This document shows, in pieces, positions 1 to 51,725 of a stretch of DNA of 51,725 nucleotides. Below the pieces are notes generated by a model that was given only the letters and a program-made list of their open reading frames with translations, did no database searches and was not told where the DNA came from. The stretch's first letter is position 1; each line of letters opens with the position of its first letter. A program made the translations under genes and the position numbers. The DNA comes from Desulfolutivibrio sulfodismutans DSM 3696 (GTDB taxonomy: Bacteria; Desulfobacterota; Desulfovibrionia; Desulfovibrionales; Desulfovibrionaceae), in contig NZ_CP045505.1 of the NCBI RefSeq assembly GCF_013376455.1, positions 1-51,725 on the forward strand. Direction: 5' to 3'.

Positions 1-537
1 GTGCCCAATTCCATCCGGTGCATGGAATGGGAGGTGCGCTCCTATTCCAGCATCGACAGCGTGCTTGGGTTTTCGCGGCTTTTGCAAAATGACAAGGACA
101 TCGGCAAATACGATTTCGTGATCATCGACACCCCGCCCAACATCGGGCCCATGCTGCGCAACGCTTTACTCATCTCCCATTCCGTGCTGGTCCCCTGCCC
201 CGTGGGGGATCAATACGCCCTGGACGGTTTTTCCACCTTCATCCAGGTGCTGGCCCAGGCCAAGCAGCAAAACAAGGCCCTTATCCTTCTGGGCGTGGTG
301 TTGACCAAGATGGACGGCCGGGCCGTGACCCATAAAAAGAACAAGAGCCGCATCCGGGCCTTTTTCGACGCCAAGGGCATTCCGGTTTTCGACACCGAGA
401 TCCGGGTCAACATCGATATCGACCGGGCCCATTCCCATCGCAAGACCATTTTTGAATTCGACGCCACCAAATCCGGAGCACAGGACTACCTTGCCTTGGC
501 CAAAGAGGTCATTGAGCATGTCCAGCAAAAAGACTAG
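1..537 (+). CDS. parA: ParA partition ATPase, C-terminal part (continues from 51462-51725)
   Basis: This is the C-terminal two-thirds of a ParA/Soj/MinD-type ATPase. Position 1 is a codon boundary, and joining it to the 88 codons at 51462-51725 gives one uninterrupted 266-residue protein, the usual length for Soj-like ParA. The segment holds the Walker A' / switch motif VIIDTPPNIG (Asp about residue 131 of the joined protein) and the typical C-terminal ParA pattern in which a DNA-binding arginine region precedes a SKGAxxYxxLAKEV-like helix. The apparent GTG at position 1 is therefore an internal valine, not a start. The next gene begins inside its last 20 bases, so the two are translationally coupled. 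The protein has no N-terminal HTH, so it is the small ParA type. No ParB was recognised; the downstream gene may be its partner. Confidence 0.95.
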   Translation: MPNSIRCMEWEVRSYSSIDSVLGFSRLLQNDKDIGKYDFVIIDTPPNIGPMLRNALLISHSVLVPCPVGDQYALDGFSTFIQVLAQAKQQNKALILLGVVLTKMDGRAVTHKKNKSRIRAFFDAKGIPVFDTEIRVNIDIDRAHSHRKTIFEFDATKSGAQDYLALAKEVIEHVQQKD

Positions 538-2149
538 TCCGACTCCGGACGATCTTTTTCGCAGCATTCCCCCGGCGGAAGAGTTCCACGCCTTTCCAGC
601 CCTGGACGCCTTTCCGGCCGAGGCCATCGCCTTTTTGACGGGTCGTCGGGCCACGCCTGCCTCCCCCCCGGCCGCCACGGCGGCGCAACCCGACGCCGCG
701 TCCCCTTTTTCCGCCCAACCGGAGCAAATCCCGTCCCTGGCCGTTCCGGAACCCCCCCCTCTCTCTAAGCCACACTTTAGACCACTCAGCCAGCCTCTCA
801 ACCGGTCAACAGGCCAGTCAAAAGGCCACTCAGCCAACCGGAAGGCCACCCGCACAGCCAGCCAGAAGGCCAGCCACTCAACCAGCCACACTAAATACCT
901 GTCTCAAGGCCATTCTCAAGACCAAACTTCAAACCACACAAAAGACCAGACACCAGACCACTCACAAAACCGCACACAAGACCTCTCTCCGGCCGATCCG
1001 GGGCAAGGGGCGCGCCGCCCGATTCCTGCCGCCCCCGAAAGGGCTGCGCAGGACGCCGGGGGGCCCCCGGATCCGGCCGCAACCTTTTCCCCGGCCACGG
1101 CGGATGAGTCCGCCCCAGCGGTCCCGGGCCGCGCCCCCCAGGCGCAAACGCCGTTGCTTCCGGCCTTTTCCCAATCCCTGGCCGACCCCGGCCCGGCCGC
1201 CAGGCTCAACGCCAACCAGCGCCGGGTATTGCTTTTTCTCTTAAGCGCCCGCCCCTACATCATCACCTTTTCCCAGATCGCCGCGGCCACGGGCATGGGC
1301 GAGGCCAGCGCCCGGACCATCCTGCGCCGCCTGGCCGTCCTGGATTTTCTGACCTTTAAAAAGGCCCGCGACGGCAACCTGCAGGGCGTGCGCATGGCCT
1401 TCAACCAGGAACTGTGTCAGGCCTTCCGGCAGGCCCTGGAGCACGGTCCTGAAAGCCAGACACTCAGCTACTCTCAAAGCCCATCACTAAGCCTTTCTTT
1501 GAACCACTCACTAAAACATTCTATAAACCAGAATCTCAGCCAGCCAATCACTAGGCCAGACTCTCAGCCAGCCACACTGTCGCCCCTCTTTCAGAAGGAA
1601 GGAAAAGAATCTATCCTTCCAGGGGAAGCGTCTGAAAAAGACAGGCCCTGGTTTGACGACTGGAGCGATGAATTTTTGGCCTTTTTATGGCCGAAAACGT
1701 ATGGCGTGGGATTTCGCATGGACCACGTGCGCCGGGCGGCGGCCACGCGCCAGACCCTGGGCAGGCCCCTGGAGCGCGACTTGGTGCGCGTAAGCCTGGA
1801 CCGCTGCGAATGGGAGATCGAAAATCTGGGCGATCTCAACGACTTAAAATCCGGCGAAAAGGTGCGCAATCCCCAGGCCTATCTGTTTATGGCCCTGTCG
1901 AAGTGGGGGATTTTGCGGCCGCATCCGGACTACGTGTCCCGGGAAGAGGAGCTGGCCAGGGAGGCGGCCCAGGAGCTTTCGTCCCGCCAGGAAGCGGCCC
2001 GCCAGATGGAGGACGCTCAGTTCGCCGCCTGGCGCGACGGCCTCGACGCCGACGCGCTGACGGAGGTTCTGCGCGGCTTTCCGGGCGGACCTCGCGATGT
2101 CTGGGTAAAAAATTACTGGAAAAAACATGTCTGCGCCGCACAAAAGTGA
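518..2149 (+). CDS. Probable plasmid replication initiator (winged helix) with embedded iteron-like repeats
   Basis: A 543-aa protein whose ATG lies inside the end of parA, so it is probably co-translated. An earlier in-frame start at 452 is less likely. The only recognisable fold is a winged helix-turn-helix at about residues 229-305 (pattern QRRVLLFLLSARP ... SQIAAATGMGEASARTILRRL). It is followed by a low-complexity stretch and a conserved-looking C-terminal domain (about residues 375-543) rich in Trp and Arg. Two low-complexity segments (about 83-157 and 313-354) are tetrapeptide repeats rich in Ser, Gln, His, Asn and Thr, and they reflect 12-bp repeats in the DNA. Position next to parA, the wHTH and the internal repeats suggest a Rep protein with its origin inside its own gene, as known for RepA_N plasmids. 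I cannot assign it to a named family. A DNA-binding partition adaptor is the alternative. Confidence 0.6.
   Translation: MSSKKTSPTPDDLFRSIPPAEEFHAFPALDAFPAEAIAFLTGRRATPASPPAATAAQPDAASPFSAQPEQIPSLAVPEPPPLSKPHFRPLSQPLNRSTGQSKGHSANRKATRTASQKASHSTSHTKYLSQGHSQDQTSNHTKDQTPDHSQNRTQDLSPADPGQGARRPIPAAPERAAQDAGGPPDPAATFSPATADESAPAVPGRAPQAQTPLLPAFSQSLADPGPAARLNANQRRVLLFLLSARPYIITFSQIAAATGMGEASARTILRRLAVLDFLTFKKARDGNLQGVRMAFNQELCQAFRQALEHGPESQTLSYSQSPSLSLSLNHSLKHSINQNLSQPITRPDSQPATLSPLFQKEGKESILPGEASEKDRPWFDDWSDEFLAFLWPKTYGVGFRMDHVRRAAATRQTLGRPLERDLVRVSLDRCEWEIENLGDLNDLKSGEKVRNPQAYLFMALSKWGILRPHPDYVSREEELAREAAQELSSRQEAARQMEDAQFAAWRDGLDADALTEVLRGFPGGPRDVWVKNYWKKHVCAAQK
766..990. repeat. Array 1 of 12-bp iteron-like direct repeats inside the rep gene
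   Basis: About 18 tandem degenerate 12-mers run without spacers. Typical units are GACCACTCACAA, GACCAAACTTCA, AACCACACAAAA and GGCCATTCTCAA, giving a consensus of roughly RRCCANNCNCAA. The period of 12 equals four codons and produces a repeating [DNGK][HQR][ST][QKP] peptide. The RRCCA core is kept even where the residues change, which fits selection on DNA rather than on protein. This is probably an initiator-binding array. Confidence 0.7.
1454..1580. repeat. Array 2 of 12-bp iteron-like direct repeats inside the rep gene
   Basis: About ten further 12-mers of the same family (for example ACCACTCACTAA, GCCCATCACTAA, ACCAGAATCTCA) lie on the far side of the segment encoding the winged helix. 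Shared consensus and shared period with array 1 point to a two-cluster origin structure. Confidence 0.65.
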
Positions 2150-2220
2150 CGCCCCGTCTGGCGCAGGCGAGTGCGTGCGGGCTTGAAACCGAGGGGGGGA
2201 ACCCCCACAAAGGAGAGGCG

Positions 2221-2508
2221 ATGAAACTGCACACCAAAATGCTGTTTTTGAGCGCGGCCCTGGTCGTGGCCACGGGACTGGGATGCGCCGGGAAGGGCGG
2301 GCTTTCCAAGGGTGCGTCGGCGCTTGACGCCGACAAGGACGGCAAGATCAGCCGTTCGGAGTTTCTGGCCAGATATCAGGCCAAGGACAAGGCCCAGACC
2401 CTTTTTAACCGGCTTGACGCCAGCGGCGACGGCTTTTTGGACCGGGACGAGACCGGATCCTATCCCGACGACTTTTGGACCAAGACCGAGACCAACGCCG
2501 AGCCCTAG
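2221..2508 (+). CDS. Small EF-hand lipoprotein
   Basis: A 95-aa protein preceded by a clear ribosome binding site (AAAGGAGAG). It starts with a lipoprotein signal peptide ending in the lipobox-like LGC (cysteine at about residue 20), so the mature protein should be membrane-anchored in the periplasm. Two EF-hand calcium loops follow: DADKDGKISRSEF (about 37-49) and DASGDGFLDRDE (about 66-77), with Asp/Asn/Gly spacing typical of working loops. It stands alone between the rep gene and nadE. The role is unknown; calcium binding is a family-based inference. Confidence 0.85.
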   Translation: MKLHTKMLFLSAALVVATGLGCAGKGGLSKGASALDADKDGKISRSEFLARYQAKDKAQTLFNRLDASGDGFLDRDETGSYPDDFWTKTETNAEP

Positions 2509-2923
2509 CCCGGACGCGTTTTCAGCGGGCCAGCAGGGGCGCGGGAAGGGAGCCGGGCGGGACTGCCGCTGCTTTGGCGCAGCTTTGCCGCCGGTCTGCC
2601 GCGGGTTGTCCGGGCAGGTTGCCGAAGCGGGCCGGGATCGAGGCGTTGGCGGCCGTCGGCCCGTGGGGGATCGGCGCGGGAGTGATTGTTCGGCAGGAAG
2701 CATTGCGCTGGACCTGGACGGTGCAGGCGACAATGGCGACAAGGGCGGCGTCAATGGCGGCGGCGATGGCGGGGCGGTCGGGGAGAGCGATGCCGGGGGG
2801 AGATATGGCGGGACATGGGGAAAAAATCCTGATGCGGCGGGCGCACGCCCGCCCAGACGGGGCGGACAGGCCAGGCGGGCCAGGCGGGCCAGGCGGGGTG
2901 GACAGGGCGGACGGGGCGCGCCG
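2509..2923. other. GC-rich gap upstream of nadE with short repeats and a stem-loop
   Basis: No convincing gene. The stretch is very GC-rich and purine-skewed in its second half. It holds a perfect 8-bp inverted repeat with a 2-nt loop (GGCGGGCG-CA-CGCCCGCC, 2836-2853) and directly after it three tandem copies of GGCCAGGCG-like units (2868-2897). The nadE reading frame stays open through the whole gap, but the translation is low complexity and is not nadE-like. Confidence 0.5.
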
Positions 2924-4798
2924 GTGAGCGGGTTGCGCCTGGCCCTGTGCCAGCTCAATCCCACCGTGGGCGACATCGCGGGCAACGTGGGGCGGATGGC
3001 CGCCTTTCTCGACGCGGCCCGCGTGGCCGGGGCCGCCCTGGCGATTTTTCCGGAGATGTGCGTCACGGGCTATCCCCCGGAGGATCTGCTCCTGTCGCCG
3101 CGGTTTATGGACGCGGCCAGGGGCGGGGTGGAACGCTTTGTCCGGGCCAGCCGGGGGATGACGGTGATTTTCGGCGCGCCCCTGTGTGCGGGCGAGGCCA
3201 GAAACGCGGCTATCGTGGCCCATGACGGACGCCTTACGGCCACGTATTTCAAGCAGCTTTTGCCCAATTACGGGGTGTTCGACGAGATGCGCTATTTCAC
3301 CCCGGGGACTCGCGACCTGATCGTGTCGCTGCCGCTTTTTCAAACCGGGGTGAGCATCTGCGAGGACATCTGGTATCCGGACGGCCCGGCCTCCCGGGAG
3401 GCGGCGGCCGGGGCCACCCTTTTGGTCAATATCTCGGCCTCGCCGTACCACCGGGACAAGGGCGCGGCCCGGGAGCGCATGTTGTCCGTGCGGGCCTCGG
3501 ACTGCCGGTCCTTTGTGGCCTATGGCAACCTGTGCGGCGGGCAGGACGAACTGGTGTTCGACGGGCAAAGCCTGGTGTTCGCCCCGGACGGCGAGCTTTT
3601 GGCCCGTGGCGCGGCCTTTGCCGAAGACCTGATTGTGGCCGATCTGGACCCGGTCCAGGCCACCCGGGTGAGGCTTACGGACCCGCGCGGCCGGGTGCGC
3701 CCGCAGGCGGCCAGGGCAGGGGGAGAAAGGGGCCCAGAGGGAACGGAAGTGGTCGATCTTGGCGCGACCTTGTCCGAACCTTGCCTAAACCTTGACATGG
3801 ATTCGTCCGCCAATCATGCCACGACCGTGGCCGTGGCCGTGGCCGTGCCGCCGCCGCGCCGGATTCCGGCCCTTCCCTTGTCGCCGTGCGCCGAGGTCTA
3901 TGCCGCCCTGGTCACGGGGCTTCGCGACTACGTCCGCAAAAGCGGCTTTTCCGGGGTGCTCATCGGCCTGTCCGGGGGCATCGACTCCAGCCTGACGGCC
4001 GCCCTGGCCGCGGACGCCCTGTCTCCGGCCCAGGTCATGGGCGTGGCCATGCCCACGCGCTACTCCTCGGACCACAGCCTTGAGGACGCCAGGGCCCTGG
4101 CCGAAAATCTGGGCCTGGACTTCCGGATCATCCCCGTGGACGGCATTTTTCAATCCTTTCTGGACGCCCTGGCCGGGCCCTTTGCCGGGCGCGCCCCGGA
4201 CGTCACGGAAGAGAACCTGCAATCGCGGGCCCGGGGCACGCTGCTGATGGCCCTGTCCAACAAGTTCGGCCGCCTGGTGGTGACCACGGGCAACAAGAGC
4301 GAGACGGCCGTGGGCTACAGCACGCTTTACGGCGACACGGCGGGCGGGTTTGCGGTCATCAAGGACGTGCCCAAGACCCTGGTCTACGCCCTGGCCCGCT
4401 GGCGCAACGCCCTGCCCGGGGAAGGCGGGGAGGGCGGGGAAAGCCGGGCCGCCCTGGGATTTCTCGGACCCTGCGGCCGGGCGGCCATTCCGCCCCGGGT
4501 GCTGGTCAAGCCGCCCTCGGCGGAGCTGGCCCCGGGACAGGTGGACGCCGACTCCCTGCCGCCCTACGAGGTGCTTGACGCCATTGTGGCCGATTATGTG
4601 GAGCGGGGCATAAGCCTGCCGGAGATGATCGCCCGGGGCGGCCAGCCCGACGCCTGCGCCCGGGTGGTGGGGCTGGTGGAGAAAAGCGAATACAAACGGC
4701 GGCAAAGCCCGCCCGGGGTGAAGATCACCCCCCGGGCCTTCGGCAAGGACTGGCGTCTGCCCCTGGCCGGACGTTTTACGGGCGGCTTCCAGGGCTGA
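2924..4798 (+). CDS. nadE: Glutamine-dependent NAD+ synthetase
   Basis: A 624-aa two-domain enzyme that makes NAD+ from deamido-NAD+, ATP and glutamine. The N-terminal nitrilase-type glutaminase domain (about 1-270) shows the Glu-Lys-Cys triad: E44 in FPEMCVTGYP, K110 in YFKQLLPNYG and C146 in GVSICEDIW. The C-terminal NAD synthase domain has the PP-loop SGGIDSS at about 348-354, and later PSAELAPGQVD and a KITPRAFGKDWRLP tail. A GTG start at 2924 is chosen because the protein then begins LRLALCQLNPTVGD, the standard NadE N-terminus. It is longer than most two-domain enzymes because of a low-complexity linker (about 265-315) and a Gly/Glu-rich insert near residue 500. A complete biosynthetic nadE on a plasmid is unusual; it could be redundant with a chromosomal copy. 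Confidence 0.95.
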   Translation: MSGLRLALCQLNPTVGDIAGNVGRMAAFLDAARVAGAALAIFPEMCVTGYPPEDLLLSPRFMDAARGGVERFVRASRGMTVIFGAPLCAGEARNAAIVAHDGRLTATYFKQLLPNYGVFDEMRYFTPGTRDLIVSLPLFQTGVSICEDIWYPDGPASREAAAGATLLVNISASPYHRDKGAARERMLSVRASDCRSFVAYGNLCGGQDELVFDGQSLVFAPDGELLARGAAFAEDLIVADLDPVQATRVRLTDPRGRVRPQAARAGGERGPEGTEVVDLGATLSEPCLNLDMDSSANHATTVAVAVAVPPPRRIPALPLSPCAEVYAALVTGLRDYVRKSGFSGVLIGLSGGIDSSLTAALAADALSPAQVMGVAMPTRYSSDHSLEDARALAENLGLDFRIIPVDGIFQSFLDALAGPFAGRAPDVTEENLQSRARGTLLMALSNKFGRLVVTTGNKSETAVGYSTLYGDTAGGFAVIKDVPKTLVYALARWRNALPGEGGEGGESRAALGFLGPCGRAAIPPRVLVKPPSAELAPGQVDADSLPPYEVLDAIVADYVERGISLPEMIARGGQPDACARVVGLVEKSEYKRRQSPPGVKITPRAFGKDWRLPLAGRFTGGFQG

Positions 4799-4892
4799 CG
4801 CCGCCGCTTTCAATCCCTGCGGCGGGCGCGCCTGCCGTCCTGGTCCGGACCACGGATCAGGACGCGATCAGGAAAACGAAAAAAGGGCGGAT

Positions 4893-5906
4893 ATGACGAT
4901 CACGCTTTCCACGGTCACGCCGGTCTATTCCGGAGAAAAATACCTCGCCGAGCTGGTCGGACAGCTCGATCTGTTGCGCACCCGGTGGGAGCGGGAAAAC
5001 GCCCCCATCCGTCTTCTGGAATGCATCTTTGTGGATGACGGCTCCATCGACGATTCGGCCGCCGTGCTCAAGGGGTTGTCGCAAAAGTATCCGTTTGTCC
5101 GGGTCATCGAGTTGTCCCGGAATTTCGGCCAGCACCCGGCCACGGCGGCGGGCATCCTCTATGCCTCGGGGGACTGGGTGGCGACCCTGGACGAGGATCT
5201 GCAGCATCCGCCGCATATGATCGAAACCCTGCTGCGCAAGGCCGTGGAGAAACAGGCGGACGTGGTCTACGTGCATCCCTCGGAGCGGGTGCATGGAAAC
5301 CTGATCCGCGATCTTGGTTCGCGCTCCATCAAAAAGATCCTGTCCGTGCTCACCGGAAACAAAAACATCGAGCACATCAGCAGCTTCCGCCTCATCCGGG
5401 GGTCCGTGGCCCGGGCCACCAGCAGCGTGTGCAGCCACGACACCTATTTCGACATCGCCCTGACCTGGTTCACCAACAAGATCGAATACATCAGCGAACC
5501 CCTGCACGACGAACGGCACATGCAAAGCGGCGCAAGCGGCTACACCCTGGGCAAGCTTCTGTCCCACGCCCGGCGCATGGTCCTGTCCACCCACACCAAG
5601 GTGCTCCGGGCCGGGGGGCTGCTCGGGCTGGCCATGTTTTTGGTGAGCATCCTTTTTTCTTTCTATCTGGTGGTCAACGCCTTTTTCCCCTTCCACGTCA
5701 TCGAGGTGAAGGGCTGGACATCCACCATGACCGCCATCCTGTTCACGGGCGGCATTACGCTGTTTCTTTTGGGCATCGTGCTGGAATACGTGTCCATCGT
5801 GCTGTTGCACACCCAGGGCAAGCCGGTGTTTTTCGTCATCGACCGGGAGATGGACGCGCCGCTTCGGGCCTATTTCGCGGAAACCGGCCATGCTCGTTCT
5901 GCGTAA
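4893..5906 (+). CDS. Family 2 glycosyltransferase of the polyprenyl-phosphate sugar type (DPM1/GtrB/ArnC-like)
   Basis: A 337-aa GT-A enzyme with C-terminal membrane anchors. Key motifs are VDDGS (about 47-51, nucleotide binding) and DEDLQHPP (100-107, DXD-like metal site). They are followed by the HISSFRLIRG-type segment typical of dolichol/undecaprenyl-phosphate glycosyltransferases. Two transmembrane helices follow at about 240-265 and 279-307. Members of this family transfer a sugar from a nucleotide donor to a polyprenyl phosphate, supplying a lipid-linked sugar for GT-C enzymes; the GT-C-like protein at 14837-16639 could be such a consumer. The next gene starts 17 bases before this one ends. 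The sugar is unknown. Confidence 0.88.
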   Translation: MTITLSTVTPVYSGEKYLAELVGQLDLLRTRWERENAPIRLLECIFVDDGSIDDSAAVLKGLSQKYPFVRVIELSRNFGQHPATAAGILYASGDWVATLDEDLQHPPHMIETLLRKAVEKQADVVYVHPSERVHGNLIRDLGSRSIKKILSVLTGNKNIEHISSFRLIRGSVARATSSVCSHDTYFDIALTWFTNKIEYISEPLHDERHMQSGASGYTLGKLLSHARRMVLSTHTKVLRAGGLLGLAMFLVSILFSFYLVVNAFFPFHVIEVKGWTSTMTAILFTGGITLFLLGIVLEYVSIVLLHTQGKPVFFVIDREMDAPLRAYFAETGHARSA

Positions 5907-6819
5907 GGCCGGGGGCCGGTCCCCGGGGGCTGTGGCGGCCCTTTTCGGACTTGGGCTCATCGGGGCGGGTCTTGCCCGTCGCCTGCAGGGGCTTGGCTAC
6001 GCCAGGGCGGCCGAGCTGCCGTTTTCCTGGGGAAAAAGGCAGGACCGGGGACGCGAAGCGTCCGACATCGCGGCCGCGCTGAAGGCCATGGAGCAGGGGG
6101 CCGCGGGACCCATGCGGCTGGATATCGTCTGGAGCGCGGGGCAAGGCGGTTTCGGCATGGACGAGGAGCAGGCCGGACGGGAGCTGGCCGATTTCGCGGA
6201 CATGCTGGATCTGGCGGCCGGTCTGGCCGGGAGGCCGGAGCAGCGGACGGTGCGCGTCCACCTTCTGAGTTCGGCCGGGGGGCTTTTCGAGGGGCAGCGA
6301 AACGTCACCCTTTCCACGCCGCCAGCCCCGAAGCGGTGCTACGGCCTGCTCAAGCTGCGCCAGGAGGAGCTCCTGTCCCAGGTGGCGGATGCCGACCGGA
6401 TCGTCTATCGTCCCAGTTCGGTCTACGGCTTTTCCGGGCCCGGCAGGCGCATGGGGCTCATTCCCACCCTTTTGGCCAATGGCGCGCGGTATCAGGTCTC
6501 CACCATCTACGGCGCCCCGGACACCCTGCGCGACTACGTTTCGGTTCAGGATGCGGCGCAATTTCTGGCCCGGCAGGTGGATGCGGCCCAGGGCGGCTCA
6601 CGGATCCTGCTTCTGGCCTCGGCCCGGCCCACATCCTTAAGCGAGGTGCTGAGCGCCGTGGAAACGACGCTCAAGCGGAAAATTTTCATCACCTACCGGG
6701 GGGACGCCTCCGACAACACGGCCCACATCACCTTTTCACCCCGCGCCCTGCCGCCAGACTGGCGGCCATGCGGCATCGATGTGGGCATTCGGACGTTGTG
6801 GAATTTTTTTTGCCATTGA
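5890..6819 (+). CDS. Extended short-chain dehydrogenase / NAD-dependent sugar epimerase-like protein
   Basis: A 309-aa protein overlapping the upstream glycosyltransferase gene by 17 bases. It has a Rossmann glycine motif near the N-terminus (FGLGLIGAGLARRL) and an extended-SDR active-site arrangement with a serine pair (LLSSAG) and YGLLK matching YxxxK. A later RPSSVYGFSGPGRR segment and a DYVSVQDAAQFLA segment are typical of nucleotide-sugar epimerases. Substrate specificity cannot be read. It is probably co-expressed with the polyprenyl-sugar transferase and may make or modify its donor sugar. Confidence 0.8.
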   Translation: MLVLRKAGGRSPGAVAALFGLGLIGAGLARRLQGLGYARAAELPFSWGKRQDRGREASDIAAALKAMEQGAAGPMRLDIVWSAGQGGFGMDEEQAGRELADFADMLDLAAGLAGRPEQRTVRVHLLSSAGGLFEGQRNVTLSTPPAPKRCYGLLKLRQEELLSQVADADRIVYRPSSVYGFSGPGRRMGLIPTLLANGARYQVSTIYGAPDTLRDYVSVQDAAQFLARQVDAAQGGSRILLLASARPTSLSEVLSAVETTLKRKIFITYRGDASDNTAHITFSPRALPPDWRPCGIDVGIRTLWNFFCH

Positions 6820-6964
6820 TCCGGGCACACCCAGGCCACGGGCTGCCGCGCCGGGACAGACACGAACGGCCCCATGCCTTCACGGCCCAGAGGAAACAAC
6901 GAATGCAGGGCGTCGCACCTGAAAAAGACAGGATGTTTTTCATGCCCAGAGAGGAACGTAGAGC

Positions 6965-7756
6965 GTGACTATTTCCATTTACATACCGGTCAGAAACGGC
7001 AGCGATTTTCTTGAGGAAACGATCCGGTCCATCCTGGCCCAGACGTTTCAGGACTGGCGGCTGGTCATCAAGGACAACCGCTCCACGGACGAGACGCCGC
7101 GCATCGTGGAAAAATATCTCCACGATCCGCGCATCACCTGGATGCAACACCCCGAGAACATCGGTTCCGTGGGCAATTACAACAGTTGTCTGGTGGACAT
7201 CCCCACGAAATACTATCTTATCCTGTCCCATGACGACTATCTGCGCGACGAAACCGCCCTGGAAAAGGCCCATGCCGTCCTGGAGGCCAATCCGGACATC
7301 GTGAAGGTCCACTGCGACATGCTTTTCGTGGACGGCGACAGCAAGCCCATCTTTCCCCGCCGCTTCCGCCGCGCCGGGCGCATCCAAAACGACGCCGTGG
7401 CCCGGGCCTCCATCCTGACCACGCGCAATCTGTTCGGCATCCCGCTTCTGATCCGATCCGACGCCGTGGGCGGCGTCCGCTACGATCCGGACCTGTACCA
7501 CACGGCGGATGTGGACTTCTCCATCGCCCTGGGGCGCGGCCGGGACATGTACCATATTCCGGAGCAGCTCATTGCGTTGCGCATCCACAAAAACAACAAT
7601 ACCCACCGCCGTTACAACACCATCTCCCGGGAACTTGCGGTCTCGGCCAAAAAAAACGATATTGCCCTGTCCGGGCAGGACCGGCTGGTCATGTGGTGCA
7701 GCGACAGATGGCAGCGGCTGCAAAAATTTATTTTTTTCAAGGTGCTGTGCCGCTGA
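6965..7756 (+). CDS. Family 2 glycosyltransferase
   Basis: A 263-aa soluble GT-A enzyme starting at GTG 6965, behind a GAGGAACG ribosome binding site. It opens with the classic ISIYIPVRNGSDFLEETI motif, then DNRSTDETP (nucleotide binding) and SHDDYL (DXD-like, about 86-91). HTADVDFSIALG supplies the catalytic acid region. It lacks membrane segments. The C-terminus is rich in Lys/Arg and aromatic residues and may sit on the membrane surface. It probably adds one sugar in surface glycan assembly. Donor and acceptor are unknown. Confidence 0.88.
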   Translation: MTISIYIPVRNGSDFLEETIRSILAQTFQDWRLVIKDNRSTDETPRIVEKYLHDPRITWMQHPENIGSVGNYNSCLVDIPTKYYLILSHDDYLRDETALEKAHAVLEANPDIVKVHCDMLFVDGDSKPIFPRRFRRAGRIQNDAVARASILTTRNLFGIPLLIRSDAVGGVRYDPDLYHTADVDFSIALGRGRDMYHIPEQLIALRIHKNNNTHRRYNTISRELAVSAKKNDIALSGQDRLVMWCSDRWQRLQKFIFFKVLCR

Positions 7757-7887
7757 CGGGAAGGCGGGTTGGCCTGCGGCGGCAGGCGGGGCGCGGCCTT
7801 GAAGAAGACGGCTTTCGCAGACATCGAAATAAGCCTGCGGAAAAGCGCATCCTTTTCACAGACATCCGGGTAAGGAAGGCGAGCGAC

Positions 7888-8667
7888 ATGCAAGCGATCA
7901 TTTTGTGCGGGGGATTGGGCACCCGCCTCCGGGAAGAAACGGAGTTTCGCCCCAAACCCATGGTCAACGTGGGGCCGCGTCCCATCCTGTGGCACATCAT
8001 GAAGATCTACGCCAGATACGGGCACACGGATTTCATCCTGCCCCTGGGCTACAAGGGCGAGGTCATCAAGGATTATTTCTGCCATTATGAATTGATGAAC
8101 AACGACATCACCATCGAGCTCGGCAAGCCGGACTCGTTTTGCCTGCACAACTGCCACGACGAACGCGGCTGGAGCATCACCCTGGCCAACACCGGGGAGC
8201 GCACCCTTAAGGGCGGCCGTCTCAAGCGGGTGGAACGCTACGTCAAGGGCGACACCTTCCTGCTCACCTATGGCGACGGCGTGGCCGACATCGACCTGGA
8301 CGCGCTTTTGGCCTTTCACCGCTCCCACGGCAAGATCTGCACCGTGACCGGCATCAACCCCACGTCCCAGTTCGGCGGGCTGCATGTCCAGGGCGACAGG
8401 GTCATGAACTTCCGGGAAAAGCCCAAAGAGGCCAAGGAAAATCTGGTCAGCGGCGGATTTTTCGTCTTCGAGCGACGCATTTTCGACTATCTGACCCCTG
8501 ACGAGAACTGCGACCTGGAATACGGCCCCCTGGAACGTCTGGCCGCCGAAGGCCAGCTCATGGTCTATCGTCATGCCGGGTTCTGGTATTGCATGGATAC
8601 CCAGCGCGACATGGACAAGCTCAATCAGCTCTGGGATGCCGGGAATCCCCCCTGGAAGGTCTGGTGA
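7888..8667 (+). CDS. rfbF: Glucose-1-phosphate cytidylyltransferase
   Basis: A 259-aa nucleotidyltransferase that makes CDP-glucose from CTP and glucose-1-phosphate, the first step of CDP-6-deoxyhexose synthesis. It begins MQAIILCGGLGTRLREET with the GGxGTRL loop and EFRPKPM lysine motif, and continues with GYKGEVIKDYF and GDGVADIDL, which closely resemble RfbF/DdhA. ATG 7888 is chosen because upstream codons do not fit the family. Its stop overlaps the start of rfbG by one base, giving a tightly coupled pair. Confidence 0.95.
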   Translation: MQAIILCGGLGTRLREETEFRPKPMVNVGPRPILWHIMKIYARYGHTDFILPLGYKGEVIKDYFCHYELMNNDITIELGKPDSFCLHNCHDERGWSITLANTGERTLKGGRLKRVERYVKGDTFLLTYGDGVADIDLDALLAFHRSHGKICTVTGINPTSQFGGLHVQGDRVMNFREKPKEAKENLVSGGFFVFERRIFDYLTPDENCDLEYGPLERLAAEGQLMVYRHAGFWYCMDTQRDMDKLNQLWDAGNPPWKVW

Positions 8668-9737
8668 TGGAGCCAGACGCCGCGTTCTGGCGCGGCAAAC
8701 GGGTTGTGGTCACCGGGCATACCGGATTCAAAGGCGGCTGGCTCACCCTGTGGCTGCGCCGCCTGGGGGCGACGGTGACCGGAATCTCCCTGCCTCCGGA
8801 CACGACCCCCGATCTCTTCACCCTGGCCCGGGTGGCCGAGGGGATTTCCCACCATCTGGCGGACATCCGGGACCGGGAGGCCGTGGCCCGCATCATCCGC
8901 GAGGCCGATCCCCAGGCGGTCTTTCATCTGGCGGCCCAGCCCCTGGTGCGCCCCAGCTACGACGACCCCATCGGCACCTTTTCCACCAACGTCATGGGCA
9001 CGGCCCATGTGCTCGACGCCCTGCGTTTCTGCCCGAACCTGCGGGTGGTGGCGGCCATCACCACGGACAAGGTCTACCGCAACCGGGAATGGCCGTTTCC
9101 CTACCGGGAGGACGACCACCTGGGCGGCCACGACCCCTACAGCGCCAGCAAGGCCGGTTCGGAGATCGTGGCCGCCTGCTACCGCGACGCCTTTTTCAAG
9201 GACCGGGGCGTGGCCCTGGCCACGGCCCGGGCCGGAAACGTCATCGGCGGCGGCGACTGGTCCCTGGACCGGCTCATTCCCGACGCGGTGCGGGCCTTTG
9301 GCGGCGGCGGCACGCTGCACATCCGGCGGCCGGACGCCGTGCGGCCCTGGCAGCATGTGCTGGAGCCCCTGGCGGGCTATCTGCGCCTGGCCCGGCTTCT
9401 TTTTGACGATCCCGGCCTGGCCGGGGCCTATAATTTCGGACCCCACACCTCCGAGGCCGCCACCGTGCGCCAGGTGGTGGAACTGGCCCGGGCCGCCTTT
9501 GGGGGCGGCGAGGTGGCCTACGGCCCCGGGGACGAAGGCCCCCATGAGGCCGGATGGCTGGCCCTGGAGACGGCCAAGGCCCGGACCCTGCTCGGGGTGC
9601 GGCCCCTGTGGAGCCTGGAGGAGGCCGTTGGCCGGACCATGGCCTGGTACGCCCGCCAGTTGCGCGGCCAGGACGCCCGGGAACTGTGCCTGGAGGAGAT
9701 CGCGGCCTATGAGGCCCTGTTGCAGGGGGCGGCATGA
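8667..9737 (+). CDS. rfbG: CDP-glucose 4,6-dehydratase
   Basis: A 356-aa extended SDR enzyme that converts CDP-glucose to CDP-4-keto-6-deoxyglucose. It shows the glycine motif TGHTGFKGGW near the N-terminus, HLAAQPLVRPSY, TTDKVYRN and the catalytic YSASK, then ARAGNVIGGGDW, all hallmarks of RfbG/DdhB. It sits between rfbF and an RmlC-like epimerase gene, with single-base overlaps on both sides (TGATG upstream, ATGA downstream). Together they commit the cluster to CDP-linked 6-deoxy sugars. No RfbH-type 3-dehydratase is present, so dideoxyhexoses such as paratose are not the expected product. Confidence 0.95.
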   Translation: MEPDAAFWRGKRVVVTGHTGFKGGWLTLWLRRLGATVTGISLPPDTTPDLFTLARVAEGISHHLADIRDREAVARIIREADPQAVFHLAAQPLVRPSYDDPIGTFSTNVMGTAHVLDALRFCPNLRVVAAITTDKVYRNREWPFPYREDDHLGGHDPYSASKAGSEIVAACYRDAFFKDRGVALATARAGNVIGGGDWSLDRLIPDAVRAFGGGGTLHIRRPDAVRPWQHVLEPLAGYLRLARLLFDDPGLAGAYNFGPHTSEAATVRQVVELARAAFGGGEVAYGPGDEGPHEAGWLALETAKARTLLGVRPLWSLEEAVGRTMAWYARQLRGQDARELCLEEIAAYEALLQGAA

Positions 9738-10300
9738 GCGGCGGGCGTTTCGAAATCCGCACAACGCCCCTGGCCGGGCTGGCGGTCATCAGGCGGCTGC
9801 CCCGGAGCGACCCGCGCGGCTTCTTCGAGCGTTTTTTCTGCGCGGCGGAGCTGGCCCCGGCCGGTTGGACCGGCCCCGTGGCCCAGATCAACCGGACCCT
9901 GACCGCCTCGCCGGGAACCCTGCGCGGCCTGCATTTCCAGCATCCGCCCCACGCGGAAAAAAAACTGGTGAGCTGCCTGCGCGGCGAGGTTTTTGACGTG
10001 GCCGTGGACATCCGGGCCGGATCGCCCACCTTTTTGCACTGGCACGCCGAAATCCTGTCCGGCGACAACCATACCTCGCTTCTGATCCCGGAGGGCTTCG
10101 CCCACGGCTTCCAGACCCTCACCCCGGACGTGGAGATGCTCTATCTGCATTCCACGCCCTACGCCCCCGGGGCCGAAGGGGGCCTGCGCCCCGACGATCC
10201 CCGGCTGGCCATCGCCTGGCCCGATCCCGTGGCCCTGCTCTCGGAGCGCGACGCCGGGCACGCCCTGATCGACGAAACCTTTCAAGGGGTCATCTTGTGA
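9734..10300 (+). CDS. RmlC-like (dTDP-4-dehydrorhamnose 3,5-epimerase family) NDP-sugar epimerase
   Basis: A 188-aa cupin of the RmlC family. It retains LRGLHFQ with the catalytic histidine, the DVAVDIRAGSPTF strand and IPEGFAHGFQTL. The family inverts C3 and/or C5 of 4-keto-6-deoxy sugars. Here it lies directly after the CDP-glucose dehydratase, so its substrate is more likely CDP-4-keto-6-deoxyglucose than the dTDP form. No rmlA, rmlB or rmlD homologue accompanies it. It overlaps its neighbours at both ends (ATGA and GTGA). It may act on one carbon only; the sequence does not settle this. Confidence 0.85.
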   Translation: MSGGRFEIRTTPLAGLAVIRRLPRSDPRGFFERFFCAAELAPAGWTGPVAQINRTLTASPGTLRGLHFQHPPHAEKKLVSCLRGEVFDVAVDIRAGSPTFLHWHAEILSGDNHTSLLIPEGFAHGFQTLTPDVEMLYLHSTPYAPGAEGGLRPDDPRLAIAWPDPVALLSERDAGHALIDETFQGVIL

Positions 10301-11523
10301 ACTGCCGCCACTGCGGGGCCGCCCTGAGCCTGCCCTTTCTGGACCTGGGAAGCGCCCCGCCCTCCAACGCCTATCTGACGGAAAGCGCCCTGCGCGCCCC
10401 GGAGACCTGGTTTCCCCTGCGGCTTCTGGCCTGCACCCGGTGCTGGCTGGTGCAGACCGAGGACCATGCCGGGCGCGAGCTTCTTTTCACCCACGATTAC
10501 GCCTATTTCAGCTCCTTTTCCTCCTCCTGGCTGGCCCACGCCAAGACCTACGTGGCGGCCATGCGCGAGCGCCTGGGCCTGGGGCCGCACAGCCTGGTGG
10601 CCGAGGTGGCGGCCAACGACGGCTACCTGCTCCAATACGTGCGCCAGGCGGGCATCCCCTGCTACGGCATCGAGCCCACCCACGGCACGGCCATGGCCGC
10701 CCGGGAGAAGGGCGTCGAGATCGTGGAGGAGTTTTTCGGCGCGGAGCTGGCCCGGCGGCTGGCGGCGGACGGGCGGCAGGTGGACCTTGTGGCCGCCAAC
10801 AACGTCTTAGCCCATGTGCCGGACATCGGCGACTTCGTGGCCGGGTTCGCCATCCTGCTCAAGCCCCAGGGGGTGGCCACCTTCGAGTTCCCGCACCTTC
10901 TGCGCATGGTCCGGGAAAACCAGTTCGACACCGCCTATCACGAACACTATTCGTACCTGTCCCTGACGGCGGTTTCGGCCATTTTTGCGGCCAACGGCCT
11001 GGCCGTGTTCGACGTGCAGGAGCATCCCACCCACGGCGGCAGCCTGCGGGTGTTCGCCCAGCGCGCCGATACCGGCCGCCGCGAGGCGTCCCCGGCCGTG
11101 GCCGCCATGCTGGCCACGGAGCGCGAGGCGGGCATGCTGACGCAGGCCTTTTACGCCGATTTCCAGGCCCGGGCCGTGGCCGTGAAAAACGGCCTGCTGG
11201 GTTTTCTCCTGGACGCGGCCGCCAAGGGGCTGGCCGTGGGGGCCTACGGCGCGGCGGCCAAGGGCAACACCCTGCTCAATTTCGCGGGCGTGCGCCCGGA
11301 CCTTCTGCCCTACGTGGTGGACAAAAACCCGGCCAAACAGGGCAAATACCTGCCCGGCAGCCGCATCCCCATCGTGGACGAGGCGCATTTGCGCGCCGCC
11401 CGGCCCGACGTGGTGCTCATCCTGCCCTGGAACCTGGAGGCCGAGGTGGTGGAGCAGCTTTCCTACATCCGGGAGTGGGGCGGCCGGTTCGCCCTGGCCG
11501 TGCCCCGGCTGCGGGTGGTGTAG
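10297..11523 (+). CDS. NDP-sugar C-methyltransferase (TylC3/TcaB9-like)
   Basis: A 408-aa SAM-dependent enzyme with the three-part build of NDP-4-keto-6-deoxysugar C-3 methyltransferases. It has an N-terminal zinc site (C3, C6, C46, C49), a central Rossmann domain with VAEVAANDGYLL as the SAM motif, the catalytic YHEHYSYLSL segment, and a C-terminal Methyltransf_14-type domain (YGAAAKGNTLLNF, DKNPAKQGKYLPG). GTG 10297 overlaps the stop of the epimerase gene. In this context it most likely methylates C3 of a CDP-4-keto-6-deoxyhexose, giving a branched sugar. Regiochemistry is inferred from the family. Confidence 0.88.
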   Translation: MNCRHCGAALSLPFLDLGSAPPSNAYLTESALRAPETWFPLRLLACTRCWLVQTEDHAGRELLFTHDYAYFSSFSSSWLAHAKTYVAAMRERLGLGPHSLVAEVAANDGYLLQYVRQAGIPCYGIEPTHGTAMAAREKGVEIVEEFFGAELARRLAADGRQVDLVAANNVLAHVPDIGDFVAGFAILLKPQGVATFEFPHLLRMVRENQFDTAYHEHYSYLSLTAVSAIFAANGLAVFDVQEHPTHGGSLRVFAQRADTGRREASPAVAAMLATEREAGMLTQAFYADFQARAVAVKNGLLGFLLDAAAKGLAVGAYGAAAKGNTLLNFAGVRPDLLPYVVDKNPAKQGKYLPGSRIPIVDEAHLRAARPDVVLILPWNLEAEVVEQLSYIREWGGRFALAVPRLRVV

Positions 11524-11584
11524 GGACGCACGTCCTTTTTCAGGGACGGGGCGCGGGGACGGCGAAACGCAAGGGGGACGGGCC

Positions 11585-12445
11585 ATGCAGCGGATTTTGG
11601 TCACCGGGGCCGGGGGATTCGTCGGCCGCCATGTGCTGGCCGCCCTGGCGGGGCAGGGGGTGCGGATCATGGCTGCGGTGCGTGATCCGAAGGCCTTCGC
11701 CCTGGCGCATCCCGGGGCCTGCGACGCGGATTGCCTGTTTCGGCTGGATCTGGCCCGGGACCAGCCGGACCCCGCGACGCTTTTTACCGCCCTGGGCCGT
11801 CCCGACGTGCTTATTCATCTGGCCTGGGGCGGGCTTCCCGACTACCGGAACCTGGCCCATTTCGAGACCGAGGCCCCGCGCCATTACGCCTTCGTGAAGG
11901 CCATGGTCCAGGGCGGCCTGTCCCGGGTGGCGGCGGTGGGCACCTGCCTGGAATACGGCCTGCAAAGCGGCCCCCTGGCCGAGACCCTGCCCGCCCGGCC
12001 CGTGACCCCCTACGGCCTGGGCAAGGACATCCTGCGCCGCCAGCTGGCGGCCCTGTCCCGGGTGACGCCTTTTTCGTTTCTGTGGTGCCGACTTTTCTAC
12101 ATGTACGGCCCGGGCCAGGCTCGGGGCTCGCTTTTTCCGCTTCTGGCCGCAGCGGCGGCCCGGGGGGACGAGGCCTTTCCCATGTCCGGCGGCGAGCAGT
12201 TGCGCGACTACCTGCCGGTGGAGACCGTGGCCGACCTCCTGGTCCGGGCGACGCTTTCGCCTGCAGCCGAGGGGATCGTCAACGTCTGTTCCGGCCGCCC
12301 GGTGTCCGTGCGCACCCTGGTGGAACGCTGGATGGCCGAAAACGGCTGGCGCCTGCACCTTACGCTTGGCCGCTATCCCTATCCCGATTACGAGCCCCTG
12401 GCCTTCTGGGGTGACGCCTCCCGCCTCTCTGCCTTGTTCTCCTGA
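11585..12445 (+). CDS. NAD(P)-dependent NDP-sugar ketoreductase/epimerase (extended SDR)
   Basis: A 286-aa extended SDR with a perfect glycine motif (VTGAGGFVGRHVLAAL), a YGLGK active site and RLFYMYGPGQ. It follows a GGGGGAC ribosome binding site 61 bases after the C-methyltransferase gene. As the last gene of the CDP-sugar run it is the natural candidate for the 4-keto reduction that finishes the branched 6-deoxyhexose. An epimerase role is possible too. Confidence 0.82.
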   Translation: MQRILVTGAGGFVGRHVLAALAGQGVRIMAAVRDPKAFALAHPGACDADCLFRLDLARDQPDPATLFTALGRPDVLIHLAWGGLPDYRNLAHFETEAPRHYAFVKAMVQGGLSRVAAVGTCLEYGLQSGPLAETLPARPVTPYGLGKDILRRQLAALSRVTPFSFLWCRLFYMYGPGQARGSLFPLLAAAAARGDEAFPMSGGEQLRDYLPVETVADLLVRATLSPAAEGIVNVCSGRPVSVRTLVERWMAENGWRLHLTLGRYPYPDYEPLAFWGDASRLSALFS

Positions 12446-12462
12446 TTCAGCCCTTGTCAATG

Positions 12463-12491
12463 TCGTGCACATGCTGCACAATGATGTGCAT
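12463..12491. promoter_or_regulatory. Candidate operator 1: overlapping GTGCA dyads
   Basis: The segment contains GTGCAC, then GTGCA-CATGC-TGCAC, and then the perfect inverted repeat TGCACA-ATGA-TGTGCA (12475-12490). Such spaced dyads are typical of binding sites for dimeric regulators. There is no T-tract, so a terminator is less likely. Confidence 0.4.
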
Positions 12492-12741
12492 GGCGTGCCG
12501 TACACATTTCACAACCATGTCGGCGACAGCCTGTGCCTGCGTCGCCCTGCCGGGCGTCGTTCGTTTGCGCCTGCGGGCCGTCCGGGTTCGGAGCGCCTGT
12601 AGGCAACGCGCGAAACATCTTGGGAACACGTCGTTTCTGCATGACGTATCCGGGTGTTCTTCCTGTACCGGCGACGCCTTCAAGCCGTGATTGGCGCATG
12701 CGCGCCGTTTTTCCCCGTTCCGGGATAGCGGATGAAAAAGT

Positions 12742-12769
12742 CGTGCAATATGTGCACGATATTGTGCAA
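12742..12769. promoter_or_regulatory. Candidate operator 2: TGCAATAT-GTGCAC-ATATTGTGCA near-palindrome
   Basis: A near-symmetric element centred on GTGCAC lies 13-40 bases before the preferred ATG (12783) of the next gene. It shares GTGCA words with operator 1. If the gene starts at 12783 this lies in the promoter or leader; if it starts at 12732 it is inside codons. Confidence 0.4.
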
Positions 12770-12782
12770 GGGAGTATCTTTC

Positions 12783-13928
12783 ATGCAAGGCAGTCCGGAG
12801 CTTCGACACGACGTTCACCCGCTTGGAACCATGCCGATTCCGGGAAAAATCCCGACGGAAACGAACAGGCGGTCGCTCTACCGGCTGCACGGGCTTCCGG
12901 TCCTGCAAAACCGGGTCTACGACACCCCGGCCCAGGCCCGGGCCTGTCCCCGCGGGGTCATGGATCTGGTCCAGGACATGGACACGGGCCTGATCCACAA
13001 TGCGGCCTTCGATCCCTCTGTCTTGGTCTATGATGAAAACTATCAAAACGAGCAGGCCGTCTCCGGGGTCTTCCGGGACCATTTGGACACGGTGGCCGGG
13101 ATCGTGGAGCAGTGGTTCCGGGACATGGACCTGGTGGAGATCGGGTGCGGCAAGGGCCGGTTCCTGGAGCTTCTGCGTTCCCGCGGCGTCCGGGTTACGG
13201 GCATCGATCCGGCCTACGAGGGGACGTCGCCGGACGTGATCCGGGCGCCCTTTTCGCCGGAACTGGGCATCCGGGCCCAGGGCGTGATCCTGCGCCATGT
13301 GCTGGAACACATTGCCGATCCGGTGGGCTTTTTGCAAAACGTGGCCGAGGCCAACGGCGGGGGCGGGCTGGTGTACATCGAAGTGCCGTGCCTGGAGTGG
13401 ATCGCGGATCGCCGGGCCTTTTTCGACATCTACTACGAGCACGTCAACTATTTCCGGTTAAGCGACCTTACGGCCCTGTTCGGCGCGGTGCACGATTCGG
13501 GGCGGTTGTTCGGCGGCCAATATCTCTATGTGGTGGCGGATTTGGCCAGTCTGCGCCGTCCGCGTCGGCGTTCGAAGGACGTATTTTCCCTCCCCGACGA
13601 TTTTCTTGCGGCCGTGAACCGTTCGGCCCGGCTGCTGGCCGACCGGGGAGGCAAAAACGCCGTGGTGTGGGGCGGCTCCTCCAAGGGGGTGATCTTCTCC
13701 CTGCTCATGCAGCAGCGCGGCCTGGTGATCGATTACGTGATCGACATCAATCCTGCCAAACAGGGTCGTTTTCTGGCCGCCACGGGGCTCAAAGTGGACG
13801 CGGCGGAAACCGTGTTGCAATTTTTGAAGGAGGAAGATCTTGTTTTCATCATGAATTCAAACTATTATGAGGAAATCAGGGCGGTTTCCGGCCCCAATTT
13901 CAGGTATGTAAGGATCGACAATGACTGA
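12783..13928 (+). CDS. SAM-dependent methyltransferase with Methyltransf_14-type C-terminal domain
   Basis: A 381-aa protein with SAM motif LVEIGCGKGRFLELL, LRHVLEHIADPVGFL, the YYEHVNYFRLSDL segment that matches the catalytic region of sugar C-methyltransferases, and a C-terminal domain with WGGSSKGVIF and DINPAKQGRFL. It resembles the enzyme at 10297-11523 but lacks the N-terminal CxxC pairs, which are replaced by an unrelated leader. An upstream ATG (12732) would add 17 residues; 12783 is preferred because AAGGGAG precedes it and the leader holds the GTGCA dyad. It overlaps the next gene by 8 bases. It probably modifies a sugar; substrate unknown. Confidence 0.75.
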   Translation: MQGSPELRHDVHPLGTMPIPGKIPTETNRRSLYRLHGLPVLQNRVYDTPAQARACPRGVMDLVQDMDTGLIHNAAFDPSVLVYDENYQNEQAVSGVFRDHLDTVAGIVEQWFRDMDLVEIGCGKGRFLELLRSRGVRVTGIDPAYEGTSPDVIRAPFSPELGIRAQGVILRHVLEHIADPVGFLQNVAEANGGGGLVYIEVPCLEWIADRRAFFDIYYEHVNYFRLSDLTALFGAVHDSGRLFGGQYLYVVADLASLRRPRRRSKDVFSLPDDFLAAVNRSARLLADRGGKNAVVWGGSSKGVIFSLLMQQRGLVIDYVIDINPAKQGRFLAATGLKVDAAETVLQFLKEEDLVFIMNSNYYEEIRAVSGPNFRYVRIDND

Positions 13929-14690
13929 TTTTACCCGTCAGGTTCACGAGCGCATTCTCAATAACGGAAAAGACCTTCCCCTCAAACACGCCGCCCAAAG
14001 TTTTCTTCTGGAATCGTTACGCGCCTGTTATTCCTACAACTTCTCCTGGCTCTCCCGGCCCATCATCCAGTACCCCCAGGACATGGCGGCCCTGCAGGAA
14101 CTCATCTGGGCCACCCGTCCGGACCTGATCCTGGAAACCGGCATCGCCCACGGCGGGTCGCTCATTTTCAGCGCCTCCATGCTGGCCCTTTTGGACATGT
14201 GCGACGCCATTGAGGCCGGACGGACCATGGACCCCCGCCAGTCGTCCCGCCGGGTGATCGGCCTGGACATCGACATCCGGGCCCACAACAAGGCGGCCAT
14301 CGAGGCCCATCCCATGTTCTCGCGCATCACCATGATCGAGGGGTCGTCCATCGACCCGGAGGTGGTGGAGCAGGTGCGCACGGCGGCGGCGGGATATTCC
14401 CGGGTGCTGGTGTGCCTGGACTCCATGCACACCCACGCCCACGTCCTGGCCGAGCTTATGGCCTATGCCCCCTGGTCACCCCGGGAAGCTATTGTGTGGT
14501 CTTCGACACCATCGTGGAGGACATGCCCCAGGGCTCCTTCCCCGACCGTCCCTGGGACAAGGGGGACAACCCCAAGACCGCCGTGTGGGAATTTCTCAAG
14601 TCGCATCCCGAATTCGAAATCGACGCCATGATGCAGGACAAGCTGCTGCTCACCGTGGCCCCGGACGGCTTCCTCCGGCGCAAGGGGTGA
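13921..14690 (+). pseudogene. CmcI-like (cephalosporin hydroxylase family) protein gene, frameshifted
   Basis: The first frame runs 13921-14631. It encodes the start of a CmcI-type SAM-binding protein (LILETGIAHGGSLIF, VIGLDIDIRAHNKAAI, VLVCLDSMHTHAHV) and then loses homology. The family's C-terminal half (GSYCVVFDTIVEDMP ... PEFEIDAMMQDKLL) lies in another frame and ends at 14690. The shift falls in the C-run at about 14469-14474 (GCCCCCTGG); one more C would restore a protein of about 256 aa. CmcI relatives in glycan clusters are usually methyltransferase-like enzymes. This could be a real mutation, a phase-variable C-tract or a sequencing error. Confidence 0.8.
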
Positions 14691-14836
14691 TCGGGCCTGT
14701 GGCCCCGGGCCGCTCCGATGGCAGGACCGGCCTGACACGGCGTTTCCTTCCGGGGCAAACGCGGGGTCGGCCCTGACAGGTTCTCTGTCGCGGCCGGAGA
14801 TCCCGAGCAAACACCTGGATTCTGACCGACCCGCCC

Positions 14837-16639
14837 ATGGTTGAACATCGCCCCTCCCCCGTTCCGGGCGCGCCGCCCGTTCCCTGGCGGGCCGCATTGG
14901 CGGCCTGGGGGGCTTTTGCGTGTCTGGCGGCCTTCTACCTCCTGTACGTCACCCCGCGCCGGGGCGTGCTTTTCAGCGACGAGGCGTGGTATCTGTACAA
15001 CGCCGTGCGCGCCCTGCATCACGGCGAGATCGCAAGCTACCTGCCCCAGGCCCCGGCCCACCTGTTCAACGCCTTTTCCATGATCTTTCTCGGCGACGGC
15101 TACCTGCCCCAGCGTTACGTCTTCATCCTGGCCAACATGGCGGCGGGCGTGGCCCTGCTGGCTGGGGTGGGCGGCAAAAAGGCCCTGGCTACGAGCCTCC
15201 CCTTGGGCCTTGGCTGCGTCCTGGTGGCCGGGCTGTCGTCGGTGATCAATTATCAAAACGGCCCGGGACTTTTTTTGTGCCTGGGGCTGGGCCTTTATTT
15301 CCTCGGGGATCGGGCGGCCGGGCCGGTCGCGGCCTGGACCCTGTCCACGGCGGCCGGGTTTTTCCTGGCCGCCTCGGCCATGGCCAACCTGACCGTGACC
15401 CCGGGGTTGGCCATGATCTGCCTGGGGCTTTTGTGGCGGGCCTGGAGGACCGGACGCCTTCGTCGGGCCGTGGGTCCCCTGGCCTGCGGCCTGTTTTTTG
15501 GGGCCATGCTTGGCGCGTACGCCGCCGCTTTGGGCCTGGAGAGGCTGTTTCACGTCCCCAAGGGGCACGGCTTCCTGTACGGCCGGTTGGGGGAGATCGT
15601 GCTTTTGGCCGTGGCCTGGCCAGCGTTTTGGGGAGGCTTTGCCGGGGTGGCGGCGCTGTGGCGCAGGCGCGGGCATCGCACGGACCCCGTGGCCTGGGGC
15701 CTGTGGCTGCTGGTTTCGGCCGCCGCCGCCCTGCTGGTCAAGGCCATCCTCGTGGCCTGCGGGGGCCGGGTGGTGTTTCCCTTGGACCCGCTGCCCACCC
15801 TGAACCCGGTGATCCTTCTGCCCCATTACGCCTACGGGCTGCTCTGCCTGGGCCTGCTGCACGGGGCGCTCACCCGGGGAACCACGGACCAGGCGTGGCG
15901 CCGGGGGCTGGGCGCGGCCCTGGCCCTGCTGCTGTACTGGGCGCAACAGACCTTTTACAGCGAAATCTTCGTGACCTTCTCCATGGTCTTCATCTCGGGC
16001 TTCATGATGGCCCTGGGGCTTTTGCTTCTGTCCCTGCCCGCCCTCCCCGCCCTCCGGGGGGGGCGCGACGTTCCGGGACGGGGAAGGGCCGGAGCCCTGT
16101 TCCTGGCGGCCCTGGTCTTCGTGGGGGGCAGCCTGGGGTATCTGGAAACCGGGGGCTGGACCGGCGAGACGCGCCTGTCCGGGCCCAAGGTGGAATTGGA
16201 CAACCCCCGGCTGCGCGGGATCCTGGAATCCCCGGAGCGGGCCGCGATGCTGGCGGCCGTGGAACGGGCCTACGCCGGGGCGGGATGCCGGGAGAAGGCG
16301 CTTTTGTGCTTCAACAACGCCTCCCTGCTGCATTACGTCCTGGATCACCCCGCCCCGCCCGGGTTGAGCTACATTCCCCAGCCCACCTATTTTGAGCCGG
16401 AGATACGGGAGATCGTGGAGGGCAAAAAACCCTGGTGCGTGCTGTATTCGGCAAGTTACCGCCGTCCCGGCACGGCGCAGCGGGAAGAGGCGTTCATGCA
16501 GGATCTCGCCGCGCGTGCGGCCGAAAGGCGCGTCCTGGGCGATCCCTCTTCCAGCATTCCCTACACCGATTTTGTGCTTTTCCTCGGGCCTGCGCCCATG
16601 GGGCAGGACGTTCCCGGGCCGGACGGCGGAACGCGGTAG
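14837..16639 (+). CDS. Polytopic membrane protein, probable GT-C type glycosyltransferase
   Basis: A 600-aa protein with about eleven hydrophobic helices up to roughly residue 440 and a soluble C-terminal domain of about 160 residues. The first extracytoplasmic loop carries FSDEAWYLYN, matching the acidic catalytic site of GT-C enzymes (ArnT/PMT type), which use polyprenyl-phosphate sugars at the outer face of the membrane. The polyprenyl sugar transferase at 4893 could supply its donor. No closer family was recognised. It is separated by 146 bases from the frameshifted gene and is convergent with the PAPS synthetase gene. Confidence 0.65.
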   Translation: MVEHRPSPVPGAPPVPWRAALAAWGAFACLAAFYLLYVTPRRGVLFSDEAWYLYNAVRALHHGEIASYLPQAPAHLFNAFSMIFLGDGYLPQRYVFILANMAAGVALLAGVGGKKALATSLPLGLGCVLVAGLSSVINYQNGPGLFLCLGLGLYFLGDRAAGPVAAWTLSTAAGFFLAASAMANLTVTPGLAMICLGLLWRAWRTGRLRRAVGPLACGLFFGAMLGAYAAALGLERLFHVPKGHGFLYGRLGEIVLLAVAWPAFWGGFAGVAALWRRRGHRTDPVAWGLWLLVSAAAALLVKAILVACGGRVVFPLDPLPTLNPVILLPHYAYGLLCLGLLHGALTRGTTDQAWRRGLGAALALLLYWAQQTFYSEIFVTFSMVFISGFMMALGLLLLSLPALPALRGGRDVPGRGRAGALFLAALVFVGGSLGYLETGGWTGETRLSGPKVELDNPRLRGILESPERAAMLAAVERAYAGAGCREKALLCFNNASLLHYVLDHPAPPGLSYIPQPTYFEPEIREIVEGKKPWCVLYSASYRRPGTAQREEAFMQDLAARAAERRVLGDPSSSIPYTDFVLFLGPAPMGQDVPGPDGGTR

Positions 16640-16794
16640 CCCCCCCCTGCCTTGCCTTGACGGGCATGTTCGGGGTATCCCCCAAAAAAGATTGGCTTTT
16701 TAATGCGTGCGAACCATGCCTTTCCTGCGGCGGACAGGAAGGCATTGCGTATGGGCGCACGGGCATTCACGGCAGCACGGGCGAGAAATGAGGT
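16640..16794. other. Convergent gap between the GT-C-like gene and transposase debris
   Basis: It contains no gene. Its only notable structure is the stem-loop listed at 16715-16745. Confidence 0.5.
16715..16745. terminator. Stem-loop between convergent genes
   Basis: ATGCCTTTCCTG and CAGGAAGGCAT form an 11-bp stem with one bulge and an 8-base loop. It lies between two convergent transcription units and could end both. The U-tract is weak, so this is only a candidate. Confidence 0.4.
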
Positions 16795-16950
16795 TCATCG
16801 CGGAATTCCGGGAAAAGCGGCCCTGATTTTGAGGAAGGCATAGGCGTCGTCCCGGAAGCCGTAGGCCAGGCGCCTGGCCACTCGCGAGTAACGCCCAACC
16901 CAGGGCGACTCCTCAAGCGTTGCCCCGCAATCCGGGCAACGAACCCGGCG
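16795..16950 (-). pseudogene. Transposase remnant (ISL3-like ends), in frame after the PAPS synthetase stop
   Basis: Immediately after the TGA of the PAPS synthetase gene the same frame stays open for 51 codons. It encodes RRVRCPDCGATLEE (a CxxC zinc-ribbon start) joined to VARRLAYGFRDDAYAFLKIR, which resembles a transposase C-terminus. It looks like an internally deleted transposon fragment. No start codon or ribosome binding site was seen. A functional read-through extension cannot be excluded but is not favoured. Confidence 0.4.
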
Positions 16951-18684
16951 TCATTTCCCGATGAGTCCGCGGGTCTTGAGATAGGCCAGGACGATTTCCG
17001 CCGCCTCAAGCGGCGTGCCCTGGGTGGTGTCGATGCGCAGTTCCGGGTTTTCCGGGGGCAGATAGGGATCGTCCACCCCGGTGACGCCGTGGATGATCCC
17101 GGCCCGGGCCTTGGCGTACAACCCCTTGCGGTCGCGCTGCTCGCACACCGAAAGGGGCGTGGAGATGTGGATCTCGATAAACGGCCCGAAGCGGGAGACC
17201 ATCTCCCGGGCCTGGCGGCGCGATTCGGGATAGGGCGCGATGGGGGCGCACAGGGCGATGCCGCGATTTTTGGTGATCTCGCTGGCCACATAGCCGATGC
17301 GCTGCACGTTCAGGTTGCGGTGCTCCTTGCTAAACGTCAGCTCGCTGGACAGGTGGCGGCGCACGATGTCGCCGTCGAGCAGGCTCACGGGCCGATCCTG
17401 GCATTCCAGGAGCCGGATGGAGAGCACCTTGGCCAGGGTGGATTTTCCGGCTCCGGAGAGCCCCGTCAGGAACAGGGTGAAACCGAGGCGTGCGGGGGAC
17501 GGATGGGTGCGCAAAAGCTCCCGGAGCACCTCGGGAAAGGTGTACCACTCCGGAATATCCTCCCCGCGCCCCAGGCGGGCCGTGAGGTCCGCGTGGCTGA
17601 CCGCCTCGCTTGCGATGTCCTCCTTGATCTCCCGGGGCTCCAGGTACAGGGAGAAGGCCGGGACATAGCGCCGGGGCCTGACGGCCACGGGCACGATATC
17701 CAGACGCCCCCGCCCGGCGTCCTTGGGATCAGGGGCGTCCATGGCCTGCAGGGCCTGCAGGGCCTCCAGGGCGGCCCAGGGCGGATAAAACAACGCATCG
17801 CCGGGGAAGGGGTCGTCGTGGCCCTCGTGAACCAGGAAATGGGTGCATCCGTAGTTGCGGTTGACGATGGCCTGGAGCAGGGCCCCGCGCGGTCCCGCGC
17901 CCCGGCTGTACAGGGGGGTCAGGCCGAGCAGGGCCACATCCCGGGGCATATGCCGCACGAAGTGTTCATAACACCGCACGGTGGGAAAGGAGCCGACCTC
18001 GGTGAACAGGGACGGGGGGGTGAGAGGGGAGATGAAAAGCCGGGCCCCCTGTTCCGCGGCGGCGGTCAAAAGCATTTCCCGGTGCATGCGGTGCAGGGGC
18101 GTGGCTTCCTGGTAGCCCAGAACCCGCCGCCATCCGCGCCTGGCGAAGAGCTCCCGGGTCTGGGCCGGGGTGCGGCGCAGGGCTCGGAAGTCGTAGTGCT
18201 GGGGATAGGCCAGCCCCTCGACGCCGCCGGCCGCGTACCATGTTCCCTGCCGCCGAAAGAGCCGTTCCACGCCGGGGTGTCGGCTGGGATCGTCCGTGCC
18301 GTAGACGGCCAGGGCCTCGCGGCGCAGGTCGGGCCGCCAGGTTTCGGCGACCCGCAACACCGCCAGCATGAAGCCCTCGGGGTCGCGCAGGGACACGGCA
18401 TCCCCCGGGGAAAGCCCCTGGGCCAATTCCCCGGAGAGGGGGAGGGTGATGGGGATGGGCCAAACCGTCCCGTCCGGCAGCCGCCCGTCGTCGAGGATGG
18501 ATTCGTATTCCCGGCGGGTGGCGTAGCCGCACAGGGGAAAATAGCCGCGATCAAGCAGGAGCTCGAGATCACGCAGGCCCTGCTCGTCGAGAAAGACCGA
18601 GGGCATGTCCACGGCCTGCCCGCGCAAGAGGGCGATCCGGCGGGGGGTGGCGATGAGGGTTTTGTTCGTAGTCATGGCGTTCAT
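16951..18684 (-). CDS. PAPS synthetase-type fusion: ATP sulfurylase domain + APS kinase
   Basis: A 577-aa fusion. Residues 1-390 are ATP-sulfurylase-like (sulfate + ATP to APS); residues about 398-577 are APS kinase (APS to PAPS). The kinase half is intact: P-loop GLSGAGKST, DGDIVRRHLSSELTFSKEHR, and KGLYAKARAGII. The sulfurylase half keeps the fold and the HxxH histidines (H198, H201), but the usual QTRNP reads QEATP (192-196) and the usual GRDHAG reads HEGHDD (286-291), so both signature arginines are missing. PAPS is the donor for sulfotransferases, three of which lie nearby. The gene follows the HlyD-like gene by 13 bases and is probably co-transcribed. Whether the first half still works is open. 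Confidence 0.9.
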   Translation of the reverse strand: MNAMTTNKTLIATPRRIALLRGQAVDMPSVFLDEQGLRDLELLLDRGYFPLCGYATRREYESILDDGRLPDGTVWPIPITLPLSGELAQGLSPGDAVSLRDPEGFMLAVLRVAETWRPDLRREALAVYGTDDPSRHPGVERLFRRQGTWYAAGGVEGLAYPQHYDFRALRRTPAQTRELFARRGWRRVLGYQEATPLHRMHREMLLTAAAEQGARLFISPLTPPSLFTEVGSFPTVRCYEHFVRHMPRDVALLGLTPLYSRGAGPRGALLQAIVNRNYGCTHFLVHEGHDDPFPGDALFYPPWAALEALQALQAMDAPDPKDAGRGRLDIVPVAVRPRRYVPAFSLYLEPREIKEDIASEAVSHADLTARLGRGEDIPEWYTFPEVLRELLRTHPSPARLGFTLFLTGLSGAGKSTLAKVLSIRLLECQDRPVSLLDGDIVRRHLSSELTFSKEHRNLNVQRIGYVASEITKNRGIALCAPIAPYPESRRQAREMVSRFGPFIEIHISTPLSVCEQRDRKGLYAKARAGIIHGVTGVDDPYLPPENPELRIDTTQGTPLEAAEIVLAYLKTRGLIGK

Positions 18685-18697
18685 GTGGGGGACGGCG

Positions 18698-19621
18698 CTA
18701 AGACGCCGACGGAACCAGCGTCACGTCGCAGCGCATGCCGTCCTTGATGGCTAGATCCGGGTTGTCCAGGGCGATCTCCACCTCGTAAAACGTGGGCTGT
18801 TGCAGGTAGATGGTCATGGTCACCTGGGAGAGCCGGGCGATCCGGCTGGTGTAGACCTTGTCCGGAAAGGCGTGGAAAACCATGCGCGCCTCGTCCCCGG
18901 CCTTGAGCTTGACGGCCTGGATCTCATGCACGGCGCAGCGGACCATCATCTTGTCCAGGACGCCGATCTCAAAAAGCGGGGCCTTCTCGTCCAGGGTGAA
19001 CACCGCCCCGGGCATGGCCCGGGGGTTGACGTCCAGCACGTATCCGGCAAAGGGCGCGGTGATGTAGAATTCCTTGGGGCTTTTTCCCGTTTCCGCGTCC
19101 CCCCCCCGTTTCTGGGCCGCCGTGAGCTCCCGGGTGTCCATGCGGGCCTTTTCCGCCGCGATGACCTCGCGCAGAAAGTCGAGCCGTTTTTGAAAGATGT
19201 CGAGGGAACGTTCGATCATGCCCAGATCGGATTCGGCGAAAAGTCCCTTTTTGGTCATCTCCCGCATTTCGTCGCGCCGGATCTTCTCCCGCTCGAAGGC
19301 CAGGGCAGCGGCCTGCAACTGGGCCTCCAACCCCGACAGGGTGTGCCGGGAAAGCTGGGACTTTTCCGCAATCAGCGTCTCCAGCATGGGTTCGTAGCCC
19401 GCCAGCCGGGCGTCCTGTTCCACCCGCTCCCCCACCTTGGCCAACACCGAGGTGATTTTCAGGCGCGGTTCGGTCCCCGCCACCTCGGGCACGGTGATGG
19501 CATGCTTGAACAGGCAAAACGCCTTGCCCACCACCTTGACGGGCTCCTGGGCCATGGCCCGGCCGGGCGCGGCCAGCCATAGGACGGCGCACAGAACCAT
19601 GCCCAATCTCGTCGCGTTCAT
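18698..19621 (-). CDS. HlyD-like periplasmic adaptor (membrane fusion) protein
   Basis: A 307-aa protein with a good ribosome binding site (AAGGAGAG) and an N-terminal signal sequence ending near AMAQ (residue 25). The body follows the HlyD plan: a first lipoyl/barrel half (about 28-75), a coiled-coil hairpin (about 80-165), a second lipoyl strand (FYITAPFAGYVLDVNP), and a beta-barrel. Adaptors of this family link inner-membrane transporters to outer-membrane channels, or serve in polysaccharide modification and secretion. No transporter gene is adjacent. It heads a two-gene unit with the PAPS synthetase, which hints at a role in handling a sulfated glycan. Confidence 0.82.
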   Translation of the reverse strand: MNATRLGMVLCAVLWLAAPGRAMAQEPVKVVGKAFCLFKHAITVPEVAGTEPRLKITSVLAKVGERVEQDARLAGYEPMLETLIAEKSQLSRHTLSGLEAQLQAAALAFEREKIRRDEMREMTKKGLFAESDLGMIERSLDIFQKRLDFLREVIAAEKARMDTRELTAAQKRGGDAETGKSPKEFYITAPFAGYVLDVNPRAMPGAVFTLDEKAPLFEIGVLDKMMVRCAVHEIQAVKLKAGDEARMVFHAFPDKVYTSRIARLSQVTMTIYLQQPTFYEVEIALDNPDLAIKDGMRCDVTLVPSAS

Positions 19622-20026
19622 GAACTCTCCTTGGCGCGCGGGGGGTCGAAACGTCGTCAGATACCCGGCCCGGCCAAGATAGGCAAGGCGGTCATTCCGG
19701 CCGCAGCCAGGGGCCGAGAGACAAACCGCCGGGCGTGGCCTGCCTCACGGCCGACCAAAGGCTGCCTGACCAGGAATACCGTCTGAACAGACGGGTGAAA
19801 AAGATCGTATTTTTTGGTCCCGCAGGCGTTTCCACAGATTGTCGACGGGTTGGCGGTCTTGGACCGCACCCGGTTTCCTGGACACACGTTATTCTTACGC
19901 CACCCGTGCCAGCATCGCCTGACCCATCCATTGCTCTTGCAGCACCATGGAATCCATGGCCAGAAGGCATGACATTCTGTCCATTTTGTTAAGTATTTTC
20001 TGCTCTGAAGAATACAATGCATGCGG
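19622..20026. other. Intergenic region with a possible IS3-type end
   Basis: No gene was recognised in about 400 bases. Near 19862-19890, on the minus strand, the sequence resembles the GTGTCCAGGAAACCGG terminus common in IS3-family elements, suggesting a scar. A short perfect stem (CCGTCTG-AA-CAGACGG, 19779-19794) is present without a T-tract. Base composition changes here from the GC-rich block to the AT-richer mosaic region. Confidence 0.4.
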
Positions 20027-23000
20027 TTAACTTTGATGAGGACTTCCTTGGCGGGCTTCCAGTCTCCCGTGGCGTATATAGTGTATAAGAGGACAAATGT
20101 TCCCATTTGCAACGTCAGGATACTTTAGGAGATACCACTTCGGATTAAACTCCGGACATGGGCTATGCATCTCTTCTTGCCCATATTTCAAATAGTACAT
20201 TAACGGCGGCATATTGTAGTCTGTCGATTCAGGATATGTTTTTGCGTACCATTTGCTGTTGAAAAATGGCCCCGGATCATATCCGCACGCCATGCCAATA
20301 TGCACAAAATGCACAAGTGCGGGTAAGTTTGATTCGGAAGACACCTTGTATTTGGCTTCATACCATGTGGCATCAAACAGTGGATGAGGCTGTAGGCCTT
20401 GTTGAACGCCATGCGTAAAATAATGGGCGAGAGGATTTAGCTTGGACGCTCCGACTTCGGCATATGTCTGTCGATACCATGAGACGGAAAACAACGGGTG
20501 AGGGTCGCGAGTCTTTGCGTTGTTTCCTTGTAAATAGTGCGCGAAGGGATTGCATCCCTGCAACATGACTTCAAGGTTTGCTTGCAGATAGGCGGTAGTG
20601 GAGAACAGTGGGCATGGATCCAGGCCGAGGCTGGCGCCTTGCGTTACATAATGTTCGATGGAATCCATCCCTTCAGAGAGCAAATCGGCGTAACGCTTCT
20701 CATACCACTCAACATCGAAGAGGCCAGAACACTTTATGATTTTTATTTCGGTTTGGGGATATTTTTTTTCAGATCTGCGCGTCGAGAAGAACGTCGATTT
20801 TTTCTTGGCCATAGCCGCTCGGGATTTCTCAAAAGAGGTGAGAATTTTCTTTCGCTCTCTTCCTTCCTGCCGCATCAAGGATAGACGAATTCGCTCAACA
20901 ACGTTCTGCTTTTCGGATATCATTTTCTGCAAAGAGGTAATCTTCTCGCTGTGCTGAAGCAGCAACGCCTGATTTTTTGTGAGATCACCCTGCAACTGGG
21001 ACAGCGTTTCCTCATATTGCATATCCGACTGACTCAAAGCCGCCTGATATTCGCTCGCCAGCTCCGATGATGCCTGCACCTGCGCCTTGAAATCCTGAAT
21101 CTGCGCCGCGGAATCCTGTGCCGTATGGCGTAGCGTATTCGCCTCCGCCGTGGCATCACTCAGGGCGGTTTCCAGCCGCTCTCGCTCGCGCGCGGCCGTC
21201 AGCAACCGCCCTTCCAGTTCCTGAATCCTGGCGGCGGCTGCGCCTGCGGCCGTCTGGGCGTTCTCCTGGACAGCGGACATCTCGCTGGCGGCCGTCAGCA
21301 ACCGCCCTTCCAGTTCCTGAATCCTGGCGGCGGCTGCGCCTGCGGCCGTCTGGGCGTTCTCCTGGACAGCGGACATCTCGCTGGCGGCCGTCAGCAACCG
21401 CCCTTCCAGTTCCTGAATCCTGGCGGCGGCTGCGCCTGCGGCCGTCTGGGCGTTCTCCTGGACAGCGGACATCTCGCTGGCGGCCGTCAGCAACCGCCCT
21501 TCCAGTTCCTGAATCCTGGCGGCGGCTGCGCCTGCGGCCGTCTGGGCGTTCTCCTGGACAGCGGACATCTCGCTGGCGGCCGTCAGCAACCGCCCTTCCA
21601 GTTCCTGAATCCTGGCGGCGGCTGCGCCTGCGGCCGTCTGGGCGTTCTCCTGGACAGCGGACATCTCGCTGGCGGCCGTCAGCAACCGCCCTTCCAGTTC
21701 CTGAATCCTGGCGGCGGCTGCGCCTGCGGCCGTCTGGGCGTTCTCCTGGACAGCGGACATCTCGCTGGCGGCCGTCAGCAACCGCCCCTCCAGTTCCTGA
21801 ATCCTGGCGGCGGCTGCGCCTGCGGCCGTCTGGGCGTTCTCCTGGACAGCGGACATCTCGCTGGCGGCCGTCAGCAACCGCCCTTCCAGTTCCTGAATCC
21901 TGGCGGCGGCTGCGCCTGCGGCCGTCTGGGCGTTCTCCTGGACAGCGGACATCTCGTGCGCGGCCGTCAGCAACTGCATTTCCAGTTCCTGAATCCTGGC
22001 GGCGGCTTCGCTTGCGGCCGTCAGCAACTGCCCTTCCAGTTCCTGAATCCTGGCGGCGGCTGCGCCTGCGGCCGTCTGGGCGTTCTCCTGGACAGCGGAC
22101 AACCGGGCCAGGGTTTCGGCCAACGCCTGCTCGCGCACGGCCCAGATCTTCCTGAGAGGCTCCTGATTGGTCTGCACCTTGATCCAAATCCGCAATTCCA
22201 AGGGGGAATCCGCCTGTGCCAGCGGAGGCAGATAGATCTGGGGATCACAATCAAAGGACCATATCGTGAAATGTTTCTGGTCAGGGATGACGACGGCATG
22301 CCCCCCGGCCCTGATCTGCTTGAAGTCTGCAGGATCGGCGAACCGGGCGAGCGTTTCGCGGGTGGACATGTTCAGAATCTGTATCTCGGAAATGAAAGCA
22401 ACCCCTTTGGTGTTGAGGGGATCGATACGCAGGCCATGCTGAGCAAGGCCCTCCGGATTGTTGATGACGCAGGTCAACTCCTGCCAGCCTTCCTGATCGA
22501 GCAAAAAAGTTTCAGAAAATTGATCGGCGTAGGTTTCACCCTGGGCGCTAGGGAAGAAGACTACGGCAAACAAGGTGCTGCCGACGGCGGTAGAGGTGAG
22601 GACGCGGCGTTCTCGCGCCATCCGCTGGCTCAGCCATTCCCGTTCCTGAAGGCCAATGTGTTCGAAGAGACGGTCAAAAAGTTGCGGAGCGGTCGCGCGA
22701 AGATACTCCCTGTTGGGCAAGTCCGGTTGTTCATCCTTGTTCGAGACTGCGGGCTCCGTAATGAGCAGCAAGGGGGAAAGACTCTCTTGTCCGTTTTCAG
22801 GAACGGCCTCACCGTCCGGACTTATCGGAATCTGTGGTTTGGCGATGTTCTGGTCGGCGGCGAGGCAGCGAATATTCTCATACAGTGCCGAAAAATATGA
22901 AGAGGTTCCCTCACCGGGATATTTCCTGGGTGACCGGTGTTCATGCTTGAGGTCGGTACTGACGAAGGACAGAATCGCCGGAATGTTGTCCTGTAACGAT

Positions 23001-23617
23001 TTTGGATAGTTGATGCCGAGTTTTTTTTCGATGGTATCCAGGGTGGCAAGGGGATCGCCCAGCAACTGATCGTATGTAATCACCACATGCGGCCGCGCCC
23101 TACAGGCTGCGAAGGTCTCCCGGTTATAGGCGAACCACAACAGCAGCCCCTTGCGGATGTCCATCGTGTCGCGTTTGGCCAGGGAGGCGGCCACCTCATC
23201 AGGGTGGCGCACAATGACGATCAGGCCGGGCTTTTCATTCCGTTGCTCCAACACCTCCGCCCACAGCGGAAACAGCATGGACAGGCGGGGATCCTTGACC
23301 GCCCAAAGCTTGTCCGTCCGGAAGGTGCGATCGAGAAAGGATTTCAGGCGTTGTTTGGCCTTTTGTCCAGCTGCCGACTCCAGCCAGTCTGCCGGCAGCG
23401 ATCCGACCATGTCCCACGAGCAACCCAGTTGACGCAGGAGAACCTCATGAATCGTCATCAGGTTTTCATTTTCCCAATAGCCGATTTCGTTTCGAGCATT
23501 CGCGGGCATCATGTCTGTGCCCAACTCGATTCCGAGAATATGGAGGCACCCGGCCAGGACGGAGGTGCCGCTGCGGTGCATGCCAAGGACCATCAGCGGA
23601 TTAACCTGGGTAAGCAT
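20027..23617 (-). CDS. Giant sulfotransferase-type protein with coiled-coil repeats and C-terminal WY repeats
   Basis: About 1,196 aa in three parts. The N-terminus (about 5-240) is a PAPS-type sulfotransferase: 5'-phosphosulfate loop LGMHRSGTSVLAG and 3'-phosphate segment IVIVRHPDEVAASL. The middle is a long coiled coil dominated by nine copies of a 32-residue unit (SAVQENAQTAAGAAAARIQ...), then a Ser/Lys-rich stretch. The C-terminal 230 residues hold about six repeats of the form FxxxWYxxxYxxV...NPLxHYxxxGxxxGxxPxPLF, known from glycan-assembly proteins. ATG 23617 (after AGGGA) is preferred over 23671 because the fold starts right after it. It is probably a large scaffold-linked enzyme of surface glycan sulfation. 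Acceptor unknown. Confidence 0.75.
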   Translation of the reverse strand: MLTQVNPLMVLGMHRSGTSVLAGCLHILGIELGTDMMPANARNEIGYWENENLMTIHEVLLRQLGCSWDMVGSLPADWLESAAGQKAKQRLKSFLDRTFRTDKLWAVKDPRLSMLFPLWAEVLEQRNEKPGLIVIVRHPDEVAASLAKRDTMDIRKGLLLWFAYNRETFAACRARPHVVITYDQLLGDPLATLDTIEKKLGINYPKSLQDNIPAILSFVSTDLKHEHRSPRKYPGEGTSSYFSALYENIRCLAADQNIAKPQIPISPDGEAVPENGQESLSPLLLITEPAVSNKDEQPDLPNREYLRATAPQLFDRLFEHIGLQEREWLSQRMARERRVLTSTAVGSTLFAVVFFPSAQGETYADQFSETFLLDQEGWQELTCVINNPEGLAQHGLRIDPLNTKGVAFISEIQILNMSTRETLARFADPADFKQIRAGGHAVVIPDQKHFTIWSFDCDPQIYLPPLAQADSPLELRIWIKVQTNQEPLRKIWAVREQALAETLARLSAVQENAQTAAGAAAARIQELEGQLLTAASEAAARIQELEMQLLTAAHEMSAVQENAQTAAGAAAARIQELEGRLLTAASEMSAVQENAQTAAGAAAARIQELEGRLLTAASEMSAVQENAQTAAGAAAARIQELEGRLLTAASEMSAVQENAQTAAGAAAARIQELEGRLLTAASEMSAVQENAQTAAGAAAARIQELEGRLLTAASEMSAVQENAQTAAGAAAARIQELEGRLLTAASEMSAVQENAQTAAGAAAARIQELEGRLLTAASEMSAVQENAQTAAGAAAARIQELEGRLLTAARERERLETALSDATAEANTLRHTAQDSAAQIQDFKAQVQASSELASEYQAALSQSDMQYEETLSQLQGDLTKNQALLLQHSEKITSLQKMISEKQNVVERIRLSLMRQEGRERKKILTSFEKSRAAMAKKKSTFFSTRRSEKKYPQTEIKIIKCSGLFDVEWYEKRYADLLSEGMDSIEHYVTQGASLGLDPCPLFSTTAYLQANLEVMLQGCNPFAHYLQGNNAKTRDPHPLFSVSWYRQTYAEVGASKLNPLAHYFTHGVQQGLQPHPLFDATWYEAKYKVSSESNLPALVHFVHIGMACGYDPGPFFNSKWYAKTYPESTDYNMPPLMYYLKYGQEEMHSPCPEFNPKWYLLKYPDVANGNICPLIHYIRHGRLEARQGSPHQS
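21196..22112. repeat. Coding tandem repeat, 96-bp unit, nine copies
   Basis: The unit encodes 32 residues of coiled coil. The eight central copies are almost identical at DNA level; one differs by a single base (CGCCCCTCC for CGCCCTTCC near 21786). Two diverged units lie at the high-coordinate end (21958-22112), one of them shortened. The near-identity indicates recent expansion or ongoing homogenisation, and copy number is likely to vary. Confidence 0.9.
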
Positions 23618-23649
23618 GGAAGTCCCTATGTGATGCGGGTTAAGGTTCC

Positions 23650-23990
23650 CGACTTTCGGTGTCGGCTTCAAGAGCGCGGCGCACCATGGACGCGAAAAGG
23701 GCCGTGGATTTGGTCACGGCTACCCGGCGGCGCGTGGCCCTGCAAGACCGCCGGTCCAGATTCTTGGTGACGCCCGGGGAGCGGTTGCAGGGGGCGGTGG
23801 AAGAAAGAGCGGCGAAGCCCAGAGGAACCGGATTGGCGCCGACCGACCAGGCCAGGGGTCAGCATACGGAAGCCCCTGAGAAAGCGATTCGCGCCGTGGC
23901 CGGAGAGTTGACGAAAAGTTCCACTCTCCTGGCCCTGGGGCGATGGATGGAGGTGTCGTCCAGGATACGCACGGGTTCGCGATCATCTCG
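23650..23990 (-). pseudogene. IS4-type transposase fragment
   Basis: Read across frames, the minus strand gives REPVRILDDTS, then RARRVEL, then a GANPVPLGFAALSST segment, then NLDRRSCRATRRRVAVTKST. This matches the order seen in DDE transposases of the IS4 group (DDT ... LGWSDG..F.P..F.LLSS ... IDKRT...RR.EA..K). Several frameshifts and a stop are present, and both ends of the gene are missing. Confidence 0.55.
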
Positions 23991-24053
23991 TCACGTTACG
24001 GTTCTGTACATGTTTCTGCGGCTCCGCCTTCGGCCGACCCGGGGCATTATCTT

Positions 24054-24749
24054 TCAAGCCCCGGCATTTTTGGCGGCGAGTGACTTTGATTTCAAAGACT
24101 TGTAAGCATCTACAAGCGTGCTGCTCAGGGTTATTCGAGAGAGCAGCTCGGTCCATGCAGTTCGATTCCCTACCCACGGCCTCATTTTATCAGTCGGTAT
24201 ATCATGAAAAAGGCATTGCGAAGTGTGCTCATCTATCTCAACGATGGTCAATTCAGCAACAGGGGCAGACTTTACATCAAGGCAGTTGATATCTATCTTC
24301 GGGAAGATGGAAGAAATTCTATCTCTGAACGCGGTAAGTTCTTGCACGGAGCAGTTTCGATTAGAGACAAACAAAACACGATCTGCCATGTTTAGGAGCT
24401 GGTATAACCGAATAATTCTTCGCTTTGACTCCTCGTAAAATTTGGTCAAACCCTCTTCTCTTTCAAGCGAAATTGGAAAATGATGTATTGAAACCATTCC
24501 AGAAATATTGTCTTTGACTTTGTAGTTGTCGCTGTGAATACCTTCAAAGGTAATATCCGTAAAATAATTACAAAAGCCTGTTTCAAATAGTTCGGCAAGT
24601 GCGTCAAGGCTATAGTTCATCATGTATTCATGAGGAGTTGAAAAAATACGAAGCTTGTTAAGATCAAGCGATACCGCCGGAGTACAGGCGGGCCCCGACG
24701 AGAGTACCAAATCGTATGTTTTGTTGAATATGCTCATCCCAAGCACCAT
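24054..24749 (-). CDS. DUF1796-type putative cysteine-peptidase-like protein
   Basis: A 231-aa protein. Its start (YDLVLSSGPACTPAVSL...IFSTPHEY) follows the DUF1796 plan of a cysteine in a [SG]xxCxPAxxL context and a later [ST]P[FH][DE] segment, with SIHHFP and ADRVLFVSNRN downstream. These proteins occur in polysaccharide loci and are annotated as putative papain-like peptidases; activity is not established. The gene is AT-richer than its surroundings. Its Shine-Dalgarno (AGGAAG) lies within the inverted-repeat end of the adjacent ISL3 remnant, so the IS insertion may have supplied the ribosome binding site. A second ATG at 24737 is possible. Confidence 0.65.
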   Translation of the reverse strand: MVLGMSIFNKTYDLVLSSGPACTPAVSLDLNKLRIFSTPHEYMMNYSLDALAELFETGFCNYFTDITFEGIHSDNYKVKDNISGMVSIHHFPISLEREEGLTKFYEESKRRIIRLYQLLNMADRVLFVSNRNCSVQELTAFRDRISSIFPKIDINCLDVKSAPVAELTIVEIDEHTSQCLFHDIPTDKMRPWVGNRTAWTELLSRITLSSTLVDAYKSLKSKSLAAKNAGA

Positions 24750-24750
24750 T

Positions 24751-25115
24751 GTTGGCTCTTCCTGGTTTTTAGTGGGTAGCCCCTGTCAGGAGCTAACCGG
24801 AGAGGTCCAGGCCGCCGCAGAAGAAAGAGATGGCGGTCTTGAAGCACTCCCGGTTCCTGTAGCCGCAGGCCTTCCTTTTGAAGGCCATAATCTTGCTGTT
24901 CAGCCCTTCGGCCACGCCATTGGCGATCCGATGGCGGCAGAAGGCCAGGATGTACTTCATATGTCTGTGGATCAGCCCGCCCGCCTCGCGCATCGGGGCT
25001 AGCCCCGACGTGTTCACCCAGGCCGGCGTTTCACGAAGCGTCTGGCCCAGCCTGTGACCAGGCGCTTCCAAACGTCATCCAGGCTCTCCTCCATGGCCAT
25101 GCATTGGCCACCGTG
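24751..25115 (-). pseudogene. ISL3-family transposase remnant (C-terminal part) with one IS end
   Basis: The minus strand encodes EESLDDVWKRLVTGWARR and, after a frame change, HMKYILAFCRHRIANGVAEG, KACGYRNRECFKTAI and FFCGGLDLS, the typical ISL3 transposase C-terminus. The IS end GGCTCTTCCTGG...GTGGGTAGCCCC lies at 24752-24780. The 5' part of the gene is missing and is replaced by IS1182 debris. Confidence 0.8.
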
Positions 25116-25129
25116 AGGTTCGCCGCCTT

Positions 25130-25655
25130 CAAGGACTCACGGGCCAGCCGAGCTTGTCCGGCAGATTTGCCTCACGGCAGAGCCAGAGATCTTTCGCGCC
25201 CGTGAGTTCGCGGTGCTCCTGGTTGCGTATCCGGTCCACCGCCTTGCCCACTCCTGACGCGATGCGCGCCCGGTTGTTGCACACACCCCTGCGCCTCCAG
25301 CGACAGCCGGGAACGCGTGCGAGAGAGGGTCGAAGGTCAGGAACGCATTCGCTGGCGTGCAGGAGAAGAAATTCTCGCAGGGAGAGGGAGCTGACGCAGC
25401 GCCGCGCCCTGCGTCGAGCCCTTCGAAGTAACCGATGGGGGGGCATGCGGAAGTAGCGCCCGGGCGGGAGAGAACGCCGACCAAGGGAATCGTCGAAAAA
25501 CGGCGCGCAGAGATCTTCAGTGAAGCGGTCGAAGCCGTGCTTGAGGCGGATGCCTTGCAGACGATCAGAGAAAACATGTCCACGGGGCTTGGGAATCACG
25601 ACTCTCCTGATCCACATGGCGTCTTGTCTGTCGGCTTGTCGTCCCAGGCCCATCG
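25130..25655 (-). pseudogene. IS1182-family transposase remnant (N-terminal part)
   Basis: The translation begins MGLGRQADRQDAMW at 25653 and continues GFDRFTEDLCAPFFDDS, SLPPGRYFRM, PPIGYFEGLDAGRG and SLSLREFL across two frames. This is the N-terminal order of IS1182 transposases. Frameshifts split it, and the catalytic C-terminal half is absent. Confidence 0.7.
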
Positions 25656-25720
25656 GCGATCTCCTTGGCGTGGAAATAGAATCAGGGAAATTGGGCCGAA
25701 AATCAACACCCTGGTACGAC
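25616..25720 (-). repeat. IS1182 5'-end copy, shared with 29317-29416
   Basis: About 100 bases on the minus strand (a GGTGTTGATTTTCGGCCC start leading into ATGGGCCTGGGACGACAAGC) are nearly identical to the plus-strand segment at 29317-29416. This marks two copies of the same IS start in opposite orientation. Confidence 0.75.
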
Positions 25721-25724
25721 GTTT

Positions 25725-25945
25725 TTCCCGTCTCACCCCATGTGGTCCCGGTCTGGTGGCCAGAGCCCAGGCCCGTTCCGCCAAATTTGGGCATTCTCTT
25801 CCCGTGCCTGGCGACTGACTACAGGAGACGTCTCCTTCAGCCAGAAGCTCACCTGGGCCGGATTCTGCTCCGGTGACCGATTTGCGGGTTTTTGTACCGA
25901 CATGGACCACGTCTTGCGGTATCGCCCCACCGTCCAGCGCGAGTG
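25725..25945 (-). pseudogene. IS630-family transposase fragment
   Basis: The minus strand reads NPAQVSFWLKETSPVVSRQAREENAQIW and, after a frame change, GLGSGHQTGTTWGETGKT. This matches the IS630 stretch in which a WLxExYPxI..A...A.I segment leads to DE(S/T)G......G.TW...G.TP. The DE dyad itself is degraded. The fragment ends where the IS1182 5' end begins. Confidence 0.5.
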
Positions 25946-26016
25946 TGACAGTGTATCATGCTAATGGCAAAGCACAATTCTCTTGAATATGACACTCCTT
26001 TCCGCTCTCCAAAACA

Positions 26017-26053
26017 ATGGGTAACTACTCGGAAGAACCTAGTAGTTACCCAT
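26017..26053. terminator. Perfect 13-bp inverted repeat downstream of the small secreted protein gene
   Basis: ATGGGTAACTACT (26017-26029) and AGTAGTTACCCAT (26041-26053) are exact reverse complements around an 11-base loop. On the minus strand the stem is followed by TGTTTTGG, so it probably ends transcription of the gene whose stop is at 26089. Confidence 0.7.
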
Positions 26054-26088
26054 TCTGTCTCTCCGACGCGATGAAATCTTCTGCGCGA

Positions 26089-26385
26089 CTATTGCTTAAT
26101 GGCGATGGCGGTAAGAGGTGTCAATCTTACCGTACTATTCATGCAGGCCGTAATCTGTTTGCCGCTGGCTAATGCCGTCAACACAATTGCGAGGTAGCGA
26201 TTCTGTTGCACTGTAGTTGTGGACGGAAAAACAAAATCCCTGGCAGTAAAAGCTCCACCAGTATCCGTCAATGAGACGGAAAGGTCAGTCGATTGTGTGA
26301 CCGTGCAAGTATAACATGCCGCTTGAACAGTCTGGACTGAAAAAAAAGCCATTGCAAAGAATAGCAACATGCTCCGAAGTTTCAT
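26089..26385 (-). CDS. Small secreted protein of unknown function
   Basis: A 98-aa protein with a strong ribosome binding site (GGAGG, 7 bases before ATG 26385). It has a clear Sec signal peptide (KLRSMLLFFAMAFFSVQTVQA, cleavage near residue 22). The mature part starts ACYTCTVTQ and contains SLTDTGGAFTARDFVF and LTALASGKQITA. This resembles a family of short secreted proteins with a CTVT...LTDT...F...LTALxxGK pattern, function unknown. Three cysteines remain in the mature part. It is an intact, well-bounded gene with its own terminator, surrounded by IS debris. Confidence 0.7.
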   Translation of the reverse strand: MKLRSMLLFFAMAFFSVQTVQAACYTCTVTQSTDLSVSLTDTGGAFTARDFVFPSTTTVQQNRYLAIVLTALASGKQITACMNSTVRLTPLTAIAIKQ

Positions 26386-26444
26386 TTCACCCTCCTGTGT
26401 TTGTGTTAGCCAGAGCAACTTTTTCCAAATCAACGCGATGCCCC

Positions 26445-27311
26445 TACTTCAATTGCCGAGTGGCTTGATCCCTTTTGACCTTACCCCATCGAGTATACCA
26501 GGGATAAGTTCGGACTCCTTGTTCCCGTTTTTTCCCCCTTTCGCGGCTCTTCGGCATTCCTCCGGGCTCATACCGGCAAGCGCGCCAGGGGGCGCAGGAC
26601 ATTGTTATCCCGCCGCCATATTTCAATGATCTTTCGGGCTTTTGCAAGGCTCGTGAACAGGTGCGCATCCAGGCGCTCTCGCGGAACTTCCCCTTGACGC
26701 TTTCGATGTAACACTTCTCCGTCGGCTTCCCTGGCCGGATGAACTCCAGTTGACCCTGTGCGCATGCGCAAAGCGTCCAATGCCTTGCGGGTAAATTCAG
26801 GACCGTTGCCCAGGCTGTCGCCCACGAAATCCATGGCCCAATGCGAATTCGACGCTGTGATGCCAGGAGCCGCCACGCGCACATGATTCGGTCGTTCGCC
26901 CTCGTCGCCTGAGGCGTACCGAGAGCCCTTCCTCCCGGTTCACCCGCCCGACCCGTTTATGGTTCACGACCATCAACTGGCAGGCCCGCCGCTCGAAAAA
27001 TCATGCCCCCGATGACGTGACCCGCGACCAGGCGGCGTTCGGCGGGCGCCAGCAGTTTTTCCCGGGACGTTCGTGAGCATCTGGTTGTCCGGCGCCAACT
27101 CGGCGACAAGCCGTTTCAGGCGCTGGCTTTCCTCCTCAGGGCCCCGCAGGCGAATCGCCTCGACCACATCCAACCCGCCGTACCTGCCACGCCACTTGTA
27201 AAACGTCGCATCAGGCATCTCATGCCCACGGCATAAAGCGGCTCCCGTCATCCCCGCTTCCGGTTGTTTGAGAATTCCGATGATCAGCGCCTCGCTGAAT
27301 CGGATCTTCCT
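26445..27311 (-). pseudogene. IS3-family element remnant (orfA plus decayed orfB)
   Basis: OrfA starts at ATG 27311 (MRKIRFSEALIIGILKQ) and keeps the HTH and leucine-zipper pattern (ATFYKWRGRYGG, RLKRLVAELAPDNQML). OrfB is broken into several frames: SNSHWAMDFVGDSL, GNGPEFTRKALDAL, EFIRPGKPTEKCYIES and FTSLAKARKIIEIWRRD can all be read, but with deletions and stops. It cannot encode an active transposase. Confidence 0.8.
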
Positions 27312-27521
27312 CATGGCCACGACCGCCTTGGCCGACGTCACGAATGCATAACCGGGATACCTTTGGGGGGGTGGTCTCCCCGACTAAATTGTATATAACG
27401 TTTCACAAGCGGCGTCCTTTGTCAAATACTGTTTCACAGCATGTCGAGAGCACATGGTATGATCGAATGAGGCCGCACATGATCTGACCGATGCCGATAG
27501 TTCTCCGAGAGGAGGACTGGC

Positions 27522-28110
27522 ATGCGGCGATCCGCCCTCAACGAGGTCATTCGTATGCATTTTGACGCTGTCTCCCACCGCTATACGAGCGGACGGCTTG
27601 GCTGCGATGAGGCGGCCGACTTGCTTGGTGTCTTGCTAAGCACTTTTTATCGTATGAGAAAACGATTCGACCCGCACGGGCTTGATGGCTTGGTCGATCA
27701 GCGTATCGGCAAGCTTTCCGCCCGCCGGGCGCCTGTCGATGAAACCCTGCGCGTCATATCTCTTTTAAAAGTAAGTATTTCGATTTCTCCGTCAAGCATT
27801 TCCACAAGAAACTTCCTGGCTATGGCAGAGATCGCAGCTCTGCCTGGACAAAAAATACATTGAAGTCTGCCGGATTCGTTTCTCGAGCGGCACGTCGTGG
27901 CCCCCATCGACGCAAGCGGCAACGCAAGCCGTTGCCAAAAATGATGCTGCATCAGGATGGTTCCCGGCATGAATGGGTTCCAGGCTGCTTCCGGGATCTC
28001 ATCGTAACCATGGATGATGTAACCAACGATATCTCTTCCGCGTTTTTTGTCGACGAAACAGGCGCCTTGAGCTCCTTTCGCTCGGCTGGCGTCGCATGAT
28101 CGAGCGGTCG
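27522..28110 (+). pseudogene. ISNCY-type transposase remnant (N-terminal part)
   Basis: Two frames together give an HTH (GRLGCDEAADLLGVLLSTFYRM), LDGLVDQRIGKLSARRAPVDE, then RKPLPKMMLHQDGS, HEWVPGCFRDLIVTMDD and SAFFVDETGALSSF. This is the order of ISNCY-type transposases with an HQDGS...DDAT...EEG pattern. Frame changes near 27770 and 27860 and a truncated 3' part make it non-functional. Confidence 0.6.
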
Positions 28111-28193
28111 GGGAAGGTGGCTCTGGTTGTTTGGGGCTTCCATCTCACTCCTCCCGGAATGAGGTTATGCATATTTATTTGCCAAGCGAAAAA

Positions 28194-28871
28194 CTAAAAC
28201 GTGATTTTCTTTCCAAGAAGTACTTGCTCATAGTATTTGATCGCGTCCGTTACATCATCAAAAAGAGTCAAGATTCCAGAGTTAAGGACTGCTGCGAGTT
28301 CGCAATATTCTTTAATGACACCGTAAAAATGCGATACCATGATAACGGATCGTTGAGCGGTTTTGTCGCCGAGTTGTTTTTTAAATCTCTCGTTAAATCG
28401 CTTGTCGCCAACGGCGGAAATTTCATCAATGAGATAGCAATCAAAATCCACCGTCATGGAAATGGCAAAGGCCAGCCGAGCCCTCATCCCCGAAGAATAG
28501 GTCTTGACTGGTTCATAGAGATAGTTTCCCAGTTCGGAGAAATCCTGCACCTGCGCCACGGCGGTTTCAAAGTCTACCTGGTAGATTCGGCAAATGAACC
28601 GAAGGTTGTCAAAACCGCTTAAGTTGCCGACGATGCCGCCTTGAAAGGCGAGGGGCCAGGACACGCTCATCTGGCTGGTGACCGTTCCGCTGGTTGGCTT
28701 TTCCACACCGCCGAGAAGGCGAATCAATGTGGATTTACCAGCCCCGTTGCACCCTAAAATACCAAGTTTTTGTCCCTTGCGGAGGGTAAACGAGACGTCT
28801 TGCAACACCATTTTTCGACCGTGCGAAATCGGATAATCTTTGCACAGTTTTTCGACCATGATCATCGTCAT
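28194..28871 (-). CDS. kpsT: ABC-2 polysaccharide exporter, ATP-binding subunit (KpsT-like)
   Basis: A 225-aa ATPase with Walker A GCNGAGKSTL, the short KpsT/Wzt-type Q-loop region, signature YSSGMRARLAFA, Walker B CYLIDEIS and the switch histidine VSHF. Length and motif style match KpsT/CtrD capsule exporters; there is no carbohydrate-binding C-terminal domain as in long Wzt. It powers export of a lipid-linked polysaccharide through KpsM. It is AT-rich. Unusually it lies on the opposite strand to kpsE and kpsM and about 850 bases away, with IS debris between, whereas these genes normally form one operon. Confidence 0.9.
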   Translation of the reverse strand: MTMIMVEKLCKDYPISHGRKMVLQDVSFTLRKGQKLGILGCNGAGKSTLIRLLGGVEKPTSGTVTSQMSVSWPLAFQGGIVGNLSGFDNLRFICRIYQVDFETAVAQVQDFSELGNYLYEPVKTYSSGMRARLAFAISMTVDFDCYLIDEISAVGDKRFNERFKKQLGDKTAQRSVIMVSHFYGVIKEYCELAAVLNSGILTLFDDVTDAIKYYEQVLLGKKITF

Positions 28872-29316
28872 TTTCTATCTTATAAATTTTTGTTTCGCAA
28901 GATATGTGGAGGCTCCGGTGTCGCTGACCTTGCCCCTGAGGTGGACCTGAATGGTTGGACAGTTTTGCGGTGAGATGAAGCTCTCTGAGGCGGCTCCATT
29001 CAGCCGGTCAATGCCAAATGGCGTACGAAGGGGCCGTTTGGACGGTTACGGCGGGGATCAGGCTGCGGGGGAAGCGCCTCTCCGATGCCGAGGACGGGGG
29101 GCGAAGCGGGACGCTCCGCTGTCGATGGGTTGGTTCATCAGGCCTATCCGTTGAGCTTTCAGCCTGTTCGGACGTTCCGTTGAGGAGGGCGCGGTGAGGC
29201 GGCCAGGCCGCGTTCGCCACGAGGGGATCGAAGAAATGAACCGTACGGCGACCTCCACCGGAAAACGCTACGGTGTCAAGCGGGTCTGCCGGAGAGGGGA
29301 GCAGCCCGGATCGTCC
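28872..29316. other. IS debris between kpsT and kpsE, probably IS3-related
   Basis: No intact gene. Near 28940-28985 a GACCTGAATGGTTGGACAG...TTTTGCGGTGA stretch resembles the (reverse-strand) IS3 end at 33800-33850. Near 29236-29290 the plus strand encodes NRTATSTGKRYGVKRVCRR, similar to the start of IS3-type orfB products. The rest is GC-rich and unrecognised. Confidence 0.4.
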
Positions 29317-29570
29317 TCCTATCAGGGTGTTGATTTTCGGCCCGATTTCCCTGATTCTATTTCCGGGCCAGGGCGATTGCCGATGGGCCTGGGACGACAA
29401 GCCGACAGACAAGACGTTCCTGCATGCGTGGATCAAGGCGGCGGCTACCGAAACCGGGCCCACTTCAAGACCCCCATCTCCTTCTTCTGCGGCGGCCTGG
29501 ATATCTACCCGGTCAGTTCGTGACAGGGGGTGCCCACGGGAAATCCGGAAGAGCCGCAAAAGAAGATCAA
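29317..29570 (+). pseudogene. Chimeric IS scar: IS1182 start fused to ISL3 end
   Basis: The first part (29317-29416) repeats the 5' end of the IS1182 element at 25616-25720, including MGLGRQADRQD. After a few codons it switches to the ISL3 transposase C-terminus (GYRNRAHFKTPISFFCGGLD) and then the ISL3 3' end (GTGACAGGGGG...GAAGAGCC, about 29519-29556). The join must come from deletion or recombination between two elements. Confidence 0.65.
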
Positions 29571-29720
29571 GGATCAACGAACGCCGGTCTCGGGCGCCCG
29601 GGCCTCGCTGGAAGGTCTGGAGAGAACATTGGCAACGGAACCGTCGCTTCATAGTGGACAACCTTCGTGAAACAGGCTCTTTAACGGGCTGCAAAACAAC
29701 CCTTTTGAGCATACATTCAT

Positions 29721-30917
29721 ATGATAAAATTTCCCAACACGTCTAATGCAAAAAAAACAGACGGCCATTTAAAAAAACCTTCCCCGGAGATGACGCGTGG
29801 TATATTTTCTTTTTTGAAGAAGGTCTTCTCTTATTTAGGACAGAAAAAATTTTTTATATATTGCTACCTTGTCCCGTTTATCTGTTTTTTTGTCTATTTT
29901 TGCTTTATCCAATCAGATGTCTATGTTTCTGAAAGTGCTTTCATCGTGCGACAACCTGAGCAAAAAAGCGTTTCTTCACTGAGCGTACTTCTCAGCAGCG
30001 TGGGAGTGAGCAGCGTGCGTGAGGAAGCCTATGTTGTCAAATCTTTCTCTTTATCGCGTGATTCCATAAAAACACTCAATGAGAATTTGAATTTGAAAAA
30101 CATATTTGGGAATAAAGAGATTGATATATTTAGCAGATTCAATCCTATAGGAATGGATGACAGCTTCGAAGCATTGTATAAGTATATATCCGGATATATT
30201 ACTGTCGAGGTTGATGCCTCGTCGTCCATTTCAAATTTGAAGGTAAAGGCGTATTCCCCGAATATCGCCCGAAATATCAACGAAGGCCTGCTCTTTCTCA
30301 GTGAAGGGCTGATAAACAAACTCAATACTCGTGCTCGTAATGACATGGTCGACACCGCCCTCCAAGAGGTCAACCACGCCGAGGAAGAGGCCAGGAAATG
30401 CGCATTGGCGCTGTCAACCTACCAAGATAAAGAAACGCTGTTCGATCCGGCGCAGCAGTCCACCATGCAACTCCAGCATGTCGCGCGCTTGCAATCGGAG
30501 CTGATCGACGTGCGTGGCCAACTTGCCCAATACCGGGAGTTCGCTGCGGCCAGCCCAAGCATCCGGGGTTTGGAAAAACGTGCTGTTGAATTGCAAAAGG
30601 AGATCAACACCGAGATGTCCAAGGTGGCTGGCGGGTCGGACTCCATGACCCAGAAATTGATCGCGTACGAACGATTGAAGCTTGACCGCGAGTTCTCGGA
30701 TAAACGACTCGCCTCGGCCCTGGCCACCTTGGAGCAGGCCCGCCTTGAGGCGCAGCGGCAGCGGCTTTACTTGGAGCGCATTGCGCAGCCGAATCTTCCA
30801 GACGAAGCAATTTATCCCCGCCGACTGTTGAATACTCTTTCAGCCGCTGGAATTTTATTAATTGCCTATGGTGTCATCAAATTGCTTGTCATAGGTATTA
30901 TTGAGCATCAACAATAG
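29721..30917 (+). CDS. kpsE: KpsE/BexC/CtrB-type capsule export inner-membrane protein
   Basis: A 398-aa protein with the family plan: cytoplasmic N-terminus, one transmembrane helix (about 44-64), a large periplasmic domain beginning SDVYVSESAFIVRQP, a long coiled coil (about 210-360), a PNLPDEAIYPRRL motif and a second helix (about 370-392). It belongs to the polysaccharide co-polymerase group that links the ABC-2 exporter to the outer-membrane channel. The next gene follows after 2 bases. No ribosome binding site of good quality was seen. The first half is strongly AT-rich while roughly 30340-30800 is GC-rich, so the gene looks like a recombinant. No KpsD/Wza outer-membrane partner was seen. 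Confidence 0.85.
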   Translation: MIKFPNTSNAKKTDGHLKKPSPEMTRGIFSFLKKVFSYLGQKKFFIYCYLVPFICFFVYFCFIQSDVYVSESAFIVRQPEQKSVSSLSVLLSSVGVSSVREEAYVVKSFSLSRDSIKTLNENLNLKNIFGNKEIDIFSRFNPIGMDDSFEALYKYISGYITVEVDASSSISNLKVKAYSPNIARNINEGLLFLSEGLINKLNTRARNDMVDTALQEVNHAEEEARKCALALSTYQDKETLFDPAQQSTMQLQHVARLQSELIDVRGQLAQYREFAAASPSIRGLEKRAVELQKEINTEMSKVAGGSDSMTQKLIAYERLKLDREFSDKRLASALATLEQARLEAQRQRLYLERIAQPNLPDEAIYPRRLLNTLSAAGILLIAYGVIKLLVIGIIEHQQ

Positions 30918-30919
30918 TT

Positions 30920-31699
30920 ATGAATACAACGATATCGGTGTCTTTTCGCATCCAAAAAAGGATCATAAGCGCGTTGTTGCGTCGTGAGTTCATCGCCCTC
31001 ACAAATAAAAGTCTTTTTGGGCTCATGGTGCTTGTTTTAGAGCCGTTGATTTTTGTTGGCGCAATGAGCATCGTCATTCTTGCGCGCGTTTCTTCTCTGC
31101 CTGATGTTCCGGTTATGGCATTTGTTATTTCCGGATATATCATCATGTGGGGCGTCAGGTTTCATATTCAACGGGCAATTGGCATTCTGAATACAAACAT
31201 TTCTTTTTTATACCATAAAAATGTAAAGATTTTAGATATTTTTATTGCCAGAGGGTTGATGCAATGCATGGCTACGACGTTTTGTTTTATATTACTTGTT
31301 GTCCTTATCGCAGTCGGAGCGATAAAATTTCCTGACAATGCAGCACTTGTTATTTATTCATGGTTTTTTGTCCAATGGTATGGACTCAGTATGTCCATAC
31401 TAACAGGGTCCATTTCTGGATATCATCCCCTTGGCATGCGGATCTGCTTGATTATTGCTGTGTGTCACGTCTTTATGACCGGAGCATTTTTTATGGTCAG
31501 TTGGGTTCCGGCTCCTTATCGAGACATCGTCATGGTTTTTCCGATGGTACACGCTACGGAAATGATGCGCGACGGATTATTTGGTAACACAGCTACCACA
31601 TACTATAGTATTAATTACCTGATTTCCTCAAACATTGTGTGCTCCTATATAGCGCTCGCGGCTTGTCGCAGGCTTGTGCAGCATGGGCCGCAATTATGA
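30920..31699 (+). CDS. kpsM: ABC-2 polysaccharide exporter permease (KpsM-like)
   Basis: A 259-aa inner-membrane protein with six hydrophobic helices and ABC-2 permease features: a basic amphipathic N-terminus (ALLRREFIALTNKS), LGLMVLVLEPLIF-like first helix and a C-terminal WVPAPYRDIVMVFPMVHATEMMR segment typical of KpsM/BexB. It starts 2 bases after kpsE, so the two are co-transcribed, and it should pair with the KpsT ATPase. ISL3 debris begins directly after the stop; the last residues (RRLVQHGPQL) may be native or slightly altered. Confidence 0.88.
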   Translation: MNTTISVSFRIQKRIISALLRREFIALTNKSLFGLMVLVLEPLIFVGAMSIVILARVSSLPDVPVMAFVISGYIIMWGVRFHIQRAIGILNTNISFLYHKNVKILDIFIARGLMQCMATTFCFILLVVLIAVGAIKFPDNAALVIYSWFFVQWYGLSMSILTGSISGYHPLGMRICLIIAVCHVFMTGAFFMVSWVPAPYRDIVMVFPMVHATEMMRDGLFGNTATTYYSINYLISSNIVCSYIALAACRRLVQHGPQL

Positions 31700-31991
31700 T
31701 GGAATTTTGGCTGTTTAAAAAGAGTCTTCCGGCTTTTCCATGGCAGGCGCACCGCGAACGTATGGGGCAGGAAGGCCACCGGCTCAAAGAGACCAAATAC
31801 CGTTGGCTCTCCCGTGGGAAGGATCTGCCGGACACGCATCGGCCAGCCATTGCGGCCTTGGCGGCGGCGAATCTGAAGGTGGCCAAGGTCTGGGCCATGA
31901 AGGAAAATCTGAACGACATCTGGAAGCGCCTCCGTTCTGGCTTGGCCAGGCGGTTCGCGACAGGGGTTATCCACGGGAAACCCGAAAGAGC
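31700..31991 (+). pseudogene. ISL3-family transposase remnant
   Basis: Encodes EGHRLKETKYRWLSRGKDLP, LAAANLKVAKVWAMKENL and IWKRLRSGLARRF, an internal ISL3 transposase segment, followed directly by an ISL3-type 3' end (GACAGGGGTTATCCACGGG...GAAAGAGCC, 31959-31991). The C-terminal transposase part has been deleted. Confidence 0.7.
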
Positions 31992-32181
31992 CAAGCATGA
32001 TCACTGCATGGCGAGGAATTTCCTGAAAGGAGTGCTCGGTGACGCCATTAACCTGCTTATGGCCGCTGCGGCCTTCCACTTCAGGAAGTGGATGCGGATG
32101 GTGGCGCAGATATTTGCCCTCATCTTGTCTTCTCTGTGGGGCAAGTCAAAGGGTGGAATCTCTCACCAAGCCATCGCCTGA
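31992..32181 (+). pseudogene. IS5-type transposase C-terminal fragment
   Basis: Encodes HDHCMARNFLKGVLGDAINLL and AAAFHFRKWMRM, the GRNxLKGxxGDxxNxxLxAxxFNxRK pattern at the end of IS5-group transposases. It is a different element from the intact IS5 at 43274-44536, whose end reads ELEFLLNAMAFNLKK. It abuts the ISL3 end. Confidence 0.6.
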
Positions 32182-32277
32182 CTCCAAAAAGGCATTTTTC
32201 AGGACCAACGAGCAACTTTTCTACGGCCGCCTCCCTGTGAATCCAAGGAGCAGCGTTTCAGGAGGAAGAACGAACGT

Positions 32278-33243
32278 ATGGCAAAGATCGTTGTTCATAT
32301 CGGTATGCATAAAACTGGTTCAACTGCAATACAGTATTACTTGGCTACCAACAGAGATCTATTTAAGTCTTTAGGGGTGGCATATCCACAGTTTGAAGAC
32401 TCATTTTATCAGCATGGACTTGCTTCTGCATGGATTGCACTCCCAGAGCAGTATTCTTTTTCAGGTAATCCTGTCGAATATTGGAAAACTCTCAAAAGCA
32501 GAAATAATAATGCAAGTTTGGTCATTATTTCGTCTGAAGAATTGAGCAGGTGCTATCCTGATCGTGTTGATTTTTCGCGCATAAAAACATTTATCGAAAA
32601 TTTTGAGGAAATGAAAATAGTTTTTGTTGTAAGAAATCAAATCGACTTTTTGCAGTCAGTTTATTTAGAGATAAACAGGGGACAAAAAACTGACTTTGCT
32701 CGATTTCTCGATGAGTCTCTGTTAACGGGCTATGCAACGGGATTATACCTAGACTATTCACAGTTATATCTTGAGATAAATAAAAGTTTTGATAAGGAAT
32801 GCATCCAGGTTATTAGTTTTTCGGATCTTGTTACCTCAAAAGAGGGTCTGGTCGGAGCTTTCTACAAAAAAATCGGGGTGCCGCTTGATTCTTTGCGAGT
32901 ACCAAATATTGTGGGAAACCCCAGTATTAATCCCTTAGTTCTTTATGTTGCACGCTCAATTTTTAACAAGATAGAAATTACTTCCGAAGAAGAAGCTGTT
33001 ATCCTTAAGTGTTTTGAACAAGAAATTGGTCCAAAAAAGAAATACACATTGTATTCCAGGGAAGAGTTTAAATCACTAGCAGCATATTTTGCTTCATATA
33101 ACTTCAGGTTTGCCGCTCTTGTGAACAATAAAAATTCAAACTTTACCTTCCCCAGAACGGTAATTAACGATAATTATATTTTTCGAGATGATATTTCGGC
33201 CGATCTTATAGATAAAGTGAAAGAGGCTTTTCACCGTGTGTGA
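32278..33243 (+). CDS. PAPS-type sulfotransferase family protein
   Basis: A 321-aa protein behind a strong GGAGGAA ribosome binding site. The N-terminal VVHIGMHKTGSTAIQYYL is the 5'-phosphosulfate loop found in bacterial and carbohydrate sulfotransferases. MKIVFVVRNQIDFLQSVY is the 3'-phosphate binding element with its conserved Arg. The family transfers sulfate from PAPS to a sugar or other acceptor. The gene is AT-rich and flanked by IS debris on both sides, so it looks horizontally acquired. The acceptor is unknown, and some relatives are only annotated as LPS-modifying proteins. Confidence 0.8.
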   Translation: MAKIVVHIGMHKTGSTAIQYYLATNRDLFKSLGVAYPQFEDSFYQHGLASAWIALPEQYSFSGNPVEYWKTLKSRNNNASLVIISSEELSRCYPDRVDFSRIKTFIENFEEMKIVFVVRNQIDFLQSVYLEINRGQKTDFARFLDESLLTGYATGLYLDYSQLYLEINKSFDKECIQVISFSDLVTSKEGLVGAFYKKIGVPLDSLRVPNIVGNPSINPLVLYVARSIFNKIEITSEEEAVILKCFEQEIGPKKKYTLYSREEFKSLAAYFASYNFRFAALVNNKNSNFTFPRTVINDNYIFRDDISADLIDKVKEAFHRV

Positions 33244-33299
33244 TTGGAAATAACGAGTAATAAGCGCTTGTACAGTTTTTTTTCTGCAACGGCATGGAT

Positions 33300-33860
33300 G
33301 GCAACCGGTTTAACCGCACATGCTGCGTGGTTTTCAGATTGTATGCGCCAATGACGCAACAATTCATGTATCTGGTGGTGAGCATGGATTGGCACAGCTG
33401 GGCGGTGCTCTCCTGATGCTTGTCCAGCACCATGGATACGGTTTTTTGCGTGCCCGCCCGGGAAGAGGCCATGAAGAGGTGTGGTGATCCGAAAATCTTC
33501 AACACGGACCAAGGGTCGCAATTTACCAGACAGACATTCACCAGATCCCCAAGTACGCCGACGTATCCATTTCCATGAATGACAAGGGCCGGTGGATGGA
33601 CAATGTCTGCAACGAACGCCTGTGGCGCCCGGTGGTATGGGAGTGCATCTCCCTGCGCGAGCTGGAAACCGGCAGGCAATTGGAAACTGGTTCCGTTTTT
33701 ACAACGAGCAACGTCCGTATACGGCCTTTGACGGTTGTCGACTCACGGACGTATACAGAGAAGGACAAATCGCTTCGCAGGCGGCATGAGCGGCAACCGG
33801 ACGAGCGCTTCACCTCGCCGCAAAACTCTCCAACCATCCGGAGCCACCTCAGACCACCGA
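33300..33860 (+). pseudogene. IS3-family orfB remnant
   Basis: Read across frames: QQFMYLVVSMDWHSWAVLS, SSTMDTVFCVPAREEAMKR, IFNTDQGSQFT, ISMNDKGRWMDNVCNERLW, ETGRQ, and NWFRFYNEQRPYTAFDGC. This is the C-terminal two-thirds of an IS3 transposase with frameshifts. A probable IS end (CTTCACCTCGCCGCAAAACTC...) lies at about 33810-33850. Confidence 0.8.
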
Positions 33861-34045
33861 ACGTCCGTCTCGAATACCCGAGCCGCGCCTGTAGGCTTTC
33901 TGAGAAAAATCGGTTATGGAACCGTTGCTCAAAAGGCAGAAAAACGTCGTGGGACAGCTCAATGGCCGCCATGATTCATCTATTTGCATCAACTGATGTC
34001 TTTCCAGACCCAAGAAGCGGTTACAGATAAAACAAGGAATTGGTC

Positions 34046-37000
34046 ATGCGGAAGAAAACAGGGCTTTCTATTGTCGTCGTATCACAAAATACGGAAGATT
34101 TCATTCCCGGACTGCTTGCCATCGTTTCCGAAATCAAAAATCAGCATCCTGTCGAGTGCATCATTATTGATAATTGCAAATCTCAGGAGATAACTCCGGT
34201 CATCGATGAATATTGCAAAAAAATCTTTATACGGTATATTGTCAGCACCCAGCAGAAGCAATTACCCGAGCAGTTAGACTTTTGGGCGAAAAAAGCAAAG
34301 CACCCTTTTTTGCTTTTGCTGTATCATCCTATAGCCATCACCGCTGAGGTGCTTTGCCAGGCCTTGGACCGCCTGAGCAGCACCACCGACGCCGGGGCTG
34401 TTGTCCTTAGCAACGGGCACGTGGACCTTCTCGACGGTTTTATTTTGGTTGACCGCCTGCTTTTTCAAACCCTCGACGGCATGGGCAAACCGAAGCCCGG
34501 TGCGAACTTGGCCATGGAATTTTCCCGGCGGCTCACTGAGCGGCTGGCGAAACCATGTATCACGTTGGAGGTTGACCACCCCTCCCGTCCGGGCAGCATT
34601 CAGGACGTCGTCCAGGCGCCGGAGAAGCCGAAAGAGCTGGCTCCGATCACTGCAAAAGTCAATGTGAGCAAAAACAATAATATCCAACCATTGCTCGAAG
34701 ATCACAAAATCTTGTTGGATTTTCTGGTATTTCTCAACGAAAAGAATTCCGATCTTTCCGCAGTAACTGAAGAGATATTGTACGGAATGCAGTATCCCGA
34801 CGTAAAATCAGCTGTTTCTCGTGGAGAATTTTCCTCTTGCAAATCCCATTTTGAGCGTTACGGAAAAAACGAAGGTAGATTATATTATTTGCCTTCAATT
34901 TTAAAAAAATTCACTAAAATATATTCCAAAGTTAAAAATTCCATAGTCATTGAAGAAAACCTTGAAGAGGCTGGCTATGACTCTGGTAAATTTAATATTA
35001 TCCCGTTCTATGTCTCAGACACTATTGAAGAGCATGCTTTGCATTGCGTAAAATACAAATCGATTTGTGTACATGCGCATCTATTTTACCAAGACATGCT
35101 GCCTATTATTATAGATAAACTGAAAAACATACCTCTTCCGTTTGACATATTTGTATCCGTCCCAAAAGAAGTTGATAACATAGGCATTGCAAATAGGCTG
35201 CGACATGAGCTTGACTTAGCAAAGAACATTGTTGTTGAAACAGTAACCAATAAAGGCCGTGATGTTGCTCCATTCATCGTGCAGTTTGGGAAACGCATCC
35301 TGACATATGATTACGTACTGCACATTCACACTAAGCAAAGTCTCCATAATACTACGCTAAAAAGTTGGGGGATGGACATTTTTGATTTGTTGCTGGGCAG
35401 CAAGGTTGCGGTGAGTCAGATTCTCGTTTTGCTGCATGACCGAGCAAAGATCGTTTATCCTGCAGAGCAAAACGTCTATCTCAAGAATCCAACAGGTTGG
35501 GACGGCAATTACACCCTCGCTCGCGACCTGCTTGACCGTTTTACGAACATCGATATCAATGAATTTCCGGCGGTTGAATTTGCCGAAGGCTCCATGATCT
35601 GGGCAAGAACAAGCGCCTTGGCGGAATTTTTGTCACTGCCGCTAACATGGGACGACTTCCCCGAGGAGCCGATCCCTGCCGACGGGACGCTTGCGCATGC
35701 TCTCGAACGTCTTTTGTTCGTTTTGTCGTTCGATACACCAGGCGACTACTTCAAACTTTGCAAACGCGATTCCATCAATGATTTTCGCTTCTATGAGGAG
35801 CAACAAGACTACAGCCAATCACTTGTCCATACTGACATCAAAGTTCTTGCCTACTATCTGCCCCAGTTTCATCCCATCCCGGAAAACGACGCTTGGCACG
35901 GAAAAGGTTTTACCGAATGGACCAAAGTCAAATCCGCCACACCGCTGTTTGCCGGGCATTATCAGCAGCATATTCCGCATTCAGATATCGGCTATTATCT
36001 CTTGGACAACCCGGACATTCTGCGCAAACAAGCCGATATGATGCGGAAATCAGGTGTTCATGGGTTAATTTTCTACCATTATTGGTTCACTGGAAAGCTC
36101 ATTCTCGAAGAACCGGCGACAATGTTGTTGCAAAATCCGGACATTGACATACCATTCTGCTTTTGTTGGGCTAACGAAAACTGGACAAAATGCTGGGATG
36201 GCAACGAAAAAGATATTTTGCTTGAGCAGAAGTATTCTGATGAAGATGCTGCCATGTTTATTGAGTATCTTATTCAGTTTTTTAAAGATCCTCGTTACAT
36301 GAAAATAGACGACCGGCCTGTCTTATATATTTACCGTCCGTCATCCATCACAGATGTCAAAAGCTACTTGAGAATTTGGAAGGAACACTGCATTCAAGCG
36401 GGTCTCAAGGCTCCCTATGTTGTGGCGGTGCTTACGCGAGGAGCTGCCAGTCCAAATGAATATGGTATGGATGCCGGTGTGGAAAGGGTTTTAAATGACT
36501 GGGGAAACGGCAATATCCCAGAATGTAAAAATCTATTAAACTCATATTACACATTGGAGGGAAGTGTTCTTAACTACAATGACGTTGCCAACTACTACAT
36601 GAATCAAATACCTGACATGGATTTTACATATTTTCGAAGCTTGGTGCCAAATTTTGACAACACGGCACGTTATGCTGCAAAGGCCATTTTGACGCACCAG
36701 GTTTCTCCTGCCAAATTTCAGGAATGGTTTGAAAGACTGATCACATATGCACAGACCTTGCCTTCGGATAGACAATACATCATTGTCAACGCGTGGAACG
36801 AGTGGGCCGAAGGCGCACACCTAGAGCCAGACACCCGCTTTGGCTATGGATTTCTCAACGCCATTGGCCGCGGACTGTCGAAGCAACCTTACGCGAACAA
36901 AGAACTGCCCGACGTCACCATTGCACCACAGACCACATTGCATCTGGAAATTCCGGAGTTTATCGAACAAGCCCTGGTTGATGACTCCTTTTTTAAACGA

Positions 37001-38203
37001 AAGTTTTTGCACACCCTCGGGCAAGCGACTGTGTTTGGCCGTTGCGTCGTTACGGCCAAGCAATCCATAGTCACCGCCCTACGCTCGATCTTTCCCAATT
37101 GTCCCGTTTTGCCGAGTGAAAAGCCGGGCAATACGGCTTTGGTCGTCCAATTCCGGAAACCGGCCTTCCTGGCCTCTGATTGCCTTGAAAACATGTTGCG
37201 TTCAGCGACATACCACCGCGATTCCATTATTCTTTCCAATTATTACGATTCCAGTCTGAATTTAACGCCCATTGAGAAAAACGGTTCAGTCGGAACCCTT
37301 GCCGCATACGATAACGCTTTGGCTTTGCTTCCTCCCACACGCAACGGGAATATCAAACTTTGTACCCAGGCTCGCACCTTTGTGACCCAGTGCACCGTAA
37401 CCCCTGAAGCTGAACTGCCCGAAGTCACGACCATTGTACGAATTCATCCTGGATATTCTCTAATCAGCCTGCGCAACGCGTTACTTTCTCTTTTAGCAAT
37501 GCATTCATGTGTAGTAAAACCATTTCTTGCCGTACAAAACTTTACGTCTGAGATGCGCAAAGATCTTGAGGATCTTCTTAACACCATATTTTCAAGCCAG
37601 AAATACTATCATATTGAATACTTTAATGATGCCGTCTTAACCGACTTGCGGACGCGCATGCTAAACGAAAGCATAAAAATGGCAAAAACACCTTACGTTG
37701 GATACCTTGACTTCGATGATTTGCTCATGAACGATGCTTATCACTATCTCATTTCGCAATTAAAACGTTCAAAACGTTCTGTTGCGTTTGGACGCGTGTT
37801 TTTAACTAATTATTATAATCAAACACAAGAACTTGTTGCTCGCAACAAAACTTATGAATACGGATTTTCATATAGTGATTTTATTACAAACAACTGCTTT
37901 CCTTTGCATAGCTTTATTATTGATAAAACTAACTTAGATTTTACTTCTGTTAAATACCACGACAAGATGGTTTTTATGGAAGATTATTATTTTCTTATGC
38001 AGATTTTAACTCGCGACAATGCTCATTGGGAGGGATTGCGTGAAAATCACTACATCGGTGATTACATTCACTCGTTGGATTATACACATTCCTTGGCGTG
38101 TGCAGATGAAAATGAGCGAAACAAAATTATCAATTCTGATATTTTTAAGTGGTGCACGCAGCGTCTTGAAGATCTTCGTGTTGAACTCCAAACCAAGAAC
38201 TAA
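34046..38203 (+). CDS. Multidomain glycan protein: GT2-like, WY repeat, RgpF-like, WbsX-like, GT2-like
   Basis: A 1,385-aa protein. ATG 34046 is chosen over a TTG at 34040 because AAGGAA precedes it. Order: residues 8-160, GT2-like start (LSIVVVSQNTEDFI) with a degraded catalytic region; about 235-285, one YPDV...HFERYGKNEGR repeat like those in the protein at 20027; about 305-605, RgpF-like domain (CVHAHLFYQDMLPIII, NKGRDVAPFIVQFG, HTKQS); about 612-965, WbsX/GT99-like domain (LAYYLPQFHPIPEND, GKGFTEWTKVK, FCWANENWTKCWDG, NAWNEWAEGAHLEPD); last 270 residues, a second GT2-like segment (VGYLDFDDLLMND). It probably builds a surface polysaccharide. Residues 95-200 are GC-rich in an AT-rich gene, a sign of patchwork origin. 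Confidence 0.85.
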   Translation: MRKKTGLSIVVVSQNTEDFIPGLLAIVSEIKNQHPVECIIIDNCKSQEITPVIDEYCKKIFIRYIVSTQQKQLPEQLDFWAKKAKHPFLLLLYHPIAITAEVLCQALDRLSSTTDAGAVVLSNGHVDLLDGFILVDRLLFQTLDGMGKPKPGANLAMEFSRRLTERLAKPCITLEVDHPSRPGSIQDVVQAPEKPKELAPITAKVNVSKNNNIQPLLEDHKILLDFLVFLNEKNSDLSAVTEEILYGMQYPDVKSAVSRGEFSSCKSHFERYGKNEGRLYYLPSILKKFTKIYSKVKNSIVIEENLEEAGYDSGKFNIIPFYVSDTIEEHALHCVKYKSICVHAHLFYQDMLPIIIDKLKNIPLPFDIFVSVPKEVDNIGIANRLRHELDLAKNIVVETVTNKGRDVAPFIVQFGKRILTYDYVLHIHTKQSLHNTTLKSWGMDIFDLLLGSKVAVSQILVLLHDRAKIVYPAEQNVYLKNPTGWDGNYTLARDLLDRFTNIDINEFPAVEFAEGSMIWARTSALAEFLSLPLTWDDFPEEPIPADGTLAHALERLLFVLSFDTPGDYFKLCKRDSINDFRFYEEQQDYSQSLVHTDIKVLAYYLPQFHPIPENDAWHGKGFTEWTKVKSATPLFAGHYQQHIPHSDIGYYLLDNPDILRKQADMMRKSGVHGLIFYHYWFTGKLILEEPATMLLQNPDIDIPFCFCWANENWTKCWDGNEKDILLEQKYSDEDAAMFIEYLIQFFKDPRYMKIDDRPVLYIYRPSSITDVKSYLRIWKEHCIQAGLKAPYVVAVLTRGAASPNEYGMDAGVERVLNDWGNGNIPECKNLLNSYYTLEGSVLNYNDVANYYMNQIPDMDFTYFRSLVPNFDNTARYAAKAILTHQVSPAKFQEWFERLITYAQTLPSDRQYIIVNAWNEWAEGAHLEPDTRFGYGFLNAIGRGLSKQPYANKELPDVTIAPQTTLHLEIPEFIEQALVDDSFFKRKFLHTLGQATVFGRCVVTAKQSIVTALRSIFPNCPVLPSEKPGNTALVVQFRKPAFLASDCLENMLRSATYHRDSIILSNYYDSSLNLTPIEKNGSVGTLAAYDNALALLPPTRNGNIKLCTQARTFVTQCTVTPEAELPEVTTIVRIHPGYSLISLRNALLSLLAMHSCVVKPFLAVQNFTSEMRKDLEDLLNTIFSSQKYYHIEYFNDAVLTDLRTRMLNESIKMAKTPYVGYLDFDDLLMNDAYHYLISQLKRSKRSVAFGRVFLTNYYNQTQELVARNKTYEYGFSYSDFITNNCFPLHSFIIDKTNLDFTSVKYHDKMVFMEDYYFLMQILTRDNAHWEGLRENHYIGDYIHSLDYTHSLACADENERNKIINSDIFKWCTQRLEDLRVELQTKN

Positions 38204-38440
38204 CGCGTGTTGGCTTTGAAACAGAGGACTCATGCTTGAATCCGTAAGCAGCATCCGTACGCATTGCTTTGGATGACTGACTTCCCAAGGGGCACATGGC
38301 CCGGTTTCTTTCCGATGTGGTCGATGCTGACACGAAGAGTGCCGAGCGCTTTCGCTCGGAGTGAACTGTCGCCGTGGCATGCCGCAATTGTCCCTATGGA
38401 AGTAACGTCTGTTTTGGACAACACCCCACCCATACCAATC
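38204..38440. other. Unrecognised segment downstream of the multidomain gene
   Basis: No gene was recognised. A perfect 7-bp stem with a 4-base loop (CCGAGCG-CTTT-CGCTCGG) lies at 38342-38359, about 140 bases after the stop codon, but without a clear T-tract. Confidence 0.4.
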
Positions 38441-38596
38441 AAAGCCTGTCGGCGCCAAAATTCACGAGGGTTCAATTGGGACAGCACGCCGCTATCTTTT
38501 GCCGTGTTTCGACCGTCGATCAGTCATGCGAGCGGCAGGAGCGTGATCTGATGGCATTTGCCGATCGCGCCGGTTACGGCGTCACCGCAATTTTCA
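38441..38596 (+). pseudogene. Serine recombinase (resolvase) N-terminal fragment
   Basis: Encodes AAIFCRVSTVDQSCERQERDL and AFADRAGYGVTAIFR, the catalytic N-terminus of a resolvase/invertase with the active-site serine in RVST. It is cut off by the ISL3 mini-element starting at 38597. It is a different sequence from the intact resolvase at 49358. Confidence 0.7.
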
Positions 38597-39087
38597 GGTC
38601 TTTCCAGCCTTTCCGTGGGTAGCTGACCGGCTCAGTTCCTCTTCGGAGGACACCCATGAAGGACACGGACCTGTATTCGCGGATTCTTGGCTTGCTCGAA
38701 CCTTGGTTTGTCGAGGCTGTCGAATCGAACACGGTTGATGGTCGGGTGCACATCCGCGTCGAACATGGATCCGGGGTGCCCTGGGCCGAGTCCAAGGGAC
38801 GTTTCACCGTGTTGATGGAGCGGTTGATTATCGACCTGTTGACCGAGTGCGCCACGCTGACCGGAGCGCGTCGCATCATGCGCATTCCCCGGGGCGACGC
38901 CTGGGGCGTCATGGAGAGGGCTGTGCGTAGGGCCGGGAACGCAAACACTCGAACCCCTCGCGATATCTTGGCGCGGCTACAGGAACCGGGAGCACTTCAA
39001 GGCCGCCATCCCCTTCTTCTGCGGCGGCCTGGACCTTTACCCGGCCAGTTCGTGACAGGGGCGACCCACGGAAAACCCGGAAGAGTC
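38597..39087 (+). mobile_element. Internally deleted ISL3 mini-element A
   Basis: About 490 bases with ISL3-type inverted ends (left GGTCTTTCCAGCCTTTCCGTGGGT, right the reverse complement of GACTCTTCCGGGTTTTCCGTGGGT). It keeps the first part of the transposase (MKDTDLYSRILGLLEPWF at 38656, VHIRVEHGSG) and the last part (GYRNREHFKAAIPFFCGGLD in another frame) but lacks the catalytic middle. It could move only with help from a full ISL3. No target duplication was found. Confidence 0.75.
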
Positions 39088-39119
39088 GTAACCGTTTTTG
39101 TCTGGAGGGTGATGAGTAT

Positions 39120-41027
39120 ATGTTAAAAATCACATCAACTGCTGATTTTGTTTTATTTTTAAAGTCTTATTGTAATTTTTCCTTCATTAAAATCAATCAT
39201 GGATTCTGGGAGGCAATTGGGGATGTGTATTCAGATGTTGGGCGCCCAGTACCTCCTGACAGATATACAGAAGCAGACCTGATTGCAGGCCGTCCTTATT
39301 TTTTTGAGGGGGGATTTGTTGATGATTTTTTGAGCTTGATGAAAGATGCAATTTTAGACTTTGATGCCACTTTGTTTTGCGGTTTTGAATTAAGTGCATG
39401 GCCAAACGATAATAAAATTATTGGCACTCCTTTTGCCCCTTCCAGGTCACTTTCTGTTGTTCAAGAATATTCAAGTTTATGCAAAAATAGGGTTGATGGC
39501 CTCATTCTTAAAAAAGCCGTAATGGATGGCAGTATTTTAGAAATATTTAAGGCTATTCGTGACATGTTTGTAATACTTGTTGGGCCTATTTATATAAAAC
39601 CACTTATTAAGGCCGCAAAATTTAGCAACGCAGCATTTATTCCTATCCATGCGAAGGAAGCTAGGCGTAACCGTAATGAAGTAGAAGATAAAATTTGTGA
39701 CTATATCGATCAGCAAAGTGACAAAGAAATTTGTGTTCTCATACAGGCCGGAACACTTGCCCCATATTGGATTTTACGTTTGCGAAAACGTTATCCTAAG
39801 GTACGATGGATAGACGGGGGTCTTGCTTTCAGCATCGCCTCTCCAGACGATTTGCTCAAACGTCCTTGGGGAAAGGTGTACCGCCAAGAAATCCTTACAA
39901 CATATGCGAAACTGGAAGGTGTTACTTCGCTCCCTCTTCGAAATCTAAGGCCGGATATCGCCGAAAAATTCAATGCCTTTACTTGTGAAAAATCTGCTTC
40001 GAGGCCAGTCGACTTTGTAGAAAACAAGCATGTAGATCTCAATCGGGCTGCTCAGTTCCTAGAAGTTTCACGCACGCGGAATCGTTGGGCAAATCGTGGT
40101 CCGGTTTGGGACCTTCTCAGTTTAGCCTACAAACATTTTTTTAACTTGCCGAACAGCCATGTTGTGGTTCCCTGTTCCAACGGTGGCATAGCTCTCGCTG
40201 CATTGGCGGCATTGCACGGCGCTAAATTGGGGCGACCGGCGCGCTGGGTAGTTAGCGCATTTGGGTTTTACAATACCATCAACGGTTGTTTTGCCGATGC
40301 CAAGGTGATCGACTGTGATTCAAAGGGAATGCTATCGCTTGAAGATCTTGACTCCTTAGACAAAGATACATATGACGGGTTTATTGTAACAAATCCATAT
40401 GGTTTAGCTGACAATTTTCATGAGTATACTTCTTTTGCCCAAAAATACAAGAAGATTTTCTTGCTTGATAATGCTTCTGGAGTAAAACAAGATCTTCCTG
40501 ATGTTTCGTATCAAGCTTTCAGTCTGCATCAGACAAAACCGTTCGGTCTTGGAGAGGGCGGACTTGCTGTGCTCCCCGCAGATGAACAAGCGCTATTTTT
40601 AAAACTTATAGAATATTCACCTCTGGAACCACTCATGAGGCCTTTTTGGGTTGCTAATGGGAAAATTTCTGACATTGCGTGTGCAACTCTGTTGGCACGT
40701 TTAGAAAATTCACCTGAGTGGGGGCCTCTCTATCAAATGCAAAGCATTCGCATTACCCAAAAAGCATTACGCGTAGGCCTGACTTCTTTATTTCCTAGCC
40801 AACAAAATGTCATCGCCACCTCATTGCCGTTTCTAAGTTCTCGAAAAATCGATGTAAAAGAGTTGCAAAATGATTATTTTGTTATTGGAAAATTCTATAA
40901 GCCGTTGGCTCCTTTGAAAAATGTCTCACATATATATGACAGGCTTATCAATATACCTTCGCATCCCGACATGAAAAACGTTGAGACGGATATCCTTTGC
41001 GATGTCTTAAAAAAACTAGCCAGCTAG
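39120..41027 (+). CDS. Fusion of a GT-D-like domain and a DegT/DnrJ/EryC1 PLP aminotransferase domain
   Basis: A 635-aa protein. Residues 1-300 follow the plan of GT-D (DUF1792-like) glycosyltransferases: FIKINHGFWEAI near the start, VILVGPIYIKPLIKAAKF, and VLIQAGTLAPYWI...VRWIDGGLAF. Residues about 310-630 are a DegT-type sugar aminotransferase-like domain: NGGIALAALAALHGA, VVSAFGFYNTINGCFADAKVIDCD, LLDNASGV and SLHQTKPFGLGEGGL, where the lysine corresponds to the PLP-binding residue. An aspartate that stacks on PLP sits in LLDNAS. The combination is not a standard pair to my knowledge. It starts a tight four-gene AT-rich operon with a methyltransferase, a sulfotransferase and a WbqC-like protein. 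The domain call for the N-terminus is weaker than for the C-terminus. Confidence 0.7.
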   Translation: MLKITSTADFVLFLKSYCNFSFIKINHGFWEAIGDVYSDVGRPVPPDRYTEADLIAGRPYFFEGGFVDDFLSLMKDAILDFDATLFCGFELSAWPNDNKIIGTPFAPSRSLSVVQEYSSLCKNRVDGLILKKAVMDGSILEIFKAIRDMFVILVGPIYIKPLIKAAKFSNAAFIPIHAKEARRNRNEVEDKICDYIDQQSDKEICVLIQAGTLAPYWILRLRKRYPKVRWIDGGLAFSIASPDDLLKRPWGKVYRQEILTTYAKLEGVTSLPLRNLRPDIAEKFNAFTCEKSASRPVDFVENKHVDLNRAAQFLEVSRTRNRWANRGPVWDLLSLAYKHFFNLPNSHVVVPCSNGGIALAALAALHGAKLGRPARWVVSAFGFYNTINGCFADAKVIDCDSKGMLSLEDLDSLDKDTYDGFIVTNPYGLADNFHEYTSFAQKYKKIFLLDNASGVKQDLPDVSYQAFSLHQTKPFGLGEGGLAVLPADEQALFLKLIEYSPLEPLMRPFWVANGKISDIACATLLARLENSPEWGPLYQMQSIRITQKALRVGLTSLFPSQQNVIATSLPFLSSRKIDVKELQNDYFVIGKFYKPLAPLKNVSHIYDRLINIPSHPDMKNVETDILCDVLKKLAS

Positions 41028-41034
41028 ATCGATT

Positions 41035-41748
41035 ATGAACTCAACAAAACGATGGCTCTTGCACTGGTGCAATGTCGATACTTCAGCTTCTTTTACACAA
41101 GCAGAAGCGTTGCGCCAAGTTGGAAAAACTGTACTCGGTGAGCCTGTTGGTGTGGAACAGATTGAAATTCTCGTTGAAAATATTGTTACCAAATTGGAAC
41201 TTTCTTTTGCAGATCGCGTTATAGATTGTGGATGTGGCAATGGGCTTGTGACGTCGCGCGTGGGGATAAAAGTTCAAAATATTTTAGGCATTGATTTTAG
41301 TCAGTCTTTGTTGGATGTGGCGCAGGCTAATTATTCTGTCGAAAACATCCGATATGTGAAAGACGATCTTACAGATTTAGCAAGCTCTTCTATACAGAAA
41401 AATTATTACAACAAAGCATTCTCTTGTGAAGTTTTGCAGCATCTCGAGTTCGATTCGGCATGTTTATTTTTAAACAAGCTCACGAGACTGCTTACACCAG
41501 GATTTAAAATATTTATTTGTGGAGTTCCTGATCGTAGCAAGTTACACAAATTTTATAATACTCCTGAACGTTGGAAGCTGTATTGTCGCAACGCACAACG
41601 AAATCTCGACCAAATTGGGTACTGGTGGGGAAAAGAGGAATTGATTCGTTTGGCCACCTTAACTAATTTGAAAGCAACTTTTTTCTCACAACCTAATGTC
41701 TTATATACGGCCCATTATCGATTTGATATTCTTTTGGAGGCCCGATGA
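41035..41748 (+). CDS. Class I SAM-dependent methyltransferase
   Basis: A 237-aa protein with motif I VIDCGCGNGLVTSRVG, the acidic LGIDFSQSLLD and a SCEVLQHLE segment typical of Methyltransf_11/23 enzymes. It lies 7 bases after the fusion gene and overlaps the sulfotransferase gene by 4 bases (ATGA), so it is translationally coupled. Its target is probably a sugar or precursor handled by the operon, but the sequence does not show which. Confidence 0.8.
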   Translation: MNSTKRWLLHWCNVDTSASFTQAEALRQVGKTVLGEPVGVEQIEILVENIVTKLELSFADRVIDCGCGNGLVTSRVGIKVQNILGIDFSQSLLDVAQANYSVENIRYVKDDLTDLASSSIQKNYYNKAFSCEVLQHLEFDSACLFLNKLTRLLTPGFKIFICGVPDRSKLHKFYNTPERWKLYCRNAQRNLDQIGYWWGKEELIRLATLTNLKATFFSQPNVLYTAHYRFDILLEAR

Positions 41749-42575
41749 GTGATTTTGCTCATTTAGATTTTCGTTCACCAATTTTCCTTCTCGGAATGCC
41801 ACGTTCGGGGACGACATGGTTGTCGCAAATTTTTGAAAGCTCCCCAGAGTGTCTTGTTCGTTTATCTCCAAACTACTCCTTTCCTCTAAAGAATAGACTT
41901 ACGAAAGACTCTTGTTTGGAACAGTGGCAAGAGGTTTTGAGGCTGGCCGCTGTGAGCACTGACGAATTTCTAACCCAGAATTGGAGACGTGAAACGGGTG
42001 AGTTGACATATTTTCCTGATGCGCTGACTCGTGACCCTCTACGCATGGCGATAAAAGACACACGTTATCATGATGTTTATTTGTCAGGCATGGAATTGAT
42101 GCCTCAGGCAAAAGCTATTATTATTGTACGGCATCCCGCAGCTGCGTTGTGGAGTTGGCGATCCTGTAAAGAGTTTCCTCGTTGTGCAAATTTTACTCAG
42201 GAATGGCGCACTGGTTTATGCAAAAAGTCTGGTGTTGGTGAGTACTGGGGTTTTGATGACTGGAAAAAGTTAACCAATTTATATGTTCAATTAGAAATGG
42301 AATATCCTGAGCGCTACAAAATAATTAGGTATGAAAATTTAGTAAATAACATACAAAATGAAGTTGCGGATTTATTTTCTTTTTCTGGTTTGCATCTGTC
42401 TAGACAGACGATATTGTTTTTGCAAGAAAGTCAATCTCGGCATGACTCTAGGCCTTATTCAGTATACAAAACAAAACAGGTATCCAATGCTTGGAAAGAA
42501 AATTTCCCTAAACACATTTTTTCTGAGATCTCTAATGAGCTTGTAGGTAGTGTTTTAGAGAGATTTATCTTATGA
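41745..42575 (+). CDS. PAPS-type sulfotransferase
   Basis: A 276-aa protein with the 5'-phosphosulfate loop FLLGMPRSGTTWLSQIF near the start, the 3'-phosphate element IIIVRHPAAALWSWR, and a later RYENLVNN segment. This is the standard layout of bacterial sulfotransferases. It overlaps both neighbours by four bases (ATGA), so it is a fixed part of the operon at 39120-43258. It presumably uses PAPS from the enzyme at 16951-18684. The acceptor is unknown. Confidence 0.87.
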   Translation: MSDFAHLDFRSPIFLLGMPRSGTTWLSQIFESSPECLVRLSPNYSFPLKNRLTKDSCLEQWQEVLRLAAVSTDEFLTQNWRRETGELTYFPDALTRDPLRMAIKDTRYHDVYLSGMELMPQAKAIIIVRHPAAALWSWRSCKEFPRCANFTQEWRTGLCKKSGVGEYWGFDDWKKLTNLYVQLEMEYPERYKIIRYENLVNNIQNEVADLFSFSGLHLSRQTILFLQESQSRHDSRPYSVYKTKQVSNAWKENFPKHIFSEISNELVGSVLERFIL

Positions 42576-43258
42576 AACTTGGCATAATGCAACCGTATTT
42601 TTTCCCGTATTTTCAACAATTTCGACACATTTCTCAGTGCGATCAATGGGTACTTTTTGATACGGTTCAATATAGTCGTAAGACATGGGTCAACAGAAAT
42701 CGAATTTTAGACCGGAAAATACAATGGTCTTACGTAGGCGCGTCTGTTGCTAAAGGCGCAACTCAATATCCAATAGCTGATGCGGTCTTGGGGAATGATC
42801 CATGGCGAGAAAGACTACTTCATCATCTGCGTGTCTATCAACATGAAGCTCCTTATTTTACAAAAGTAACTGCCCTTGTTGAAGAAGTATTAAAGAAACC
42901 TGCCCGGACTATAGGCGATCTAAATTTTAATTGTTTAACCGCTGTATGCACTTTTTTGGGAATTAAAACTTCTCTCACGCGGTTAAGCGAAATGCATCTC
43001 GACCTACCCAGGCAAGCTGATCCAGGCATGTGGGCTTTTCACATCTCAAGGGCTATGGGTGCAAGTGAGTATAGCAATGCTTCAGGTGGGCGTTTTTTAT
43101 TTAACGAAGCATTTTATCAAAGCAATGGCATTACTCTTAGTTTTTATGAGCCTGTCAATCTGCAATACTTAACAGGTACGTTTGATTTTGTTCCTGATCT
43201 TTCGGTTATTGACACGTTGATGTGGCTCTCAAATACTGAGCTTCAACTTAGATTGTAG
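42572..43258 (+). CDS. WbqC-like family protein
   Basis: A 228-aa protein with the family start KLGIMQPYFFPYFQQF, then DQWVLFDTVQYSRKTWVNRNRI and PYF.....LVEE and an SEYSNASGGRFLF segment. WbqC-like proteins occur in O-antigen and capsule loci and often neighbour DegT-type aminotransferases, as here. They are thought to modify an amino sugar, but the reaction is not firmly known. It ends the operon, and an IS5 element follows 15 bases later. Confidence 0.88.
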   Translation: MKLGIMQPYFFPYFQQFRHISQCDQWVLFDTVQYSRKTWVNRNRILDRKIQWSYVGASVAKGATQYPIADAVLGNDPWRERLLHHLRVYQHEAPYFTKVTALVEEVLKKPARTIGDLNFNCLTAVCTFLGIKTSLTRLSEMHLDLPRQADPGMWAFHISRAMGASEYSNASGGRFLFNEAFYQSNGITLSFYEPVNLQYLTGTFDFVPDLSVIDTLMWLSNTELQLRL

Positions 43259-43273
43259 CTATATAATTTATAT

Positions 43274-44536
43274 GAGACCGCTGCACAATCCTCTGATGTC
43301 GTTACGGAATTCTCTCGAAAGGTCTCGGTCGTCTGTTTCCGCCGTCGTTTAGCCGACAGCGCTGATCTTGTTTCACCTTGAGGCGGCGTTCGTCACTCCT
43401 TAGCGTAAGTGTTCCTCAACATCCCGCTTTGAGCACCGCTTTTTTCAAGTTGAAAGCCATAGCGTTGAGTAAAAATTCAAGTTCAACCTTGGCTACCCCC
43501 AGGTAACGCGTCCGGAAGAAGCCATAACTTCTTTTGAGCGTTCCGAAAGCCCGTTCCACCTTCGACCGGACGCTGCTAACTTGACGATTTGCCGCTTTTT
43601 CGGCGGGGTTCAGCGCACGGTTGCGAGCGGCCTTATGCATGATGCCGTCGGCAAGTCTCCGAGCTTGGAGCACATGCCTGTTCAACTGGCTGCTGTATCC
43701 CTTGTCCGCATAGATGCGGCCCCCTGGCATGGGGCCAATCTCATCAAGAATATCCACGAATTCCTGCGTATCCGAACGGTTGGCGGGCGTGACATGGCCG
43801 CCGAGGAGAAAGCCGTCCCGGCTGTCCGTGGCCGCATGGACTTTGTAGCCGTAATAAGCCCGGTTCCCTTTGCGCAACCAGGCCGCATCGGCGTCATCGG
43901 AGTAGCTGATGGTTACGTCCGACGCCTCGTCGTCATCTTCCTCGCGATCTTCGGGAAGAATATCGATTACTTTGAGGGGGCGGCGCGAGGAGGTGATGAC
44001 GCTCGCGTCCACGATGGCTCCTTCACGTACCAGTAAGCCGCGCCGCTGGAGTTGATGGTTGAGTTTGTCCAGAAGCCGCTTCAAGACGTTTTTTTCAAGC
44101 AGGCTCTGCCGAAACCGGCAAATGGTCGAGGAATCGGGCACCTCGTCATGATCAAGGGAAAGGCCCACGAATCGGACAAAGGACAACCGATCGTACAAGC
44201 ATTCCTCCACCGCCGCGTCGCTCAGGTTGTACCACCTCTGGAGCAGAAGGATTTTAAACATCGGCAACGGTGCATATGCAGGATTACCAACGGCATTGAC
44301 GACTCGGCTGAGCTTTTTTCGAAGAAGCTTCTCAAACGGCTTCCAATCAATGAGGCGATCAATCTCATCCAGAAAGCATTCCTTGTGCCTGCGATGGGAC
44401 ACGACGTAGTCGGCAATACCGGGCTTATTGGAATTGCGCTCGCTCATGATCGCCTCCATTATTTTTGATGGAGAAAATATAGCATAATTGCCTAAAATTA
44501 CAATAGAATTGTGCCATTTTTCCGTGCAACGGTCTC
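43274..44536 (-). mobile_element. IS5-family insertion sequence, apparently intact
   Basis: About 1,263 bases bounded by imperfect inverted repeats: GAGACCGCTGCACAATCC at 43274 and, on the opposite strand, GAGACCGTTGCACGGAAA ending at 44536. TAT flanks both ends and may be the target duplication. It carries one transposase gene and interrupts no visible gene. Confidence 0.85.
43416..44447 (-). CDS. IS5-family transposase
   Basis: A 343-aa transposase with ATG at 44447 (an alternative at 44459). It shows the IS5 N-terminal DUF772-type domain (PMFKILLLQRWYNLSDAAVEE, DSSTICRFR), then DDE motifs: first Asp in GAIVDASVI, second in YADKGYSS, and the Glu in VRSKVERAFGTLKRSYG. The end ELEFLLNAMAFNLKK is typical. 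The frame is complete, so the element could be active. It is the only intact IS in the replicon. Its 5' leader runs to the terminal repeat without other features. Confidence 0.92.
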   Translation of the reverse strand: MSERNSNKPGIADYVVSHRRHKECFLDEIDRLIDWKPFEKLLRKKLSRVVNAVGNPAYAPLPMFKILLLQRWYNLSDAAVEECLYDRLSFVRFVGLSLDHDEVPDSSTICRFRQSLLEKNVLKRLLDKLNHQLQRRGLLVREGAIVDASVITSSRRPLKVIDILPEDREEDDDEASDVTISYSDDADAAWLRKGNRAYYGYKVHAATDSRDGFLLGGHVTPANRSDTQEFVDILDEIGPMPGGRIYADKGYSSQLNRHVLQARRLADGIMHKAARNRALNPAEKAANRQVSSVRSKVERAFGTLKRSYGFFRTRYLGVAKVELEFLLNAMAFNLKKAVLKAGC

Positions 44537-44609
44537 TATATTGTCTTTTTATGTATTTGTCTGTTTGTTTTTGAATGTAGGCCTTTGGCAACCGCGCCAC
44601 AGGCGCTGT

Positions 44610-44932
44610 GGGTAGCTGATCGGCTCAGTTCCTCTTCGGAGGACACCCATGAAGGACACGGACCTGTATTCGCGGATTCTTGGCGTGGCCGAACCGTGGT
44701 TTGTCGAGACTGTCGAACTGAACACGGTTGATGGTCGGGTGCACATCCGCGTCGAACATGGCTCCGGGATGCGTAGGGGCGGGAACGCAAACACTCGAAC
44801 CCCTCGCGATATCTTGGCGCGGCTACAGGAACCGGGAGCACTTCAAGGCCGCCATCTCCTTCTTCCGCGGCGGCCTGGACCTTTACCCGACCAGTTCGTG
44901 ACAGGGGCGACCCACGGAAAACCCGGAAGAAC
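44610..44932 (+). mobile_element. Internally deleted ISL3 mini-element B
   Basis: About 320 bases. It starts GGGTAGCTGATCGGCTCAG, carries the same transposase start (MKDTDLYSRILGVAEPWF at 44649) and the same internal junction as mini-element A (CGGGAACGCAAACACTCG...), then the ISL3 C-terminal codons and 3' end (ACCCACGGAAAACCCGGAAG). Compared with A it lacks a further internal piece. The outermost left repeat is missing or altered. Confidence 0.75.
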
Positions 44933-45012
44933 CTTTTTTCATTTGTGCATCCCTGCCCGACGCGCTATGGCTGGGAGACGGAATCCGGTTCTTCCGGCAA
45001 AGGAGTCTTTTC

Positions 45013-45243
45013 ATGTTCGGCATCGGCGCAACGGAACTCATCGTTATCCTGGTCATCGTGCTTGTGCTCTACGGCGGCAAACGGCTGCCGGAGCTGGGCT
45101 CCTCCTTTGGCAAGGCCATCCGCAACTTTCGCGGCGCGGGCGCCGAGCCCGATGAAATCGACGTGACCCCCGGGAAGCCCCCGGCCGCCGCCAACGGGGC
45201 CGACGACAAAAAACCGGACCCGGACACAAAAAACTCCGCCTGA
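45013..45243 (+). CDS. tatA: Twin-arginine translocase TatA/E-type subunit
   Basis: A 76-aa protein with a good AAAGGAG ribosome binding site. It has the N-terminal transmembrane helix (about 5-21, [20 protein letters not shown]) followed by the amphipathic helix ([16 protein letters not shown]), the TatA hallmark, and an acidic/Lys-rich tail. TatA multimers form the pore for folded, twin-arginine signal proteins. No tatB or tatC was seen on the replicon, so it must work with a chromosomal TatC or be a spare copy. Confidence 0.93.
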
Positions 45244-45421
45244 GCCGCCCCCGGCCTGACCTTTGGCCTCGCCCCGGGCCATCCTGGACGGTTCGGGCGA
45301 CCGTCACGCCGGGCACGACGGGCATGGCCGTCACGCCCGGTGCGACCGGCGCACCACTCTGTTCCGGCTCAAACCACGCCGAACCACCGTACCCCCTTTG
45401 CCCCCTCTACCCCCCTTCATC

Positions 45422-46219
45422 ATGGACACACCCCGCATCGACTCCATCCAGGCCGCCCGGCAGACCATCGCCCAGGCCATGGACCGCTTCCCGGACGACG
45501 CCCTGGCCATCGCCGCCACCGGCGGCAAGGACAGCACCCTTTTGCTGCACCTGTGGCGCGAGTCGGCCGCCGCCGCCGGTCGACGCCTGCCCACGGTGCT
45601 TTTTCTGGAGGAAGGGGACGCCTTCCCGGAGATTGTGGAGTTTGTGCAGCGGCTTCGCCGCGACTGGGATCTGCCCCTGGTCACGGCCCGAAACCACGAC
45701 CTGCTCGGGGACGGCCTGGCCGTGGGACAGTGGGTGGAGACGGCCCGGCTTGGGGAAGACAACCGCCGGGAACTGGCGCGCATCGGCTTTTCCGGAACCG
45801 GGTTCGCCTTCGACCCGGAGACCCTGCCGGGCAGCCACCTGGCCAAGACCGCGCCCCTGAACCGGTTTCTTGAGGCCCACGGCAAAGCCGCCCTGGCCAC
45901 GGGCATCCGCCGCGACGAGCACCCGTCCCGGCAGGCCGAAGAGGCCTTCAGCCCCCGCAGCACGCCGCCCCATGTCCGCATTCACCCCCTGCTCCCCGTC
46001 CGGGAACGCGAGGTCTGGGACTACACCCTGTCCCGGGGACTGCCCTTTTGCGACCTGTACCGGGCGGGATACCGCTCCCTGGGCACGCGTTCGGGCACGG
46101 TGAAAAACGCGGACCTCCCGGCCTGGGAACAAGACCTGGAAAACACCCCGGAACGGGCCGGACGCCATCAGGGCAAGGAATCGGCCATGGCCCAGCTTCG
46201 GGCCCTGGGCTACATGTAG
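45422..46219 (+). CDS. PAPS reductase/CysD-type PP-loop protein
   Basis: A 265-aa protein of the adenine-nucleotide alpha-hydrolase superfamily. The PP-loop AATGGKDST sits at 32-39, FLEEGDAFPEIVEF follows, then TGIRRDEHPSRQ (CysD-like) and RIHPLLPVREREVWDYTLSRGLPF with YRAGYRSLGT. The order matches CysD (ATP sulfurylase subunit 2) and CysH relatives, but the C-terminal CxxC or catalytic Cys of CysH is missing. It may activate or handle sulfate nucleotides, or be one of the uncharacterised PP-loop enzymes. ATG 45422 is chosen because the upstream frame is low complexity. It follows tatA after 178 bases. Confidence 0.78.
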   Translation: MDTPRIDSIQAARQTIAQAMDRFPDDALAIAATGGKDSTLLLHLWRESAAAAGRRLPTVLFLEEGDAFPEIVEFVQRLRRDWDLPLVTARNHDLLGDGLAVGQWVETARLGEDNRRELARIGFSGTGFAFDPETLPGSHLAKTAPLNRFLEAHGKAALATGIRRDEHPSRQAEEAFSPRSTPPHVRIHPLLPVREREVWDYTLSRGLPFCDLYRAGYRSLGTRSGTVKNADLPAWEQDLENTPERAGRHQGKESAMAQLRALGYM

Positions 46220-46292
46220 GGGCGGCCCCCTTCGGCCGGAAACCTCCCGGCCTGCCCGGGGCGTGTCCGTTTGGCGTGTCTGGCGGGCGCGC

Positions 46293-46850
46293 CTACTTTC
46301 CGGCGGCCCGACGCCTGCGGCCCTTGTCCTCCAGGCGGCAGGACGGCCCCGACGCCGCCTGCGGCCCCAGATATTTGACGAACACCTCGCCCGTGTGGCT
46401 GAAAAAGACCAGCTTGCGGCCCCTGTCTCCGCCCACATGGGACGCCGTCACCCGCAGCCGATGCCGGGCCAGGGCCTCATAGGCCGCCAGCACGTTTTTC
46501 TGCCCCACCCCGGCCTCTCCCTGGAACAGCGCCCCGGCCCCGCCGAACACCTTGCATTCCACCTCGGACAAATCCACCCCGCGCCGCGACAGGGCGCCGG
46601 CCAGCGCATCCACGGCCGCATCCACGTATCGGAACCGGTTTCCCGGGAGCAACACCTTTTCATAGTCCGCGCTGCGGGGCAAAAGGGCGTGGAAAATGCC
46701 CCCGAAACCGCAGTCGCGGGAGAAAAAGGCCACGGAGACGCACGAGCCGAGCACCGTCTGGACCATGGTCGGGCGTTCGAACACCCCGCCCTGGGCCACC
46801 AGAAGATACACGGAATCCAGATCAGGATAGAGATTTACGAGTTCGCGCAT
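46293..46850 (-). CDS. cheD: CheD-type chemoreceptor glutamine deamidase
   Basis: A 185-aa protein with the CheD core: catalytic cysteine C37 in TVLGSCVSV, histidine H54 in GIFHALLP, VECKVFGGAG and GQKNVLAAYEAL. CheD deamidates glutamines on chemoreceptors and can be regulated by CheC/CheY. No receptor and no CheC are on the replicon. It overlaps the end of the response regulator gene by 16 bases, so the cheA-cheY-cheD run is one unit. Confidence 0.9.
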   Translation of the reverse strand: MRELVNLYPDLDSVYLLVAQGGVFERPTMVQTVLGSCVSVAFFSRDCGFGGIFHALLPRSADYEKVLLPGNRFRYVDAAVDALAGALSRRGVDLSEVECKVFGGAGALFQGEAGVGQKNVLAAYEALARHRLRVTASHVGGDRGRKLVFFSHTGEVFVKYLGPQAASGPSCRLEDKGRRRRAAGK

Positions 46851-47266
46851 GGCTCGTCGGCGTCAAGAGGGTTTTTGGCGAACTCCAGGGCGCGCAAGGC
46901 CGCCAACATGTCCGCCGGATCAAACGGCTTGGTCAGGTAGGCCCCCGCCCCTTCCTCGAACTGGGCCTGCATCATGTTTTGCGCATCATCCAGGCTGGAC
47001 AGCATGATGACCCGGGTGGGGCGCACGACGCCCGCCTGCTCCTCCATGCGCCGCATCCAGGCCAGGGCCCGGTGCCCGTCCATGGCGGGCATGAGGATGT
47101 CCATGACCACCAGATCGTAGGGCTCCCCCCGGTGCAGGGCCTGCTGGAACAGCCGCACGGCCTCGGCCCCGTCCTCGGCCTGTTCGCAACGTCCCACGTC
47201 CGCCAGGGCCTTTTCCACCAGATGGCGCTGATAGCGACTGTCGTCCACGATGAGTATGCGCGGCAT
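46835..47266 (-). CDS. CheY-like response regulator
   Basis: A 143-aa single receiver domain. ATG 47266 is used because GGAGGA precedes it; an upstream in-frame start at 47284 is possible. Phosphorylation site D56 (VVMDILMPAMDG), acidic pair D8/D9 (LIVDDS), S90 in MLSS and K113 in LTKPF are all present. It lies 22 bases after cheA, which should be its kinase. No output domain is attached, so it acts by protein contact, as CheY does. Confidence 0.92.
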   Translation of the reverse strand: MPRILIVDDSRYQRHLVEKALADVGRCEQAEDGAEAVRLFQQALHRGEPYDLVVMDILMPAMDGHRALAWMRRMEEQAGVVRPTRVIMLSSLDDAQNMMQAQFEEGAGAYLTKPFDPADMLAALRALEFAKNPLDADEPCANS

Positions 47267-47288
47267 TTCGTCCTCCATCTGCACGCCG

Positions 47289-49064
47289 TCACGCCCCCGG
47301 ACGGCGTTTCTCCCCTGCGGGGGAAGCCAGGGCGGCCTGGGCCAGTCCGGGTACGTCCAGGACCAGGGCCATGAAACCTTCCTCCGTCACGGTGCCGCCC
47401 AAAATCCCCGCGACGTGGCCAAGGGCCGGGCCCAGATGCTTGAGCACGGCCTGCTTTTGGCCAAGCACCTCATCCACCAGGATGCAGAACCGCTCTCCCG
47501 CGGCCCGGACCACCACGGCATGGGCCGGGAGGTCCAGGTCGCACGGCGCCCCAGCAAGGGCGAAAAATTCCGCCAGACACAGCATGGGCGTGGGTTTGCC
47601 GCGCAGATCAAGCACCCGCCGGGTGGCGTCCGCCGCCTGCCGTCGCGGCACCTCCAGGCATTCCTCCACATAGTCCAGGTGGAAAAAAAAGGCCTGCCCC
47701 CCGGCCCGCACCTCCAGACAGTCGATGATGGCCAGGGACACGGGCAGCCGGATGGTGAAGACCGTCCCCCGGCCCGGTTCGCTGTCCACCCCGATGTCGC
47801 CGCGCAGGCTCTCGATGCCCTCCCGGGCCGCATCCATGCCCACGCCCCGACCGGACAACTCCCCCACGCCCGAGGCCGTGGACAGCCCCGGCACAAAGAT
47901 CAGCGACAGCTTCTCCTGCCGCGACAGGCTCCGTCCCGGGTCCGCCAGCCCCCGGGCCACGGCGTGCTCCCACAGGGCGTCGGCGTCGATGCCCGCCCCG
48001 TCGTCCGTGACCTCGATGACCACCTCGTTGCCGTCCTGCCGGGCGCTCAGGCTGATGCGTCCGCAGACGGGCTTACCCGCGGCCCGACGTTTTTCCGGGG
48101 TCTCGATGCCGTGGTCCACGGCGTTGCGCAACAGATGCAAAATGGGGGTGTTGAGCCGCTCGATCAGCGTCTTGTCCAGCTCCGTGTTTTCGCCGTCAAG
48201 GACAAGGGCGGCCTCCTTGCCCAGGGCCGCGCAGGCGTCGCGCACCAGACGGCGGTATTTCAGAAAACTGACCTGCAGCGGCAGCATGCGCAGCCCCAGG
48301 GCCTGATCCCGAAGCAGGGCGCACAGCCTGCCCGTCTCCTCGGCGACGGTCATGAAATCCCGGTCCCCCAGGCGTCTGGCCAGGCTTTCCAGGCGGGCCT
48401 GCACAATCCCCAGCTCCCCCACCCGGTCCACCAGGATGTCCAACTCCCCGGCCGGAATGGTGATGCTCTCGATGCGCTCCAAGGACTCGTCCCGTAAACG
48501 GCGGGGACGCGACCCCTCCCAGGCCGGGGGCGCGGCCTCAGGCCCCGGCCCGGCGGCGTCCTGGCCGGGGGCGTCTTCAGCAGCGGCGGACGGTTCCGGA
48601 GTCGCCGGGGACGCCGCCAGGGCCGTAAGCCGGGCCACCTCCCCGGCGGCCTCGGCCGTCGCCTCCCCGGCGTCTTCCAGCAGCTCGCGCACCCGGCGCA
48701 CCATGGACCGCACCACGTCAAAGGCCCGCAACAGCTCGCCGCCCAGGGCCACGTCCACGGGCCGCGACCCGTCGCGCACCTGGGCCAGCACGCTTTCCAC
48801 GGCGTGGCACAGTTCGGCCAGGGGGGCCGCGCCCATGGCCGCGGCATCGCCCTTGATGGTGTGGGCCGCCCGGAACACGGCCTCGACCTTGGCCCGGGAC
48901 TCCTGCGGCGCGGCCTTCTCCAGGTCCAGGACGGCGCTTTCAATGCCTGAAAGCTGCTCCAGGCAGCTTTCCACGAACATGTCGAAAATTTTTTCGTCCA
49001 CCTCTCCCCCGCGCCGCCCGTGATTCGTCTGGGGCCCCGGCGGACCTGGCCGCTTCTGGTCCAC
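47289..49064 (-). CDS. cheA: CheA-type histidine kinase
   Basis: A 591-aa kinase in CheA order: HPt domain with phospho-histidine H68 (RAAHTIKGDAAAMG), a variable linker (about 130-195, Ala/Pro-rich), the P3 dimerisation helices, the ATPase domain (HLLRNAVDHGIETPEKR, DDGAGIDADAL, GRGVGMDAAREGI) and a C-terminal CheW-like domain ending near 580. No separate P2 domain was recognised. It heads the cheA-cheY-cheD run. No MCP, CheW, CheR or CheB was seen on the replicon, so it must couple to chromosomal receptors or a different input. Confidence 0.94.
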   Translation of the reverse strand: MDQKRPGPPGPQTNHGRRGGEVDEKIFDMFVESCLEQLSGIESAVLDLEKAAPQESRAKVEAVFRAAHTIKGDAAAMGAAPLAELCHAVESVLAQVRDGSRPVDVALGGELLRAFDVVRSMVRRVRELLEDAGEATAEAAGEVARLTALAASPATPEPSAAAEDAPGQDAAGPGPEAAPPAWEGSRPRRLRDESLERIESITIPAGELDILVDRVGELGIVQARLESLARRLGDRDFMTVAEETGRLCALLRDQALGLRMLPLQVSFLKYRRLVRDACAALGKEAALVLDGENTELDKTLIERLNTPILHLLRNAVDHGIETPEKRRAAGKPVCGRISLSARQDGNEVVIEVTDDGAGIDADALWEHAVARGLADPGRSLSRQEKLSLIFVPGLSTASGVGELSGRGVGMDAAREGIESLRGDIGVDSEPGRGTVFTIRLPVSLAIIDCLEVRAGGQAFFFHLDYVEECLEVPRRQAADATRRVLDLRGKPTPMLCLAEFFALAGAPCDLDLPAHAVVVRAAGERFCILVDEVLGQKQAVLKHLGPALGHVAGILGGTVTEEGFMALVLDVPGLAQAALASPAGEKRRPGA

Positions 49065-49357
49065 CCCGCATGATCATTCTACGGACACCATCGCGCCCTT
49101 GTCAAAAGACGGACGTCGGGCTTGCGCCGGACATGCTCACGATATCACGCATTCTTCCCGATATTTCGACGAATCTGTGCGCAACGCCCCGGGCCAGAAA
49201 AGACAACATCCTGAAATCATGCCGCTTTTGTTCTGGCACGAAGCCTGCTTGTTCTTTCGCATCCGGCGATGAGCGTTGCATCGCCAGGCTCCCGGCGGGT
49301 GCAATGCCCGCTTCGCAGCGGATCCGTTCGACGAGGGCAAGGACGGATCCGCTGTTT
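49065..49357. other. Gap between the divergent cheA and convergent resolvase genes
   Basis: No gene or clear repeat was recognised. It should contain the cheA promoter (reading minus) near 49065-49150, but no strong -35/-10 pair was picked out. Confidence 0.4.
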
Positions 49358-49951
49358 TTACGGTTGCTCCGCAGGACGCGCCCCGCCCCCCGGACCCTCT
49401 TTTTCCTCGCGAACATAGGCGTAGAGCGTGGGCTTGCTGATGTGAAACAGTCGGCATATCTCCGCCACCGGCACCCTGCGCTCCCGGTACAGCGCAACCG
49501 CCGCGGCCCGCCGGGCGGCGTCCAGCCGCTTGGGACGCCCCCCCAGGCGGCCCCTGGCCCGGGCGGCGGCCAGCCCGGCCATGGTCCGTTCCCGGATCAG
49601 CCCGCGTTCAAACTCGGCCAGGGCGGCAAAGACATGAAACACCAGCCGCCCCCCCGGAGAGGCCGTGTCGAGGGATTCCGTCAGGCTGACCAGGGCCGCC
49701 CCCCGGGCCTCGATCTCCCGGGCCAGGGCGATGAGATGCGACAGCGACCGGCCCAGGCGGTCCAACCGCCAGACCACCACCGCGTCATCCTGGCGCAGCA
49801 TGTCCATGAGCCGGGCAAGGCCCGGCCGGACAGCGGCCGCCCCGCCGCCGCTTTCCTCCACGATGCGCTGGCACCCGGCCGCGAGCAGGGCGTTTCGCTG
49901 CAAATCCAGATTCTGGTCCGCCGTCGACACCCGGGCGTATCCAATGCGCAT
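49358..49951 (-). CDS. Serine recombinase (resolvase/invertase family)
   Basis: A 197-aa recombinase starting MRIGYARVSTADQ with catalytic S9. It also shows VVWRLDRLGRSLSHL, the long E-helix (VFHVFAALAEFERGLIRERT) and a C-terminal HTH (RVPVAEICRLFHISKPTLYAYV). It is complete and typical of plasmid or transposon resolvases of the Hin/Tn3 type. Location next to the toxin-antitoxin pair and partition region suggests multimer resolution for the replicon. No IS ends were found around it. ATG 49951 is chosen because upstream codons lack homology. Confidence 0.92.
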   Translation of the reverse strand: MRIGYARVSTADQNLDLQRNALLAAGCQRIVEESGGGAAAVRPGLARLMDMLRQDDAVVVWRLDRLGRSLSHLIALAREIEARGAALVSLTESLDTASPGGRLVFHVFAALAEFERGLIRERTMAGLAAARARGRLGGRPKRLDAARRAAAVALYRERRVPVAEICRLFHISKPTLYAYVREEKEGPGGGARPAEQP

Positions 49952-50202
49952 GACCGGCCTCCCGGCAAAAAACCCGTGACCCAAGCGTGATTTTCTGCCT
50001 TTGATTTCCTGACGGCTTTTTTTCCCAAAAAAAGGGCGTTGCGGCAAGTCCCGGGGCGGCCGTCCGGCCAGGGCAGGAAAACGACCGTTTTCTTGCCTGT
50101 CCCGGCCTGCCGCAGCAGGCCGTTCTTGTGCCGCCCCCCCATCCGGTTCGGCGCTGCCGGGAAACCGCCCAACCTGAGGAGTCTTTCGCCTCTGCCCTCC
50201 TT

Positions 50203-50487
50203 ATGAAAACGACCATCAATGCCAGCGTAAAAATGCCCCCGGCGCTCCATGCCCGGATCGTGTCCCTTGCGGAAACCCGCAAACGGACACCGCACGCCCT
50301 CATGGTCCAGGCCATAGAGGCTTTTGTCCTTCGCGAAGAACAGCGGGAGGCCCTGCGCCAGGAAGCCATGGCCGCGCATGAGGATTTCTTGCTGACGGGT
50401 CTGCATGTGACGGCGAAAGAGGCGGACGCCTGGCTCGCCGAACTGGAAGCGGGCAAGGATGTGGAGCCGCCCAAATGCCACGTGTAG
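50203..50487 (+). CDS. ParD/CopG-type ribbon-helix-helix antitoxin
   Basis: A 94-aa protein with an N-terminal ribbon-helix-helix (TTINASVKMPPALHARIVSLA, KRTPHALMVQAIEAFV) and an extended C-terminal tail rich in acidic residues and Trp, as needed to wrap a toxin. ATG 50203 is preferred over an upstream in-frame start. It overlaps the toxin gene by 13 bases, the usual antitoxin-first order. It should bind its own promoter in the 50048-50202 gap. Confidence 0.85.
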   Translation: MKTTINASVKMPPALHARIVSLAETRKRTPHALMVQAIEAFVLREEQREALRQEAMAAHEDFLLTGLHVTAKEADAWLAELEAGKDVEPPKCHV

Positions 50488-50771
50488 AACTGGCGTGGAC
50501 GCCTTCTGCGCTCCGGGGAGTGCAGAGGGCCTACCGTTTCCTGGCCGAAAAGGACCGGGACGCGGCGAAGGCCGCAGCGGGGACCATCAGAAAGCAGGCC
50601 GCCCTTTTGCAAAAGTTTCCCGTCGCCGGGCGGCTGGTTGACGACTTGGACCCGGAACACCGGGAATTGCTCATTCCGTTCGGGGTGACCGGGTATGTGC
50701 TGGTCTACGAGGTTAGCGCCGAACGGATCCTCGTGCTGGCCGTGCGCCACCAAAAAAAAGCCGGATACTGA
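50475..50771 (+). CDS. RelE/ParE-type toxin
   Basis: A 98-aa protein of the RelE/ParE fold: an N-terminal VELAWTPSALRGVQRAYRFL helix pair, FPVAGRLVDDLDPEHRELLIPF, and a C-terminal VYEVSAERILVLAVRHQKK strand. This is closer to ParE (gyrase poison) than to ribosome-dependent RelE, but the target cannot be told. The overlap with the antitoxin gene confirms pairing. It stabilises the replicon by killing or slowing plasmid-free cells. Confidence 0.88.
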   Translation: MPRVELAWTPSALRGVQRAYRFLAEKDRDAAKAAAGTIRKQAALLQKFPVAGRLVDDLDPEHRELLIPFGVTGYVLVYEVSAERILVLAVRHQKKAGY

Positions 50772-50792
50772 CCTGCCGCCGCGGCGGGTCAG
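50768..50792. terminator. Stem-loop at the end of the toxin gene
   Basis: CTGACCTGCCGCCG pairs with CGGCGGGTCAG with one bulge, overlapping the toxin stop codon. A T-tract is lacking, so the terminator call is tentative. Confidence 0.35.
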
Positions 50793-51461
50793 GCCTTTGG
50801 CAGGAAACAGTTCCTCCTGGAGTTTCATCCGGAAGCGGGAACCGACACAAAGCAAGCGAAACGCGCCCGAACGCTGCACGGGCCGTTTGGCGAAAGCGCT
50901 TTCGGCCTTTGGAACCGCTGCGGTGCGGGCAAGGCGCAAAACACGCCCGTTGAGCGGCTTTTGGCGGGGCGCGGCCGGGTGGGACGTTTACGCCCCCAGC
51001 CCGCAAAAATTCCTGTCCCCGGTCTGATGACAACGAACGAAGCACTAACAATCAATGCCCCGGCCTGATGCGAACGCAGGGGACGCCCCCAAAGAAGGCC
51101 CCGGCCGCAAAAAGGGACATCCGCCGGGGGGTCGCCGTCCGTTTCGGTCGGCACAGTGCGAAATCGGACGGCCTGCGAATCTGGCCGGAAGAAAAATATT
51201 TATTTTCGGTATCAGCAAAAAAATGGCGGAGGCGAGACGGCCGCAAGCCGCCGGAAATGTTCGTTTTCCGGTTCCTGGGGCCCGGGGCGGGCCGGGATTG
51301 GGGGGCAAAGATCCGGATTGCGGCGGTTCTTTCCCTTTTTTCCGATTTGCGGCATATATTGTCGGCCCCAAACGGCGTCAGCAGGAACCACGAGTCCCCA
51401 GTTTGACAAATTTGCCCAAAGATGAAAATATGGAAAAAATCAAAATAAGGTGTCGGCAATC
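50772..51461. other. Intergenic control region upstream of parA
   Basis: About 690 bases without a convincing gene. The first half is GC-rich. Around 51186-51232 it turns AT-rich (AAAAATATTTATTTTCGG, AAAAAAATGG), which could serve as an unwinding element or a promoter. The last 60 bases hold the parA promoter. No ParB-type centromere repeats were spotted, though short ones could be missed. Confidence 0.5.
51403..51431 (+). promoter_or_regulatory. Candidate parA promoter
   Basis: TTGACA (51403-51408), a 17-base spacer, and AAATAT (51426-51431) form a sigma70-like promoter. The parA ATG is 30 bases downstream, with TAAGG as a weak ribosome binding site. Confidence 0.55.
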
Positions 51462-51725
51462 ATGGCCAAACCGTTGATCATCACCATTGGCAACAACAAG
51501 GGCGGCGTGGGCAAATCCACTACTTGCGTCAATCTTTCCGCTGGGATAGCCGCTCAGGGCTACCAGGTTCTGGTCATCGACGGCGACCCGCAATCCAACA
51601 CCACATCTACGCTTTTACCAGATTTTGGGTTGAGGGAAAATTACAGTCTGGTCAAGGCCTTGGAAGACCCCGAGGGGGCGTTTAGCCCCAATGCCTGTCC
51701 CACCCGCACGGAGCATCTGGAGATC
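51462..51725 (+). CDS. parA: ParA partition ATPase, N-terminal part (continues at 1-537)
   Basis: Exactly 88 codons of a ParA N-terminus, ending on a codon boundary at the last base. It has the deviant Walker A motif NNKGGVGKSTT (about 11-21), followed by VLVIDGDPQSNTTS. Its last residues (TRTEHLEI) join smoothly to VPNSIRCMEWE at position 1, matching the ParA pattern LxLxPxxxxLxxxE. With 1-537 it makes a full 266-residue ParA. Confidence 0.95.
   Translation, partial: MAKPLIITIGNNKGGVGKSTTCVNLSAGIAAQGYQVLVIDGDPQSNTTSTLLPDFGLRENYSLVKALEDPEGAFSPNACPTRTEHLEI

Follow-up and report, generated by a model that had tools for sequence, protein, structure and literature searches.

We propose that the open reading frame at positions 518-2149 probably encodes the replication initiator of the plasmid that carries it, with the origin of replication inside the gene. 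The window, that is the whole stretch of DNA analysed, is the complete plasmid G000:C2 of 51,725 bp, in a genome that also has a chromosome of 4,388,462 bases. We infer that the gene is the initiator and that two repeat arrays within it form the origin. The best explanation of the data is a so far undescribed family of initiators, carried by plasmids and integrative elements of Desulfovibrionales, whose members would keep the origin within their own gene, so that protein-coding DNA seems to double as a landing pad for the encoded protein. According to the motif searches and shuffling experiments described below, the two arrays encode low-complexity linkers on either side of a winged helix, the DNA is constrained across reading frames, the repeat of many homologues tracks their own winged helix, and a coding hairpin follows the second array in much of the family. 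The features of the region are as follows.

51462-51725, plus strand: first part of parA (88 codons); the gene crosses the join of the circular plasmid.
1-537, plus strand: second part of parA, encoding a ParA-type ATPase (phrog_164, ParA-like, E 2.9e-30; AAA_31, E 2.2e-13).
518-2149, plus strand: candidate initiator gene of 543 aa whose start overlaps the end of parA (translation, homologues).
518-765, plus strand: N-terminal segment ahead of array 1, whose beginning may contact ParA (from a comparison of the N-termini of 38 ParA-linked members with those of 31 others).
766-989, plus strand: putative coding iteron array 1, 16 copies of ARRCCAnnCW in three reading frames (motif search).
1187-1444, plus strand: winged-helix segment, aa 224-309 (AlphaFold2 model, Foldseek matches).
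1452-1575, plus strand: putative coding iteron array 2, 10 copies in two reading frames (motif search).
1597-1620, no strand assigned: inverted repeat GGAAGGA-N10-TCCTTCC within the coding sequence, corresponding to the hairpin of the family, by itself not above the synonymous null (P 0.12).
1658-2146, plus strand: all-helical conserved C-terminal domain, about aa 381-543 (AlphaFold2 model of 1604-2146; no solved relative found).

The first-pass annotation of this DNA had guessed that the plasmid is circular. This was borne out by parA, which reads across the contig join as 266 codons (51462-51725 joined to 1-537) and ends in a single terminal stop. The start of the 518-2149 gene sits within the 3' end of parA. 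An origin at 50772-51461 had been considered as the alternative to one inside the gene. A search of 50772-51725, which covers that region upstream of parA, found no iteron-like array and no inverted repeat, only one repeat of two copies. Matches to the DnaA-box pattern with at most one mismatch were in excess (112, against 53.4 expected); they were distributed over the plasmid, with few near the 518-2149 gene.

The two arrays were recovered close to the positions first reported for them. A motif search on the gene identified 36 sites of score 5 or higher, 16 of them at 766-989, 10 at 1452-1575 and the other 10 scattered. Within the arrays, 20 of 24 steps were 12 bp long, and the remaining ones measured 16, 16, 20 and 32 bp. 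In the consensus ARRCCAnnCW, C5, C6 and C10 were present in about 91% of the copies, A7 in 76%, and a purine at positions 3 and 4 in more than 90%. Position 8 was free and position 12 weak, which leaves the "CAA" tail originally ascribed to the unit poorly supported. On the plus strand of the entire plasmid, 48 matches of score 8 or higher were found, 31 of them inside the arrays, and 500-bp bins with three or more matches were confined to 500-2000. The minus strand had 24 matches and a single bin (28500) with three.

Copies in the window gene start at codon positions 0, 1 and 2 in 4, 17 and 5 cases, respectively, and the encoded peptides therefore differ. The earlier description of a tetrapeptide repeat holds only in part, since all three frames are used and the translations vary (KGHSA, KASHS, QDQTS, SQPIT). 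We then compared the gene with 60 versions of itself in which synonymous codons were shuffled within the gene, keeping protein and codon usage. The observed motif score of 332.8 was reached by none of the 60 shuffles (231.3 +/- 19.8, maximum 301.2), and all four relatives tried in the same way exceeded all 60 of their own shuffles. Sites in three frames, at a level above that of protein-keeping shuffles, indicate a constraint on the DNA. Two weak tests gave less: the best 12-mer with at most two mismatches had 7 copies in the window gene (shuffle mean 5.0, maximum 7), and array 1 predicted array 2 at P 0.06, its motif ranking 7 of 31.

A tblastn search of 72,556 plasmids returned 5 when queried with the window protein and 10 when queried with a relative; every one is from Desulfovibrionales, and plasmids of Desulfovibrio (Nitratidesulfovibrio) vulgaris are among them. 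A profile search detected the C-terminal domain in 50 of 348 genomes from the order and in 8 of 395 genomes drawn from the phylum, the host genome being counted in both samples. A named genome collection contributed 11 loci. The family set comprised 66 distinct genes, some of them partial, or 69 with three added from named plasmids; several are near-copies (for example L007/L030, L022/L088 and L015/L144), so that counts over the family are not fully independent. Phage records gave no family match in tblastn, and none of 32 stretches of viral contigs that fit a pattern encodes a family relative. Among the matches listed from the open-licence literature, no title or abstract described the family or the replicon of these plasmids.

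In 33 of the 66 family genes, the best 12-mer had at least 8 copies and exceeded all 30 synonymous shuffles. The other 33, including the window gene, fell short in this cruder count, and some members (L012, L017, L076, L082, L092) had about the copy number of the null. Refined motifs of the 33 strong genes differed among subfamilies. Their dominant steps were 12 bp (288 cases) and 13 bp (148 cases), with additional steps at 16-17 and 20-21 bp, and with a 13-bp step each copy falls into a different frame from the one before. With sites sought across the whole gene, our tally found at least three sites in each reading frame in 17 of the 33, for example in L024 (29 sites, 9/10/10), L049 (27 sites, 9/9/9), L009 (22 sites, 6/8/8) and L040, which has 12-bp steps plus a few odd ones (25 sites, 9/8/8).

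These frame counts bear on the possibility that selection acts on the peptide repeat and that the similarity of the DNA is a by-product, a reading that we disfavour to the point of giving it hardly any credence. It would suit L020, L037 and L038, in which 26 of 28, 22 of 23 and 31 of 34 copies, respectively, share one frame; for these three members, only the shuffle test supports a constraint at the DNA level. The 17 three-frame members, and copy numbers in excess of shuffles that keep the protein, argue against it. The proposal that the DNA rather than the peptide is under selection is thus supported both in the window and in about half of the strongest homologues. Homologues that keep the peptide and lose the DNA core were not seen among 11 genes tried. 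Six of these were close relatives (L005, L029, L006, L030, L050 on the minus strand, and L079; 43-59% protein identity where aligned), and in all six the window motif, without refitting, exceeded all 100 synonymous shuffles, narrowly so in L050 (13 against 12). The other five belong to other subfamilies; they have other repeats, and the window motif was above the shuffles in none of them.

Low-complexity linkers might also grow by tandem duplication and leave DNA repeats that have no function. Steps of +4 and +8 bp do suggest slippage as the mutational source, the linkers are tolerant, and half of the genes miss the copy criterion. We nevertheless consider purely neutral slippage very unlikely, because some positions of the window unit are nearly fixed while others are free, because the window motif recurs in the close relatives just described, and because one motif is common to both blocks across the intervening winged helix and tracks that domain. 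For the last point, the 33 strong genes were supplemented manually with the window gene and L142; of the resulting 35, 31 were usable for predicting array 2 from array 1. When a motif was trained on the sequence upstream of the winged helix, it found the downstream sites at P <= 0.05 in 23 of these 31 genes, and in 22 of 31 the array-1 motif that performed best on array 2, out of all 31 motifs, was the one from the same gene.

Over the 35 genes, motif similarity correlated with winged-helix identity (0.42) and less with C-terminal identity (0.175). With C-terminal identity held constant, the partial correlation between motif and winged helix was 0.40, a value reached in none of 1000 permutations; with winged-helix identity held constant, that between motif and C-terminal domain was 0.105 (P 0.118). 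The correlation with the winged helix is in part one of physical linkage, yet array 2 adjoins the C-terminal domain as well. Three pairs of family genes share a plasmid or contig. Their winged-helix identities are 0.09-0.16 and their motif similarities 0.42-0.54, near the mean of 0.36 for unrelated pairs, and in one pair, L020/L024, 63% of the C-terminal domain is shared. Diverged winged helices and motifs in co-resident genes are the pattern that swapping of a specificity cassette would leave.

Just 3' of array 2, many members contain AGATAGATAGA, a loop and TCTATCTATCT, which together encode KIDR..NLSIS. The pattern used placed 50 of 69 genes and skipped 19. In the 50 placeable genes, the mean hairpin score was 8.84, against 5.65 for synonymous shuffles; P was 0.05 or lower in 28 of them, and in 20 none of 40 shuffles attained the observed score. 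A few of the significant hairpins, such as that of L079, are palindromes of another kind. The arms co-vary, being GGAAGGA/TCCTTCC in the window, AGATAGAAAGA/TCTTTCTATCT in L022 and AGTAAGTAG/CTACTTACT in L017. A table of base pairs was drawn up from the 26 hairpins that remained after manual exclusion of 13 named genes, removal of scores below 7 and collapsing of identical arms, and because of these exclusions the paired share is partly a product of selection. Pairs 1, 2, 3, 6 and 7 from the loop were complementary in all 26, with three pair types each, and the remaining six pairs in 19-23 of the 26. The loops were 1 to 16 bases long. Variable loops together with co-varying arms are more easily reconciled with a hairpin than with a rigid two-fold site.

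A search of 345 genomes found the exact hairpin pattern 10 times, in 8 of them and in each case inside a family gene by coordinates; its reversed control had no match in these 345 genomes. The host genome has no exact copy, and the pattern is missing from most family-bearing genomes (8 of 345, compared with 50 of 348 that have the family). Four loci on viral contigs matched the exact pattern and were rejected; each lies between unrelated open reading frames or at their very end. Base composition differed from the surroundings, with a G+C content of 31% against 60% in plasmid p1 and of 48% against 58% in the window. In most of the G+C-rich plasmids the hairpin lies within an A+T-richer stretch, and the A+T-rich pDMC2 and pDRET01 have no such dip. 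When folded, the hairpins of three relatives gave z values of -3.1 to -6.8. The window's own hairpin was insignificant both against synonymous shuffles (P 0.12) and in folding (z -0.33).

AlphaFold2 modelled the winged helix with a mean pLDDT of 90.6, and Foldseek matched the model to MarR/ArsR proteins, the N-terminal domain of DnaD and the pNOB8 centromere-binding protein (4rs8). The C-terminal domain was modelled as all helical (mean pLDDT 94.7). A fold search with this domain gave nothing at E 0.001 in the PDB or among viral structures; a faint viral match at rank 2 was to a "replisome organizer" (probability 0.23). A PDB sequence search with the C-terminal profile gave best matches of E 0.6 or worse. 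Profiles of named families (Pfam, NCBIfam, PHROGs) yielded weak matches alone, mostly to the winged helix. Among the phage profiles, these were DnaD-like in 5 of 22 members and O-like in 5 of 22; the O-like family, phrog_345, reached a best E of 0.0011 and, for the window protein, a weak E of 0.065.

The first-pass annotation had held that the protein does not look like RepA_N, and the profile searches agree. RepA_N was absent from the Pfam list of the window protein at E values up to 1, and it was not among the 25 commonest of 36 families in the 22-member set. Rep_3-type domains were likewise absent from the window protein's Pfam list. The RepC family did not appear in its profile lists, and the gene order is not that of repA-repB-repC, as parA adjoins the gene directly.

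The MarR/ArsR-like fold of the winged helix would be compatible with an autorepressor that binds the repeats solely to control its own expression. We regard this as very improbable, even slightly more so than neutral slippage. Both blocks of sites are coding and reach as far as about 1 kb past the gene start, there is no cluster before parA, and the conserved C-terminal domain would be left unexplained.

The predicted association of the family with parA was supported. A search of 1.7 kb upstream on the same strand with four ParA queries placed a ParA gene directly upstream of 38 of 69 family genes; the remaining 31 include at least five for which hardly any upstream sequence was available. Genes without a ParA match in these 1.7 kb are, for example, L054, L055, L057, L058, L092-L094 and L096-L100, and members of this kind retain the winged helix and the C-terminal domain. 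Four ParA-less settings were inspected. L058 has an integrase nearby, L055 a relaxase and a phage-type regulator, L014 (L159) an integrase together with a relaxase, and L096 (L158) T4SS genes and a topoisomerase. L014 and L096 carry arrays. The presence of ParA-less members in mobile elements, two of them with arrays, favours a role in replication that does not depend on ParA.

A basic stretch such as KKRRSL or RRSIFDTL stands at the N-terminus of many ParA-linked members. With start codons chosen by rule, the mean net charge of the first 20 residues was +2.08 in ParA-linked members and +0.68 in the others (P 0.0049). A ParA contact through the basic N-terminus is only a lead, because 8 linked members have a charge of zero or below, the window protein has +1, and the start codons were rule-chosen.

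These data also bear on the main rival of our proposal, a partition adaptor with a coding centromere. The protein would be a ParB-like partner of ParA, the arrays in the gene would be the centromere, and replication would start elsewhere. The frequent ParA neighbour, the overlap with parA in the window, the charge difference and the match to the pNOB8 centromere-binding protein are all in its favour, as is the winged helix of TubR, which binds blocks of direct repeats (PMC5016525). Furthermore, p1, which bears a strong close relative, has another gene annotated as "replication initiation protein". We still judge this reading unlikely, since members without a ParA match within 1.7 kb upstream keep both domains, since the array-bearing L014 and L096 reside in integrative settings, and since pDRET01 and p1 have a further ParA gene.

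The search for other initiators also argues against replication starting elsewhere. No other initiator family was detected in 30 window open reading frames scanned (4 of the 30 matched nothing, and some frames lay outside the scan) or in 9 open reading frames of the 21-kb G080:C3, and the gene tables of pDMC1 and pDMC2, which are incomplete, name no initiator either. The pDMC2 table includes two pieces of a DnaB-like helicase. The second annotated initiator of p1 points the other way, as may the PLSDB typing of pDRET01 as rep_cluster_1544.

GC skew gives modest support for an origin near the family gene. Without masking, the minimum lay inside the family gene in 8 of 13 replicons. Since the arrays are C-rich, the family genes were masked, and the minimum was then near the family gene with a combined P of 0.001 over 11 of the 13 replicons; G713:C37 and G711:C59 were dropped as near-copies of G080:C3, and possibly incomplete draft contigs were included. 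The masked skew did not fit in pDMC1, p1 and G025:C3. The range of the skew exceeded that of block shuffles at P 0.05 in 4 of 13 replicons; P was above 0.05 in the other 9, including the window (P 0.246).

If the gene encodes an initiator, replication might proceed as follows. The winged helix would bind the repeat copies as a direct-repeat (iteron) array, and the two blocks, linked by flexible linkers, would assemble an initiator-DNA complex. The hairpin segment past array 2 could be the site of strand opening or priming, and the helical C-terminal domain may recruit the helicase or primase of the host. Where parA lies upstream, the N-terminus may let ParA handle the same protein-DNA complex. 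Having its own repeat would let each replicon be compatible with others, as are the two copies with different repeats that some plasmids bear. A more far-reaching version is conceivable, and we hold it with more doubt than confidence. In this version, a single protein acts as initiator and as ParA adaptor, and its coding sequence combines gene, origin and centromere in one self-contained module for replication and segregation; winged helix and arrays are swapped as a specificity cassette, the host-facing C-terminal domain and the hairpin stay, and new compatibility groups arise by domain swapping.

If the gene is an initiator, plasmids in which the initiator is at present a "hypothetical protein", including those of Desulfovibrio (Nitratidesulfovibrio) vulgaris, would gain a named replicon, and vectors for sulfate reducers could follow. 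The arrays are also a clear case of one DNA stretch under both protein-coding and site constraints in three frames.

The principle of an origin within a gene is already known from lambda O, the rep gene of pSK41 and repC. As described in PMC5043065, the lambda O gene, like the family gene, holds an array of binding sites for its own product, followed by a 40-bp A+T-rich stretch. The lambda sites are four 19-bp inverted repeats bound by O dimers, whereas the family has direct repeats of 12-13 bp in two blocks around the winged helix and a coding hairpin, and profile matches between the two are weak. For the RepA_N protein of pSK41, PMC5703833 reports a winged helix that binds sites in the rep gene, origin DNA that encodes a linker, and a C-terminal domain that may be host-specific. 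Sites in linker-coding DNA are thus a shared trait, represented here by the arrays at 766-989 and 1452-1575. In contrast to the four Rep boxes and N-terminal winged helix of pSK41 (same source), the window gene has a central winged helix with arrays on both sides, parA upstream and no RepA_N domain. The repC gene of repABC plasmids lies downstream of parA-type genes and has the origin inside, in an A+T-rich region; repABC has a separate repB, and a RepC construct with silent mutations is mentioned (PMC3155836). The window gene instead follows parA directly, has repeats as the main feature and shows no RepC family in its profile lists. TubR-tubC has a winged helix on direct-repeat blocks (PMC5016525), as we propose here, with tubC located upstream of its own operon; compared with this system and pNOB8, the arrays of the family are coding and members occur without ParA, too. 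The family would thus resemble lambda O, RepA_N and RepC in its working while its sequence matches none of those families. The differences lie in the family, to which no named profile could be matched, paired arrays around a central winged helix, sites in three frames, many repeat types and a coding hairpin. Since the family offers many differing, readable repeats, the pairing between winged helix and DNA site can be studied in it from sequence alone.

Two relatives of the proposed initiator gene, on plasmids p1 (L029) and pDMC1 (L030), are both shortened in the public annotation, perhaps because of their low-complexity arrays. A third relative (L143), on plasmid pDEVAL01 of D. vulgaris RCH1, is far longer because its linkers are enlarged.

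L029, 782-2170: publicly annotated as a reverse-strand ORF and the C-terminal part only
L030, 5001-6407: publicly annotated with a late start
L143, 1124-4519: encodes a protein of more than 1100 residues

The window plasmid and p1 also have genes in common. A NAD synthase gene lies near the initiator gene on both and is possibly conserved cargo, and the annotation of p1 includes counterparts of the CheD- and CheA-type chemotaxis genes. Elsewhere in the window, a recombinase-toxin segment likely serves plasmid resolution and addiction; the small ORF within it had no match in Pfam. The start of a long minus-strand ORF gave a weak sulfotransferase match, and the same ORF contains 8.7 copies of a 96-bp unit (21185-22022, 98% match).

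2312-4798 (window) and 2836-4725 (p1): NAD synthase gene
46293-49064 (window): CheD- and CheA-type chemotaxis genes
49358-50771 (window): serine recombinase gene, small ORF and ParE-type toxin gene
20027-23671 (window), minus strand: long ORF

Across the whole window plasmid, a DnaA-box pattern was matched with up to one mismatch 112 times, twice the shuffle expectation of 53.4, and these matches were concentrated mostly in the A+T-richer half.

Irregular steps in the window and family arrays often measure 12 or 13 bp plus 4 or 8 bp, and the sequences read as if a 4-bp sub-unit had slipped. The family members on plasmids are of the direct-repeat type, whereas L097, L101 and L096, the last surrounded by T4SS genes, instead have a TGATnnnnATCA-type palindromic repeat, the copies of which lie mainly in one frame.
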